Program-made: the position numbers and the translations under genes
The notes under the pieces: model-generated
Database searches by the model: none
Seen by the model: only the letters and a program-made list of their open reading frames with translations
Told to the model about the DNA's origin: nothing
Assembly: GCA_010093485.1 (NCBI GenBank)
Contig: MU001501.1
Location: 1,753,052 to 1,817,051 of the forward strand
DNA from: Karstenula rhodostoma CBS 690.94
Lineage: Eukaryota; Ascomycota; Dothideomycetes; Pleosporales; Didymosphaeriaceae
Direction: 5' to 3'
DNA: 64,000 nucleotides
Part shown: positions 1 to 64,000 of the stretch, in pieces
Numbering within the stretch: the stretch's first letter is position 1
How the letters are laid out: the number at the start of each line of letters is the position of its first letter

Positions 1-1069
1 TTGATTTAATATGCTAGATGTTCTGATAAATGGCGTTCAGAAATTTTCGCCATCTTCGTCAGATCAACTTAGTTTGATAACGACTAGCCATTCCTTAGGT
101 ATTCTACAATCAGATATACATTTTCCCCTTAAATTGTTCCTCGCTTTCTAACGCTTAGTCGGATAACATTTATCTTGTCCATCCTCGAAGGTTCCCCCAG
201 ATCTCGGCTTCAATCTCATGGCCGGTTCGAAAAACCTACACAACATAGCAATTCGTACCACTCCTAAGTGCTGGGACTCGGTAAGCAATGTTATAGTAGT
301 ACGCGTGAGACAAGTTTACGACGGAGAGTATGATAACAATAGATGCTTGGGTTTATTGTACAGGGATAGGGGGACTAGAGGTATACTCGGCCGCAACGTA
401 AGCCATTACACACTAGTGCTCAGGTGGCTACGGATGATACTATCTGCATACAGTCTTCCAACTCATTCAGGGATCATACAACTACGAGCTTCGACTGTAG
501 TTACGAGTATAAGTAAAATAGGTAGGGATGTCTCAGCGTAGCAGCAAAGACGCAATAGAAGCGTTTATATCGCTAAACAGGCCTTAGCTGCTCCCCTTTT
601 GGGTATTAAGTAATACCAGTACATGTTTATCAAACTATTCTATCCCTGCACTGGAAGACCTACCACCTTTACTTACGACCGCAACCACAGTAAATCGCAT
701 TGCTGCCACGCACGAGAGAATGTGGTGTCGGCGGTACACATGACTCATCCAGGCACAAGCATCAACATTAGCCTAGGCAGGACCAATCGCAGCGTCCACA
801 GTTGGGGGCCAAGACGGACCCTTGCTGCCGGTGGGATGGCGTTACCCGCATTAGGCAGCTCTCTAATACGGTAGTCGTCCAGAAGCATTGGATTTGCCTT
901 GGGGGCGGTAGAAAGGGGATAGAAGGTATATATATGGCCGTGTGTCCCCAGATGCTGATGATCTCCATCGCAGATTCCTTTTCTATTGTCTCATACTTGA
1001 CTTTCTTTTTTGCTATTGCGCAACCACGCTCGCTACCATACTCGTTCGAAACCTCGAAGAAATAAAAAC
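1..1069. other. Gene-free left edge
   Basis: No reading frame here shows a recognisable domain, a plausible exon chain or a good start context. The short open frames are low in content and probably chance. The composition is more AT-rich than the gene that follows. The last 60 bp serve as the leader of the cell-wall protein gene. Confidence 0.5.
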
Positions 1070-2005
1070 ATGAAGCCCACCCACTTCTGGGCCGCTCTCG
1101 CCCTCACCCACGCCCCCGCCGTCCTATCCCAAGGCCTCCGACAAGCAACGGGCGGCCACGCCGCAACCCCAACCCCGACTTCAACAACCGCCGCCCCAGC
1201 ATCCAGCTGTACCGCATCCCTCCTCACGACGCTCTGCGACTACAAAGACCCGGGCTCGCAGTTCGCCGTCGCCAGCTCTGGGAGATCGCACTGCTGGGAG
1301 TACTGCAACGCGCACCAGCCATGCAACTTCGTCGTCCTCGTCACGGGGAACCCGCACACGGGGACGGGAACGTGCTGGCTGTACCCCGGGGAGGACTTCG
1401 ACGCCAGCGCGGGGACTACGGGGTGTGATTATCTATCTGTATACGAAAAGCCTACCTACGCGGATGACGCAGCGACGCCGACAGCCGGCACGTGCGAGGC
1501 CACTGCGTCTCCCTCCGCCATTGCAGAGGTGTGCGGGTATCCCGAGCCGGAGGACCAGTGTTTCTATTCGTGCGCGGCGAGTTCAGGTGCGGTGGATTGT
1601 CTGAGCCAGTGCGCGGAGGACTCGTGCGCGTTTGCGATCTTCTACACGGGCGAGGGGGGCGGGTCGCCGTATGCGTCGGGGACGTGCTGGAAGTACCCGA
1701 ATGGGACGTACGATGCGGGCAAGGCGGGGACGTGTGAGGGGAAGCCGGAGCAGTATGTGTATGAGAACAAGTGCCCCAAGGTGGCGGCTTTGTCGACTTC
1801 GTCGCTGTCGTTGTCATCGACGACGTCTTCGGCGCAGGAGAGCGGTGCTGCTAAGCCCACCGAAACGGCGTCTGGTGATGATGTTGCGGCCGAGGAGGCT
1901 AAGCAGGGGAAGGGGGGCGCGGGTGAGGGGTCGGGGGCTGCGGGCGTCTCGTTTAGTAGCCCGCTGGCTGCGGGTATGGCTGCCGCGCTGTGGTGGGGCG
2001 TGTGA
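1070..2005 (+). CDS. Secreted, probably GPI-anchored Cys-rich cell-wall protein
   Basis: Single-exon model of 311 aa. The ATG at 1070 was chosen because it begins a clear signal peptide (MKPTHFWAALALTHAPAVLS) and is preceded by AAAAAC; the frame is open further upstream but without an ATG. After a Thr/Ala/Pro-rich stretch come two similar Cys-rich segments of about 75 residues (around 45-130 and 145-230). Each carries a Trp/Tyr-Cys core and a 'GTCW-YP' motif, resembling PAN/apple-like or WSC-like carbohydrate-binding folds. A Ser/Thr-rich stalk and a hydrophobic C-terminus (LAAGMAAALWWGV) fit GPI anchoring. The likely place of action is the plasma membrane or cell wall. The domain family is inferred from spacing only and no enzymatic residues are seen. 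Confidence 0.75.
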   Translation: MKPTHFWAALALTHAPAVLSQGLRQATGGHAATPTPTSTTAAPASSCTASLLTTLCDYKDPGSQFAVASSGRSHCWEYCNAHQPCNFVVLVTGNPHTGTGTCWLYPGEDFDASAGTTGCDYLSVYEKPTYADDAATPTAGTCEATASPSAIAEVCGYPEPEDQCFYSCAASSGAVDCLSQCAEDSCAFAIFYTGEGGGSPYASGTCWKYPNGTYDAGKAGTCEGKPEQYVYENKCPKVAALSTSSLSLSSTTSSAQESGAAKPTETASGDDVAAEEAKQGKGGAGEGSGAAGVSFSSPLAAGMAAALWWGV

Positions 2006-2148
2006 AGATATTGTAAAACGCATGATATAGACACCATAGCTCAGGCTATCCTTGTAGATAATGTTAATAAGTCAAGACACGCACTACGTGAAGAATGGGA
2101 ACTGGACTACGTTCCATGCGTACAACGCTATAATGGCCTCTCGTGATT

Positions 2149-2618
2149 GGCCTAGGGAGTAGGCGGAACTGGAGAAAGAGATTCGCGCGATTCACGGAGG
2201 GTGATACGGGTCGCATCACGGGACACATGATGGTGAGGGTACGATATTATATATATAGAAGGGGCTATGCAATACTATAGTAGAAGAGCAAAACCTAGGA
2301 GAAGCTGCGATATAGCAGTAAGACGGTTTCCAGGAAATGTATACAGTGCTATATCCCCGCCGAATATAAAAGACGAGGAGATCGGCCTAGGGAGTAGGCG
2401 GAACTGGAGAAAGAGATTCGCGCGATTCACGGAGGGTGATACGGGTCGCATCACGGGATATATGATAGTAAGGGTACAATATCATGTATATAGAAGGGGC
2501 CATGCAATACTATAGTAGAAGAGTAAAACCTAGGAGAAGCTGTGATGCAGCAGTAAGACAGTTTCTAGGAAATGCATACGGTGCTATGTCCCCGCTGAAT
2601 ATGAAAGACGAGGAGATC
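2149..2618. repeat. Tandem duplication of a 235-bp unit with RIP-like differences
   Basis: Two head-to-tail copies, 2149-2383 and 2384-2618. The first 75 bp are identical. The remaining part differs at roughly 18 positions, all of which I read as transitions (C/T or G/A) with no transversion or indel. That is the signature of repeat-induced point mutation, which acts on duplicated DNA in many ascomycetes. A broken frame runs through both copies, so the unit may be a remnant of a larger repeat, but I do not recognise the encoded sequence. Confidence 0.8.
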
Positions 2619-4067
2619 GACAAGAGACTCGTGATGAAGGAGAAGGTGTAGAGCCTCATTGACTACGGTTACATGTGTAAACAGAACAAGGTGTTAGTAA
2701 CTACAAAAAAGCTTAAACTGCTAGGATAATGCTACATAAGTTTCGCGGTTGCGCAAAGATTCGTAAACCGTGTTATCCTGCCCCACTACAATTGTAGTTG
2801 CCCAGGTGCTGACTTCCTACCCACATCTAAGTTTGTGTCCACCGCTTCTTAACTTACTTGACTTCCTTCGCACTGACCCAGTCTTCGATCCATGCACCTT
2901 CCTCCGATGGCGTGCAACCTTGACTTTACTGTCTGAGCCTCGGAACACTCAGGCACAACGATCGCATTTGATATCCGGGTAGGCTGCACGCAGTATCGAT
3001 CCTGCCCAGACAAATAGATTTTGCTGCCTTGGAACCTGTGGCGTGGCCGCACCCTCTCTCCCAGGTATTTTCTCATGCTCAAGAAGTCTTGTACAAACCT
3101 GAGTGGGCCGTTGTCCTGGTAGAATGTACCGCAGCCATAAGTCTGAGAAGCTCCATGATGTACCCACCGCAGCTATCAGAGTGGGTTGCTCATATACTCG
3201 CGTTTCTGGTATACTCGTACAATTTACGATGAGTTTCTGAGTGCATGGGATGATCCAAGATGTTGAAGGTGTTTCTTCCCCACGCTCGTCGCTGGAAGAT
3301 CGAAGTATGCTCGGGAAGTAGCGCGAGGACGAGCTATCGCTACACGGTATAGACAGACCAAGATCTATCACTTCTCCAGCTTCTAGATCACATGGATCGC
3401 GGGATTCGAGAAGCTCTACGAGGTTGACGGGAGCCGTACCAGGGAGCTCTACTGGCTGACGCAATGGTTTGTTTATTCTGCGTTTTGTCCCGGGCAGACT
3501 GTGTCCCAAGTCAATATGTATTCATAATAAAGGGCTGAGTGCCATACCGGCGTTGAGAAGAGGGCTCGATGATTATTACTTCTGACGACGGTGATGATTT
3601 CCAAGTGTCCTCAGTCCTGCTACTGATGCTTATCTCCAGGCGCAGCCCACCGACAAGGACTTGAAGCTCCATGCTTTTTCTTTCTTTTGAAGAAATATAA
3701 CTCCTAGAAAGCTCAATTTAGGTGGCTGTCAGCGGAATCTCGAGAACACAGCGAGAGGAAGCGAAGTCTCTGTCACTTCTCCACTCACAGGGGCTTGGGA
3801 ACATCCTTACAACATTGAAGAGCTGCAAAGGTGGGAAAGGGTAGGAAAAAAAACTTTGTCAATTGGGGGGAGGCGTATTTTCATGTATGCACTGCCCCGA
3901 TCACGGCGCGCGCGTTCGGGTGCAATTTATTCCATGCAGACTGTACAACGACGTGAGTATTCGCCTTGCTGTACACACACTCACAGGTCTCTCCGCTGTC
4001 CTAACACAGCCTGCTCTCTTATATATCACGCCTTTTCGCTTTCAGGCAACACCCCCAGAAGGAACTT
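2619..4067. other. Gene-poor stretch
   Basis: Short open frames occur on both strands, including one of 186 codons on the minus strand at 2949-3509. None shows domains or a sensible exon chain. Given the HET relic just downstream, this is probably decayed gene or repeat DNA. Confidence 0.45.
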
Positions 4068-4480
4068 CTGCAGCAACTGCGAAAAACTCAAAGTTACACC
4101 GTCAGGCTTTATTACTAAGTTGACTGCAAAGCTGGGTGAGCGATTCCTCTGGGCAGACACACTTTGCGTTATACAAGACTCAAGGGCAGTCAGACAACAA
4201 ACCCTCCAGGACATGGACCGAATCTATGCACAGTCGCTCTTGACGATTGTTGCGGGAAGGTTGCTCGAGCGCCAATAATGCTCTGCTAGGCGTGTCCGAG
4301 CAGCGGGTATGTGTGGACACCCTGGTACAGCGACGCTATCGATATCTGCACACTCACTTTGACTTCAAAGATCTAATCGAACAAACAAATTACAGCCAGA
4401 GAGGTTGGACGTAGGATACGTTGGCTTACCGCAGTACCCAACTCGCCAACCGACGTTCCGTTCAAGTTTATTCATGACAC
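4068..4480 (+). pseudogene. Relic of a HET-domain (heterokaryon incompatibility) gene
   Basis: The frame around 4120-4260 reads FLWADTLCVIQDS followed by MDRIYAQSLLTIVA, which matches the core of the fungal HET domain (consensus near 'LWID.LCIIQD' and 'M..IY..A.LTI.A'). The frame then breaks near 4262. A second frame continues with SANNALLGVSEQR and later with YSQRGWT, where the usual 'RGWT-Q-E' motif is interrupted by a TAG codon at about 4411. With a frameshift and a stop inside the domain, and no start-side exons found, the copy is not functional as it stands. Confidence 0.7.
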
Positions 4481-4690
4481 AACACAACATAACATAACAT
4501 AACTACGATAGATCTCCAGTCTGTACTAACAACACGCGTCCAACAACCCATGGATGCATGCGAGAAGTGAGCGAGCTACAACCAGTGAGTGAGTGCCCCA
4601 TGACATCACATCCGTCCACCCCATGCATCCATGCATCCATGCATCCATCCACCCCTCCATCCGCCCACCCTCGTCAAAACCCCCCTCCCC
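4481..4690. repeat. Short simple repeats in the AA9 3' flank
   Basis: A CATAA-type run lies near 4480-4505, and ATCC/GCATCC tetranucleotide-like runs lie near 4605-4665. This is low-complexity DNA between the HET relic and the stop of the AA9 gene, and no gene is seen. Confidence 0.5.
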
Positions 4691-5675
4691 CTACCCAGTC
4701 CACACAGCCGGCCCAGGGGGCTGATACGTATCCGGCGCCTTCACAATCTTAGCCAGATCCACCAGGATGCCTACATCCCATCATATCAGCACACGTCCCC
4801 AATCAATCAACCCCTGCTCCAAAATACTAACACATACCAGGATCCGACCTCCCATACGCCCCAGGAAACGCCACCATCGGTCCCGGCGACCCGTCCCCCC
4901 CACCCGTAATAGTGACCTGCGAGCACGCGAGGTAGAACTGCGCGCCGCCGGCGCGCATGGCCATGTGCAGGGCGATGTGCTCGACGCGGAGGAGGTAGTC
5001 TCCGGAGGGTGTGGACACGGGGATGGTTGTGTTGGCCGTTTGGTAGGAGTCTGGGTAGGGCGTTAGTTGCGAGGGGGCTCGACTAGCCAGCTGTGTGACC
5101 TCTGTTCCATCGGTTGGTTACGGAGGGGTGTGGAGAAGAGAAGAGAAGAGAAGAAATGTAGCGTGTGAACCAAGCAAGCAAGAGTTAAAAAAAAACATAC
5201 TCTGCGCCGGCCAACTCATCTGCCCCTGCCCATCGACGCTCGGCATCGTAGTCCCAATCTTGAACCACACCGCGCCGCTGCCGTCCCATGTCTTGACGCT
5301 ACCCCCGACAGGCACCCGCGCGAGGTAGTACTGCGTCGGCCCCGGGTGGTTGACCTGCTGGGTGCTGAGGTAGTGCAGCGTTGCGCCGGCGGGTATAGTA
5401 GCAACACTAGCCGCGGTCGCTGCTTGGTAGCATCGTATGTCTGGGGAGGTGGGGTTCTCGATGCCGGTCTTGGAATCTGCGTTTTTGGTGCGCCGCGTGG
5501 TGAGCCAGTCGGAGGGGGAGGGCTGGTTGTTGATGACGAGGCGGGGGAAGGTGTCTGTGGGGTGCGAGACGAGATGGGTTAGTTGTGTGGGGAGGCTGAG
5601 GGAGGGGAGGGGGGTCGCACAGTGCGCTTGGACGGCGATTTCGGCGACGAGGATGAGGGCGGCGAGGAATAGCAT
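4691..5675 (-). CDS. AA9 lytic polysaccharide monooxygenase
   Basis: Copper-dependent secreted enzyme that oxidatively cleaves cellulose or related glucans (family AA9, formerly GH61). Four exons: 5675-5621, 5554-5201, 5050-4838, 4770-4691, giving 233 aa. All junctions are GT-AG and the frame is continuous. A 17-residue signal peptide ends ...AVQA, so the mature protein starts HYTFPRL. His18 is the N-terminal copper ligand, His88 (in NHPGP) is the second His, and Tyr176 (in AQFYLAC) is the axial Tyr. Cys60 and Cys179 probably form the usual disulfide. The C-terminus PGPAVWTG is typical of single-domain AA9, and no carbohydrate-binding module follows. Intron 1 splits the codon immediately after His18. 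Intron 2 carries a GA-rich tract. The assignment is firm; the exact substrate and regioselectivity cannot be told. Confidence 0.95.
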
Positions 5676-6121
5676 CTTGGATATGCTCTGCGTGGGCGTG
5701 GGAGACGGAGGGAACGAGGACGGGCGTGTGCGTGTGCGTGTGCGCTGGTTCTTCCTATATGTGGTGGAGAGTCCTGCACCTATGGCTGTCCACATGCCCG
5801 CCGTCGTCTATCTATCGAGGTAGATAGATGGCACCTGTGTTCTGGCATCCAATCGACGCTGTGAAGTGAACCGTTTCCAGCCAACCAAACGTGCTTCTAG
5901 ACAGTGCAAGACTCCAGGTAGAGTGGGCCGAGACGCGGTAATTAGCCTACGCAAGATAAACTGCCGAGGGATAAGGATCACCAAGCTGTTATGTAGCGCC
6001 GGGTAGTGGAGGAAATTGTAGCGACAGAGGTGTTGGTTCGGGGCGGTCTTACATTTCTCAAAGTGAGATGTAATGGCAGCTCCAAGATAGTACTAGCGAT
6101 CGCCTCCTACTTCTCTCCCTA
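5676..6121. other. Intergenic region, AA9 promoter and COG3 3' end
   Basis: Holds the upstream region of the AA9 gene and the downstream region of COG3. A short GATAGATAGAT-like run lies near 5815-5830. No gene is seen. Confidence 0.6.
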
Positions 6122-8899
6122 CTACATCCTGATCCTGATCCCCGTCCCCGTCCTGTCCGTCCCCATCCTCTCGCTAACCGCCCTCATGCTCGCATCGCTA
6201 TCACCCTCACTCTCATCTCCCCCGCCGTAGTCATCCTCGCCCGCCGCCAGAATCCCCAACCCCAGCGTCCCCACTCTGAACACGCCCCCGCACCACTCGG
6301 AAAACACGTCGGGATCCCACACCCCGTCCGCGGGGCCCTTGCCTTTAGCGCTGCGCCCCGCGCCGTTCAGGCTAGGCGTGTATGCCGTGTCGAACCAGTC
6401 CTCGTACGTCTGGGCGACAGCCTCGAGGACGGCAGCGACCAGCATCTCGCGCGTGCGGTGGTCCGTGATGTACTCCTCGAGCTTAGCACGCAGGAACGGC
6501 GTTTCGTGCTCGATGTTCTTGCGAATCTTGGTCGTGCGGGGTGCGGCTTCGGCGGGCGGGACTTTGATGACCGCCTTTCCGTCCTTGGACTTGATGGGCT
6601 CGGTGATGCGCGTGGCGAACTGGCCGGTGAAGTCGTTGATGGCTTGGCGGAGGACGGTGTCGACTTCGGCTTTGGCGTCGAGCATGTTTTCGACCACTTT
6701 TGGGATGAGCAGGCCGACGAGCTCGCGCGGGTTGAAGAGGTTTCCGCGGGAGCGCAGTTCCCAGAAGGTGTTCGAGATGCTGGAGAAGTCGTATTGGAGG
6801 TCTGTCTCCGGTGTGACGAATTCGATGTCGAAGGCGACAATTTGTTGTTTGAGAAGGAGGAGATGCGAGATGAGGAAGAGGGCAGCATCGGTGGGAGAGG
6901 CGGATTTGGAGATGAGAGTCGAGGCGTGTCGGAGCGAGAGGGTGGTGCTGTGGACGATGCGATGGGCGAGGTCGTCGAACACGGAGGACTAAATACCGTT
7001 AGCGGGGTCGATGTGTACTGAAGATCTATCCTTACGTGTACAAGCCGGTAGATTTTACTGAGTAGCCAGATGGCCTTCCTCAGCGTGGGGTACCAATCTT
7101 TGAACGCGGCTTCGGTGTTGAAACTCCATCTAGCATCCTCCTCCTCCTCCTCCTCAACCACCGTGGGCGTCTTCGGCATCTGAGGAGTTGGTGGAAGGTC
7201 AGTCTTGGGTTCCTTTTTGCCTGAGAGGACTGGTTGGTTCGACTTGGAGCCGGACGGTGTTGGTTTCTTGTTCTTGAGTGGGTAGTCTAGGTCTTCTGGT
7301 TTGGGCTTGTATCGCTCAATGTCGTCGCGCAGAACGGCTAGGGAGAGGAACACGAGTCGGTTCTGCGCATCGTGCAAGGCTGGCTGCACAAGCGTCTGGA
7401 AGTCCAGCTTGGGGGCCTCGATGGGCGATTCGTCTTCGTCCTCGTCTTCCATGTATTGCGTCTGGATGAATGTGGACAGTTCACACAATTTCAGAATCTG
7501 GGTTTCGTGGATGGTTCGTGGGCGCAATTGGTCATACATGGGCTCACACATGGCCTCCAAATAGTCATACATGCCGCGGTCCCCTTCAAACCACTCGCCC
7601 CAAAGGTCGGACTCGTCGGAGCATATCCGGCGCATGTAGCTGATGCTGCTGCGGGCAAAGGCAACCAGATCGTTGGCGGAGCTCGGTGCCTGGGCGATTT
7701 CTCCAATCTTCTTCGTGACCATGGGCAGAATTAGGCGGCCGCGGGTTGCCGAGTAGCTCTGGTATAGCTCGTTCATCAAGCTCTGGTACTCGGCCTCGGC
7801 TCCGGGTTCTGCACCAGCGGGGAGCACGGCTCGCTTCTGAATCTCGAGACCCATCTTCTTCAGCTCAGGTGCGCCGACGCGGAATTTTGCATATAGCAGG
7901 GCCGACGACGTGGTGTCATTCAGTTGTCGGTCTGCTATGCGCTTCGCTACATCTGCAGCGATCTCGCGCAATGCGTTGGTAAAGTGCACGCGGATGAGCG
8001 TCAGGGCGCGGGTGAGGAGCAACCGATATCTGGAGCGGTAGGTGGCCGACTCGCGGTGCTTGGGATGGGCCTGCATGTACTCGAGACAGCTGTCTAGGTT
8101 GGCCAGCATGTCGGTGAAGTCGTTGCCGCGCACGATGCTGGCAGCTCCGGGGGCATTGAGCCTCTTGGTCATGGGCTCGAGGTATAGGTAGTAGCGCAGG
8201 TTCTGCTCCATGTCCTCTGCCAGCTTGGTGATGCGCGTCTGATCGTCTATCAGGCCTTCGCATTGGGTCCGGAAGGCGGTGGTCTGGGCGTCGACGGCCT
8301 GGAAGGATGCGGTGAGCGACGAGAGGGTGGCGAGGGCGTGGGTGGTGTCGGCGACGATGGTGTCGAGGTGGGCGCGGGTGAGGTGCAGCTGGTCCTGGTA
8401 GAGCTTGTACTCGTCGTGGCTGGCCTCGAGCAGCTCGTCGTGGACGCCATCGTACCTGCGCGATGAGTATTTGATGGGAAGTGGATTGATGCCACTCACC
8501 ACTCGGTGAACTCCAGCTCGTTGCTGATGTTATCGCGTGACTTCTTGCGCTCCAGGCCCCTCTCCTTTTTCAGGTGGGCGCGCACGACGTCGTAGAAGTC
8601 GCTGTACGACTTGGCGCGTCGGGCCACGGTGGCAGGCGGCGGGCCATTGAGGGGCTCGGGCGTGTCTTCGGGGGACTCGGCGATGGCTTCTACGCGCTCG
8701 ACGTCAGCGGGGCCCTCCTACAGACGAACAATCAATACACGTACGCGGCAACACGGCCATGGGATCATGGAACGGAGGGGGAGGGTGGGCTTACGTTGGG
8801 CTGCTCCAGGCGCGACTCGCGGCGGCGGTGCTTCGTCTTGTCTACAGGCTTCACGGCGCGCGGCACAAAGGACGAGTACCACGACGCATCTTCGTACAT
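6122..8899 (-). CDS. COG3: Conserved oligomeric Golgi complex subunit 3 (COG3/Sec34)
   Basis: Tethering-complex subunit for retrograde transport within the Golgi. Four exons: 8899-8795, 8717-8500, 8455-7036, 6988-6122, giving 869 aa in continuous frame. The start is chosen at the first ATG (MYEDASWYSSFVP), a typical beginning for fungal COG3. The Sec34 domain follows: a helical segment ending in a conserved block (AEDMEQNLRYYLYLEPMTKRL) near residues 190-215, then LDSCLEYMQAHP and the long helical body. An acidic E/D-rich linker precedes the last third. The C-terminal exon is also strongly helical. The gene is divergent from the Fmp25-like gene, with 488 bp between their starts. No sign of damage. 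Confidence 0.9.
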
Positions 8900-9056
8900 T
8901 GCGAGGAAGAGAGGAGAGGGGCGTGCCGTGGGAGTGAATGGCAGCCCTGGGGTCGTCAAACCACCACGTAGACTAGGTAGTTCGCTTGCGGGCCGGAGGA
9001 GCGTGGGGTTATGCTTGGCCTGCTCCGAATCGGCGCCTCCTTCGCGGTGGCTGCTC

Positions 9057-9190
9057 CGAACAAGCCACGCCGAGCAAGCCACACTGAACCAGCCACACCG
9101 AACAAGCCACACCGAACAAGCCACGCTGAGCAAGCCACACCGAGCAAGCCACACCAAACAAGCCACATCGAACAAGCCACACCGAACAAG
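9057..9190. repeat. 14-bp tandem repeat in the COG3/Fmp25-like bidirectional promoter
   Basis: About nine to ten imperfect copies of a 14-bp unit (consensus ACAAGCCACACCGA) lie between the two divergent gene starts. The surrounding intergenic stretch (8900-9387) holds nothing else I can name. The unit could bind a regulator or be a neutral minisatellite. Confidence 0.85.
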
Positions 9191-9387
9191 CGGCGTCCTC
9201 CAATGGTGACGTTCTCGACTTCCGAACTCGCCGTTGGTTTCGCCGCATTGCAGCTGTCCACCCGCCGTCCAACCACCGCCGCTCCATTACCCCACAACTA
9301 CGCCCAGCCTGTCCGTCATGTCGCCTGTCTGATCGTCCCGTATACCATTCGACCACGCCCCGCTACACGCCCCAACTCCACCACACG

Positions 9388-11257
9388 ATGCTCAGCAGCA
9401 GGTGCCTCCCACGCGCGACCGTTCGAGCGCCCCAGGCCCCGCGCATCAGCAGGCACTTCATCACAAGACCCTCGGATCAGAGCAGAGCTCGCGCCATCCC
9501 CCACCCGTATGCCCAGCGCCGCCAACAGCGCTTTGTCCGCTCCCTCGTCGCCGTCACAGCCCTCTGGGGCACCGCCACGGCATGGCAGTGGTACAACGGA
9601 GAGAGGTTCCTCCGCGAGGTCCATGCCGAAGAGCCGCCCCAGGAGCAGCCCGAGTTGAACTTTGAGAAGCCCCGGCGGAAACCGACCTCTGCCGACGAGA
9701 ACCGGACCATCATCAGCTCGCAGCACCTGCAGGTCCAGAAGAGCTGGGAGAACCCTGGAGTTTACGCATGGGGTTCCAATGCCGGCAGAGTGGTGGCCCC
9801 CGATTCAAATGAGTCTTTCATAAAAACACCGCGGCGAATACGCTTCTTCGACGCGAAGCCGCTCAGGGACATTAAGCTGGACAAGGCTTTCGGCGCTGCT
9901 ATCGACGAGAGGGGCGATCTGCTGCAGTGGGGGACCGCCTTCTCCAAGGAGACCACGCAACCAACACCAACGCTGAGGGGCAAGAACCTGACTTCGCTCT
10001 CGATATCGCGGGACCGAATAATAGCACTTTCCAAGTCGGGAGATGTATACTCAATGCCTGTTTCACAGCAAGAACAAAAGACTGGTCCGAAGCCAGCCTC
10101 CACCTCATGGATCCCTTTCTGGGGATCGTCGAATGACATTTCCTACCGCCTGAGGACACCGCAGAACCTTGGGTGGAGCGAACGCGTCACGCAGGTCTCG
10201 TCTGGCCTGGAGCACGCGCTGATGCTCACCTCAACCGGACGCGTCTTCTCTTTCGCCTCCGGAACCCAAGACTACCCCCGCAAAGGCCAGCTTGGTATCC
10301 CAGGTCTGACATGGGAGTCGCGCCCAGCTGGTGCTTTCGATATCCCCCACGAGATCACCACACTAAAAGGCTTCCCCATAAAGCACGTTGCAACTGGAGA
10401 CTTCCACAGCCTGGTCAGCGATGCAGCCGGGCGAGCCTTTGGCTTCGGCGACGTAAGCAGCATCACTACCCCTCACATCTAAAGCTCCATGCTCACTCGT
10501 GCAGAACTCCTCCGGCCAACTAGGCTTCGACTTCAATGCCGAGGCCACGTTCATCGACGCGCCTTCGCTCCTCCCCACCCAAAACCTCTACGCCGGCACC
10601 GCCCAGCAAGCCTCCGTGACCAACGTCTTTGCCGGCGGCAACACGTCCTTCCTCGCCATCGAAGCCACCAAGCCCGTGGCCGGCGCGCGCGACTCGACCC
10701 GCGTGCAAGCCGACGTCTGGGGCTTCGGCTTCGGGCTGACCGGCCAGCTCGGCAACGGCCGCTGGACGCACAACCAGGCCTCGCCGACCAAGCTGCCCGC
10801 CTTCTCAGGGCTCTACGAGTACGACGAACCCTCGTCCACGGTGATCCCCATCCGGCTGGCGTACATGAGCATCGGCGCCGCCCACGCCGCCGCAGTCATG
10901 GACAACGTCGCCTCGGTCGCCGTCCCAGCGTCCGCGCGCCGCGCCGCCTCCAAACTCACACCCAACGACACAAACTGGGGCCGCGACATCCTCTTCTGGG
11001 GCAACAACGAGTTCTACCAGCTCGGCACGGGCAAGCGCGCCAACGCGCCGACGCCGACGTACATCCAGCCGCTGGACCAAGCGGCCGAGACGGAGCGCGA
11101 AAAGCATCTAAGCCTGTTTGGCGAGAAGCGCGAGCGCGAGATGCATCGCTTCCAGATTACGCCGCGGAATAAGGTCAAGGTTGGCGGGCGGACGGTGGAG
11201 ATGGAACAACGCGTTGAGTGTGGGAGGGGCTGCACGGCGGTGTTTTCGGCTGTCTAG
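9388..11257 (+). CDS. FMP25: Mitochondrial RCC1-repeat protein, Fmp25-like
   Basis: Two exons, 9388-10452 and 10505-11257 (52-bp intron), 605 aa. The N-terminus is Arg/Ser/Ala-rich with few acids, as in a mitochondrial presequence. A single membrane segment follows (FVRSLVAVTALWGTATAW, about residues 49-66). The rest is a seven-bladed RCC1-type propeller with repeated G-[VD]-[VY]-x-WG and G-QLG motifs (GVYAWGSN, LLQWGT, GQLGIPG, GFGLTGQLGNG, ILFWGNNEFYQLG). Yeast Fmp25 is an inner-membrane protein needed for respiratory complex III assembly, and the same role is inferred here from architecture. The gene symbol names the yeast counterpart. Confidence 0.85.
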
Positions 11258-11656
11258 GCGGGTAACGTCATTCTTGTATATATATATATGTCTATGGCGG
11301 CTTGGGCGGCGCTGGCGTTCGCGTATAACACCACACCACACCACTGCATTGCACTTGTATTGCACTTGTATTGTATTATATCTCCTGGTAGCTTGGCGAA
11401 GCTACACACATCACATCGCATACCAATTCCACCACATACTATAATTACCAGTGACATCCCACATGATTCCTCATCCCTTCCATGCGCATGTGACAACGAT
11501 ACCCACTCGCTTTGACAGCCCCTACTAACCAGCGCAGAGCGGAGCGGAGCGGGGTAAGAGTGGGAGGAAGGAAAGGAAAGGAAAGTAGGTAGGTAGGTAC
11601 TGTATCGCTTCCGACAAGTGTTCTAACTATCTATCTGTATAACCCTTTTTATGGTT

Positions 11657-11790
11657 TTCTGATTGTTGACTCGAACTACAAAGTAGTGACCCGTAAAGTG
11701 ATAGACAAATATGGACTGCCGTCCAAAAGTGATACAAAAGGAAGCGTTGTGAGTGGATAAACAAGGTTAGGTAAGCAAGCAAGGCTTGGC
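11657..11790. repeat. Solo copy of the 17.6-kb fold-back element family
   Basis: The segment starting CTGATTGTTGACTCGAACTA, followed by the GTAAAGTGATAG and GGACTGCCGTCCAAAAGTGA motifs, matches the arms of the element at 17593-17845, with mostly transition differences. No inverted partner is seen here, so it is a fragment. It lies in the 654-bp gap between the Fmp25-like and STAND genes, which otherwise holds microsatellite-like TATATA and GGAAA runs. Confidence 0.65.
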
Positions 11791-11911
11791 GGCCCGCTAT
11801 ATAACCCTTGACCGGCAGAACAAACGTACGTTCATCGCGTTAGACACGTGTGTTGCTAGACGTAGATTTATGTCTACCAAAGTAAACTAAAACACTACAC
11901 TCCGCCATCCC

Positions 11912-14900
11912 CTACTCCTCCGCCAACCAAACCGCCTCCCACGCCCCCTTCCACCTCTCCTCCTTCAGCACCCTCAACCACTCCTTAAACCGCACCCCCT
12001 CCTCCCCCTCCACCATCACCACCCCATCCGTAACCCCCTTCCACCCCTCCACAGGCCCCTTCAAATACCGATGGTTCCGCCCGCAGTACTCGGCGCCGAC
12101 GGTCGCGTGGGGGGCCGTCGTGTCGTCGTTGTAAGCGGTGCGCTTCGCGTAGCAGGACGCGCAGAGGCAGATGTCTGCGCAGATGGTGCAGAAGTACAGG
12201 GAGCGGCCCTTCCAGGCGCGGAAGGTGGTTTCGTCTGTGCACTCGCCGTCGCAGGTATGTTTGTTGTCTGTATCGAGGTCGCCTTCGTCTGTGGGGAGGG
12301 TGGAGGAGGTGGAAGCGGCGTCGGAGTCTTCCTCTGCGGTGTTGCTGTTGCTGTTGCTGTTGCTGTCGCTGTTGCTTTCGCTGTCGCTGTCGGCGTCGAG
12401 AGACTTGTCTACTACGGAAAAGACAGCGGATATCAGTGTTCTCGCTTCTTTCTCAAACCCACCCATGACATCCAGCACCATAGCCATCGATCGTAGATTC
12501 TCCATATCGTTCCACCTGACGTTATCCGTCAGGGAATCATAGCTCATGTTGAACGCCTGCTGGAGAATCTCTTGATACTCGGCCATGGGTCCCATTTTCT
12601 TGACCATGCGCGCCAGCACGAGGCGGTGGTGGTTCATCATCGACTTCCAGCTTGAGACGGAGCGTACGAGTGGCCGGCTGGGGACGCCTTTCATCTCGGC
12701 GATGATGGCTGCTTTGCGCTTTGGATCGGCGCTGGTGCGAAACTGCTCATAGAGGACGTCACTGATGAAGTCGATCGTTTGACCCATGGTCCAGGAGCAA
12801 TCTTCCCCCGTAAACCGGTACTCCGACCCGTCTGACTCCGTCTCCAGGATCTCATCCGCGAGTTCCTTCGCAGCGGCCAGATCGCCGCGCACCCTCCATT
12901 GTGCATATGCCAGCTCCAACCGCATCGGCGCGCCAGCGTCCACGGCGTCGAGCAGGTTGATAATCTCCTTGTAGGTTTCGACTACGAAGTCTGTCTCGTT
13001 AGCACGCCCACAAGCTCGTTGAAAGGCTTGATGCTGATCATCATCGACGTCGTACTTCCACGTGGCCCAGGCCAGTCGCTCAAGCGGTGTCCAGCTCTTC
13101 ACCGCATTGACGATGGCAGCAGGATCATCGGACTTGTTGGAAATCAAAGAACCAAGTTGGTTCTGCAGATCCTCGCCCAACATAGGTGTGTCTGGCAGTG
13201 TGTGTCGTGCCGCTTCATAGCTTGCCACAGCCTCGTCTATCAGTGACTGCTCGGATTCGATCTTGGCGCGGGTGACAAGTGAGCGGCGGATAAGCGCTGG
13301 GGGTATGCCTGTTGTATCAGAAAGGGTAGAAGTGATGGTGCTATAGGCATCGTCGTAGTTCTCCAGGCAGTATAAGATGTTGGCGAGGAGATCAATCGCC
13401 TGAAACTTCTTGACCGGATCGGATGAGGTGACTTCGACGGCTTTCTGAGCTTCTGGAAGAGCATCCGTATAGTATTCGGATTCGTATAATAGCAAAGCTA
13501 CTGCGTAGCAGCCATTGTTGTCTGCAAGATCTGGGAACGCTTTGGAGATGGCCATAATTTCTTCCAGATTGAAGGTCTCTTCATCAGTATCCTCGTCATC
13601 GTCTATGTCGCGAACAAGTTGGGAGAGATCAGTCTGCTGAGAAGTCAGTAGGTGTCCTCTCCAGACGCGAGAACAATGCCAACATTGATCGGTCGATTTT
13701 GGTACTCACCATCCCTAAGGCGCTCCTTGCAAGTCCGTAAGACTGCTTGGCAGACTTCAAATCCGTAGCGGAAAACCACCTCCTAATGTGAGCTTTCGCC
13801 AGGTTGATGAAGGCTTTCTGCCAGCTGGACGATACTTCTTTGACCCAAGCGCTCGTGCTGTCGTTCAACTTGCCTTCCCCTACCTCGCTGGCGAGTTCCA
13901 CGAAGTATTTGACTCTCGTTTCCAGGCCATTTGTACCAAGATATTCATAGTATATATCTTGCTTCTCAATGCTCGCAGGCGCTTCATCCTCACCGTTGAA
14001 CACCGCTCCCATAGCCTCCAGAAGTTCTATCTTCTGCTCTTCAGTCGGGCGTCCTAGCTTGTTGTACCACCATACCCAACCGAGATGCATGAGCCAGGAG
14101 TACCCTGCAAATCCACGCAGCCTGTCACTAACATCGGTCCCAGCCTTTTTGCGGAGGATTTGAGAAAGTGTGACGAATATCTGCCGGTGCGCCTCAAAGC
14201 TAGTCGTACGCAAGCTGTCCGGGTCTTCATCGAACTTGGCGACCCTGAAGTAATCGCGCATGGAGCGCTCTTGGAATTTCAAAGGAAGGTTCCAATCATC
14301 ATAAGCACTCTCATGCCGACTTCCTTGACCCTGCAAGCCGTTCAATTCAGAATCTGACGAGGGGGAAGACAGGTCGACCTCTTCTATGCGGTCAGCAATG
14401 CGCAGAAAACGGCCGAGCTGGGGACTTTGGAGCTCTTCCTCAAGGTCCAGGTCTCCTGGCAGCAGTTTGACAATCGCCAGTGCTTCAGAAAGAGTGATAG
14501 GGCGCACAGCGAAGGCAATCCAGAAGAACAGGGTTTTCAAGGCTTGCCTCTGCTCGCCGCTCGTCTTGCGCAGCAGGTCCGATAACATGATGCTGTATAG
14601 CTGCTCGAGGTTCTCCGGCATTTCTTGCTCCAGATGTCGAAGAATGAGCGGCTCGCGACTCAAGTTGTTGAACCTCCTCAGTACGTGTTCCGCGTAAAGG
14701 AGGCAATCAGCCTTTTCCTCTAGTGTGCTAGACACTCTCTGCCTCATATACTGGCTCAGCTTCTTCAGTTCGCTATCGTTGTCAAGGTGATGCCAAATAA
14801 GAGTTTTGTAGTCGGGCAGCTGCTTCTTCTTCGTGACGATAATGCTCCTGCTTCCGATTTCATCCATTTCCTTCGGGAACGTAGATGTCGAGGAGGTAGA

Positions 14901-16453
14901 ACGCGTTGTGCAGAGTACACTAACGTTGGAATCCGATTCGGCGACTGTCTTCAAGAACTCCAGGCCCGCAGGACGTTGCACGCCATCAGGAGCCAGCTCG
15001 TCCAGCCCGTCAAATACAATCTGCAGCCGAAACTGGGATGAACTTTCAAAAAGCGGTGCAATCACCTTTGTCCAGATGTCTTTCCAGTCGTCGACATCGA
15101 TGTCAAGATCTTCTCGGGAAAGCTCCACATTGATCTTCTCGCATAAATGGCTATTGCGTTCGGCCATCTGAATAACGAGCCAGTTCACCGCGTTATAGAA
15201 GCATCTTGTCTCATTTCGAGTCTCTCGGAAATAGAAATGCACGACACATGTGTGCCGACCAGGGTCCTGTTCTGCAAGTTGGATTAGTCGTTCATGAGCG
15301 ATAAAAGCAAGATGGCTTTTGCCAGTGCCAGGAGGACCAGTGATGTAGAGCAGTTTCGAGGCTTCCTTTTCTCTGTCTTGCGCCAGCCAAGAAGCCCACT
15401 CTTCTTCTTCGAAGATCCAAGTCGATATTTCTGGTATGAGAGATTCCTTGAGGTTGCGGTGTTCATGTGCAGGGTCGATGAGGTCGTAGAAGAAGCTTCT
15501 AACACGATTCGAGGTTGGCGGTTTCCCCATTGCGCTCTTCTGCTTCCCGGCATGCGATTCCTCTTTTCGTTGTTCCTGGAAAACGCTCAAGAGCTTACGG
15601 ATGTCCTTGAGGTCATTGCGCACGTTTTCTTGGCTTTCGATCACTGCTGTAAGCATTTTACTCTGTTCCTCGAGCATTCGGGTTTGCATTTCTTCGTTCT
15701 CCTTCAATTCGGCACTCATCGTTTGTAATCTTTCCGTGTTACCAAGTATAGCATATTCGGTGGCGGACTGTAAACGAGATATTTGTGTGTCCATATTCTT
15801 GCGGGCATCTGCTAACTCGCTGTCTTCACCGCGAATCATGTTCAAGATCCATTTCTTGAAGCGTTTCAGCTGGATGTACTTTGTCGCAAACCCGCACATC
15901 TCTAGAACAGAAGTGAAGACGTCCATCAAGCAGTTGCGATATGCCGGATAACTGGGTAGTCTAGATTCCAGAATGGTGATGCGTTGGAGGAAGGCATTCA
16001 TATCCTCGAAGAATGCTGTCACAACATCGTAGTCGGCCGAGACTTGCTTGCAAGCCTACTTGAACGTTAACTTTCAATTCTTATGCACGCATCCTTCACC
16101 CAACTTACCGAAAGCATATATGTGAGGGCCGTCCCGATCGCGGCCGCTGGAGGAAATGCGGGTGTCGCAGCCGCGATAATCTGCTGCGCACCCTTCTCAA
16201 TGTAGTCCAAATTCGATACGAACAAAGTGCGTAGCTTATCCACCTTTTTGTTATCGTGACGAAACTTGTGGAAGGCGTTCATCTGATCTGTGCCAGCCTT
16301 AATCATCTCATCCACATTGGTGTACGTTGGCGTGAGGCCTTCGCCCACAATGCCTTTGTAGCTCCGTAGTGCATCGTTCCAGAGGTCCGATACATCTCTG
16401 GTGTCCTTATCTAGCTCTTCTTTGATACGTTTGACGTCTGGCTTCTCCGCCAT
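11912..16453 (-). CDS. Fungal STAND/NLR-like protein: Goodbye - NACHT - helical repeats - Cys-rich tail
   Basis: Three exons, 16453-16109, 16055-13710 and 13633-11912, all phase 0, 1470 aa. Domains in order: an N-terminal helical 'Goodbye'-type domain (about 1-130, split by intron 1); a coiled segment (about 190-280); a NACHT-type NTPase with Walker A GPPGTGKS at 355-362 and Walker B LQIVFDGLDEL at 459-469; a winged/helical extension; TPR-like helices (about 900-1300); an acidic Ser/Asn/Asp run encoded by a GCT/GTT-rich trinucleotide tract; and a C-terminal Cys cluster (CDGEC... FCTICADICLCASC... YCGRNH) that may bind zinc. Such proteins are presumed non-self sensors in fungal incompatibility, and no neighbouring effector gene is seen. 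The acceptor of intron 2 is a CAGCAG tandem, so one Gln may be alternatively included. The function is inferred from family. Confidence 0.85.
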
Positions 16454-17040
16454 AGCTGAGCGTGGTTGGCTAGCTGTAGCTTTGCATCAAGGTTAAGCGT
16501 TTGCGTCGTCTACGGTCTAGGAGGAAGATGGTGTTGTTGCGTGTTGTCCCACTATGATATCGAAGAGCCGAGAGTTCTGAGGCCTGACCTGTGCACTCTA
16601 CGTTGAAGGCACTTGCAGTACGCATTGGGGTTTTGATCCACTCTTGTAGATTTTGGTGGAGGCTGCTGATCTTGCAGCATTCGCCCGATGTCGTTTAGCC
16701 GTGCATTGCCCCTGTATTTTGGGCATCTTCTAATGCAGGTAATTGGGTCTCGGCGATGCTAGCGCTGTGCGGCTGGCGGTAGTAAATTGGGGGCCGTTCC
16801 GTCGACCGATCTTGGTTGCGTTCCGCATCGCACGATGCAGCGACAACCAGTGGCATGGCAGAATATGGGCAATGCATAATGTACGTACATGTCAGATGCG
16901 CCTATCAGCTAAGCTGGTGAATAGTATGGCAAACCCTAGGCAATGTTGTTGGAAGAAGCATAGTTGCCGGCGGCAGGCGCTACGCACGTCAGCTGATCCT
17001 ACTAAGATGATTATGTAAGTACAACTCCTCTTCTTCTCAA
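16454..17040. other. Upstream region of the STAND gene
   Basis: No gene is seen. It presumably carries the STAND promoter. Short open frames have no recognisable content. Confidence 0.5.
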
Positions 17041-17277
17041 CCTTATCTCACGGGTTAGACGACTGGGAAGCTAGTACCGCTAAGCTAGTAATCCTATTAG
17101 GTTAGCGCTTTGCGTAAACTCTAGCGAACTCTAGTAAATTCTAGTAAACTTTAAAAGCTAATAAGAGGCTAGCCTAAGGCTACGCGCCTGAATTCTAACC
17201 TCTAATTAGCTCTAGAGTTTACTAGAGTTTAATAGAGTTTAGCGCACCTTAACGGAGCGTCTAACCTAGTGAGATAA
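17041..17277. mobile_element. MITE-like palindromic element
   Basis: The ends form an inverted repeat: TTATCTCAC-GGTTAGACG at about 17043-17062 matches, as reverse complement, CGTCTAACC-TAGTGAGATAA at about 17257-17275. The interior is also self-complementary, with clusters of CTAGTAAA/TTTACTAG and CTCTAG/CTAGAG. There is no coding capacity. Non-autonomous DNA transposons (MITEs) have this form. I could not fix a target-site duplication. Confidence 0.7.
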
Positions 17278-17592
17278 TCTCAACCAACGGTGGGAAGACA
17301 GAACTGCAAATATCTTTAACAATTTCTGTGTCATCGTTTAGTTTTGGCCTGATGCAATTAGCGCATGCATGAGATGTCTACGTTCAGACCATTCCTGACC
17401 TGGAGCGCTGCCTATCACGTGCAAAACAAGCCTGAAGCAGGATGCAAGTGTACAAAGTCAACCCCAGCTTTCGCCTTAGTTGTAAGTCGTTTCTCTTGCA
17501 TCCGGGGTGATGTGTGTGACGGTGTACCCCCGAAAATCAAAAGGGCTAAAAATCCAAACATGGGAATCATCACGAGAGGGCTTGTGAAGATT

Positions 17593-17845
17593 CTCTGATT
17601 ATCGACACGAACCACAAAGTGGTGTCCCGCAAAGTAATGGAAACCCATTTACAACGCTTCCATTTGTGTTACTATTAGACGGCAGACATAGTCCAAACTT
17701 TTTTCTATCACTTTACGAGACACCACTTCGTAGTTCGCGTTGAAAATCAGAATATCAAAGTACCAGACAAAAATACGGACTGCCGCCCAAAAGTATTATA
17801 AACCAAAGCGTTGTAAACGAGCAGACGAAGAGTTAGGTAAGCGAC
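17593..17845. mobile_element. Fold-back element with 48-bp arms plus partial third copy
   Basis: The left arm (about 17593-17640) and right arm (about 17703-17750) are near-perfect inverted repeats of a CTGATT...CACGAACCACAAAGTGGTGT unit. From 17752 a further diverged direct copy of the inner sequence follows (GGACTGCCGCCCAAAAGTAT ... AAAGCGTTGTAAACG). The same unit occurs at 11657. No transposase is present. The arms resemble non-autonomous Tc1/mariner-type derivatives, but that class is a guess. Confidence 0.65.
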
Positions 17846-18098
17846 AAGGCTCATTCTTCATTACGATGACGATGAGTTCCAATACAGCAACTGTAGCACG
17901 GAGACGGCGCTTGCGAGGAGGAAAAGAGGTTTGAAATTTCTCTTCGTTAACTGGAACGAACGTTCATTGATTTGATAGCTGAGTCCATTACAGGCACAAT
18001 GCTTGAAGGAAACTCAAAGGCCCATGAGGATCCAGACCGGATATTCATTCCACTACATCACAAAGTCCACTCCCCCGGTGAGTTCCCAGATTTCCCCC

Positions 18099-18299
18099 CT
18101 AACAACTGTACACACTGCACGTCGTAAGACTGCAGCAGCTCTGGCTGTTGTTCTTGCATGGAGTGCAGTACGACTGGCGTGCCTGCAAGTCACGGGTGAT
18201 GATAGCCAGGACATCGGGGTTCACCTCCGCGTTGGCGACGGGGGAGGCCGATACGGCGGCGGCGAAAAGGGCCGTGGCGAGCAGGGTGATGAAGTGCAT
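18099..18299 (-). CDS. Small Cys-rich secreted peptide, effector-like
   Basis: A 66-aa precursor with a signal peptide (MHFITLLATALFAAAVSAS, about 1-19), a short acidic pro-region ending LQAR, and a 25-residue C-terminal part with six cysteines spaced C-x2-C-x6-CC-x4-C-x4-C. The C-C-CC-C-C order is the one found in knottin-type disulfide peptides. The Arg before QSYC could be a processing site. The gene stands alone between transposon-like elements. Small secreted Cys-rich proteins of fungi are often effectors or antimicrobials. No specific function is claimed and no known toxin family is recognised. Confidence 0.65.
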   Translation of the reverse strand: MHFITLLATALFAAAVSASPVANAEVNPDVLAIITRDLQARQSYCTPCKNNSQSCCSLTTCSVYSC

Positions 18300-19596
18300 T
18301 GTTGGTATTTTGTTGGGTGGGTTTGCTAAGAGAGGCGGTGGAGCTGTGGTGGTTTGGTTAGCGGATGGATGGAAGGTGTGTATGGGTGAGGGTTTGGGGT
18401 GGAAGAAAGGTATGCTATGTTGCTATGAGGACAGCAGTAAGGACTCACCGGAGTATGTTTGAGATGAGTAAGATACTTTTTGGATGCACTGACGAAAGAA
18501 TAGCACAGAATGGCGGAATCGAAGAGCTCTTTATACGTACCACTCGCACGACACTACATATGCTTCCTATAGTTTACCACCCAGAAACCCACCTCGGGGC
18601 GTTCTACCGCGAGCCACGACCTGTGTAACCGTATACTAAAACAAAATCCCACACTCAGCGCAACCTCGATACTCCAGATGCACCAATCACCTTCCCCATA
18701 ATCACTCGAGAGTCCAGGAATCAGAGGGGAAACATCCGGCTAGCCCACACCACCCCTCTCCCCTCACACGTCCACTGCTTATAGTGTACATGCTGCGCGA
18801 GCGAGCACTAGTTCCGCCTCCCTTAATCCTGGCCTTAACCACCCCTAGTAGTTTGCTCTCGCACGGGAACCTACCCGCTCGCTCCTTCGACCACCGCTCT
18901 ACAAATCATCCACGAACAGCACGCACGGGACTATAGATGCCGCGTATGTTGCGTTCCTCCACCAATGCTCGTGCAATCCTCTGCGCTCTCCGCACAACGA
19001 GTTTGAGCGATGTGGGGATGGATCCTTCGACGATGTTGGTTCCCCACAGATGCGGCTACGCTTCGTTAGATCTCCCCGCGTCTGGGGACCGGAGCGCGGG
19101 GTCGGGCACTGGACGCTGCGGCGGTGGCATGTCCGTCGTTGCTCTGTGGCTTTGACTAAAAGCTGGGGATTAGCCGGTGGTGGGGGCCGAGTAGTCGCGT
19201 GATATGGGTGAGAGGAGTGATAGATGGCTCTCCCTACTTACCGTGTTCGCCAATGCCATCTTCCATGCGAGATTGTAAGTGATGCTCGCGCAACGAGTTC
19301 TACATTTTCCAGCGGGCATGAGACAATGCTAGCTGGGGAGGTTGGAAACATAGACCTGCCGCAATTGTCAGTGCAGCGATGAAACTAGGCGATCCTTTAC
19401 CTTTGACGCTATACTAGTCTCGTGCGCTATCCAGTTTATTGTACGCAGGACCTGTTGATACTGACCTCGCAATAACCAAACCTGGTCTCAGGGTAAAGGG
19501 GGTTTAAACCTGGCTGTGGCCGTTTCGGAATTTCTGATTCGCAGCGAAAATATGCGCGTACTCTGCCATTCTTTCGTAGCAGCCTGTCATCGATGC
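18300..19596. other. Gene-free stretch
   Basis: Upstream region of the Cys-rich peptide gene followed by DNA in which no exon chain or domain can be supported. The short plus-strand frame at 18937-19155 has no features of a real protein. Confidence 0.5.
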
Positions 19597-19860
19597 CTTG
19601 CAAAAGTTTCGTTTCACTTTACTATAGTACTATGTTGATATCTGGCCAATATACCTTCAAGGTATGTACTCTAGAGAGCTAGCTATTAGACTATCTACGT
19701 TGGTAGGCCAGTTTTAACCTTTCTAGGTCCGGTTTTAACGCAAAGCCATCAATTTAACGTAGTTAATCTAATATCTAGCTCTCTAGAGTACATACCTTGA
19801 AGGTATATTGGCCAGATATCAACATAGTGCTATAGTAAAGTGGATCGAAACTTTTGCAAG
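19597..19860. mobile_element. MITE-like element with ~110-bp terminal inverted repeats
   Basis: CTTGCAAAAGTTTCG at the left end and its reverse complement at the right end frame a near-perfect palindrome. The arms span about 19597-19714 and 19745-19860 and contain matching TTGATATCTGGCCAATATAC and CTCTAGAG blocks. The spacer is only about 30 bp and the element has no coding potential. The arms differ at a few sites by transitions. It lies between the gene-free stretch and the Hsp12-like gene. Confidence 0.85.
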
Positions 19861-20135
19861 CGATAATATTCTTCTCGGAGACGTGGAGGCGAGGTCGAAA
19901 CAAGCTCTATGGCGTGCTTGTGCCTCAGCCCACGATTGTCGGCTATACCAGCACTAATTCCAGGAACGCCCGTTTCATCGCGACAATCCTCACAGCACAG
20001 GAAGCACAGAATTTGTAAGAATTGTTTTGTTATCATTTCCAGCTAGCCAATAGGCTTGGTATCATACTACTCCATAACTTTAGGTCGGCAACGATCCACC
20101 GACGTCCTTATCGTATCATCGTACAGTCATAGCAT

Positions 20136-20462
20136 CTAGTGCTTGTCGAGGCCGAGAGCGTGCTTGCCCTTGTCGAGGATGGAGCCGCCGGAGGAGCCGT
20201 GGGCGGTGCGGTCGTGACTGCGGCCGGCCTTGTCGGAGGCCTCCTGGCCAAGGGACTTCTCGTGGTCGGGCTGGGCGCCGCTGCAGACGTCGTTAGCATG
20301 GCTTCTGGGAGAGGCGGTATGCGGTGGGATAACTTACCGGGCAAACTTGTCACCGCTGTCGGTCACGGTCTCCTTGATCTTCTGCTGGGTGGACTTGGTG
20401 GAGTCGGGGGTGATGCTCTCACCGAGCTTGGTGTGGAGATCCTTGCGGCCGGCGTCGGACAT
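20136..20462 (-). CDS. HSP12: Hsp12/Hsp9-type stress protein
   Basis: Two exons, 20462-20338 and 20280-20136 (57-bp intron), 89 aa. The start MSDAGRKDLHTKLGESITPD and the repeated PDSTKSTQ / PDHEKSLGQ blocks, with a Gly-rich C-terminus ending LDKGKHALGLDKH, are the hallmarks of the small hydrophilic Hsp12/Hsp9 (AWH11) family. In yeast these become helical on membranes and protect them under heat, osmotic and stationary-phase stress. Strong stress and carbon-source control is known for the family. Promoter motifs were not analysed here. Confidence 0.92.
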
Positions 20463-22336
20463 GATGGTGGTGGTATGGGTGGGTGTTTGGTTTGGTTTAG
20501 AAGTTGCTTTGTTGTAGGTGCAGGAGTTGATTGCAGGTGTTGGATGGAGAGCTGGAGGGGTGCGAAGAGGTGACTCTTTAAGTACCTCTCATGGACCGGG
20601 GCCGTTGAATGGCAGGTACGTCATGGCATGCTTGCGGCTTCCAGCGAGTTCAACTGACAGCCTGGAACAACCACCCTTTGGGAAAGAGCGCATGACCGAA
20701 GGCGATGGATGGACGTCACAGCGAAGGCGAAAGACTGGCAGCGACACTGGCACGGGTAACGGGATCTTGATCCAGAAGGCAATTTCCAATCTCATTGGCG
20801 GCTTTGTATAAGAAACCTTGCGTGATGGTGCGGTTTCTTGCGTGTGTTTGTTGAACATCGAAGCGCTACGTCATACCGTTCCTGCTTGTCGCCAGCGCTA
20901 TCGACGGATGCGGGCAAGCGGGACCTGTCAAATCAGGGTTCGGCTACCAGTCCACGTGAAACTGATGCAAACTCCATCTCAAAAACTGCCGGTGCATGGT
21001 AATCCTACCACATGCAGTATATGTTCGGTTCATCGTGACGTGCTGCTTATCGCGATGGGGTGCGTGGGCCTTTGATCGCAAGCAAACCAGTAGCCAGGTG
21101 ACTATTACGGGTGACAGCGGGAACGATCCCCACGACCACGTTGCGCCACTGTGCAGCCACGGCGCGGCGTACAGGAGTAGAGGCTGAAGGCTGACCCTTC
21201 CGCTGCAGGAGACTCTTAGTCTTTGTGACTGAAGCGTTGAGTAGAGCAGCAGTCGTTGAGACTCATAGCATGGAGTCGCAGAAGAGATGCTACTCGACAA
21301 GAATGAGCATGCGATTGCGCGTGGCATCAATACTGTTGTGCCCAAGTCCACGGCAGTACACGTGGCGTGCTGCTCTCTGGCGCAGAGCACTACGTTTGTC
21401 GAGGATGCTGGAACCCATCTTGAGAACCACCCAGTAGCAATCGCATCGCCTCGTGTCCGTTACGAGGTCAATGAAGAATTGGCTGCAAGACTTGGTAGAT
21501 GGCGGGTCCAAACCACGTGACCGGCGCTGGGTGAGGTCGAATGAGAGTCATCGACACGAAAGCACCAGAACAACAGCTTCAAAGCGATGTAGACGTGAAC
21601 GGACGGACGCTGCTGCTCAAGGCAGTCCACGAGCGGTGTGGCCGCCCTGATATTGACAGTCTGGCCACCGCCATGCCACGTTGCAAGGCAGAAAGAGGAG
21701 GCTGGGAGAGATTGCGAAGTCGACCAAAGGGACCTCCACACCGAAATCAAGCTTGCGGAGACGCAGGAACCGATGCGCGTCTAGACGCGGATCCCAGAAA
21801 CAACATGTCGAGTGAATGCGCGGCGCGCGGCGATTGGTGGCCTGGGCGAGGCTGGGGGCGATGACGCTCTCTCGTTGGTGGTTGCCCCGGCGCCAGTGTT
21901 TACAATTCGAGGAGGCTGGTATCTCGCCCAGCCACATCAAGTATCCCAACCTCACGAATTTCGCGCAGCAAAAGTATTCGGGCTGGAACAAAGGCTGGAA
22001 CACATCCTAAGCTAAACAATCTCTCCCACCCTCCCCTCCCGCTTCCCCTCTGGCGACAGTAGACGTTCTGACAGTCGTTGATCGCAGTTGAGATTCCGAG
22101 CGGAGCTTCCAGAGCTACCCACCACGCGCACACTATCGCGAGACCCACGTTTCTGCATACCGCACCCGACTACATTCCCAGGATCGAGACCAGTCCCTCG
22201 CTCGTTCCTCATTCTTTGCAGAGACACCCACGCAGGCCCTGACTGCGTTCCACCGCACGCGCGCTCCGGCCCTTTGGGGCGGCAGGAGATCGGATCGCAT
22301 TCCAGACGGACGAGACCGAAGGAGAATTAGCACATC
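20463..22336. other. Long intergenic region with possible gene relics
   Basis: Holds the promoters of the Hsp12-like and Fig1 genes. Around 21290-21660 the plus strand has open frames with faint ankyrin-like character (e.g. VNGRTLLLKAVHERC), but stops and lack of splice continuity prevent a gene call. Nothing else is supported. Confidence 0.45.
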
Positions 22337-23248
22337 ATGGCGAACATGCGGTTCGCAGTTAGCATGCAACGTGCGTTTAGTTTGTCTCGCGCTGCAAAGA
22401 AAAGTCGTAGCTAACATTCCGCAGGGATGATACCCTTTCTGGGCTACCACCACGTGCTCATGATCTTGATAGCCATCGCTGTAATACTACTATGTGAGCG
22501 CCGCATATTGAACACCGCGCGCAGAGACTGACAGCCCACAGCACTACTACTGGCAGGATGCTCCTCCACATCACCCTTAATACCGGGCATCTTCCTCGTC
22601 TCCATGTGGTACGAAAAGTACACACCCACCTACTCAACTGAACAAGTCGACCCCGGAGTCACCGCAGCCATCGCAAACATTGTCGGCAACGCTCAGCTCG
22701 TCGTGCGCGTCGGCTACTTTGGCATCTGCATCAACAAAGACGGTGGCGACTACATCTGCTCCAACAACGCCACGGCGCTGGTGCAGGGTGTATCCGTGGA
22801 CCAAGACCCGCTCAACCTGGTCTGGGTCGCGTCGACTTTCAAGGACGCCGTCGTCTTCCCCTACCTGCTCATCGTCGCCATCATCCTTGCCTTCTTCTGC
22901 TTCGTCCTGCTCGCAACATTCCCAGGCTGGCACGAGGAGCGCGACCGGGACACTGGATCTGAGGTCGACATCAAGCCTTTCCCCTCAAGACCGGTATCCC
23001 AAGTCGCCCTCGCCCTGATCTTCATCGCTTCCATCTTCGTGCTCGTCTCTGTCCTTTGGCAACACACCGCGTCCGTCGCAGCAGCAACAATAGCGCAAGA
23101 CCTAGGAAACGGCAGTGTGAAAGCGGGCGTCGGAACAAGTGCCATGGTGCTTGGTTGGTTCGGCTTCGTCTTACTGATCATAGTAACCATCGGGTTGCTG
23201 GTCATGATACTGAGCATCGCCGTGCTGGACCGCCTGACCGACGATTAA
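22337..23248 (+). CDS. Fig1-domain membrane protein (Ca2+ regulator / cell fusion type)
   Basis: Three exons, 22337-22370, 22425-22493 and 22542-23248, with introns of 54 and 48 bp, 269 aa. Topology: one N-terminal membrane segment (LMILIAIAVILLSLLLAG), a luminal or extracellular loop carrying the Fig1 signature G-Y-F-G-x-C ... C (GYFGICINKDGGDYIC), then three further membrane segments. Fig1 proteins act in low-affinity calcium influx and in membrane fusion during mating in yeast, and in hyphal or sexual development in filamentous fungi. The family assignment rests on the motif and four-pass topology; the process in this organism is inferred. Confidence 0.85.
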
Positions 23249-24017
23249 GCGCCTGCTTTCACATGTGCGATTCACTTCCTGGAGGATAATACGATACGAT
23301 ACAATACGATACGAGAGTTGCTGAAGGCATTGTGCATATTTGGCGCCGAGCACTTTTGCCGTCGACGCTTCGATTCAGACGAGTTACATACCCTTCCACG
23401 ATGCGGCAACGACCTGCTGCTCGGTGGGCATTTTTAGCATATTTGGCGTTGGGGCACTTTCGGCATGACGAGCAATTGATGGACGAGACGAGTATTGAGG
23501 TGTGGAAGGACTCAAATGGACTGTATTTATGTAGAATGAATGAATGAAGACTGGAAAACGTCAATTGCCTTTTACCAAGCCCTTAGCTCCCTTGGGCCGT
23601 GTTGGTGTGAGACCAAGCTGCGTGGAGGCGGTGGTGTAGCTTTCCTCGTGCGTAGAAACACGCGCTTTTCGCTGGGAGCGTGGTCTGGGGAACGGGAGTC
23701 TTCAAGCGTACAAGCTGTCCATCCCCCTTCTGCTCGTTACGTTCTTACTGCTGAACCGATGGTAGACGGGATTGCATGCTCTGCGTGGGTGGAGCCACAT
23801 TGTCGGAGGCCGATCACGGCGCTTCGGGGAACGCCAGGCCGTATGTCGCCTAGCGCAATTGCCCCTCGCAAAAAAGTCCAGTTGGTGTCACGTTGGTGCA
23901 TGCGTTCAAATAGCAAACCCTCCGCTGGCATCTGACACTGAGTTACTCCAGCATCACTCGTCCTTTCGTCTTCCGCTTGATACCCAGTTTCTTTCGTTCC
24001 ACATCAATTCGCTCATC
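23249..24017. other. Intergenic region, Fig1 3' end and SHMT promoter
   Basis: An ACGATACGATACAATACGATACG-like short run lies near 23290. Pyrimidine-rich DNA just before 24018 fits a strongly expressed promoter. No gene is seen. Confidence 0.55.
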
Positions 24018-25586
24018 ATGGCTACCTACGCCCTCTCCGAGTCCCACAAGGACGTATGTGCCCCGCACCATGGCCTGCGACGACAAAGTTACTGACTCAC
24101 GACAGTTGATGCACAAGAACTTGGTCGAGCTGGACCCCCAGGTCGACGAGATCATGGTACGATCCGCAGCTCTGCAATGCCTCAGTGGTCACTAATTGGC
24201 GTAGAAAAAAGAATTCCAGCGCCAGCGCGAGTCCATCCTGCTCATCGCCTCCGAGAATGTCACTTCCCGCGCCGTCTTCGATGCCCTTGGTTCGGCCATG
24301 TCCAACAAGTACTCTGAGGGTTACCCCGGAGCCCGCTACTACGGCGGCAACCAGCACATTGACGAGATTGAGCTGCTCTGCCAGAAGCGTGCTCTCGAGG
24401 CCTTCGGTCTCGACTCGGAGAAGTGGGGCGTGAACGTTCAGTGCCTCAGCGGCAGCCCTGCGAACCTGCAGGCATACCAGGCCATTATGAGGCCTCACGA
24501 CAGGCTCATGGGCTTGGACCTGCCCCACGGTGGTCACTTGTCTCACGGCTACCAGACCCCGCAGAGGAAGTAAGCTGACTTCCCTCTTGAGCAAGTGTGA
24601 CTACCATGCTGACCCCATTCAGGATCTCGGCTGTATCCACCTACTTTGAGACCTTCCCTTACCGCGTCGACCTCAAGACCGGCATCATCGACTACGACCA
24701 GCTCGAGCAGAATGCCCTCATGTACCGCCCCAAGGTGCTCGTCGCCGGAACCTCTGCCTACTGCCGCGAGATCGACTACGCCCGCATGCGCGAGATCGCC
24801 GACAAGGTCGGTGCCTACCTGCTCATGGACATGGCCCACATCTCCGGTCTGATCGCCGCCGGCGTGAACAAGTCTCCCTTCCCCTACTGCGACATCGTCA
24901 CCACCACCACCCACAAGTCCCTCCGTGGGCCTCGCGGTGCCATGATCTTCTTCCGCAAGGGCGTGCGCAAGACCGACGCAAAGACCGGCAAGGAGACCCT
25001 CTACGATCTTGAGGGCCCCATCAACTTCTCCGTCTTCCCCGGCCACCAGGGTGGCCCCCACAACCACACCATCACCGCCCTCGCCGTGGCCCTCAAGCAG
25101 GCGCAGACCGACGACTTCAAGGCCTACCAGAAGCAGGTCATCAACAACGCGAAGGCCCTCGAGGTTGCCTTCAAGGAGCTCGGCTACACGCTCGTGACCG
25201 GCGGCACCGACAACCACATGGTGCTCATCGACCTCAAGCCCATCAAGCTCGACGGCGCCCGCGTCGAGGCCGTCCTCGAGCAGGTCAACATCACTTGCAA
25301 CAAGAACACGACCCCTGGCGACCAGTCTGCGCTCACCCCCATGGGCATCCGCATCGGCGCGCCGGCCATGACCTCGCGCGGTCTCGGCGAGGAGGACTTC
25401 AAGCGCATCGCGGGCTACGTCGACACCGTCATCAAGCTCACGCAGAAGATCCAGGGCGAGCTCCCCAAGGAGGCCAACAAGCTCAAGGACTTCAAGGCCA
25501 AGGTCGCGTCCGGCTCCGTCGACGAGATCAACAGCCTCAAGAAGGAGATTTCCGCCTGGGCCATCACCTTCCCCCTCCCCATCTAA
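24018..25586 (+). CDS. Serine hydroxymethyltransferase, cytosolic type
   Basis: PLP enzyme interconverting serine plus tetrahydrofolate with glycine plus methylene-tetrahydrofolate. Four exons: 24018-24053, 24106-24156, 24205-24569, 24623-25586, 471 aa. The start [12 protein letters not shown] lacks a presequence, so the cytosolic isoform is likely. Landmarks: [23 protein letters not shown], the PLP-lysine motif [24 protein letters not shown], and [11 protein letters not shown]. The length is that of the family. Three small introns near the 5' end are usual for highly expressed fungal genes. Strongly codon-biased third positions (C-ending) set it apart from the accessory genes to the right. 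Confidence 0.97.
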
Positions 25587-26825
25587 GCGGCGAAGACTTT
25601 CTGCATCTGTATGACTACTTATAATTGGCAATTTTTCCGGCGTTTAGATGACGGTGTTACGAAAAGTTCAACATAGCGACTTTGGTTTGGGCTGGCTGGA
25701 TGGATCTGAAACGACATGGAATGAATGCGAGATTGACGATACTCCCCCTCGCGAGGGATGGAGTGGGATGGGGCGTTGGATACGCCGCTGCGTGTGTGCG
25801 GGGTGCTAGATAGCCAGCTGCCAAATTCAACATGTGCAGTTCTGCAATACCAATCAATACATAGCGATACCACACACTTGCATTTGTTGTCTGTGTCCGT
25901 TTATTTATCATGACGGGTTCGGCATTTTCTTTTCTCTGGACGCGCGGTACGATGTGCACGTTATGGTGCGGCGATTAATTAACTACCCGCCTACTTTTCT
26001 CGCACGGTCGTAGTAGGCACATGCATAGGCTGCGCTACACATCAGGTGTGTACCGCGCCTAGAGATTAAAAGTATCCGACCGCCCGTGTCTCCGACATCC
26101 GATGGTCGACCCGACGACCGAAAACCGATGTCTAGCTGGGCCACGGAGGAAAGTCGCCGGCGTCGGCGCCGGGGAGTTTTGTGTTTTGTGGTATCTACGG
26201 GGAGTAAGCGCGCGGGGGGTTTTTGTGCGTAGGAGAAGGAAGAAGGAAGAATCAAGATTATCATGATATCTGTGGCCGAGGTTGGCGGGGTGGGATGGAG
26301 ATGGAGATGGTACTGGGTATTTGTTCGATGTGGATAGTGTGCATGCAGTATGTCTGGATGAGTTTAGTTATAAGCAAGGGTATATATTATTCTACCACTG
26401 GAAAGAGAGACGCGCCACGCGTGGTGGACGGAGTAGGTCTACTGGGTAATCGCGTGCGCGTGTTCAGATACGAAAAAAAACCTTTTTACAGACGGGGTCG
26501 GTCCTAGGAGTGACGCGGATACCTTTCGACCTGTCTGTCTGATACCCACGTGCTGCGGCTGATGCGCTCGGCGAGTTTACGAAGGCATCTTCGCGCATAT
26601 TTCCTCTGTACAGGTCAGGTAGGGTTGACGATGTGTTCTTAGTTGGCGTGCGCATGGGCTGTTCATGGTTATCTACTACCCAGGTGCGCTAGGTACTAGG
26701 CGAATAAGTCATGGCTATCCTAGGTAGATATCGTCGGCCATTTGGAGCCCTGAAGGCCTGGGGGCGCAAAAATCACGTGACCTGCTTTGTGCCAGTCGGG
26801 GATGGGACGGAAAAAAAGGGGGTTA
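25587..26825. other. Intergenic region left of the tRNA
   Basis: SHMT 3' region followed by DNA without any supportable gene. Near 26460-26640 only short frames occur. This is the last stretch before the change to accessory gene content. Confidence 0.5.
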
Positions 26826-26921
26826 CATCACGGACAAGATTCGAACTTGCGCGCCCGAAGGCATTAGATAGCTGAATTAAGCAATTCAAGTCTAACTCAT
26901 TAACCACTCTGACACCGTGAT
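26826..26921 (-). tRNA. tRNA-Ser(UGA) with a 14-bp intron
   Basis: On the minus strand the 5' end is at 26921 and the 3' discriminator G at 26826. Acceptor stem ATCACGG / CCGTGAT. D arm with GAGTGGTTAA loop. Anticodon stem TTAGA / TCTAA with anticodon TGA at 26888-26886. A roughly 14-bp intron interrupts after A37. A long variable arm is closed by a TTCG tetraloop. T arm GCAAG-TTCGAAT-CTTGT. Spliced length is about 82 nt, right for a class II serine tRNA. It marks the left edge of the accessory block. Confidence 0.92.
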
Positions 26922-26946
26922 GGCAAGTATTACCTACGAAGTCGAC

Positions 26947-26979
26947 TGCTTTCGTCTGATAGTAGTTCAGACGAAAGCA
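26947..26979. repeat. Perfect 13-bp inverted repeat beside the tRNA
   Basis: TGCTTTCGTCTGA at 26947-26959 and its exact reverse complement at 26967-26979, 7-bp spacer, 26 bp from the tRNA 5' end. It is followed by AT-rich DNA and by repeated GTGAAACG-CTTAGACC-[AG]-GCGC words (27030-27100). It could be an integration footprint, a transcription-related hairpin or chance. Confidence 0.6.
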
Positions 26980-27390
26980 AAATATATATAGTAGCTAAAA
27001 GTGAAGAAAAGACTTGACCATAGCACGAGAGTGAAACGCTTAGACCAGCGCACTAGAGTGAAACAGTGAAACGGTGAAACGCTTAGACCGGCGCTGTCTA
27101 AGTGGCACAGACCTCGAGCCCCGCATCGAGTCTTGGCAAACACTTAGCCCGATGGGTTGCGCTCCTCTTCAACTCTCACTCAAGCCCTCAACTTTCACGG
27201 CACTTGTTTAGTTAAACAATCGCTAGGTAAGTTTGCGAATAATTTATAGACGGCAAGCTGCGTTAACGCAAAGACGAAGGAGCAACAGACTAGCAAATGA
27301 AAACTTGTTGGCGCCTATTCAAAACCAAAGCAGGGCAGGTAGTTATGTGTCGAGCACAGATCGTCGCCAACGACTTCCGATATCGTAGAC

Positions 27391-28443
27391 ATGGTGACAC
27401 CGGACGAGGGATCATCCGATGAGGGACCGAGACTTCCCTTCCGAACTAGACGCACGCCTAAGCCGAAGGATGCTCTAGAAGACGAAGAGCAAGAGACCAC
27501 CCAAGGCCCTCAGACCCCTAATACATTGAACGATGTCACAAACAAGACGTCCGGGCGTCTTAAGCGTAGACGTAATCGAGACGTCGCGGCAAACGAAGAC
27601 GCCGCCCGGGAGGACGACATCGACAGTACCCCAACGAAGAAAAAGCGCACTACGGTGATCAACGTCAAGGCAGAGAGTACCGACCCAGATGTCAAAAGCC
27701 TGTATCTGTACAATGGGGCCCAGGATCCAGATGTACAGTTTAGTTGGTTTCAAGTCGAGGAAAGGTTGCGAGAAAGCCAGCAGCAGGGTGCCACGGCATG
27801 GTTCACCTTCCCGCCTGTCGTCGTCGTTGCCGTCAGTTACAACAACTATGCCTGTTCCAACCACCTTGGATATCAGGCTCGCTGGAGCCAGCGTGAGGCG
27901 GGGAACAACAAGGTGCCGCAATGGTGCGAGGTGTACATTGTCCGGAAGGAGTGGAGTACGCAAGAGAGGAGCGATTGGGAGCGAGGTACCGCCTTGGGCC
28001 GCCAGAGTCAGTGCAGTCTGGGCGAGTCGCCCTGGGACTGGAGCGGCCTGGCCGTGTTGCGCATTCCCATGTCGTTCGAACGAGGCCCGCTGACGAATCC
28101 CAACCCTTCCAGGGGTAACTACTTCGTCAAATCAGGAACGGACGAGAACGCCTACCTTGCTTTCCGCGACTCGCACTTCATCCTTCGACGGCAGCCAGTG
28201 TCGGACGGACTGCACGTGTTGCTTCTGATAACGCCAGGATCATACAAGACTGGCAAACGTCGTAACAAGAAAACCCCCATGGAAGCAGAGGTGCCCGTGC
28301 GTTGCCGATACGCCACGGCGGATCGGCTCTTTCAGGTGCTCAAAGACATACACGACACAAAACGCACCCAGCAGCAGCTCGAACCTTGGATCGAGGTACG
28401 CGAGGAGCGTGTCAACGCCAGCGGTGCAGTCGGGCAGGCTTGA
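27391..28443 (+). CDS. Uncharacterised nuclear-type protein (first gene of accessory block)
   Basis: Single-exon frame of 350 aa with ATG at 27391. The first 95 residues are charged and disordered, with two basic tracts (RLKRRRNR at 56-63 and TKKKR at about 82-86) that look like nuclear localisation signals. From about residue 105 the protein is folded-looking, with conserved-type Trp, Cys and Tyr residues and a hydrophobic block (PPVVVVAVSYNNYACS). I do not recognise the domain. It is next to the A1/B1 pair and transcribed away from the tRNA. Function unknown. Confidence 0.6.
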   Translation: MVTPDEGSSDEGPRLPFRTRRTPKPKDALEDEEQETTQGPQTPNTLNDVTNKTSGRLKRRRNRDVAANEDAAREDDIDSTPTKKKRTTVINVKAESTDPDVKSLYLYNGAQDPDVQFSWFQVEERLRESQQQGATAWFTFPPVVVVAVSYNNYACSNHLGYQARWSQREAGNNKVPQWCEVYIVRKEWSTQERSDWERGTALGRQSQCSLGESPWDWSGLAVLRIPMSFERGPLTNPNPSRGNYFVKSGTDENAYLAFRDSHFILRRQPVSDGLHVLLLITPGSYKTGKRRNKKTPMEAEVPVRCRYATADRLFQVLKDIHDTKRTQQQLEPWIEVREERVNASGAVGQA

Positions 28444-28723
28444 GGTGCCGTGATTCATTCACCACATGGGACGGATAAGGGTGCGCTGTTGGACATGCAA
28501 GGTACATTCAGATGGGGTGGTGCGATTGGGTTTGATGTAATGTACACACCATGCTATGGTAGGAGGAGTTTTGATCTTTGAACGGTAGCTACCGCGTCGC
28601 TTACATCCCAACATCATGCCCAGCTATAGCCGATCTCGCCGCTTCCCGTGCTCGCCCGCCCTACAGTGTCCCGCCTCCCCTGCCCGATCCGCAGCGGTGT
28701 TACCCCCACGCCAGCTGATGATG

Positions 28724-29372
28724 CTAAACCTGCCTGTCCTTTCCATTGTTGCCCAAGTCCGTTCGCTTGGGTCTCGGTTCATCGTTGCTTTCACCGGGCT
28801 CGTGCTCACCTGCGTCGTAGCCATCAAATTCGTCTTTGAGGTTCCTCTTCCTCTTCAACTGCCTCTTAAACCTGGGGTAGGCACTCTGCTCAATTAACTC
28901 GCGGACACGCTCTTCAGCGGTGTCAGTTGACAGATTTGCGACGCCCAAACGCACGGCCATGCTATCGCCCAGCTGGATGTGTTGGCGTAAGAGGTCCCGA
29001 TGCGCTGCTTCTGTTTCGGATCAGCTGTTTCGCTCGCACGTGTTTTGGGATCCTCCCGTGCTCACCTCGGAGCGCATCGAATGCGCCCTTCAATCCTTCG
29101 ACCTCACGAGCCTCGGAGCCTAGTTCGCCTACAAAGTACGCCTGCGCATTGCCAAGGACATGATGGACAAGAGTGAACAGCCTCGTGCGAATTGTGAAGG
29201 GGCATTCGTCCTTGGGAATTTTCGTCCAGAGCTTCGGATCCTCCCCTGTAGTGACCGAGACGAGCGCCTTTGCCGCTTGCACGGTCTCGGCCATGTTCTC
29301 AGGTACGAAAGTCAGACATGCTTTGGCCATATCAGCAAACTTCCATCGCAATTCCTCTTCGTAGGTGAGCAT
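28724..29372 (-). CDS. A1: small basic-tailed partner of B1 (paralog of A2)
   Basis: Two exons, 29372-29066 and 29010-28724 (55-bp intron, phase 1), 197 aa. The start was chosen at MLTYEEELRW because the paralog A2 (62605-63542) starts MLTLSYQDEILW at the same aligned place. Both then run through [AK]-K-x-A-L-x-F/H-x-P, a ST-TGE motif, a LF-L-HHV-G block, and an E-x-[RE]-x(3-4)-GL-[KT]-AF-[DQ]-[AN]-L block ending exactly at the intron. The C-terminus is strongly basic (KRQLKRKRN, RPKR), probably nuclear. Divergent from B1, 485 bp apart. No known domain recognised; function unknown. Confidence 0.72.
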
Positions 29373-29857
29373 CTTGACGAAAAGTCCACCGAGCTGTGTT
29401 GGGGAAGACCGGGTGATGAGGAGGAGGGCGGACTCTAATATGGCCCCGATGAAACTGAAGAGGAGACCACATGGTGGCAAGGTCATTCCCCGCGTGCTCA
29501 CCCCAAACTGCGGAAAGTATTCAGCAAACCCATGGGCACGAGACTCCTCTTCACATTCGAAGGTCATGATCCACATCGGCAACGCTGCGGGACCTCCTGA
29601 AAACAAGTACGCAAATATCCGAAACCCCACCTGATGAGGATGCTAAGCGGCGATGGAGACTGGCAGGACGCGGAAGCTTCTCGCTTCAAGCAAATCCGCA
29701 GTCAGTCGATGCCCCTGACGAAGTCACACTGCGGGCAAACATCAACACCGGTGACTTCCTGCGCAGCTCGTCGTCCTTTCAAAGCGCGGTTCGGGCACTG
29801 CTCGACTTTGAACACAACCCTCACTCCGTACTTTACCATCACCATCAGCGAACAGAC
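29373..29857. other. A1/B1 divergent intergenic region with possible B1 5' exon
   Basis: The B1 frame stays open upstream from 29858 to about 29585 without an ATG and reads like protein (e.g. PDEVTLRANINTGDFLRSSS). The paralog B2 has about 23 more residues at its N-terminus than B1 from 29858. An upstream exon or a non-ATG start is therefore possible. Confidence 0.5.
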
Positions 29858-31909
29858 ATGGACAGAACCAAGGATCGACCTCTGCAAAACAACCCCAAAC
29901 CCTACAGGGGCGAAATTCGTTGGCCAACCGGCCCAGCCAGCTGCATAGGGAACCTTTTCGAGACACATATCCTAGACTCCCTGGAGAAACAGTGCAAGCC
30001 TCCTTCCAACTATCGCCTCATTCCAAGTAAGTCAAAAAAGCCATCTACGCAAAAGTCTTGCTCAATTTTTCCAGGTTTCGACTTTGAGGACTGCGACGTC
30101 TTCGCTTTTGACATTAGTCAGTGCGATCCCAAAGATCCGTTTCCAGATGTACCGCTCTCCGACTTTCGGAGGCTGGCATGGGCGTGGCGTCACATCAACG
30201 ATGACATCATGGGGGTGTTGTGCGACATCAAGAGCGGCCCTCCTCAATTCCATTGGCTCAAGGCCTCTGCACAGGTGTACTTCTCTCGCATAAACGGATC
30301 CGATCCAGACACCATCTACGCGATCCCGCGCCTCTACATCCAGAGGCTACGCGACGCTAGATGGCAACGCAGGAGGATGTACATACGGTCAGATTTTCTG
30401 ATGCACTTCCCAGCTCTTGCGCCGTTCGCCCTGGCCGAGGGAGATCTGGCCCAGTTATTCACACAACTGTTGTCAGACGACCCTGGCCCCCCACCCGGCA
30501 CACCCGTGCCCTCTTCGAGCGTGATACTAGCAAGACCGCAAGTCTGGGCCGACACGGTCCGAGTACCTATCAGAAAGCTGTTCAACATGAGAAGCCCGAA
30601 ACAAAAAGCCGCATTCCAAGCTTTTCAGAAGCTCCACGAATCGCTTTTTCCTCACCCGAGTCTACGCCCGCACTCCAACCACACGATGGAGATTCATCGC
30701 AGTCCCACGCAACCTCTCGGAGGCGACTACGTCGTCAGGTTTGATGGCTTTCAGATCATCGTTCAGGATAAGAATACCTCCCAATCGCAAGATTGGTTTC
30801 GACCTACCTCTTATTTCCACGCTCTCTTCCAGCACCGTCTTGAAGGCAATCCTCTGGACAACGCGCTCTTCGTATCCCATGCACCCCAGGCTGGCAAGTT
30901 GTTCCCGTACGAGAACTTGGCAGGGGAACTCAAACAGCACCTCGTCGATACGGCAATGGTTACGCACGATCGAATGGGCAACCTCTTAGGTAACATTGTC
31001 AACGAGGACGTTGAACTTGAACCAATGATAGGGAACGAACGCGAGGAGTTGGAGGACCTGCGCAATGCAAGGTCCGAACTCAAAGAGTACCAAACATTTT
31101 GGAAGCTCGCCAATCACCTAGCGATGCACCACTACGACGTCGCCAACACAGCTTCCAAGTTCGATCTCGTTTTTGTGTACCTGAATTGGGACCAGAACCA
31201 TCCCGATGGAGACATGTTTGTCGTGTTGCACGACTGGACCGCCGAAGAGAGGCTTGTCTTTGAGAGGAGCGGCCGCCTCCCCGTTGACCTGGTGCGCTTA
31301 GCAAGAGAACGAAGACGAGGAATAATATTGCGACACTACTGCCGTGGATATCGCCAACACGCATCCCATGAATGCCATCTGCCCATGGAGCAGAGGGAGG
31401 CGGAATTGCCCGTGACCGCACAGAGGTTCATGCTCGTAGGCGCCCCTGACAAGAACGTGCGGGCACGTCTGCCTCCCAACCTCTTGCTCCTGCCATCTCA
31501 ATTCATAAACTTTCCCGAGTTGGCAAAGAAGGAATGGGCAAGGTCGGCGGTGAGGGTCAACGCAGAGACACTGCCGACTCACACGCTTTGTTTGCTCGTC
31601 GGTCATACGCAACCCACAGAAAGCTTCAAGACGGACCAGATGCTGGAACAAGGCCTGCGACTTGCTAACTTTTGGCTCCCACCCGAGCATGTCCTCTCGA
31701 ATCTCTCCCGTATCTTGAAGGGTGCAGGGCAGGTTGTGCACCCGGAAGTTCCAGAGTCATCGCTCGATACCTTTGATGCAGCTGAATACTTGGTTGGTGC
31801 AGATGCCGTCCTGAGGGCCAGCCTTGACCACGGCACGATGCGAGACGGCGATGACACGGAACACCGTACGACTGGGTTCTACAACAAGATACGTAAGGGA
31901 AACAGATGA
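29858..31909 (+). CDS. B1: large nuclease-like protein, paralog of B2 and B3
   Basis: Two exons, 29858-30026 and 30075-31909 (48-bp intron, phase 1), 667 aa. The spliced join gives RLIPSFDFEDCDVFAFDI, matching RVIPSFDFADGDGAIVDI of B2 at an intron of identical position and phase. Motifs shared with B2 and B3 are DIKSG near residue 107 and GGDYVVRFDGFQIIVQDK with D274, Q287 and K289 (D-x12-Q-x-K), arranged like PD-(D/E)xK nuclease cores. The C-terminal VLRA-LDHG-R-RTTG block is shared with B2. The start is uncertain, since open frame continues upstream. No signal peptide. DNA cleavage is a hypothesis only. Confidence 0.75.
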   Translation: MDRTKDRPLQNNPKPYRGEIRWPTGPASCIGNLFETHILDSLEKQCKPPSNYRLIPSKSKKPSTQKSCSIFPGFDFEDCDVFAFDISQCDPKDPFPDVPLSDFRRLAWAWRHINDDIMGVLCDIKSGPPQFHWLKASAQVYFSRINGSDPDTIYAIPRLYIQRLRDARWQRRRMYIRSDFLMHFPALAPFALAEGDLAQLFTQLLSDDPGPPPGTPVPSSSVILARPQVWADTVRVPIRKLFNMRSPKQKAAFQAFQKLHESLFPHPSLRPHSNHTMEIHRSPTQPLGGDYVVRFDGFQIIVQDKNTSQSQDWFRPTSYFHALFQHRLEGNPLDNALFVSHAPQAGKLFPYENLAGELKQHLVDTAMVTHDRMGNLLGNIVNEDVELEPMIGNEREELEDLRNARSELKEYQTFWKLANHLAMHHYDVANTASKFDLVFVYLNWDQNHPDGDMFVVLHDWTAEERLVFERSGRLPVDLVRLARERRRGIILRHYCRGYRQHASHECHLPMEQREAELPVTAQRFMLVGAPDKNVRARLPPNLLLLPSQFINFPELAKKEWARSAVRVNAETLPTHTLCLLVGHTQPTESFKTDQMLEQGLRLANFWLPPEHVLSNLSRILKGAGQVVHPEVPESSLDTFDAAEYLVGADAVLRASLDHGTMRDGDDTEHRTTGFYNKIRKGNR

Positions 31910-32180
31910 GGTTAGGCATCAGACCTCGCTACAACAGGTCAACTCACGGCACAACGGTTGCATCTTGGTACATAGAAAGGGACCTATGAAAGGTTTCTTA
32001 AATAGCAATCCATGTGTGCATAGTCTTTACTACGTGAGAGAACAAGTGAGAAAAGTAAAGGATAAAACGATAAAGAGCGTGGCTGACAAGGAAACTATGT
32101 GACAGAGTGGTAGCTCTGAGGAACGAATGTTAGTAGGGACAGATAAAGCGACAGGAAAGTTTCCGTCTGCATACTCTCCC

Positions 32181-34010
32181 TCACATACTCAAATGCTGCG
32201 CCACGCCCCAGGCACCGATGCAGACAAAAGTTGCGCGAGCAGCCATTCCAAGCCACGTTTGCTGCCCAGCAAACCCCTCCATGGCCTCGCCCGGCTCCTC
32301 AATCACGACCTCGCCCAGCTCCTCGATAATGGCCTCATCTGGCTCCCCAATCATGGCCTCGCCCGGCTCCTCGATAATGGCCTCATCTAGCTCCCCAATC
32401 ATGGCCCCATCCAGCTCCTCAATCACGACCTCGCCCAGCTCCTCGATAATGGCCTCATCTGGCTCCCCAATCATGGCCTCGCCCGGCTCCTCGATAATGG
32501 CCTCATCTAGCTCCCCAATCATGGCCCCATCCAGCTCCTCAATCACGACCTCGCCCAGCTCCTCGATAATGGCCTCATCTGGCTCCCCAATCATGGCCTC
32601 GCCCGGCTCCTCGATAATGGCCTCATCTAGCTCCCCAACCATGGCCTCGCCCGACTCCTCAATCACAACCTCGCCCGGCTCAGCAATCGCGCCTGTTCCA
32701 GGCACGTACATTTCCTCCAGCATTTCCTGGATCATCTCTTCACCTGATGCCTCGGTTGCCTCTTTAACTAGTACTGCGCGTGTGCCTTCGGCTGACTTCT
32801 TGACTGCGTCCATGACTGTAGGGTCAAGGACTAGCGCAGGGGTCGGGTTCGATGCCAGAACTGCGTCCATGACCGACGCTGGTGCAGGGACAGGGGTTGG
32901 CACCAGGGTTGGTGTCGATACCACGACTGATGCCGATGCGGCGGTTGAAGGTTCTGCCACAACCGATGCTGGTACGGTGATCGAAGGTTCCGCCGCAACT
33001 GATGCTGGTTCCTCGGCATTGTCCTTCACATGGCCTTCGCCGCCCTCGGCTTCGTCTGGTCCTTGTTCTTGGTCTCCGTCTCCGTCACTATCCGCCTCGA
33101 GGACATAGCTCACGTTCTCTGTTCGCTCTCGCAGGGAGCGTCTCGTCGGGTTGTCTCCTCCGGTAGCGGTGGGTGGCCAATGCGAGATGACGCGGACGGG
33201 GCTCCTGCCCTCGGAGGGTTGGTATTCACTGGCGCTGTCTTGGTCGCTTGAAGATTTGGTCGTATCCGCGGCGTGTGCATCCGTCACGGCTTCATCGTCA
33301 GCAGCCTTTTCGACGGCAGCGACTGGTTGCAGCTGGCTCTGGACATGTAGGCGCTTCGTAGGTGGTTCCCCGATGGGTTCTCCGTCCTTTGTGATTCGTT
33401 CGAGCTTGCGCTTCAAATCAATAGTGACAAAGGCTGCCTGCTCGCTGGAAGGAGTCCCTCGGACTTTGCGGGCGTTCGCGCGGGTGTTGGTCGCCTCGAG
33501 CCAATCGTCAACGTGCTGGGCAAGTGTGCTCCCGGCTTCGATGCTTTGTGTACGGGGACAGATGCGAAAGTGGTAAGGCTCAAACGCCATAGTCGTGTCT
33601 CCCGTCACGAGCATCGAGTCGCCGGGTGCCAGATCGATTGTGTGCGAAGCGGATATGATGGGAGCGGCAAGGATGGATATAGACCTCTGCTTGCTGTTGT
33701 TGGTGAGCACCAGCAGCTTCGTGGACACATCAAGCGCGAGTGAAAAGTGCTGTTCCCGATCCTTGGACATGTGTAGATGGAAGAGCGACGAGCGGGTGCT
33801 GCCAAACGTCATGCAGGCGCGTCCCCGAAGCTGAATAAGGTCAAAGACGATGACACGTCGACAGCCCACCACGATAGTTTGCTCAGCAGAATCCTTGAGC
33901 GGTTCCGGAAGCAACGAGAGGGACGTCGTCCAGCGCCGGTTACCTCGCCACTCCAGCGTGTCGAGGGCTTGGCTCGAAAGTGGAACGAGCATTGCGAAGA
34001 CTGAACTCAT
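32181..34010 (-). CDS. Tail-anchored protein with FHA-like N-terminus and 10-residue repeats
   Basis: 609 aa from the ATG at 34010 (MSSVFAMLVPLSS); the frame is open further upstream but lacks an ATG. Residues about 50-150 have FHA-like spacing (RACMTFGSTRSS, later LAPGDSML, YHFRICP), though the usual invariant residues are only partly present. Then comes a long acidic, Pro/Ala-rich disordered part with a basic patch (DNPTRRSLRERTE). About 15 repeats of ten residues follow, of type [IM]-[IG]-E-[EP]-[LPD]-[GD]-E-[AV]-[MIV]-I, encoded by a 120-bp tandem repeat. The last 25 residues hold one membrane segment (MAARATFVCIGAWGVAQHL), so it is probably tail-anchored with the bulk facing the cytosol. 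Unknown function. Confidence 0.65.
   Translation of the reverse strand: MSSVFAMLVPLSSQALDTLEWRGNRRWTTSLSLLPEPLKDSAEQTIVVGCRRVIVFDLIQLRGRACMTFGSTRSSLFHLHMSKDREQHFSLALDVSTKLLVLTNNSKQRSISILAAPIISASHTIDLAPGDSMLVTGDTTMAFEPYHFRICPRTQSIEAGSTLAQHVDDWLEATNTRANARKVRGTPSSEQAAFVTIDLKRKLERITKDGEPIGEPPTKRLHVQSQLQPVAAVEKAADDEAVTDAHAADTTKSSSDQDSASEYQPSEGRSPVRVISHWPPTATGGDNPTRRSLRERTENVSYVLEADSDGDGDQEQGPDEAEGGEGHVKDNAEEPASVAAEPSITVPASVVAEPSTAASASVVVSTPTLVPTPVPAPASVMDAVLASNPTPALVLDPTVMDAVKKSAEGTRAVLVKEATEASGEEMIQEMLEEMYVPGTGAIAEPGEVVIEESGEAMVGELDEAIIEEPGEAMIGEPDEAIIEELGEVVIEELDGAMIGELDEAIIEEPGEAMIGEPDEAIIEELGEVVIEELDGAMIGELDEAIIEEPGEAMIGEPDEAIIEELGEVVIEEPGEAMEGFAGQQTWLGMAARATFVCIGAWGVAQHLSM
32298..32657. repeat. 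Three in-frame copies of a 120-bp coding repeat
   Basis: Units start near 32298, 32418 and 32538. The first two are identical to the eye, and the third diverges at its end. Each 120-bp unit consists of four 30-bp sub-repeats, so unit number can change by whole-codon steps without breaking the frame of the tail-anchored protein. Confidence 0.9.
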
Positions 34011-34615
34011 AGCTACAGATTGCAGCTTAGAGTCGAAGACAAAGGGGATAGATAGGTGAACAGGGGAAGAATTGACTTTTGGATCACTAATGTCCACGAG
34101 ATTGGGGACGGAAGCGGGTGATGTGTAGTGGAAGCAACAGCCGACCTCTCTGCAGATTAATATACAGCAGCGGAGCGGTTCAGGTCTCAGACAGGGTAGA
34201 CAGCGATGGAACAGTTCGACTCACACCAAGGCAGTTTAAGCCAATCACCGACGTAGAAACCATTCAAGCTCCCAGACAGCGCACAGCAGGTAACAAACCC
34301 CGGAGGGGCATGGCAAAGACCAAGTGGTGGTGCTGGTGTCTCGCCTTCACTGATGTAGCTTAGAAGTCTAGTGGTGCTGACTGCTCTTGAATTCTTGACA
34401 GCAGGAAGAGAGTCAAGTGGTGAATAAGCACAGTTGTTCATTACAAGTGACTATCGTACAGGCACCTCAGATTGGTTTGCCGTTCGGACCCCCCTCCGAC
34501 ATAAAACATGAATCCCAGCCATCAGCGTGCCAAGTGTTCAGCTCAAAACAATGCCTGGATCGTCCCCTCCCCTTCCAACTTGCAAACCCCATCACGCCCC
34601 GTACAGGCCCTCCGC
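34011..34615. other. Intergenic region upstream of the tail-anchored protein
   Basis: Presumed promoter for the minus-strand gene to the left and 3' end of the next minus-strand gene. No gene is seen. Confidence 0.5.
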
Positions 34616-35410
34616 CTAGCAACTGAAACAGAGGAATAGCCGATCCGTCATGGCGAAGAGTGCTCGGCCGGCGCCTCCTCGGAGTGCGCTGATCCGGGTG
34701 CGCAGATGTACCAACGCGGCCACGTTCACGCGCGTGAGCGGTCGAGGTAGAGTGTCGGACATGTGTTGGTACAGGACCTCCATATCACGCACGAGTGCCC
34801 TTCTCGCAAGCGTGCCGTCGACGTCCATCCAGCCAAGGCCTGTGACACCATTCAGCGCGCCAAGGTCACACCGGTTCAGAGGCTTCGTATAGTGTCGTTG
34901 CTCCATGGCATGTTCGTAGCGAGAGTGGCATGCCTGCCAAGATTCTTGTGGGTGCAACCGCGGGACCTCGGTGATGAACGTCTGAGATGCCCCTGACCAT
35001 CGGTCGAGGATGCGGTTGAGGGAGCGGGTGGCGAGCTCCGTTGCCGGCATGCTGGGATAGCGTGCTGCTGAGAACTGAGGAGGGCGCGTGACGATGATGG
35101 TGGTGACGCCGCGTCCGCCGGTATGCTCGTACGCGAAGTTTCCGATCAACCTCCACTTTGCCGTGCCAGGCCACTCGAAGGGTTCGTCCGTCTCGTAACG
35201 GTACGTCTTGCCCTTTTGTTCCGGAAGACCAGATCCAACCGCGACCGGCATGATGACGACGTGGCCGAGGTGGACGATGAGTTCGCTTATGTTCGGCTCG
35301 GGTAGGTTGTTGCAGTCATAGGCCAGCAGAACAACTTTGCGTAGCTCTCGCGAGCATCGGGGGATGGCACGGATGCCTGCAGAGGCTACCAGCTCGAGAT
35401 CGGGATTCAT
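34616..35410 (-). CDS. Uncharacterised protein, weakly like the C-terminal third of B3
   Basis: 264 aa from the ATG at 35410 (MNPDLELVASAGIRAIP). The frame is open to 35518 without ATG, and a further exon at 35438-35786 is conceivable, so the 5' end is uncertain. A central block reads GGRGVTTIIVT followed, about 30 residues later, by NRILDRWSGAS. B3 has GGCNITDYVIT and then LWTLLDRFAGTS at similar spacing. It may be a shortened or strongly diverged relative of the B family. No membrane segment or known motif. It lies between the tail-anchored protein and kinesin-like K1, all on the minus strand. Confidence 0.5.
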   Translation of the reverse strand: MNPDLELVASAGIRAIPRCSRELRKVVLLAYDCNNLPEPNISELIVHLGHVVIMPVAVGSGLPEQKGKTYRYETDEPFEWPGTAKWRLIGNFAYEHTGGRGVTTIIVTRPPQFSAARYPSMPATELATRSLNRILDRWSGASQTFITEVPRLHPQESWQACHSRYEHAMEQRHYTKPLNRCDLGALNGVTGLGWMDVDGTLARRALVRDMEVLYQHMSDTLPRPLTRVNVAALVHLRTRISALRGGAGRALFAMTDRLFLCFSC

Positions 35411-35884
35411 GGCGAGGTTGAGGTGCGCGCGTGGGAGGAGCGGGCTGAGGCCCTTGGTTCCAGGCGGTCGAGGAGGGTTTATGTAGCGTGGGCGTGGAAT
35501 ACGGTCCAGAACGGGCACCGCCAGCCCAGAAGACTCTCAAGCCACAGCCCGGGCGAGGTGAGTGAGACATTGGATGTGACCCAGGGCGCAGAGCACAGTT
35601 TGCTCCATGTCGACAAACGACGATGGCGCGCAGCACTTGCTCGCAGGCAGCTTTGCTATCCAACAGAATCGTGGGCTTGAGACAGGGTTCGTCGGCCCCG
35701 GGCGCCGACGGACGAGGCGGACACTCGGGATCAGGATGCTGGTGCTCTTGCAAAAGTAAATGCGAGTTCGCTCTGCTTTTGAGCACTGTGCTACGGCAGG
35801 GTCTGCGAGGTTCGCCGGGAGTCTGTACGATGGATGCCTGCCTTTGTCGTCGACGTTCCCATGTACCCGACTTGTTTTCCTGAC
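35411..35884. other. Gap upstream of the 264-aa gene
   Basis: Contains a Pro-rich minus-strand open frame (35438-35786) that could be an additional 5' exon of the 264-aa gene. I could not find a convincing donor/acceptor pair. Confidence 0.4.
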
Positions 35885-38106
35885 CTATTGACGTCTTCCA
35901 GTGACGTCGTTTGCGGAAAGCCCTTGCAACGGTCTAGAGGTCGTGCCTCTGGCATACGAAGGTATCTTGCTGGGAGGCAGAGCGGCAGGGGGCTTGGAAC
36001 TAGGCTTCGTTGCATTGGTTGCACTTTCGCGAAGGGTCGACGGTGATCTTTGGAGGAGAATGGCAGGATGGCTTGACCGGGCAGCGAGAGGTGGCGCTGC
36101 ACAGTCGGAAACTTGGCGAGAGCATTCTCCCCTCGACGGTACCTGTTCACTTCCCGGCGGGGACTCGGCTCGATGCTGGACCTGCTCGCCGCCAGTCGGT
36201 AGATACACGAGTTCTCCTTTTTTCCCCGTGGCAAACTCACAAACGTTTTGTGCCGAAGACCACGGGTGGTGTAGGTTGACGTGGCTGATGAGAGCTGTCT
36301 TGGGGAGCGTTAGGCTCTTTTCCTGCGTCCAGCTACTCATCGGCAGCAAGACCTTTTCGATGACACGCGTCAACTTTGCACGGTCAGCAGCAGACTTTTG
36401 AGGTTGGCGCGTGGATAATTACCGCATGATCCTTGACGGGTACCAGGATTTGGGGATCGCTACATTGGCTGACATAGGTCCGCAGAGCCGTCCGTCCTGC
36501 ATTGATCATGTCGGAGCCTTCTTCAGCCACTTCTCCCCCGCAAACGTCCACCATGTGGAGCCGGCCCGCGCCGCTGCCGTACATGACGACGCTGACATGC
36601 GATCTGGAGGACGTGTCGTTTTGGGACGTTGCCGCTTTCTTGCGAGCACCGTCAATGTGCCGAAGTACGGCTTCCAGGCCTTGCGCGTCCCCAATCTCGT
36701 ATCTTCCGCAGGGTATCTCCCTCGGACGGCCCTGAAGCAGTTTGACTTTGAATTTAGCGAGGTGCTCGGGTGCCATGGTGGGAACATCCTCCAGCCTATC
36801 GGTGACCTGGCACACTTCAATGTACAGCACCCCGAATTCTTGCAACAGCGCGAGTCCAGCATACTGGGCGATCGTACGTTGACCGTCTCGGCTCCACAGC
36901 AGGGTGCTCGTCTTGCCCGATCCGCTGTATCCGTCCAAGAAGATCAAGCTCTTCCACCCTCTTAGGACGTGCGCCACGAAACCCTTCATTGCCAGGTTGA
37001 TGTCTTCGTTGTCGCATTGCTCGCCGAAAACGTGGTCGAATATCCCATAGGTGAAGCTGTCGCGGGTTCCGTATGCTTCTGCTATGAAGACCATGCCACG
37101 GCTCGCTTTTAGGTAGTGCCGGGTGCGCGAAGCAGCGTCGCTCGGGGAAATCACACGGAGGAAACGTCGTGGGCGATAGTCTAATTTGCTTTTCGCATGG
37201 CGGGTCCACATTGTGGAGAGGGTGCTCGTGAGGCTTGCGCGGCGCTCTAGCAGTTTCGAAACCTGCAGAGCTTGGTGCGCAACCACCTGGCCGTCTGCTG
37301 TTCTCTGTCCTTCCAAATGATGGACCTGCCTGCTCTTCGCCTCGACATCGAGAGCCAACAATCTAGCAGTCTCGCCGCCTGCTTCGCATTCATGTTCCAG
37401 AGAGCTTACCCTGTCGCGGAGAGCCGCAAGCTGGAGCTGATGTTCGACCCTGATCGTCTCGATCTCGGTGCGCTTCATCTCAAGTTCACGCTCCAGCGAG
37501 CGTATCCTGTCGGCGTTGTCTTGGAGCTGCGTTGCAGTGGAATCGTTGGCAAGGCCGGCGATGCCATCTCGTCTCTCCGCGACCTGCTGAGCAGGCTCTC
37601 TCGCGTGTTGCAGCGTTTCGAGGTGCACCGGGCGAGTTGCCTCCGAGGTGAGCTCGCTGCCCGGGGCGTTTCCAAGCGCTGGCATTTGCTATTCGGATGC
37701 ATCGTTTAGCCGAATCCGCACAAACGCCATCGTCGAGGTTCTTACCTTTTGCGGTGTTGCTGTGGAAGGCACGTCCTGGGGCAACTCTGTCGAACGAGCC
37801 CGCGGGGGTCTCCAAAGGCGGAGAATCGACCGGCGTACAGCTAGACTGCAGGGACACCTGTCAAGATCAGCGGGAGGTGGATCCAAGCGGTCGGCGTGCT
37901 GCCTACCAGTGTGCGACAGCCATCGCTAGGAAAGTGAAGGCTGCGGAGAAGATTGTGTAGCGCGTACGCACAGAACGCACGATGCCAACCACTCGATCCG
38001 TCTGGAATTGTCGCTCCGACCAGTCTATGCTGGAGTCGTCGGGGATGAGCTGTCCGAGGTAGAAGGCCAGGGCGCCGGCGACAGCCGCGTCCAGGAGGCG
38101 CCACAT
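35885..38106 (-). CDS. K1: kinesin-like motor protein with N-terminal membrane anchor
   Basis: Four exons: 38106-37907, 37845-37746, 37688-36444, 36394-35885; introns 61, 57 and 49 bp; 684 aa. Two hydrophobic segments lie at about residues 7-21 (LDAAVAGALAFYLGQ) and 50-66 (YTIFSAAFTFLAMAVAH). A coiled coil follows (about 155-250). The motor-like domain then shows the kinesin order: FTYGIFDHVFGEQ, P-loop GYSGSGKT at 353-360, switch I NDTSSRSH at 457-464 (full consensus NxxSSRSH), switch II MVDVCGGE near 480 (consensus DLAGSE, degenerate), an AKLTRVIEKVLL helix (compare 'SKLTRLLQ'), and ALISHVNLH. A Pro/Ser/Lys-rich tail ends the protein. Kinesins hydrolyse ATP on microtubules; whether this one moves is unknown. 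It may tether a membrane to microtubules. Intron 3 uses a CAAAAG acceptor, supported by motif continuity. The 12-nt alternative acceptor at 37857 is also in frame. Confidence 0.8.
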
Positions 38107-38384
38107 GGCCGTCGACGGGGCAAACTTTGCAGAATTATCGCTGCGAAGAGAAGCCGGTGCTGCGTTGCACAGTCCGAGGCAGGGCTATCACCCGGTCGAT
38201 GGATCAAGGGCGACGGAGACGGACGCGAGGGTGGAGGTGGCGGCGATGTCGCGGGCGGAAAGCCTGTGCGAACTTTGCACAGTGCTTCGCAGAACCGCGA
38301 CGGCGCTACAGCCATGTCTCAGACAACCCCTCGCCATAGCAGCGACGTCCTGGCCTCTCCAATCTGCCGCTGTCTTCGCTCATC

Positions 38385-39269
38385 ATGTCCGCGCAGACCG
38401 CGTGCTTCGATGCGCCGCCCAACGCTCCTCCTCGCCCACGGCCGCGCGCAACCGCCGCCCAGTCTCTTCGCCGTCGCGTGCCTACGAAAAACGTGGAACT
38501 GATCAGCGTGAGGTTCGCGGCCTTGATCCGCGCCCTCGTCCTCCTTGCGATCCTCGTCGGATTGCTGCCGCACACCGCGTCCGCGTTGGCCGTCCCAGGT
38601 GCCCACGAGATGTTCGAGATACGAGATGTACTCGCGCAGGCCGCACAGAGAGAGCACACAAGAGGTCTCGTCGAAAACACTGCGCACTTCTCCACAGCAT
38701 CGCAGTGCGCGCAAAATGTTCCCGAGCGCGAGCTGGACTTCGCTCTCGCCTTCGGGGCGCTCCGGCCGACGTTGATGCGATTGCAGCAGCTACCGCAAGC
38801 GTGTGGCGTCCTGGACGCCGCTGCACATCACCTGGAGCGCGCAATGTCGCAGCGGGATAGCTTTCTCGGCCAAGTTCGAGGGCTGGCTTCAAACATGACC
38901 GTCGCAGCGGCTCTATTGGACAGTCAGCTGGAAAGCGTAGGCAAACGGATCGTTAAGAGCAGGAACACGGGGGTGCTGCAAATGGATTCGCGACCGCGCG
39001 GTCTAGAAGAGATCGCGAAGCTCACCCGACGCAAGGAAGCGTTGGAAGGATACAGAGTGGCGTTGACCGTGTGCTTGGCCGTGGTGGAGGAGTATCATCG
39101 GACGTGGAAGCCCTTCCTGGAAGCCTTGGAAGCACTGTCTGATCAGATGGAGACATGGAGAAGGGGTGGGGATGAATGCGATGCAGGTGACGATTTCAAC
39201 GTCATGTACCGGGCCCTGTTCCAGGCGGACGTGGTCCTTGGCGGTCTGTCACTGCTGGGCGGAGGATAG
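38385..39269 (+). CDS. Single-pass membrane protein with long helical domain (TM-coil family)
   Basis: Single exon, 294 aa, divergent from K1 with 278 bp between starts. A basic, Pro-rich N-terminus (about 1-42) is followed by one membrane segment (FAALIRALVLLAILVGLLP, about 44-62) and a mostly helical 220-residue domain. This domain has LRPTLMRLQQLPQACGVLD, a Cys in the middle, RTWKPFLEALEAL and a late Cys (DECDAGDD). The same order (LPS/LRPT, Cys, helices, W-[KE]-x-[LF], Cys) recurs in the genes at 43264, 51442 and, more loosely, 41635. The N-in orientation is suggested by the positive-inside rule. Function unknown. Confidence 0.7.
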   Translation: MSAQTACFDAPPNAPPRPRPRATAAQSLRRRVPTKNVELISVRFAALIRALVLLAILVGLLPHTASALAVPGAHEMFEIRDVLAQAAQREHTRGLVENTAHFSTASQCAQNVPERELDFALAFGALRPTLMRLQQLPQACGVLDAAAHHLERAMSQRDSFLGQVRGLASNMTVAAALLDSQLESVGKRIVKSRNTGVLQMDSRPRGLEEIAKLTRRKEALEGYRVALTVCLAVVEEYHRTWKPFLEALEALSDQMETWRRGGDECDAGDDFNVMYRALFQADVVLGGLSLLGGG

Positions 39270-39525
39270 GTGGCACGGCATGGCGCACGCCGTATGCATA
39301 TTTTGTTAGGCGCCCCTTTTGCTAGGCTCCGAGTACGTGGCTGCGGCAACGGCCGTAGCTGTTCACTAGTGTCAATTGCGTTGCTGGCATGCGTTCGGAC
39401 ATGGGACCTAATGAAGATTCATCGACTCTTATTCAATCTTGTTCCGCGCGGACGACTCCGCTGACTATCACCATGCCTTGAGACGGAACAAACACCGACC
39501 CCAGACCCGACTACATTGTCATCCG

Positions 39526-41141
39526 TTACGTGTTTGATAACCTGCGTGCGTGCTCCAGCGTGCGTTGGTTGTCACCGTCTGAATGGTTGACATTGACGTG
39601 AGCGAGCAATATCTTGCAGGTGCAGTTGTGCGCGCGAACGACATCGGTAATCTGGTTTCCGCTGTGCACCTGGTCATCCTTTCGCTCCCGGCCTTGCAGG
39701 TACGCGTTGATTGCTCTGCGGCTGGGGTCGTCCGCATTCACCGAGGGCCTGTCAGATCCGCACACGTCCACCATCACGAGCGCACCGTCCGCCGCGTGCC
39801 CCCCACGGTCGGCATCGTCTGCCACTTCGAACCTGGCAATGACCATGTGGACATGGCCATCGGCGAACTCGTCCTGGCGCTCCGCGCTCGTCGCTGGTCC
39901 GCGTTGCACCCTGTTCACGTGCTGCAACACTGCTGACAATCCCTCGTCGGACGCTACGACGTAGTGTGCCAAGGTCCTCTTCTTTCCCACGCACGTGAAC
40001 GACCAACGACTTGACCCCTGCACGTATTCGACCCCGGAGCTCGACATGTCGTCGGCAGACATGGTAGGCAGCTCACCTTCGGTGCCAGAAGGACTGAACC
40101 GACTGACGTATATGAGAAGCGATTCCGTTCGCGAATCCTTCAACATGTACGCACCGATGTACGACGCGGCATGCGAGAGGGTCGTGGTCTTCCCCGAGCC
40201 AGGCAATCCATCCGCCGTGATGAAGGTGGTGTTGTGCTGGAGTACGTTGTCGGCTGCGGGCTTCAAGAGCAGAGCCAGCCACCCTCGGCTCTCGTCGAGA
40301 GCGAGGTGGCTTCGAGCGTTGAGCATCCGGCCGACCCATTCGTCTGCGTCTTTCAAAGGTACCTTGCCAACGTACCAAGGCTTCCCACGTGCCTGATCCA
40401 AACGCTCCTCGTCCTCGGGGAGCATCCAGCCGCCTACGTCCTTCGCCAGCGCGCTTGCAGTGCCGGTGGATCGGCCGTGGTCGGTCACGCATAGGATGAC
40501 GTGCACGGCACGCGGCCAGCACACGACCTGGAATGCATGTCTTTTGAAGGACGAGTGTTCCTTCAACCCATCCTCGAGCTTCTTGGACGTGTCGGCGTGA
40601 GCCTGCTTCTCTGCTTCGAGGGCGCTGGTCCGGCGGGCAAGGGCTTGAGCGAGTCGTGCGACCTGGTCTTTTTCGTCTGGACGAGGCTCACTGCTTTCGA
40701 CCACGCTCGCGACGGCCGTTGGCTTGGGTGACTGGGCAGGCGCTCCGTCCTTTTCTTCCGGCGTTCGCGATGCATCTTCCGTGGATGCGGCTGGCGGTTG
40801 CGAGCGGGTGAGCCAAGCGGAGCGGATGAATGCTGCCACGAGAGCCCCGTCGTAGCTGGATAAAACGGTGAGCGCAGCCCACGGTATCGATAGTGCGCCT
40901 CTTGGCGGCCTCACCTGCGCGTGTATTGCCACGCCGTCCACAGAATGAGGAAAGGGAAGAGCGAGATCCAGCTCCACTGCCAATTGTTCCATCGGAGCTC
41001 GTCAAGCGCAACGTCCACCGGGACCTCGTCGTTGTATTGCGCCCGGAAATCTCTCGCCGTGCATCGAGGCAGGACAAGAAGAGGAAGGAGAAGTACCGCC
41101 GCGAGCTCAAAGCAAGCTTCCCATCTGGGATAATCCATCAT
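39526..41141 (-). CDS. K2: second kinesin-like protein with N-terminal membrane anchor
   Basis: Two exons, 41141-40915 and 40855-39526 (59-bp intron), 518 aa. Two hydrophobic segments lie in the first 75 residues (ELAAVLLLPLLVLP; SWISLFPFLILWTAW), parallel to K1. A short coiled coil follows (about 135-180). Motor-like features: P-loop GLPGSGKT at 292-299, a weakened switch I region (FADGHVHMVIARF instead of NxxSSRSH), switch II VMVDVCGSD at about 437-444, and a final LLAHVNVNHSDGDNQRTLEHA that matches the last motor helix region of K1 (ISHVNLHH). More decayed than K1 in switch I, so it may bind nucleotide without normal motility. K1 and K2 are clearly related. Confidence 0.75.
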
Positions 41142-41634
41142 CCTCGCGGACTTTGCGCACCTGTTGATCGGTGGAAATCATGCGCAGGCAGCTCGACGTT
41201 CCGATTGCACGCCCGGTCCAAGCACGTTGCTTTTTGGAGGGTCACGTGCAGACGCGCTCGCCCGCTTGGCGTGCTCTACACGTTGAGTTTGAGGAACTGC
41301 CTGGAGAGCACGAAGTTGAGACGCTGGTAGGACGAACTTGACTTGAAGGATCTGGCCACTCTCCACAACGCTGCCTAGAGCAGCCTGGAGGGGAAGGTGT
41401 GTTACAGAGGGGACCAGCGAACATTGCATCACACACGTGCTAACATTTGTAAACCAGAAACATCATGTTAAAGAGCGTACGAGGAAAAGCTATGATGCAG
41501 TGAAACAACGCCTAATGAATGTCTTTGCATGGCAGGGCCAGCTCAACATGCCAAAGCGAGGGTAAAAAGACAAGCGGACCTCCTCGCCAACGATTCACCG
41601 AGTCCGTAACACTGTTTTTCCCGTCGCCCCGATT
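41142..41634. other. Intergenic region upstream of K2
   Basis: K2 promoter region and 3' end of the 374-aa gene. An 84-codon minus-strand open frame (41178-41432) has no supporting features. Confidence 0.5.
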
Positions 41635-42759
41635 TCATGCTACCATGTGTCCGATGTATCCAGCAATGTGCTCTGGAGCGAGGTAGTTCGCGATGAGCTG
41701 CTCCGGGACGTAGTAAACGGGCTCGAGGTATTCGTAAACGGGCTCGAGGTACTCCGGCATGTTGGGAGCTGGCAGACCGAGCTGCTCCAAGGCTACGTAG
41801 AAGGTGCCCAGCGCACCGAATCCAACAAAGGCTGCAGTCGAATACCAAAAAGCGTCCGACCACGGCGTCACCCCAACCTCTGTCGGGGGTGCCGGGGCGT
41901 TGGGTGGAGGCGCGCGGCCCAGCTCTTCGTCTCTCACCTGGCCGAGTTTGTCCAAGACACGTGTTTCCCAACCTGCATTGCACTTGTAGGACTGGAGATC
42001 GTGAGTCTGGAAGTGAAGGCCGAGGGCCCTGAAGTCGGTGAGGTAGGTTTGCCACCGGGAGATGTCTTCTCGCAACGTGACGTCCGCCAACACGGTTGCA
42101 TTCAGCATCATGGCCGCTGGGTAGGCACGCTCGGGATCTTCTTTGTACGCGTTGAGCTTCTGGGTCAGTTCCTCCACCATGGACAGACTGCCACCGTCCC
42201 GTTTCGTGCTGATTTCGGCGCGAGCCTGCTCGGCTAGTGCGAGGACGCGGGCGAGACGCTTCCACGGCAGCAGCTTGGAAGCCAGCCATCGATCCGTGGA
42301 GCAACCGCCCTCGTCGTCTTCCGGGGCATCTTCCAGATTGTTCGTCGACGCGGCGTCCAGCGAAAACAACATGACTTGCAGGGAGATGTCCAGGTCGTCC
42401 AGTGTCTGCGATACAGGAGCCGCGCTTCCGCCAGGCAGTTGCCCTAGTGTCCAAAGCTGCTCGCCGATCTCCTGGTAAGATTGCGCACGCGGTGCCAGAA
42501 CGATCGACGTCGTTCCCTGCCGATCGGAGCTCCACACGAAGAAGATTACCATGGCCAAGACAAGTGTGACGAGCAAGGCGACGAGCCCCAACAAGTTCTT
42601 CCACACCAGCTTCCTGTTTGTATCCAGACGGCGGCCCGGGACCTCGACAATCTCATACGGCTGGAAAAGGCCCAACTTCGTCCAAACAGTCCTCGCCACG
42701 GCACAGAGTAGGTAGAAAGGGGATAAAAGGATTCGTTGAACGTAGCGCCAGAGACCCAT
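41635..42759 (-). CDS. Multi-pass membrane protein of the TM-coil family
   Basis: Single exon, 374 aa. A hydrophobic stretch at about 9-24, a strong membrane segment at about 55-76 (NLLGLVALLVTLVLAMVIFF), a helical region with GGC, EDISRWQTYLTDFRALGL and YKCNAGWE, then a hydrophobic segment near 310-332 (YSTAAFVGFGALGTFYVAL). The tail has a short repeat EYLEPVY-EYLEPVYYVPEQ. The Trp then Cys spacing of the helical part links it loosely to the proteins at 38385, 43264 and 51442. It is encoded downstream of K2 on the same strand. Function unknown. Confidence 0.7.
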   Translation of the reverse strand: MGLWRYVQRILLSPFYLLCAVARTVWTKLGLFQPYEIVEVPGRRLDTNRKLVWKNLLGLVALLVTLVLAMVIFFVWSSDRQGTTSIVLAPRAQSYQEIGEQLWTLGQLPGGSAAPVSQTLDDLDISLQVMLFSLDAASTNNLEDAPEDDEGGCSTDRWLASKLLPWKRLARVLALAEQARAEISTKRDGGSLSMVEELTQKLNAYKEDPERAYPAAMMLNATVLADVTLREDISRWQTYLTDFRALGLHFQTHDLQSYKCNAGWETRVLDKLGQVRDEELGRAPPPNAPAPPTEVGVTPWSDAFWYSTAAFVGFGALGTFYVALEQLGLPAPNMPEYLEPVYEYLEPVYYVPEQLIANYLAPEHIAGYIGHMVA

Positions 42760-43263
42760 GCTGGAAGCTGCTGTGCCTCGGGGTCAGCTGGGCGAAGGGT
42801 AGGGTGGCGTTGGTTCAGTGAGCGTGCTTTTCCTGAGCGGTGGTTTTTGACAACGGAGCAAATGGCCATTCGGTTGCAGGGGAGGCTGCTGCCCTTCGTT
42901 ATAAGCCGGGCTTGGGCGCGGCTCCACGCTTCCACCGTCTCGGTGTTCCCCCCGTGCGAGGGCTCGTGGCGGCTCGTGCGAAGTCTACGAGCAGGAGTCA
43001 TCATCAAACAGGTGTCTTGTGCCAGAAAACTCTCGCAAACCTGCGGTGCAAGCCTGGGAACGGTCCGAGCGATGAGACGTGCCCCCGAAGTGATGCATCA
43101 GACTGAGCATCGGGAGAGGACACAGGGGCAGCCGTGTCCTCTCTGCTCACCGTGCCACGTGACCTTGGGGTGCGTCAACTCGGGGATGGAGGCGCGGCCA
43201 ATCGCTGGCTCGGCTGGCTGACAAGGCAACACTGTGAACGTCGACCGCAGCCGCCCCGACGAC
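42760..43263. other. Divergent promoter region
   Basis: Separates the 374-aa minus-strand gene and the 286-aa plus-strand gene. No gene is seen. Confidence 0.55.
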
Positions 43264-44124
43264 ATGGAGGCAACAAAAGCGCCCAGAACGTCCGGCGCGC
43301 CTCGTCGACGAAACGCTGCCGCAACCCCACAAGCGACCAACTCGCGACCGCCGCGGATGAAGGGGATACTCTTGGAGATGGCCGTCTTGGCCCTCTGGGT
43401 CTACTTCATCGTTTGCACCCGGCCGCAGAGGATCGCGGACGTTTCCACCCCAAAGCTCGACGAGTCCGAAGTTGCGATGCCTGCCCGCCAAATGGACATC
43501 GTCGCGGCAGCACTCGAACCGATCATCGACTACCAAGGCACGGCCAGCGAACGCGTCTCCCAGACATACCAGGCCGCTCTGTCGCTGATCCAAATCCGGA
43601 GCCAGGCGCAGCACATCATCGACACGCGTGTCCTTCCGTCCATGTACCAGTTGCGAGCGGAGCCCGGCAATTGCGAACTGATCGACGCGGTCGACGCCTC
43701 GTTGACCGAAACGAGGGACCTGGCCGAGGGGCTACTCTCCGCTTCACAGGAAGTCATCGCAAAGGTCCGAGTGGCAGAGCGAGCTCTCAACCGAGCCCTC
43801 CGCGATGCGGCCGCCACGGTTTCCGCCGCCCACGACACCAAGAACATCTTCCAGAAGAGGATTGAGAACGGCACGGCACCCGCGGCGGCCCGCCTTCACG
43901 CGAGAACGTTGCAGGAGCACGGTAAGACGCTACACAGGTTCAAACGAGAGATGGGCACGATCTGTGCCGACTGGAAAGAACTCGGAACACTGTTGAACGG
44001 ATACCTCAGAGTGGTTGGCATCTGGAAAGGGGAATCTCCAGAGGAATGCCGTGCGACAGGCGTCGGGATCCTCTTGCGCAAGCTGCGTGTCACGACTTGG
44101 GCAGTCCTCATGCCGTGGGTGTAG
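43264..44124 (+). CDS. Single-pass membrane protein, TM-coil family
   Basis: 286 aa from the ATG at 43264 (MEATKAPRTS). The N-terminus is basic (GAPRRRN, RPPRMKG), then one membrane segment (ILLEMAVLALWVYFIVC, about 35-51). The remaining 230 residues are helical with VLPSMYQLRAEPGNCELID, a long heptad region, ICADWKELGTLL, and a late Cys in SPEECRATG. This is the same sequence of landmarks as in the 294-aa and 399-aa proteins. Divergent from the 374-aa gene. Confidence 0.7.
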   Translation: MEATKAPRTSGAPRRRNAAATPQATNSRPPRMKGILLEMAVLALWVYFIVCTRPQRIADVSTPKLDESEVAMPARQMDIVAAALEPIIDYQGTASERVSQTYQAALSLIQIRSQAQHIIDTRVLPSMYQLRAEPGNCELIDAVDASLTETRDLAEGLLSASQEVIAKVRVAERALNRALRDAAATVSAAHDTKNIFQKRIENGTAPAAARLHARTLQEHGKTLHRFKREMGTICADWKELGTLLNGYLRVVGIWKGESPEECRATGVGILLRKLRVTTWAVLMPWV

Positions 44125-44731
44125 ATGAAGAATCGTCTATCGAATTCAGAACCCCCCCTCCCTCCCCCGCGCATTCCTTTGCAGCCTCTCCTGCGCTAGA
44201 CGTTGCACCAACCACTTTCCAGAGAAGACCGTTCATGGGGAGAACATGCGTGTGGGCAGGGTGGGCAGGGTGGGCAGGGTGATTTACGGATGCAGGATCG
44301 GTTCAGGGCTGGCTGGGTCGCTCGGAGAATCAGGACGAGGGTTGGCACAGTGCGCCGCCTCGAAGTAGCTCTGCAGCCCTTCGCGACACGAATTTGACTC
44401 TTTGCACTTTTATGAATGTTGACGAGGACGGAAAGACGTTGCGTAAGCCTTGGAGTTGCGGTTCATCGCGCTTTCAAAATCATCCGAAGCGACGTCCCCC
44501 TCCAGTGAGCACAGGGTACGGCGTGAGTAAGGGAGGTCGGCATAAGCGCCTGGGGAGAACAAGCACATCACAGGGAGACGCGTGGATCAAGCTAAGTGCA
44601 CGATTCTTTGGTGTCTGCCATGCTACCTCGGTTCAGATTCCGTTCTCCACGCCTGCGCCCATGATTTGCCTTCTCGTTTCATCCTCCCTTTCCGCCTGCG
44701 CCAATGCGCACTTAGAAGGCCGCCGTGGAGC
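44125..44731. other. Convergent intergenic region
   Basis: Includes a triple GGGTGGGCA run near 44256-44280. No gene is seen between the two converging genes. Confidence 0.5.
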
Positions 44732-45188
44732 CTAGCCGATGAGTTTGGTCACGGCGAACCACGCGACATGCATCATGCCGTAGAAGCCAATGGATCCGAC
44801 GACGAGGAAGAACAGGGCAGCGATGAACCACACTCCCTGCACGGCGGTGACGAGAGCGTGCTCACACAGGATTCCGATGAACGTTCCGGTGCGCACGGCT
44901 GCATCGATGGATGCGGTGTGTGCTCGCTGCAGATGTCAGTCGAGCTCAGCATGTTCAAGGCAACCCTTCCACGTACCTGCACCCTGCCGAAGAGGCGTGG
45001 TCCGCCAATTCCACACGACAAGGCCAGCACACTCGCCTTATCAACGTCAGTTTAGCCGGATCAATGGGTGTGTAGGATCGTACAAAGAGCACGGAGTGGT
45101 CGATGAGTAGCTTCATGTCGGGTGGGACCACAGACTTGGCTGCGAGGAGGAGGTGATCCACGGCAAGCGCTGCGGCAAGACCGTCCAT
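44732..45188 (-). CDS. Small membrane protein (119 aa), three exons
   Basis: Exons 45188-45084, 45036-44977 and 44926-44732, all phase 0, with introns of 47 and 50 bp. The reading frame changes at both introns and stays open only if they are spliced. Starts MDGLAAALAVDHLLLAAK. The C-terminal exon holds one or two membrane segments (GVWFIAALFFLVVGSIGFYG...). The frame is open upstream of the chosen ATG, with another possible exon beyond an acceptor at about 45209, so the 5' end is uncertain. The 319-bp gap to its right shows nothing else. Similar in style to the 199-, 165- and 149-aa proteins. Confidence 0.5.
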
Positions 45189-45507
45189 GTCGTTTGACGA
45201 GTCCGGGAGGCAGGCAGTGGACTGGGCAGGGAAGATTGGAGAGAGGATGTAGACTGGGGGAGGGACGTATGTAATCGATTGTATGATTGCGTCGTTCACG
45301 ACCAGCTACCATGCCCGGGGTACGTCGACGTCTAAATACAGTCCAAGGGGGGCACGTGCCAGCCGACGCGGTGCGACGACCGCGTCCCCTCGTATCAAGG
45401 TGCCTGCGAAGACCCACCCGTGACCTTGCGCCCAGTGGGCTCCTGGACGAATCAGCAAAGGCCCCCGTTCGTTGCGAGCGGTGCTTACCGTCCAGCCAAG
45501 TTCGACC

Positions 45508-46151
45508 CTAGCCGACGAGGCCAACGAAGGCTTGCAGAATCCAGGCGGCGAAACCTTTGACGAAGGCGAGCGTCAGGAGCACCGGGAAGACGACCTTTGT
45601 GCACCCGACGGCGGCCACGATCCACGGCCAAGCGAAGTCCGGACAGGTGCGAGGCGCCGCATAAATCACCAAATCCAAGACGGTCTTGCCGGCATGAAGG
45701 TATGCCGCACCGGTGTGGAGTGACAGACGGGCAGCTTCCGTGCTTGCTACCAGGAACCGGGCGGTAAGCTCGGATGCTGGGCCGGACAGCTTCTCAGCAG
45801 CCAAGGCCGTGCTCTGGCCCTGTACGTGGTCAGCAATGTCCATAACGATGTTGTAGGTCTGACCTGAGCCCATCCAAGGCCCTCATCCATGGCGGTGTAG
45901 AGTGCGGTGAGCAGGGGAGTCGCGGAGCGGGCCACTTGCTGCGCCGCTGCGGCAAGGTTCGCCATGCCGTCCACTGCTCCCTGGACGGCGTATAGGACCT
46001 GGAACATACACCAGTCCAGTTTGGCGTAACCGATGTGGTAGCTGAGCGCGGTCTGCACGGAGCTAAGCATCCAGGCGACTTCATCGGCGCAGCAATAAAC
46101 CGTGATGGCGGCAATGGTGGTCCAGGACATCAACACAGACAGGACGGCCAT
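45508..46151 (-). CDS. Small membrane protein (199 aa) with hydrophobic ends
   Basis: Two exons, 46151-45864 and 45819-45508 (44-bp intron with a GCTGAC branch-like site). The N-terminal hydrophobic segment is LMSWTTIAAITVYCC. A central amphipathic part of repeated small residues (AVDGMANLAAAAQQVARSATPLL) follows, and a C-terminal membrane segment (WIVAAVGCTKVVFPVLLTLAF). The plan - hydrophobic N-end, amphipathic middle, hydrophobic C-end - recurs in the 165-aa and 149-aa proteins. Confidence 0.62.
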
Positions 46152-47959
46152 CGTGGCGGAGGAGCACGGGCTGATGTGTCTGGTGGAGAGCTCAAAGTAG
46201 AAGAAGGGTGCTCAGCATGCGACGATGCGAGCCGCGCTGGTCCGAGACAGCGATAAATAATAGCTCATCCGCTATCGGACCGCCTTTGCGGCGGACCGCA
46301 TGTTCGATTTCAACTGTCCCGTTAGCAAACAAGGCAATTCACCGGGACACACAAAGTTGACGTGCACCGTCTAGCTGGGCCGGCCTGCAGCCAAGAGGTA
46401 CGCGAGCTGTCACGCTAAGCAGCCCATGCAGGGCCCAGGACCCGGGCGCCCGGGTCAGCATGCGCACGGGCCGGCAGATCCTGGTCAACCTTGACCTTAC
46501 TCAGGAACACGGAAGCCCATGGCCAGATCCTGTAGAGGAAAGATGCACAGGCGGTGTGTGTGTGTGTCCGCGCCGCCGCTCCCTCAAATGACGTGCATGG
46601 ATTCGCGCTCGCAGCTCATCAGAGGCTAAGCCAGGCTCTGATCTAATCATGCCTCGCGAGCAAGTCTCCCTACCCCAGGCTTGGCAGTACTAGAACGCAT
46701 GCTCGTATCGGATAGCCCTCGTAGGCCAGTTCAGATACTACTCGAGCCTCACATGACTTGTATTGTGTCATCGTGGCCCAGGATCTATCGAACAACAGTT
46801 GTTTCTGGATTCTCCCTCTGGGGCCATCCCAAAAAGTGCTCCAGTATCGGGCGGGATATGTATCTCACAAAGTAGTAGTTTTGCTGCCCCTTTTACTTCT
46901 CTGCGCAAGTTACTACATCATCCCAGGGAATGTCCCAACCTATAAATTTTCACCGGTTACTTTACTCCGTGTACTAGCTCGTTACCTTCTAACGCGCTCC
47001 TGTGAGAATCAAGTACCCAATGCCCAGAGTTGCTCGAATGATGCTGTTATAAGCCCTGTACGCAGCTACCCCGTTGGACCTCTCCTGTCTCCTCTCTACA
47101 TACATAACCATGCAAGTACTACTGAATACAATGAACAACTCCCACGATATAGAGGCGTTACCGCAGACATAACAATAGCTACGTAACTTGCGGTACCAGA
47201 CCGCTGTATACAGAACGCGAGAAAACTCATTCCATGTATTCAAGATGGCCGTAGCCTATTTTCTAATAGCCATATACATCATGATACGCTCTAATGGTGG
47301 GAACATGAGAAGGGACGACAGTAGTAAGCATCTTTACCTGGAAAGGTACTCAAGTACCGTCTCAATACGCGTTGTCATCGTTTTCTGGGTCGCGGTCTAT
47401 TGCACAGGATTCGAATTACCGCGAGCAGGAACGTATCGGGATACGCTCTAGACATGGGGGAGTGAGATGGTACCAGGGTATCGTTTCGAAAGTCAACATT
47501 AGTGAGCCCGAGACCGTGATCTATATTGCGGAGCCTAGACGTCGCAAGCGACAGAGAAACAGCCTGTAGTTAAACTGAATCCAAAAGCGCTCGAGCGGAA
47601 CGGTATCGTCATGCGATTATACATGGATTGGAACAGTATCCGAGTACCATTTCAGAAGCCGGGTCTTCGTCCGACAGGCACGGAAGACGGTTGAAGTAGC
47701 ATTCAAGCATCACCATAAAAGCTGGGTCTCTGTCCAACGTGCAATTAGAGGTTGATTGAAACGGTATCCGAGTATCGTCTCGGACGCAGGACGTGGCTTG
47801 TTAACTATGCGATGTTGGAGGACGACTCGATATAGAGGTCTCATCAGTCGCAGTAGAATGCGACAATCGTGCCGTCTGGCATGGCAGAGCGCCAGTTCCC
47901 TGGGTACGGGTCCTCGATGTGGGGAACCGGCGCTCCAGGCGTAAAGCGGGTTGAGTCGA
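46152..47959. other. Gene-poor interval with decayed repeats
   Basis: A more AT-rich stretch from about 46650 to 47850. It holds at least three diverged copies of a word near GGTATCCGAGTACCGTCTCA (about 47345, 47632, 47765), each followed by similar flanks, and many broken frames. It looks like old, possibly RIP-treated repeat DNA inside the accessory block. No gene is supported. Confidence 0.5.
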
Positions 47960-48301
47960 TTAGGTTGGAAGGGAGGTTTGCCCAAAGTGTAACCGCTTGG
48001 CGAGCACAAGCAGGATGGTCGCTGGAAGCGCAATGCGAGGCACCAAGAACCTCAGCCACCTATAGTTGACGATGAAGCTGACCGAGAGACTCGAGTCAAA
48101 GGTGCGCACCAGGTAGAGGACGAACAAGTCTAGGAGAAACCAGATGGCGACGTAGATCCCCAGGCACAAGAGCTCCAGTCCCAGGTGTTTCCAGCTCGCG
48201 TTCATAACGTCTATTCGGAGGTACTTGCTGTTGGCTCTCCGAATCACCACGCGCTCGTATTCGCTCATGCTTGCATCGTTGGATGGCTTTCGGTAATACA
48301 T
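47960..48301 (-). CDS. Small two-pass membrane protein
   Basis: 113 aa from the ATG at 48301. Two membrane segments: LGLELLCLGIYVAIWFLLDLF and FLVPRIALPATILLVLA. Downstream another frame (47850-48000) reads like protein (PHIEDPYPGNWRSAMPDG), so an unrecognised intron may extend the product. Not related to anything I recognise. Confidence 0.5.
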   Translation of the reverse strand: MYYRKPSNDASMSEYERVVIRRANSKYLRIDVMNASWKHLGLELLCLGIYVAIWFLLDLFVLYLVRTFDSSLSVSFIVNYRWLRFLVPRIALPATILLVLAKRLHFGQTSLPT

Positions 48302-48988
48302 GCGGTGGTGGTGTGTCTCGTAACCATCATCAGCCTTGCCATTCGTTAGCTTCGATTAGCTTGTTCAGGAAGCATACGCACCATGTCTCTGCTGAGGTTT
48401 CGTTCTGACTTGCTGGGATGGCAGGCTTCGAGAGACCAACGGTAAAGGCGCAGAGAACAGTCGACGTTGAGCCGCAGTGACGAAAGGTGGAGTGTAGAGC
48501 GCGACCAGCAGTCATCGGGGCTTGCGGTTGCTGAGCATTATGAGCAGCTGGTTTGCACTTGGACTTGGCAAGGCCCACGCGCGCAACCTGCTCTCATGAC
48601 TCGCCTCGTGGAATCGGACCTTCGAAACCACGCGCAGCTTCCGTTCCAGCGTCACTCCGCTGGCATGGGTACCTAGCTGGCGCCCGGAGCAACATATGAA
48701 CGCAAGTGAGAACCACAGTTTGAGACATGTTTTCCATTGTGTCTTCCAGCCGGTCTGAGACGCCCATGACGATCCAGCAAGTACCTAGCATCATAGGACC
48801 ACAGGTCGTGCGATGCGCTCCCTCGACGTGAGACATTACCTCGCTTGCAACGCCCGAAGACTTTCAGTTCGAACATGACTCAAGTGTTTACCAGGTATCA
48901 CGCACAGCACTGAAAATCTCCGGGTATAAGAGTCTCGTAGAGGCCGCTCCAGGAACTCCTTCCAGATTCCGCCAGATTCCACCCAGCC
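48302..48988. other. Intergenic region with uncertain short frames
   Basis: Minus-strand frames at 48330-48578 and 48594-48836 could be exons of a small gene, but I found no convincing splice pair. It otherwise holds the promoter of the 337-aa gene. Confidence 0.4.
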
Positions 48989-50051
48989 ATGGCAACCAAC
49001 ACTCCTCCGACGGGCCCCGTCGGACGAGATACCGCCAGGCCCCAAGACAGCTGGACTGAGCTGGACAGTGCAATCGAAAAGTGGACGGGGCTCCTGAAGA
49101 ACGCCCAGGTACGTGACCACAACGAGGCCATGCCGGCGGAGCGCTGACGTTCGCCAGTTCTACTACCGGATGTTGCACCTGCCGCGGGATGCCCTGGACG
49201 ACGAGCAAAAGCAGAACTTGAGAAACATCATGGTTCACCTGGACGTCGAAACCGATCGGCCGAAGAAGAAGCCCAAGGTTTCCCGAGATGCAAAGCGAAA
49301 GCAACCGCTGCAACGCGACGCTCCCGATGGCCCCCGGAAGAAGCTGGTGAACTGGAGCTCGGTGACGAAGCTGGAACGAATCGTCCTGGCCCCAGTGGTT
49401 GCGGAGCATCTGCAAGACCACGAGACAGATGCGGTGGCGTTCCTCGAGGTGAGCTCGCCGTACGAGGAGAGCACGGGACCAGCCGCACCTCAGGACGCCC
49501 TTTTGACGAGCTTCGAGTACACCACAGGCTTGTCTGACAGTACGCAAAAAAGCCAAATCTGCACCCTCTTCACCTGGCTGTTCTGGTACGACGTCCTGAA
49601 AGCAGCGCGCGCAGATTGCACCGGCAGTCGCGTCACGGAGGCCATGGTTGAGCAGATGCTCCAGAAGCTCACCCCCAACGGAGACCGATCGCAGTGCCAC
49701 GACAAGCTCTTAGCCCCGCAAGCGGTCCTGAACATCTCCCAGTGGGCCACCTTTGGGATGAAGCTGCAGAAGGTCTTCGTCGACGCGTTCGGCATAGGGA
49801 GTCTTTTCTTCCTGCACGACAAACTTACGCCAAACTTTATGAAGAACAAGGTGACTTTGCGCGGCGAAGAGTTTGACGAGGCCATGGCGCACCTCGAGCG
49901 ACTGGATCTTTTCGAGATTGTCGCAGAGCACAAAGATGTAACAACGTTGGGCGAGAACATCCGAGCCTGCCTCAAAGCGCCGTATCCGCACATGCGAGCT
50001 GAAGGGGGAGGGGGAGGATCAGTGTCCGCTGGATCAGGAGGGGCAGCGTAG
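48989..50051 (+). CDS. Uncharacterised nuclear-type protein with Gly/Ser-rich tail
   Basis: Two exons, 48989-49108 and 49158-50051 (49-bp intron), 337 aa. The start MATNTPPTGPVGRD was chosen at the only ATG giving a continuous frame. A basic tract RPKKKPKVSRDAKRK (about 80-95) resembles a nuclear localisation signal. The following 220 residues look globular and helical (MLQKLTPNGDRSQCHDKLL, SLFFLHDKLTPNFM). It ends in a flexible GGGGGSVSAGSGG tail. No membrane segment, unlike most neighbours. No recognised domain; a DNA- or chromatin-associated role is only a guess. Confidence 0.65.
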
Positions 50052-50384
50052 TTCATGGGTTGTGTTTCTTCTAGCGAGAGGCGGCGGAGATTTCTGCGTA
50101 CTGGATGCATTCTATCTGACAAAGCTGTATTCCGAAAACGAGTGACTTTAGATGATGTAGCATTCCCAAACATGCGTTCCCACTTCCAACACGTCTCCGC
50201 CACGCCAAACTGTACGCGTGTGAACCCAACTGTGAAGCTCGTGACCTGGCATGACCCTATCGTGCCGCCTCACCCTTCCCGAAATATTGCCACGAAGGGA
50301 TCGGGATCCCATGTGCGGCGTCTACCGAGTGGGGTTAGCGATTTCAACAAGCCCCAAGGGTGCCCGATCACTCACACGCGTGGA
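50052..50384. other. Convergent intergenic region
   Basis: 3' ends of the 337-aa (+) and 165-aa (-) genes. No gene is seen. Confidence 0.6.
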
Positions 50385-50937
50385 CTACGCCAACACCCTG
50401 ACCGAGCAAAGAACAACGACGACCAGAAGCCAGAAGCGGATCAGCAGCTTCACCCAACGGTATGCCTCGGATAGGGAGATGTAGATGATGGTCGCGAGGA
50501 ATCCATCTGCATAGTGCTCCTTGCCCTTGCACGCCAAGTGGATGATGGTGCGGCTGGTCTTGATCAGAGCGACGGCGCCCTTGGAGAGGTCCGGTAGGGC
50601 AGATAGGATGCGGATGATGGGTTCGATGGCTTCGTGAGCGGCCCAGACGTTCTCGCGCACGAACGGGGGGCTGTTCTCCACCAGTCGGGTGAACGTGTCG
50701 CACGCCTGCCAAAGTTAGCGCTTGCATACCGTGTGCAGCCCGCGCGACCACGACCCTTACCGTCTTTGCAGCTATCCATAGGACTTCGGGCGGGCCGTGG
50801 GACCAAATCTCGTTCACGGCATCTCCGATCGCATGGGGACCCACGCCAACGGCGTCCGTTGCGGCCTCCCATAGGCGTGGTCCGTACAGACTCAAGACGA
50901 CAGCACAGATGAATATGGTCATGGTGGTTCCTGCCAT
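50385..50937 (-). CDS. Small membrane protein (165 aa) with hydrophobic ends
   Basis: Two exons, 50937-50761 and 50705-50385 (55-bp intron). Starts MAGTTMTIFICAVVLSLYG (N-terminal hydrophobic segment or signal). A central amphipathic helix region follows (TFTRLVENSPPFVRENVWAA; LSKGAVALIKTSRTIIHLAC), and a C-terminal membrane segment (LIRFWLLVVVVLCSVRVL). Same plan as the 199-aa and 149-aa proteins. Confidence 0.65.
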
Positions 50938-51441
50938 TTTGGCGTGTGTGTGGACAAGGTTACCGTAAAGACGTGATGTGGACAAGTGGTCAAAGGTTGC
51001 GAAAACGTGATCGAACGAGCGCAACAGAGGCACAGAGGTCGGAAAGCTCTTGCGCGAAGGGGTGGAGATTTGTTCAAGCGGGGAGAAGCAGAGATCCAAA
51101 GGGGCACTCTTCGCGTTGGCCGGCCGTGTGCATATGTGAGAATGGCAAACAGCACGGTCGGCATGGGAGCGCCCGTGCAGCCACCACGCAGGTGACAAAC
51201 GCAAGGCTTTAGGCCATCCCAGATGACCAGGAGTGGAGTCTGTCTGGGATGAAGAGAGACGCGCCGCGCACGACCTGACAAGCGACGCATGCTCGGCGTT
51301 GGCTGTGAAACGGATCCGATTCACCCACGCCTTTGCTTTTTCAGATCCCCCGCAGCCGGGTGGGGAGGACGTCCAGCTCACGCACGCTGTTTCCGGACCG
51401 CACCGAATTCCTCGCGGTTTTTTTTCTTTCTTTCTCTAGCC
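50938..51441. other. Divergent promoter region
   Basis: Lies between the 165-aa (-) and 399-aa (+) genes. A pyrimidine tract (TTTTTTTTCTTTCTTTCTCTAG) ends six bases before the start codon of the 399-aa gene, as is common in fungal promoters. Confidence 0.6.
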
Positions 51442-52641
51442 ATGGCCTCGCGACCGCGGTCGAATTTCCTCACACCGACGGAGAGGGCGAAGTTGGAAGC
51501 CAGGGAGAGATCCGCCCGGAGGAGAAATCGCACGGAAGGCGAGACGCGAAGCCGAGCTCCCACGGGCGATCCAGACCCGCAAGCCCCGACCGCAAGGGAA
51601 GATGAGTCTCGCTTCAGCCTCAAGAAGCTCTCCAGCAGAGGCCTACCTTTTGCTACCCTGTCCGCCAACCGCCCGATTCCCGTCGATGGCACAGCTGCCC
51701 CAAACCGGACATGGTTGGAGCAGATGCGCAGGATCACAGAGCATCCAGTTCGATACTTGGTCGCAACCATCTGCATTGCGATCATCTTTCTGCGATGCTC
51801 ACCGCATAGTCCGTCCCTCCCTGCACGATGGGTCGATGAGAGGCATGAGCTTTACAACATCTCAAGCCTCACCAAAGATATCAACCTCGCGGAGATGGAG
51901 GATGATGTCGCGACGCCAACACGATCCTTCTACTCGAGTCTAGATGCGGCTTCTGGAGTGGAAAAGCACGTTGCAAACTACGTGTACGCACGTCTCCTCC
52001 CCTCCGTCGTGATGGCAAGGGAGGAAACAAATGGGTACAGTTACGGCGAACGCTTCGGAGCATACATGGCTTCACACGTAGACCCCGCGACTGGGCTCGG
52101 TGGCTTTGCATCGCAGGTCGCCCTCTTCTTCGCAGACAGGGCGAAGCATCGCCGTTGCGATCGCTACCGGGCGCTGGTCGAAGCTCACGGCGCAACGTCA
52201 ACGCGAATCAAACAGACGATCGAGCACCTGGACGGCGCTTTGCAACTTGTCGCCACCGGGCAGGCGCGTATCGGCGCTGCCGTGGCGAAGTTGGAGGTAC
52301 AGCGCATCTCGCTGGAGCGCGATGTGAGGAGGGACCTGAGCGCAACCCCATCGCGGCTCACCGCGGCCGATGACATCAAGCATCTCGAAGCGCAGGCCAA
52401 CGTACACCGTAGGCAAAAGGAAGCCATGGCTACCGCTGAAGAGGTCGTCAGGCGGCAGCGGGCCAAGTGGGAAGAGCTCCGGAAGAAGGTGGAGTATTCG
52501 GGCAACAGTGTAAGCGGGTGGTTGCAGGGTGGTTGTGAGCGACTTCCGGGGCATATCGGGTTCAAGGCTTTTGAGCATCAACTGTGCGCGGATCTGGGCA
52601 AAGTTTTCAGCGGACTGTCGAACCAAAAAGCATGTGTTTGA
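51442..52641 (+). CDS. Single-pass membrane protein, largest TM-coil family member
   Basis: 399 aa from the ATG at 51442 (MASRPRSNFLTPTERAKLEA). A long, basic, disordered N-terminus (about 1-95; RERSARRRNR) precedes one membrane segment (PVRYLVATICIAIIFLRC, about 102-119). The rest is helical with YARLLPSVVMAREE, a Cys in KHRRCDRYRALVEAHG, a coiled-coil segment (about 280-350), RAKWEELRKKV and two late Cys. Shares the landmark order of the 294-aa and 286-aa proteins. The frame is open upstream of the ATG without another ATG. Confidence 0.72.
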   Translation: MASRPRSNFLTPTERAKLEARERSARRRNRTEGETRSRAPTGDPDPQAPTAREDESRFSLKKLSSRGLPFATLSANRPIPVDGTAAPNRTWLEQMRRITEHPVRYLVATICIAIIFLRCSPHSPSLPARWVDERHELYNISSLTKDINLAEMEDDVATPTRSFYSSLDAASGVEKHVANYVYARLLPSVVMAREETNGYSYGERFGAYMASHVDPATGLGGFASQVALFFADRAKHRRCDRYRALVEAHGATSTRIKQTIEHLDGALQLVATGQARIGAAVAKLEVQRISLERDVRRDLSATPSRLTAADDIKHLEAQANVHRRQKEAMATAEEVVRRQRAKWEELRKKVEYSGNSVSGWLQGGCERLPGHIGFKAFEHQLCADLGKVFSGLSNQKACV

Positions 52642-53137
52642 CCGATTTGGTTTCGGGAACCGGGATCGGTCTTGCAGTTTGGTGGAGCAACAGGAGTGGA
52701 GGACGATGACCAGAGAGACCGTGACGCAAGTACGTAGAGGCGCTCCGAATGGCACCAGTTCAAAGCCCGAGTTCATCCTACCCGAGGAAAAGATTTGCAT
52801 CAGCCTTCGAGCCACGGTTGAACGTGCTGCCGGGGCAAAGTGCAGCGCATTCGCGCTTCCGATGCTGCATCGGTGACAGAGTTTCTGCTGCCTTCGAGGG
52901 CAACCCGCTTTGGAGCGGCACGCACCGAGCCAAGCCTCGTCTTCTCAACCCTTGACGCCGCAAGGCAAGCATTGTTTGAAGGACAAAGCAGGTGCGGCTC
53001 GGCTTCGCGTGGTCCTTCCCCCAGTTTCCAAGGCAAGCCAAGGCAGAATATAAAAACGAGTCACGGGCGCAGAAGCAGCCCTGTTCACTCTCCGACCGGC
53101 CCACCATTCACTGACAGCTCACACCAACCTTTGGACC
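52642..53137. other. Intergenic region
   Basis: 3' region of the 399-aa gene and promoter of the 285-aa gene. Short frames without support. Confidence 0.55.
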
Positions 53138-53995
53138 ATGGCCTTGTTACTGCCCGAGACAGCTTTCAGTCAGATCGGATGCACCGTAATCATTGGTAGC
53201 AGCGTGGTCATTGCCCTCAGTCGAGAGGAGCAACAGACGATCGTCGTCGTACAGCGCGCATATCGCCTCACCATCGCAGCCGCCCGCGGCCTTGCCACGG
53301 TGGGGCAAGACCTAGCCCAAACGAGCGGAGGGGCTTGGATCGTTACCAACCTCAACAGAGCAGCCGTCAATGCTGGCACCGCCGCGCTGGCGAGCGTTCG
53401 GAGATTGCTCACCAGGACCGCCATATGTTGGGCCCACTTCACCCTCCTGTCTGGCTACGTTCGACTCCACGTCTTCGGGGAGGGTTACGGCCCCATGCTC
53501 CTCGACGAGCGTGAGCAGGAACGTGTCCAACGCTGGCTGATCAAGAGGATCTCCGAGAGGAAGCGGCGTGATCTTGATGATCAGAGCGTTCCAAAACAGA
53601 TTCGTGACCTGGAAAATGCTGAGGGGATCGGCGGCGATGAGAACAAGGACGATCAGGTTGGTGATGAAGAGGGGGAGGGCACGGCGAAAGGTGATGAAGA
53701 CGATCTAAGCCATGATCACCGCCGGATCGAGCCCGCGAGGCGTATCCAAGAAGATGTGCAGGAAGACGGCGACCACACAAAGGATCTTCTCCGCAAGCAC
53801 AAGAAGCCAAAGCCGATCCCTGCTGGGTACGAGACTGCGGACTACGTCAAGGATGGCAAGCAGTATTGCGCTGGTGTCAAGCCGAACGGGAACCCATGCG
53901 GGCGAAGTCGGCTCCCGGACGCTTCACCATACTTCTGCTGCAAAGCCCACGAGGCGCAGTTCCAGGCCTCTGAACTGCACATGGCGCGAATTTGA
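53138..53995 (+). CDS. Protein with N-terminal hydrophobic segment and C-terminal Cys/His knuckle
   Basis: Single exon, 285 aa. The N-terminus is hydrophobic (IGCTVIIGSSVVIALS, about 13-28), followed by amphipathic Ala-rich helices like those of the small membrane proteins. A strongly charged linker (about 125-225, KRISERKRRD; ENKDDQVGDEEGEG) comes next. The last 50 residues form a compact C-x7-C ... CC-x2-H motif (YCAGVKPNGNPCGRSRLPDA and YFCCKAH), which looks like a small zinc knuckle. A short Cys/His module of this kind can bind nucleic acid or protein. Function unknown. Confidence 0.68.
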   Translation: MALLLPETAFSQIGCTVIIGSSVVIALSREEQQTIVVVQRAYRLTIAAARGLATVGQDLAQTSGGAWIVTNLNRAAVNAGTAALASVRRLLTRTAICWAHFTLLSGYVRLHVFGEGYGPMLLDEREQERVQRWLIKRISERKRRDLDDQSVPKQIRDLENAEGIGGDENKDDQVGDEEGEGTAKGDEDDLSHDHRRIEPARRIQEDVQEDGDHTKDLLRKHKKPKPIPAGYETADYVKDGKQYCAGVKPNGNPCGRSRLPDASPYFCCKAHEAQFQASELHMARI

Positions 53996-54394
53996 CGAAC
54001 GCGGCGCTTTCGGGCAGTGGAACGGTTTGGCTCATCATGCCCGGTCTAGAGCAAGGAACGAGCACGTGCACAGGGTGACTGCAGATGGAAGCGGTAGCTG
54101 GCAGCCAATACATGTACGTGCGTACTCATCCATCAGCGTTGTGGAATCGTCTTCAAGCGTGATTGGGTGTTGTTCGATGTGATGGGCGTCGCAGTGATGC
54201 AGGCAGCCGAGCCGGGCTGAGACACATGTTTGATCAGGTGAAAAGACGTCTGGGCGTGTCTTGAACCGCGAGGCCCTACTCTGTTCCGCCAGCTTTTCCG
54301 GAAGCCTCCTCCCCAGCATCACACGTCTCTCTTCCTGTCCACCTCACCGACTGCAAAATCCCGTTACCGCACGACCTCGAGAACCCCAAACACA
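53996..54394. other. Intergenic region
   Basis: No gene is seen. Promoter side of the 149-aa gene. Confidence 0.55.
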
Positions 54395-54908
54395 ATGGAT
54401 GCCCACGTGATCGTTCGCTTCTTCAAGATTCTCGCCTTGGCCATATTCAGCGTCGTGACGATCCACAGGGGCAGACACTCCATCTACTCAGGCTGTGCTA
54501 CCACGTACGCGCGGATCCCGGTTGCTCTGGTGAGCGCTTGACCGACGGATGCGCGGCACACTACGGTCTCGCGGACACTAACGTGCGTTCCAGGAGTATG
54601 CAGCTGCCTTGGTTGACGCTGCCGTTCGAGGCCCGGTGATGCTCTGGGAAGCAGCTGTGGACATTGAGGCAACGGTCCAGGCCTTCGAAAAACTGGCTTC
54701 CAACTTCGGCGACAAGCGGTGGACGCGCATGGTTTGCATCGGTTTGCGAGTCATAGTGATCTCTTGGGTGCTGAGCGTGGTCTTGGGCATCATTCGATTC
54801 GTGCGTGCATTCGTCAAGAAGCTGAAAGACGTCTACACCTGGGTGTGGGATCTGCTCGCGGTCGCCTACCGGCTCGCTGCGCGCTTCCTCCGCTGGATCG
54901 CGGCCTAA
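54395..54908 (+). CDS. Small membrane protein (149 aa) with hydrophobic ends
   Basis: Two exons, 54395-54529 and 54594-54908 (64-bp intron). N-terminal hydrophobic segment (FFKILALAIFSVVTI). Central part with GPVMLWEAAVDIEATVQAFE. C-terminal membrane segment (VCIGLRVIVISWVLSVVLGI) followed by a basic amphipathic end (FVRAFVKKLKD). Same plan as the 199-aa and 165-aa proteins. Confidence 0.65.
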
Positions 54909-55348
54909 GGCAAGTCCAAGAATCTTTTCCGTCGTGCAACCCCTACCGCTGACACCGCTTTGCGACAGATGACAAGCGCCGGCTCGCGATGGCGATGGAG
55001 ATGGCACGGAGGGGGAAGGATCGGAGTGGCGGGAGGACACGATGACCGTATTTTGTGGTCACGATGGCACGGTCGTGATGGGCTTAGGGATTTACCAGGC
55101 AAGCTTTGGATGAGCTGCGAAGCTCCAGAAATTTCGGAGGTGTGGATTGGGGCACCCTTGGATATCCACTCGTTTGAACATTGTTGAGGAGTTTCATTAT
55201 GATCGTGCGTGTCCGGTAGAGGATGTATCGTGAATGGTGCTTACGTCTTACATAATTTGCACAGGGGCCAACTTGGCCCCTGGTGGTGGCGGTGCTGCGG
55301 ACCTTGTTCCCTTCACGACCCCGCCTCCCAGCTACGAGGAAACCGGGT
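54909..55348. other. Convergent intergenic region
   Basis: Between the 149-aa (+) gene and the stop of B3 (-). No gene is supported. Confidence 0.55.
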
Positions 55349-57573
55349 TCAACCATGCGCTGCTCCACCCAAGGCAGCGTCGTTCGCCTCCTCCCACGAG
55401 CGCTCGTGCAGCTGTTGCACGGTAACGCGAAACTCCTGCGGCAGGCGGCGGTGCGTTCGATCAGGATAATCAAACGATGACGTGCCAGCGAAGCGATCGA
55501 GAAGGGTCCACAGCTTAGCCCAGCCGCTGCCGCTCCCTTCCTGGTAGATGGCGGGTCCTTCGCCGGTAATCACGTAGTCGGTGATGTTGCAGCCTCCGTG
55601 CAGCAGTTCCCTCAGCAACGGCACCCTTGCATGGCGTTCGTCCTTTGATTTGTCGACGTTGACGTTTTCTTCGAAGAGTCTGAGCTGAGCAGGATGGATG
55701 CAGAGGTCTGTGGTCGGCACGACGAAAAGCGGTCCAGCAATGTCCGGGTGCTCCGCAGACGCAGCTACACCGTCAAACACGACAAGTCGAGGCGCTTTCC
55801 ACGAATTGACGCGACGGAAATCAGCACCAGAAAGCATTGGCCCCCGCCAATCGCATGCAACGTCCCGTGCAAAAGCATACACGGGAAGTGCTGGCATTTG
55901 CGCAGGCAAGTCGTGTACAGTGACCGGAGGCTTGCCGGCTGCGAGGTAGATGCTGCGTTCAGACGCCGTCCAACAGTAGGGGACGAATCCAAAGTCACCT
56001 GCCGAATGTCTGCTGGCGAGGACGACAAGAGCACCGGAGAGTCTACCGAGGTTAGCCTGCGCCATGGGTCGGCACTTGCATCGCCCTCACCTCTGTGCGC
56101 ACTCATCCATTACGCCCTTGAAGATCCTTCTGTGGCACAGCGTCCTGTTCCGCACCGACGTAGGCTCCACCGGTATCTGCGGCGCATCGCGCAACCGGCG
56201 CAGGCGAGACGTCACACTGAGAGCCGCCGGTTGCTGGAAAACCGATTGCCTGTGCGGCCGCCTTGACCGCCGCGGTGGCCCCGAGTGTTCGTCGATGACG
56301 TCGAGAACATGTTTTGCCAAATCTCCAGGCTCCACCACTGTCTTGTAGTACTTGTCGAATTCCGGTCGATCGAAGCTGACCTCGAGGGCATCCGTCTCGA
56401 AGAATTCATCCGGGAGGATACGCTCCGGGAGGAAGTAGATACCGATCGTCGGCGCGTTCTCGCCGTGGAGGAAGCGGAACTCGTAGAGCAGCCAGTCAAA
56501 CCTGCCTTCGTCAGCTTAGGTAGTGGAGTGGCCGACCATGCGTTCGTGATCCGGAGGACCTACCGATCGTGCGACGAAAAGTAGTAACGAAGCCCTTGCC
56601 GGCTCGGCTGCGCAATGCCAGCCGCATCCTCACCCTCGACTGGGCCTTCTTTCTTTTGGCAGCGCGCGATGGCCACCTTGTCCACCTGACGATACCTGCG
56701 CACCCGCGCGTCGATTTTGCACTGTACCAACCACTGGCGACCCTTGAAGATTATCTTTGTGTCGGCTAGACGTGGTTGAACGCCAACCATGTCGTACTCG
56801 ACGTCCCCCTCCTCGTCCGCCTGCACGAGCCGGAGATCTCGCCATATGCCTAGAACGCTCTCGAAAGCGGAGTATTGTTCCGTATGCTCGTGCGGGTAGA
56901 GATCCTCGAGAGAATCGACGACCGGGGGTATCCAGCCGGCGTATGCCAGTCCCGTCCAAGGATTCACGTACGTATTTCCTTCGCCATTCGCAAGCGCGCA
57001 CTCGCGTACCCTCGCCACGGCAGCTGGTAGCAAACCTATCGGCATGCGGTGGCCAGCGTCTTCAGGGTCGAGAAATCCATAGGCAACTCCCGGGACGGCG
57101 AGGTGCTTCGAGGAGCTTATGGCGAATTCCTGTTCGTCGACACGAGAGCGTGCCGTGGACGTATTCGGTATCAGGGAGACGAAGCTGGGGTCGCTCGCAC
57201 ACGACACAAGATAGAAGGCCGTGTTTTGGTGTTGTCCTAGCCTCGTTTTGCAATTTTGACTGCCGGCTTCGAGGCCTGTGGTGCTCTTGACGTCAAAGCG
57301 CACGAGGCGCTGGGAACGTGGGAATAGGCTGAGGTGGTCCCACAGGCTGAGGAAACGATCAGCGTAGGTTGCTCCCGGTGCGTGGTTGGGCGGGTCTAGG
57401 CACAAAGCGCCATCAACTCGGGCGAATTCGAAGCTTCGCAATACGTATTCGAGCGAAAAGAGTATGGAGAAGACATCTCCCTCGCAGACGGCTCCATAGT
57501 GCTTCACGGCCCACGGTCCTGCCGCCCACAGTGCAGTGGCGGCTTCGGGAGGCCTGTCGTGCTTGCTAGTCAT
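55349..57573 (-). CDS. B3: large nuclease-like protein, third member of the B family
   Basis: Three exons, 57573-56564, 56501-56114 and 56056-55349 (introns 62 and 57 bp), 701 aa. Starts MTSKHDRPPEAATALW. Shared with B1 and B2: FDVKSTTG near 93-100 (compare DIKSG, DIKTG) and LADTKIIFKGRQWLVQCK with D271, Q284, K286 (D-x12-Q-x-K). After splicing intron 1 the text RYYFSSHDRFDWLLYEFRFL appears, of the kind seen in PD-(D/E)xK folds. The third exon has a PLFVVPTTDL block corresponding to NLLLLPS/NLMFLPS of B1/B2. Without intron 2, a second gene would begin 22 bp after a stop, so a joined gene is more likely. No membrane segment. A nuclease role is inferred, not shown. Confidence 0.7.
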
Positions 57574-57868
57574 TGCGGCAGCGGTAGTGGGAGGAGGAGC
57601 TTGGGCCTGGCGTCGTACCTTCTATCCTGGGAGCTAAGCCTATCCCGCCAGCCTCCACGCGCGACGCGCGCAGGCGCTGGGTTTGAAGTAATTCTTGGAG
57701 GATGGGGAAACGAAATTCTTCAAGCATGGGGAAATACGGATGGGAAGCGGGCGAAGGAACACGCGTACAAGCTACACTGTGTACGTAGGCTAAGCTTAGG
57801 AAACAACCCCCACCCTCTAGTCGGCTCCTTCCGCACCAGCCGGAGCTTCATCCGACGTCTCGTTCAAC

Positions 57869-59003
57869 TCATTCACCTCCGTTGTCCCCATCCACATCCA
57901 GCATCGGCACGTCTCCTGGCTGCTCTTGCTGCGCCTCTGCCAAGCCGGCCTCCTCGCTCTCCTGCCGCTTCGCTTTGCCCTTCTCGCGCAGTCTCCTCAC
58001 GCCCTTTGTCGACCTTGGGCCCGATCTGTTGTTGCTTCTCTCATCGCCCAACGCCACCGTTCCCAGCAGCTGCGCAGCCGCGAGCCCCACGCCAGGCCGG
58101 GGTACGTGCCGGTATACCTCCTCCACCTCGATGCTTTCGCTGCAGCCGGGAAGCGCGCAAAGCTTCACGAGTTCCGAGTACAGCTCCTGGACGGAGGCAG
58201 ACCGACTGCAGCATGCTTCGATCCGGTGCTGGTTTTCCGCCTTCCACATGGTGGAGAGTCCAAAGAGCTGCATGTCCCCGTTCGTCTTACGCGTTAGGAC
58301 CGTCTCCAGCCGATGGGTGGTCGCGACGTAAAAGGCCGTCTGCATCTGCAGCACAATGAGAGAGGGGCGGTCCGTCGTGAAGATCTGGTACCTGCCGTGG
58401 GATGCGAACTGGATCGGGTGCACTCTGGTGCTTCCTTGCGGTCGGTTGAGCAGCCCGTCGCAGAAGATGTAGCGGGCGCGGTGCGGAGTGCTCCAGAAGC
58501 GCTGGCAGTCGCCTTCGTTCCACCTGAAATCAGTGTACATCATGGTCGGGAACCTCGATCTATCGCGCTGATTAGCGTGGTCGGGGCAAAGGGAAAGGGG
58601 ACGAAAGGCGGGAGTGTGCCTACCCTGCTGGGGAGCGCCCGCTGACTCTACCTTCGCCATCGTTTCCCAGGAACGAAGACTCTTTCTTGGTGATGCCCAC
58701 GGTGTCATTCTTGAGTCGGTCTCTATTCGGTAGGTGGAAGAAGAAACCACGTTTCTGCGAGACGGCTACCTCGTTCAGCGCCATCGCAACTGTCTCGTTC
58801 GCCGCCATTTCGTTCCATTTCGTGCCGTCGCCTGCCTTGTCGCGAATGCCATCTTTGGAGAAGCTGACTTGACTTTGGTACGCATCTTTGATGAAGGTAA
58901 AGCTCAACGGCAGGTCCTGCAGCAGCGTCACTCCCGCTTGCGCGGCCATTTGGCGTGCGCGCAGGTGGCAGCTGGTCGGTTGATGTTCGGGCTGGGTGAT
59001 CAT
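57869..59003 (-). CDS. Uncharacterised protein upstream of B3
   Basis: Two exons, 59003-58624 and 58523-57869 (100-bp intron with a GTAGGC donor, as in K1), 344 aa. Starts MITQPEHQPTSCHLRARQMA; an in-frame ATG about 100 bp upstream (59100) is an alternative but would overlap the divergent gene start. The first part is helical with FHLPNRDRLKNDTVGITKKE. The second part contains RARYIFCDGLLNRP, IFTTDRPSLIVLQMQTAFYV and a Cys pair. A Lys/Arg-rich stretch (RRLREKGKAKRQE) and an acidic end follow. It sits upstream of B3 as A2 sits upstream of B2, but I cannot show that it is an A homolog. Confidence 0.6.
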
Positions 59004-59097
59004 CTCTGAGGGTCCGAGCTGTTTGTCGCAAGCTGCCGTCTCCTCCGTCTCTACGGCTCCCGACGTCGGGTTTCGTTCCGCACCACACACCGCTTCC

Positions 59098-59751
59098 ATG
59101 GAGTACCTTGCGATAGCAGAGCAAATCCAACGTCTGGGCGACAAGACCGTCGACGACCGGCCTCGGCAACTCATTCGCGCGGTCCGCCAAGCCTGGCATG
59201 CTCTCGAAGCTCACGATGGCGATGAGGCGCTTGCTCACCATCTCATCCGGCTGCTAGGCGACCTCGAGGACTTCAAGCTGGCTAGCATGGTCTTGCCGGC
59301 CTTGCGTTCAGAAGCCGAGTCTCCTGGGAATGGCCTGCAGCGCATGGTGCTCGGCCGGGTCGCGGAACAACGCCAGGCGCTCAGTCGAATTACCGGACGA
59401 ACGCAGGGGGACTTCGATCAGCCCTTCTACGTCGAAGAGAAGTCGATACTCCAGGAATCAGAAATGTACAGGCTCGGCCTGCTCTTGTTCGAAAGCAATG
59501 TCTTGACGGGTCTCGAGGCTCAGGAACTTCGACGGTGGCTTGACGAATGCCCGCTCAGAGCATGCGATGAGAAGAACCACACCCGTGCAAGTTCCGAGGG
59601 TTTTTTCGGTGCGAGAGACGCGAAGCTGCGTACCCTCAGGGAGGCCGACGTACACAGACTTCGCCTTATCCTCTTCACGGGCAGGACCTTGACGTTCCTT
59701 GAACGAGAGACGGTGTTGCAGTGGCTTGAAGTGTGCCCTTTGCGGGTGTAG
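59098..59751 (+). CDS. 217-aa protein with two C-terminal 35-residue repeats
   Basis: Single exon from the ATG at 59098 (MEYLAIAEQIQRLGDK), divergent from the 344-aa gene, with the starts 95 bp apart. Mostly helical and acidic, soluble. The C-terminal third has two similar units, MYRLGLLLFESNVLTGLEAQ...WLDECPLRA and VHRLRLILFTGRTLTFLERE...WLEVCPLRV, separated by about 30 residues. No known domain recognised. Confidence 0.62.
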   Translation: MEYLAIAEQIQRLGDKTVDDRPRQLIRAVRQAWHALEAHDGDEALAHHLIRLLGDLEDFKLASMVLPALRSEAESPGNGLQRMVLGRVAEQRQALSRITGRTQGDFDQPFYVEEKSILQESEMYRLGLLLFESNVLTGLEAQELRRWLDECPLRACDEKNHTRASSEGFFGARDAKLRTLREADVHRLRLILFTGRTLTFLERETVLQWLEVCPLRV

Positions 59752-60168
59752 GGTAAGGCTCGATTCAGATCGGTCACTTTCCAGTAGGCAAAGGCGACAC
59801 TCCCGCACCGACACATTGCGAAAGGGCTCGAGCACCGCCAGTTTTAGCATCACACGTGGAGGACGAGTCGCACAAAAGATACAGATTACTCTGCCGACGC
59901 GTTCCTCCCCTTTCCTCACGTCATCGTCCTCATTCACGTCAACCACTCGCTATCAGCATCCTCGACAGACTCACTGTCGCACAAGGCCACCGGTTTTATG
60001 CCGCCAACCCGATTTTCACACCACCTCCAAGTATGCTCGCCGTTCAGACCTGCCTTTGCTGGAGGCATCGTCCGTCGCCCGCGCATAGAACAATACGTAT
60101 ACGTGCAGAAGCTCTTCAAATTCGCTTCTCACTTACGTAAGAGGCAAAACCGACTACGCCCCAGTCAA
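59752..60168. other. Convergent intergenic region
   Basis: 3' ends of the 217-aa gene and of B2. No gene is seen. Confidence 0.55.
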
Positions 60169-62378
60169 CTAGTTTTCCCCATCCTCATTCCAATCAGCCG
60201 GCTCTTCTTCTTCGTCCTCCTTGTCAGGCACAGCGGGTCCAGCGTTGCGTACTGCCCGCCGCCCCCTCTGCCCTGCACCGCGTGGCGACCGCTCTTTTGG
60301 GTTGGTCTTAGCGCCGGCACGCCTTGCGGCTTCCGCGGCCAAAAGCCCCGTCGTGCGTTTGATGATGCCATCGCTTTGGCGTACCATTCCATGGTCCAAA
60401 GGCGCACGAAGGACGCTGCGAACCTCTACCAGGTAGTCATCGAGGTCGAAAGAAGGGCTGGTGCTGTTGGGCGCGGCCTCGGGGTGGATAAGATGCACGC
60501 GCGCATCGGGCCTGTCGCTACGGAGCATGTCCATGAGATGCTGCATGGTACGCTCAGGGGTGAACCAGAAGTCGAACAGGTGCACTCCGTCCTTGGTCAA
60601 CTTGGGCCAACGCTCGCTCTTCTGGGTGTTGGAGAGTTTCATGCTCAGGGAAAACAGGGTAGGTTCGTCGCGGCTATCCGTCTCGTCCCACTCCTTGTGA
60701 ACCGCATCTGGGAAGTCGATGCATTCAGAGGGCAGGAACATGAGATTGGATGTCATTGAGGCAGACGTGGACATGGCGCAGTCCGGAGCGCCTACGAGGA
60801 TGAACGCCTGGCGGGTAAGAGGCATCTCCGCGCCTCGGGACGCCAGGGGGATGTGTGACATGTGTAGCCTGCGGTTGCGGAACTCCCGACAGGCAAAACG
60901 TAAGAGAAGCCCGGGTCCTTGGACTCTTGAGATTTCGACAGGTGCCCTTCGATGCACCCGGAAAACCGCCTTCTCCACCTCGGTCCAAGCGTGACGAACT
61001 ACGAGGACGTCGCCGGAGATGTGCGTCTGGTCGAAGTTGAGGTAGATGCACGCCACGGAAAAATTCGATTCGTGGCCATTGACAAAGTCGTAGAAACTGA
61101 TTGCCAAGCGATGCGCCATCCTCCTGAAAGTCTGGTGCTCCCCGCGTCGCGTGGTCTCGTCGAGCGCAGGTTCGTCATCGTCGACGCCGTCCACGGCAGG
61201 GTAGGAAAGGTCTTGCGCCATGAGTTCTCGATGCGCCTGCTTGGCATGCTGTCTGATGAACGCTTCCAGCTCGGCAGCATCGTCGCTGTATGAGAACGTG
61301 TGGCGCTTGGACGTATCGTGACCCGTCACGACGAGCTCCGCGTCGTTGGTATTCTTCTTGCCCGAGTGCCGGTGCCAGAATAGGAAGTGGAAAAAGGCCG
61401 GAGGCTTGTACCAACTCGACTGGAACTGGGAATCCACCTTGTGCTGGATTATGAATCGCGCTTTGCCCAGGAAGATGGCAAAATCACCCCCTAGCGGCTG
61501 TGTAGGCCCCCGGTGGAGCTCCATGCGAGTGTTGCTCGACGCTTCTATCCACTGAAATAGCTGCCACACGGCCAGGAACGATGTTTCGTGATGGCCCATT
61601 CGGAACCTGAAGAGCCGCGCCAGAGGGACCTGCTTGCAATCCTGCCACACGTCGGGGTCGTCCCCTAGGACCGCAGCATTGGCACCCGCCACACTTTCCC
61701 CCATGATTCGTGCGATCAGCTTCGCGAACTCTTCCTTGTAAACGACGTATGGAGCCAAGCCAGGGTTGGATGTCAAGGTGTCCGGGTGACGCTCTAACCT
61801 CCAGCGCCCCCACCTCATGTTTTCGAGAGCTTCGACGCGATCTCGCGGTATCGCAACGATGCGATCGGGTGGCAGGCATTGGAGCCGGGTCAGGAAGACA
61901 TCTCCCATCGCTTTGTGCCACTCCCTTTTGGGCCAACCCGTCTTTATGTCGATCATGAGAGCTTGCAGGTGGTTTCGGTGGCGATGCGCCCACGCCAAGC
62001 GTCGGAAGCTGGTCAATGGCGCATCGTGCGGAAATGGTTCCTTCACGCCGCGCTGCTTGATGTCGACGATGGCGCCGTCGCCGTCTGCAAAGTCGAATGC
62101 TGTCGATGGCGCGCGTCAGTGTCGAGCAGGAAACACGGTGATCGCAACTCACACGGTATGACGCGATAATCGGTCACTTTGCAGGCATTTTCCACGTCCT
62201 GCAGCACATCGGTCTCCGCTCCACGACCAATGTTAGCCTGGATACCAGGGAGTTTGAGGGGGCCCCTCGTTAGCTGTTTCGCGTTTCTCACTTTACCGTC
62301 AACCATTTGCAATTCACAAATCAGAGCGTTCCAACAATGGTGCAAAAATGGCTTGAAGACTCTGACGACTACTGCCAT
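60169..62378 (-). CDS. B2: large nuclease-like protein, paralog of B1
   Basis: Two exons, 62378-62153 and 62099-60169 (53-bp intron, phase 1, same place as in B1), 718 aa. Starts MAVVVRVFKPFLHHCWN. Motifs: DIKTG near residue 126, RVHR-like basic turns, ELHRGPTQPLGGDFAIFLGK with D281, Q294 and K296 (D-x12-Q-x-K), VACIYLNFDQTH, NLMFLPSECIDFP, and LDHGMVRQSD-RTTG. Long stretches align with B1 (ELHRGPTQPLGGDF against EIHRSPTQPLGGDY). The C-terminal tail (about 60 residues) is charged and disordered, absent in B1. Downstream of A2 on the same strand (226 bp). Confidence 0.8.
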
Positions 62379-62604
62379 GTATATGTCCACGGTGCTTTGC
62401 ACATGCGCGCATGACACACCCGCGTGATCCCGCAGGCAAAGCCATTTGCTACGAGAGGCACCAGCACGCTCCGGTTCGCAGCCCGCTGAACTTGATGCCT
62501 CGGGCCCCCGAACTTTCGGTCAAACCTTGCACCGCTGCATCCTCCAGCCGCTTGTTCCCGTTTGGCGGTGTGGAGGAAGGCGGTGGGCAATCAAATTTGC
62601 AACT

Positions 62605-63542
62605 TCACTTGTGTTTGCGGACCCTCTTCCGCCCTGATGACGAATCGAATGTGGATGCCTCGTTCCGATCCTCGCTCAGGTCCTCACCCGGCTTACGCTT
62701 CTTTGGGGTATCTGGCTGGCGGTCTACGTCCGCCTTCCACTTCCACGCTGACGGAGTCGCAGGAGCCATGCCTCGCGAAACCTTCCATAGCTTGAGGGCA
62801 AGTTTGGGCACGAGTTCGCTCTTGCTGAGCCACGCTCCCTTTCTCCGCAGAGGCACGGCGTACTCCACGAAACACTTGCGTTTGACGTCCGTTTCGTCGA
62901 GCTCGTTCAGTTCGGCTGCAATCCTACTGATCTCCATGGTGGCGGCCTCGTCAAGCAAATCCGCATCCTCGTCAACGGGCACCCCCTTGTCGTCCTCGGC
63001 GCTCGTATGCGGTGGCGACAACGACATGCTTCCTAAACGGATCCTCGTCTCCCGCTCGGAACACGGGTGCTGGAACGATGCCGCGTCGACGGCCAAGGTA
63101 CTCGTCTCTTGACCCTCGTCCAGCTCAGATAGGGCTGCGTCGATGTCGTCGGCAAGCTCGAGTTGTACTTCGAGCAACGCCTTGTGGACAGCGCCTGGTT
63201 TCAAGTGAGCACTTTTTCCGGCGATGAATGTATCATGGACCTACCGCTGAGATTCTGGAACGCGGTGAGTAAGCCTGGGATCCTTTGAGCTTCTCGCCGC
63301 AGTTCGCCACGCATGGTCCCGGCCAGGCCGAATACGTGGTGGGCAAGGTAGAAAAGCTTGACGTGGCGACTGGAAGCGTCGTCGTTCGATGCAGGCCATT
63401 GCTCGCAACTCTCACCCGTGGAGACGCGCAGGAGCTCGGCCGCCAGGATCCTGGGTGGACCGTCCGGCAAGTGGAGCAGAGCCGTCTTGGCTATCAATCC
63501 GTTCTGCCAGAGAATCTCATCTTGGTAGGACAAGGTCAGCAT
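62605..63542 (-). CDS. A2: partner of B2, paralog of A1
   Basis: Two exons, 63542-63245 and 63194-62605 (50-bp intron, phase 1, same aligned position as in A1), 295 aa. N-terminal domain as in A1: MLTLSYQDEILW, STGESCEQW, LFYLAHHVFGLAG, AQRIPGLLTAFQNL. The second exon is longer than in A1, with an acidic middle and two basic C-terminal tracts (PKKRKPGED, GRKRVRKHK) that look like nuclear signals. Co-oriented with B2, so shared regulation is possible. No known domain recognised. Confidence 0.75.
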
Positions 63543-63816
63543 GGTGCGCGATAGGTGCAGAGTTGAATGGGGGTTGTGAAGTTGAGATTTTGGTGGTGTG
63601 AAGTGGACCTCCGGGCAAAATTGTCCTCTTTCAGAGATCGGATGGCTTTGACGGGCCTACGCTTTACATTGGTGGGGTCGAATGTTCTCCCTGCTTCTCC
63701 AGCTTGAGTGCCGCAGTCACTGTCGCGGGTCCGTGACCAGACTCGGAGCTTTCGCAGTATTTGTCGAGCAAAGCATCTCTTGGTGCCAGTTTGCCGATCA
63801 ACGCTTGCTAACCGAG
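63543..63816. other. Divergent promoter region at right edge
   Basis: Between the start of A2 and a gene that begins near the right end. Nothing further is seen. Confidence 0.5.
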
Positions 63817-64000
63817 ATGCTTTTGCAGCGCATAAGAGCCCAGTTCACGCTCGTTCGTTCGAAAGCATACGTGGCGACCATCGCAAGCATGTCTGCGCCT
63901 GAGAACGACGAGTCTCGTGAGGAACGAGTCGACTTGTCCGATACTGATTTCGGAGACAAGGAGCTGGAGAGTCTGTACCTTCCAGGCGCCATGTGCATCA
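63817..64000 (+). CDS. 5' end of a gene cut by the window edge
   Basis: Open frame from ATG 63817 (MLLQRIRAQFTLVRSKAY) to the last base, with a second in-frame ATG at 63889 (MSAPENDESREERVDL) that is the better start by context and acidity. No stop is reached. Only 37-61 residues are visible, acidic and unrecognised. Divergent from A2. Confidence 0.45.
   Translation, partial: MLLQRIRAQFTLVRSKAYVATIASMSAPENDESREERVDLSDTDFGDKELESLYLPGAMCI

Follow-up and report, generated by a model that had tools for sequence, protein, structure and literature searches.

Two neighbouring, divergent kinesin-like genes with predicted N-terminal membrane anchors in Karstenula rhodostoma CBS 690.94

The window analysed here is a stretch of 64 000 nucleotides of the K. 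rhodostoma genome (C10:1753052-1817051 in a 44.3-Mb assembly of 29 contigs). Two genes, K1 and K2, lie on its minus strand on either side of an unrelated plus-strand gene (table 1). The first-pass annotation had placed two neighbouring kinesin-like genes in the span 35885-41141, which corresponds exactly to the distance from the start of K2 to the stop of K1. This annotation is borne out by the open frames, the motifs, the Pfam score of K1 and the kinship between the two proteins. They have the same order of parts: two hydrophobic segments come first, then a phase-2 intron and a helical linker, with the motor at the C-terminus.

The splice models were drawn by hand; each of the four introns is of the GT-AG type and contains a branch-like site of the CTNA type, recognized by eye: CTGAT, CTAAA and CTGAC in the K1 introns (49, 57 and 49 nt) and CTCAC in the single K2 intron (59 nt). 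The first exons (200 nt in K1 and 227 nt in K2) share a phase-2 boundary, which falls at the end of the second hydrophobic segment or immediately behind it. With an alternative acceptor at 37845, K1 has 684 aa. Two acceptors of K1 intron 3 preserve the frame: the 49-nt intron gives VPVKDHALTRV, which aligns on VPYRDSKLTRIL of ordinary kinesins, and the acceptor that keeps the K leaves an intron of only 28 nt. The helix described earlier as KLTRV is thus most likely ALTRV. At the local composition, main exons as long as these would rarely be free of stops (422 codons of K1 exon 3, p ~6e-7; 443 codons of K2 exon 2, p ~3e-7); together with the score of K1 above the Pfam kinesin cut-off, this excludes a chance origin.

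Table 1. Features of the K1 and K2 genes (positions are those of the window; exons follow the hand splice models; residues are those of the spliced proteins).
Feature	Positions	Strand	Description
K1 gene	35885..38106	-	4 exons, 688 aa
K1 exons	38106-37907, 37857-37746, 37688-36423, 36373-35885	-	hand splice model
K1 exon 1	37907..38106	-	hydrophobic segments (predicted anchor), the second running into exon 2; phase-2 end
K1 exon 2	37746..37857	-	basic linker behind the second hydrophobic segment
K1 exon 3	36423..37688	-	residues 158-268 as a stalk-like helix, plus the greater part of the kinesin motor
K1 exon 4	35885..36373	-	LTRV helix and the closing strand and helix of the motor, followed by the tail
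K1 P-loop GYSGSGKT	36909..36932	-	residues 357-364
K1 switch I NDTSSRSH	36597..36620	-	residues 461-468
K1 switch II VDVCGGE	36531..36551	-	residues 484-490; D, G and E retained
K2 gene	39526..41141	-	2 exons, 518 aa, paralogue of K1
K2 exons	41141-40915, 40855-39526	-	hand splice model
K2 exon 1	40915..41141	-	two hydrophobic segments; phase-2 end as in K1 exon 1
K2 exon 2	39526..40855	-	short charged helix and degenerate kinesin motor
K2 P-loop GLPGSGKT	40186..40209	-	residues 292-299
K2 switch II VDVCGSD	39751..39771	-	residues 438-444; E replaced by D

K1 is a member of the kinesin superfamily, as indicated by its score against Pfam PF00225 (44.1 bits; cut-off 29.3), by its ordered motifs and by a low-confidence fold. 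It scores 51.9 bits against a profile of nine other kinesins from the same genome. Its sequence matches in the PDB are kinesins, the best being the Neurospora kinesin 1goj (E 1.2e-7), in an alignment that begins at the FDxVF strand and ends in the LTR helix. The part of the motor encoded by exon 3 was modelled with AlphaFold2 from an alignment of two rows, which gave a weak model (pLDDT 48.9, pTM 0.55). All 10 Foldseek matches of this model at E<=0.001 are kinesins; for these first ten, TM-scores lie at 0.36-0.43 and the rmsd exceeds 10 A. Kinesins fill ranks 1-19 of the best 50. By title, 48 of the best 50 rows of a VIA comparison are kinesin-family motors, the remaining two being axoneme assemblies; Kar3 (1f9t) heads this listing, tied with other kinesin classes.

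The key residues of the kinesin ATPase are the D and G of DxxG, the salt-bridge E, the SSR of switch I and the GKT of the P-loop. The P-loop and the full switch I (NxxSSRSH) that the first-pass annotation had reported for K1 are present, and switch II (DxxGxE) follows them in order; it had been called degenerate, a description that does not apply to a motif retaining D, G and E. Because its three catalytic motifs are complete, K1 may hydrolyse ATP. Elsewhere the protein is divergent, with shortened loops, no RxRP at the first strand, ALTR in place of KLTR and a short region past switch II; by eye, the tail encoded by exon 4 is rich in Ser and Pro.

On the basis of the sequence alignments, K2 is a paralogue of K1, and hence a kinesin by common descent. 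The two proteins are 28% identical (BLASTP E 4e-13; E 5e-10 in an all-against-all comparison of 583 ORFs of the window). K2 scores 28.0 bits against a model of K1, a value reached by none of 3000 shuffled sequences. When only the nine other kinesins are used, its score is 7.0 bits, which 1 of 3000 shuffles attains. In switch II the two proteins share VDVCG; PTM and AVL(R/Q)H are further segments in common. The kinesin identity of K2 comes through K1, to which the direct kinesin evidence belongs: K2 itself gave no kinesin match in Pfam at E<=10 and no sequence match in the PDB at E<=1. Its structure model is poor (pLDDT 38.1); the best Foldseek match is a kinesin (E 0.23), and kinesins stand at ranks 1, 2 and 28 among the best 50, none of them significant. 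Comparison with kinesin profiles and folds bears out the first-pass annotation for K1 and not for K2 taken alone, whose model is too poor for a fold assignment. A reading of K2 as an AAA- or RecD-like P-loop protein was considered, the only Pfam scores being 15.3 bits for AAA_30 (cut-off 27) and 12.3 bits for AAA_19 (cut-off 25.1), and was rejected because the K2 motor aligns to K1.

As first described, K2 keeps the P-loop and VDVCGSD and has lost switch I: the corresponding position reads QDEFADGH, with no SSRSH. Its FDxVF strand is not recognizable. With its P-loop kept but switch I and the glutamate of switch II lost, K2 can probably bind nucleotide but not hydrolyse it. The earlier suggestion of a catalytically weakened protein fits K2, but not clearly K1, which has all the motif residues.

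With PF00225 as query, the genome yields 20 matches. By reading, these fall into thirteen loci, of which eleven resemble ordinary kinesins or fragments of such genes, one is a divergent kinesin on contig C24 and one is K1. The spliced K1 protein matches, at E<=0.1, K1 itself, a kinesin-14 on contig C4, K2 and a kinesin-1 on contig C3; weaker rows (E 0.48-1.36) include one kinesin and two others. K2 matches only itself and K1. No third copy of K1 or K2 was found in the genome with either protein as query. In the phylogenetic tree, K1 is joined with K2 (99/97) on long branches (3.92 for K1 and 10 for K2), for which false joins are possible; given these branches and open forks, the tree places the two proteins in no kinesin class. 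In the protein database, no relative of K1 at E<=0.001 was present among 7994 scored candidates, nor one of the divergent C24 kinesin among 7996; this selection of candidates rules out only relatives that share many five-residue words with the query. As a control, the kinesin-1 of the genome finds Paraphaeosphaeria sporulosa (94% identical) and Didymosphaeria variabile (92%), so the database includes Didymosphaeriaceae. The neighbouring genes at 41638-42753 and 38388-39266 have no paralogue in the genome at E<=0.1 (weak matches of the latter begin at E 0.209), and a gene-cluster reading is therefore not proposed.

Kinesins are normally soluble, and reach membranes via light chains, adaptors or lipid-binding domains. 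K1 and K2 each begin with two hydrophobic segments (residues 4-23 and 51-70 in K1; 9-28 and 54-73 in K2), which had been noticed earlier as lying within the first 75 residues. On the GES scale these are the two highest segments of each whole protein (51-70 then 4-23 in K1; 54-73 then 9-28 in K2); on some other scales one segment of each protein is weak. On the Wimley-White octanol scale the first segment of K1, which is marginal and includes an Asp, comes only fifth among the listed windows. At a Kyte-Doolittle threshold of 1.2, both K1 segments are found together with a motor strand, whereas the second K2 segment is missed and a further K2 stretch (182-200) is flagged. With this mixed support between scales, hydropathy predicts for both proteins an N-terminal membrane anchor of two spanning helices. 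Behind its second segment K1 carries basic residues (RRSILRLWRPPRAR); by the positive-inside rule they would place the motor on the cytosolic side. The helical linker has a modest stalk-like periodicity, reached by 37 of 5000 shuffles for K1 158-268, by 238 for K2 134-177 and by 1059 for K1 165-206. This test replaced a heptad count, which was discarded because it selected pieces of the motor.

The anchor depends on the first exons, and the proteins could instead be soluble divergent kinesins, their hydrophobic exons being separate small ORFs or an unspliced leader and translation beginning in the following exon, at a Met at 37685 in K1 (583 aa) and at 40992 in K2 (488 aa). K1 exon 1 can indeed be read as a free ORF of 67 codons closed by TAG at the donor (TGG TAG), a donor (GTAGGC) that looks weak, and in K2 the main frame continues without a stop as far upstream as 41001 and includes an in-frame ATG. 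The similarity between the two anchor exons is no better than that of shuffled sequences (553 of 1000 reach it locally and 271 of 1000 globally). Codon usage is divided on this point. The synonymous codon bias of K1 exon 1 (0.119) exceeds the 95th percentile of the null distribution (0.071); that of K2 exon 1 (0.046) is inside the null range but above that of the intronless N-terminal frame (-0.107), which is below the null median. For comparison, eleven training genes range from 0.005 to 0.262, and K1 exon 3 (0.027) and K2 exon 2 (0.065) are within this range; K1 exons 2 (-0.065) and 4 (-0.032) are not above the null. By plain codon usage, the proposed frame is the best of six for K1 exon 1, and also the best for K1 exon 3 and for K2 as a whole, but in K2 exon 1 an antisense frame (0.177) beats the anchor frame (-0.058). 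Layout and intron phase are identical in both paralogues, which, with the codon bias, argues for the anchored models; we consider soluble proteins unlikely, without dismissing them.

One of the closest known resemblances is to the kinesin-14 class. The kinesin on contig C4 (C4:2355968), which we take from its sequence to be a kinesin-14 of the Kar3/KlpA type, is the best match of K1 among the other kinesins of the genome (33 bits, versus 17.2 for the kinesin-1 on C3). Kinesin-14 proteins have a stalk ahead of a C-terminal motor; K1 and K2 show this order, with a putative coiled coil suggested by weak periodicity. However, K1 lacks the kinesin-14 neck before the first motor strand (YRPRRFLRVISPS, versus NIRVMCRVRP in the C4 protein), its P-loop is GYSGSGKT rather than GQTGSGKT, and the kinesin-14 tail is soluble, in contrast to the hydrophobic anchor predicted for K1 and K2. 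Membership of the class was therefore not assigned: motor position and best genome match speak for it, but neck and tree do not carry it, and kinesin-14 is kept as a resemblance only.

According to the available text of PMC4338441, Kar3 forms with Cik1 or Vik1 a catalytic/non-catalytic pair that walks, the inactive head acting as a foothold. For K2 and K1 we likewise propose that a kinesin-like head unable to hydrolyse ATP accompanies a catalytic one. The likeness is partial, since Cik1 and Vik1 have no ATP-binding elements whereas K2 keeps its P-loop, and no anchor is mentioned for them in that text (PMC4338441), whereas one is predicted for K1 and K2.

Our preferred reading, held tentatively at a probability of about 0.4, is that K1 and K2 are a very divergent, paralogous pair of anchored kinesins, one catalytic and one not, that would link an internal membrane to microtubules. 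Each would be anchored by its N-terminus and carry, beyond a stalk, a C-terminal motor exposed to the cytosol. By analogy with Kar3, the most likely mechanism would be a membrane-embedded duo, both partners being fixed in one membrane via their N-termini. K2 would then serve as a foothold on the microtubule and K1 would supply a power stroke or a regulated grip; by default, the membrane would be the endoplasmic reticulum or the nuclear envelope. It is plausible that the membrane is tethered or moved along microtubules in this way. A stronger version, that the two genes found a lineage-restricted family of integral-membrane motors acting as a heteromeric pair with an N-terminal hairpin in the endoplasmic reticulum or nuclear envelope, so that the membrane itself would be the cargo and no adaptor would be needed, seems to us rather improbable.

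Both proteins might also be anchored and yet motor-dead, the kinesin domain serving as a nucleotide switch or a microtubule-binding scaffold and neither protein moving. This is a serious possibility, if a somewhat doubtful one: the loss of switch I in K2 and the shortened loops, missing RxRP, ALTR and short region past switch II of K1 are consistent with it, but the three catalytic motifs of K1 are complete despite great divergence elsewhere. Far less probable is that K1 and K2 are copies of an ordinary kinesin degenerating into pseudogenes. Their very long branches, and the finding that none of the scored database candidates matches K1 at E<=0.001, speak for decaying copies; both reading frames are nevertheless intact, with main exons too long to be stop-free by chance, and motifs are held in common by copies that are just 28% identical. 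The weights given to these alternatives overlap with one another and with that of the preferred reading, and are not exclusive.

Fungal chitin synthases with myosin-motor-like domains possess membrane segments. If the preferred reading of K1 and K2 as an anchored pair is true, a kinesin built as a membrane protein would parallel these enzymes on the microtubule side. A catalytic and a non-catalytic partner in one membrane would further provide a natural test of the Kar3 foothold model, and orphan regions of fungal genomes would be able to build new motor architectures besides the usual set of kinesins. The chitin synthases of the CsmA type, as presented in the available text of PMC4425547, likewise combine a cytoskeletal motor-like domain with a membrane enzyme in one polypeptide; their domain is myosin-like, N-terminal and attached to an enzyme, and has no kinship to K1 or K2.

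In titles and abstract beginnings of the open-licence papers listed in literature searches, no kinesin with an N-terminal membrane anchor was recognized; the first-pass view that no standard fungal kinesin is known to have this layout rests in part on that result. The word transmembrane is absent from the available text of a survey of basidiomycete kinesins (PMC8950801). The same word does not occur in the main text of Wickstead and Gull 2010 (PMC2867816), who excluded 166 divergent kinesin sequences with low-scoring motor domains outside known families; relatives of K1 and K2 may thus sit unnoticed in such lists. In the available text of a survey of plant kinesins (PMC1434745), 'TM' is listed among additional domains in two legends.

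The stretch containing K1 and K2, two paralogous kinesin-like genes with predicted N-terminal hydrophobic anchors, is flanked by two pairs of similar orphan frames, with one member of each pair on either side. This arrangement suggests that the pairs are old local duplications. Pfam matched none of the four frames at E ≤ 0.1.

Features around K1 and K2, and on contig C24 of the same assembly (L017, separate piece around the C24 locus, own coordinates).
Feature	Position	Strand	Similarity
Orphan pair	29570–31906 / 60172–62115	+ / −	35% over 616 aa, E 2e-95
Orphan pair	28965–29642 / 63204–63656	− / −	34%, E 3e-11
Intact orphan gene, head-to-head with K1	38385–39266	+	
Orphan gene	41638–42753	−	
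Orphan gene	43222–44121	+	
Orphan gene	51256–52638	+	
Long frame	32181–34220	−	
Third divergent kinesin-like protein	L017 712–2493; genome match G000:C24:442673–443554		

The orphan gene beside K1, separated from it by about 280 bases, appears by eye to encode a hydrophobic N-terminal segment followed by a helical remainder; a Pfam search gave no match and a genome search no paralogue at E ≤ 0.1. Hydrophobic segments and a helical body were likewise recognized by eye in three other orphan genes, all lacking Pfam matches above the cut-off; no second copy of the minus-strand one was found in the genome.

The C24 protein carries the motifs GETNSGKT, NEVSSRSN and VDLFGSEE, with a charged helix preceding the motor. 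Its open frame, inspected by eye, shows no hydrophobic anchor. Of the 7996 candidates from the protein database that were scored, none came up as a relative at E ≤ 0.001.

The long frame contains a repeated acidic stretch, with units resembling EELDGAMIGELDEAIIEEPGEAMIGEPDEAIIEELGEVVI.
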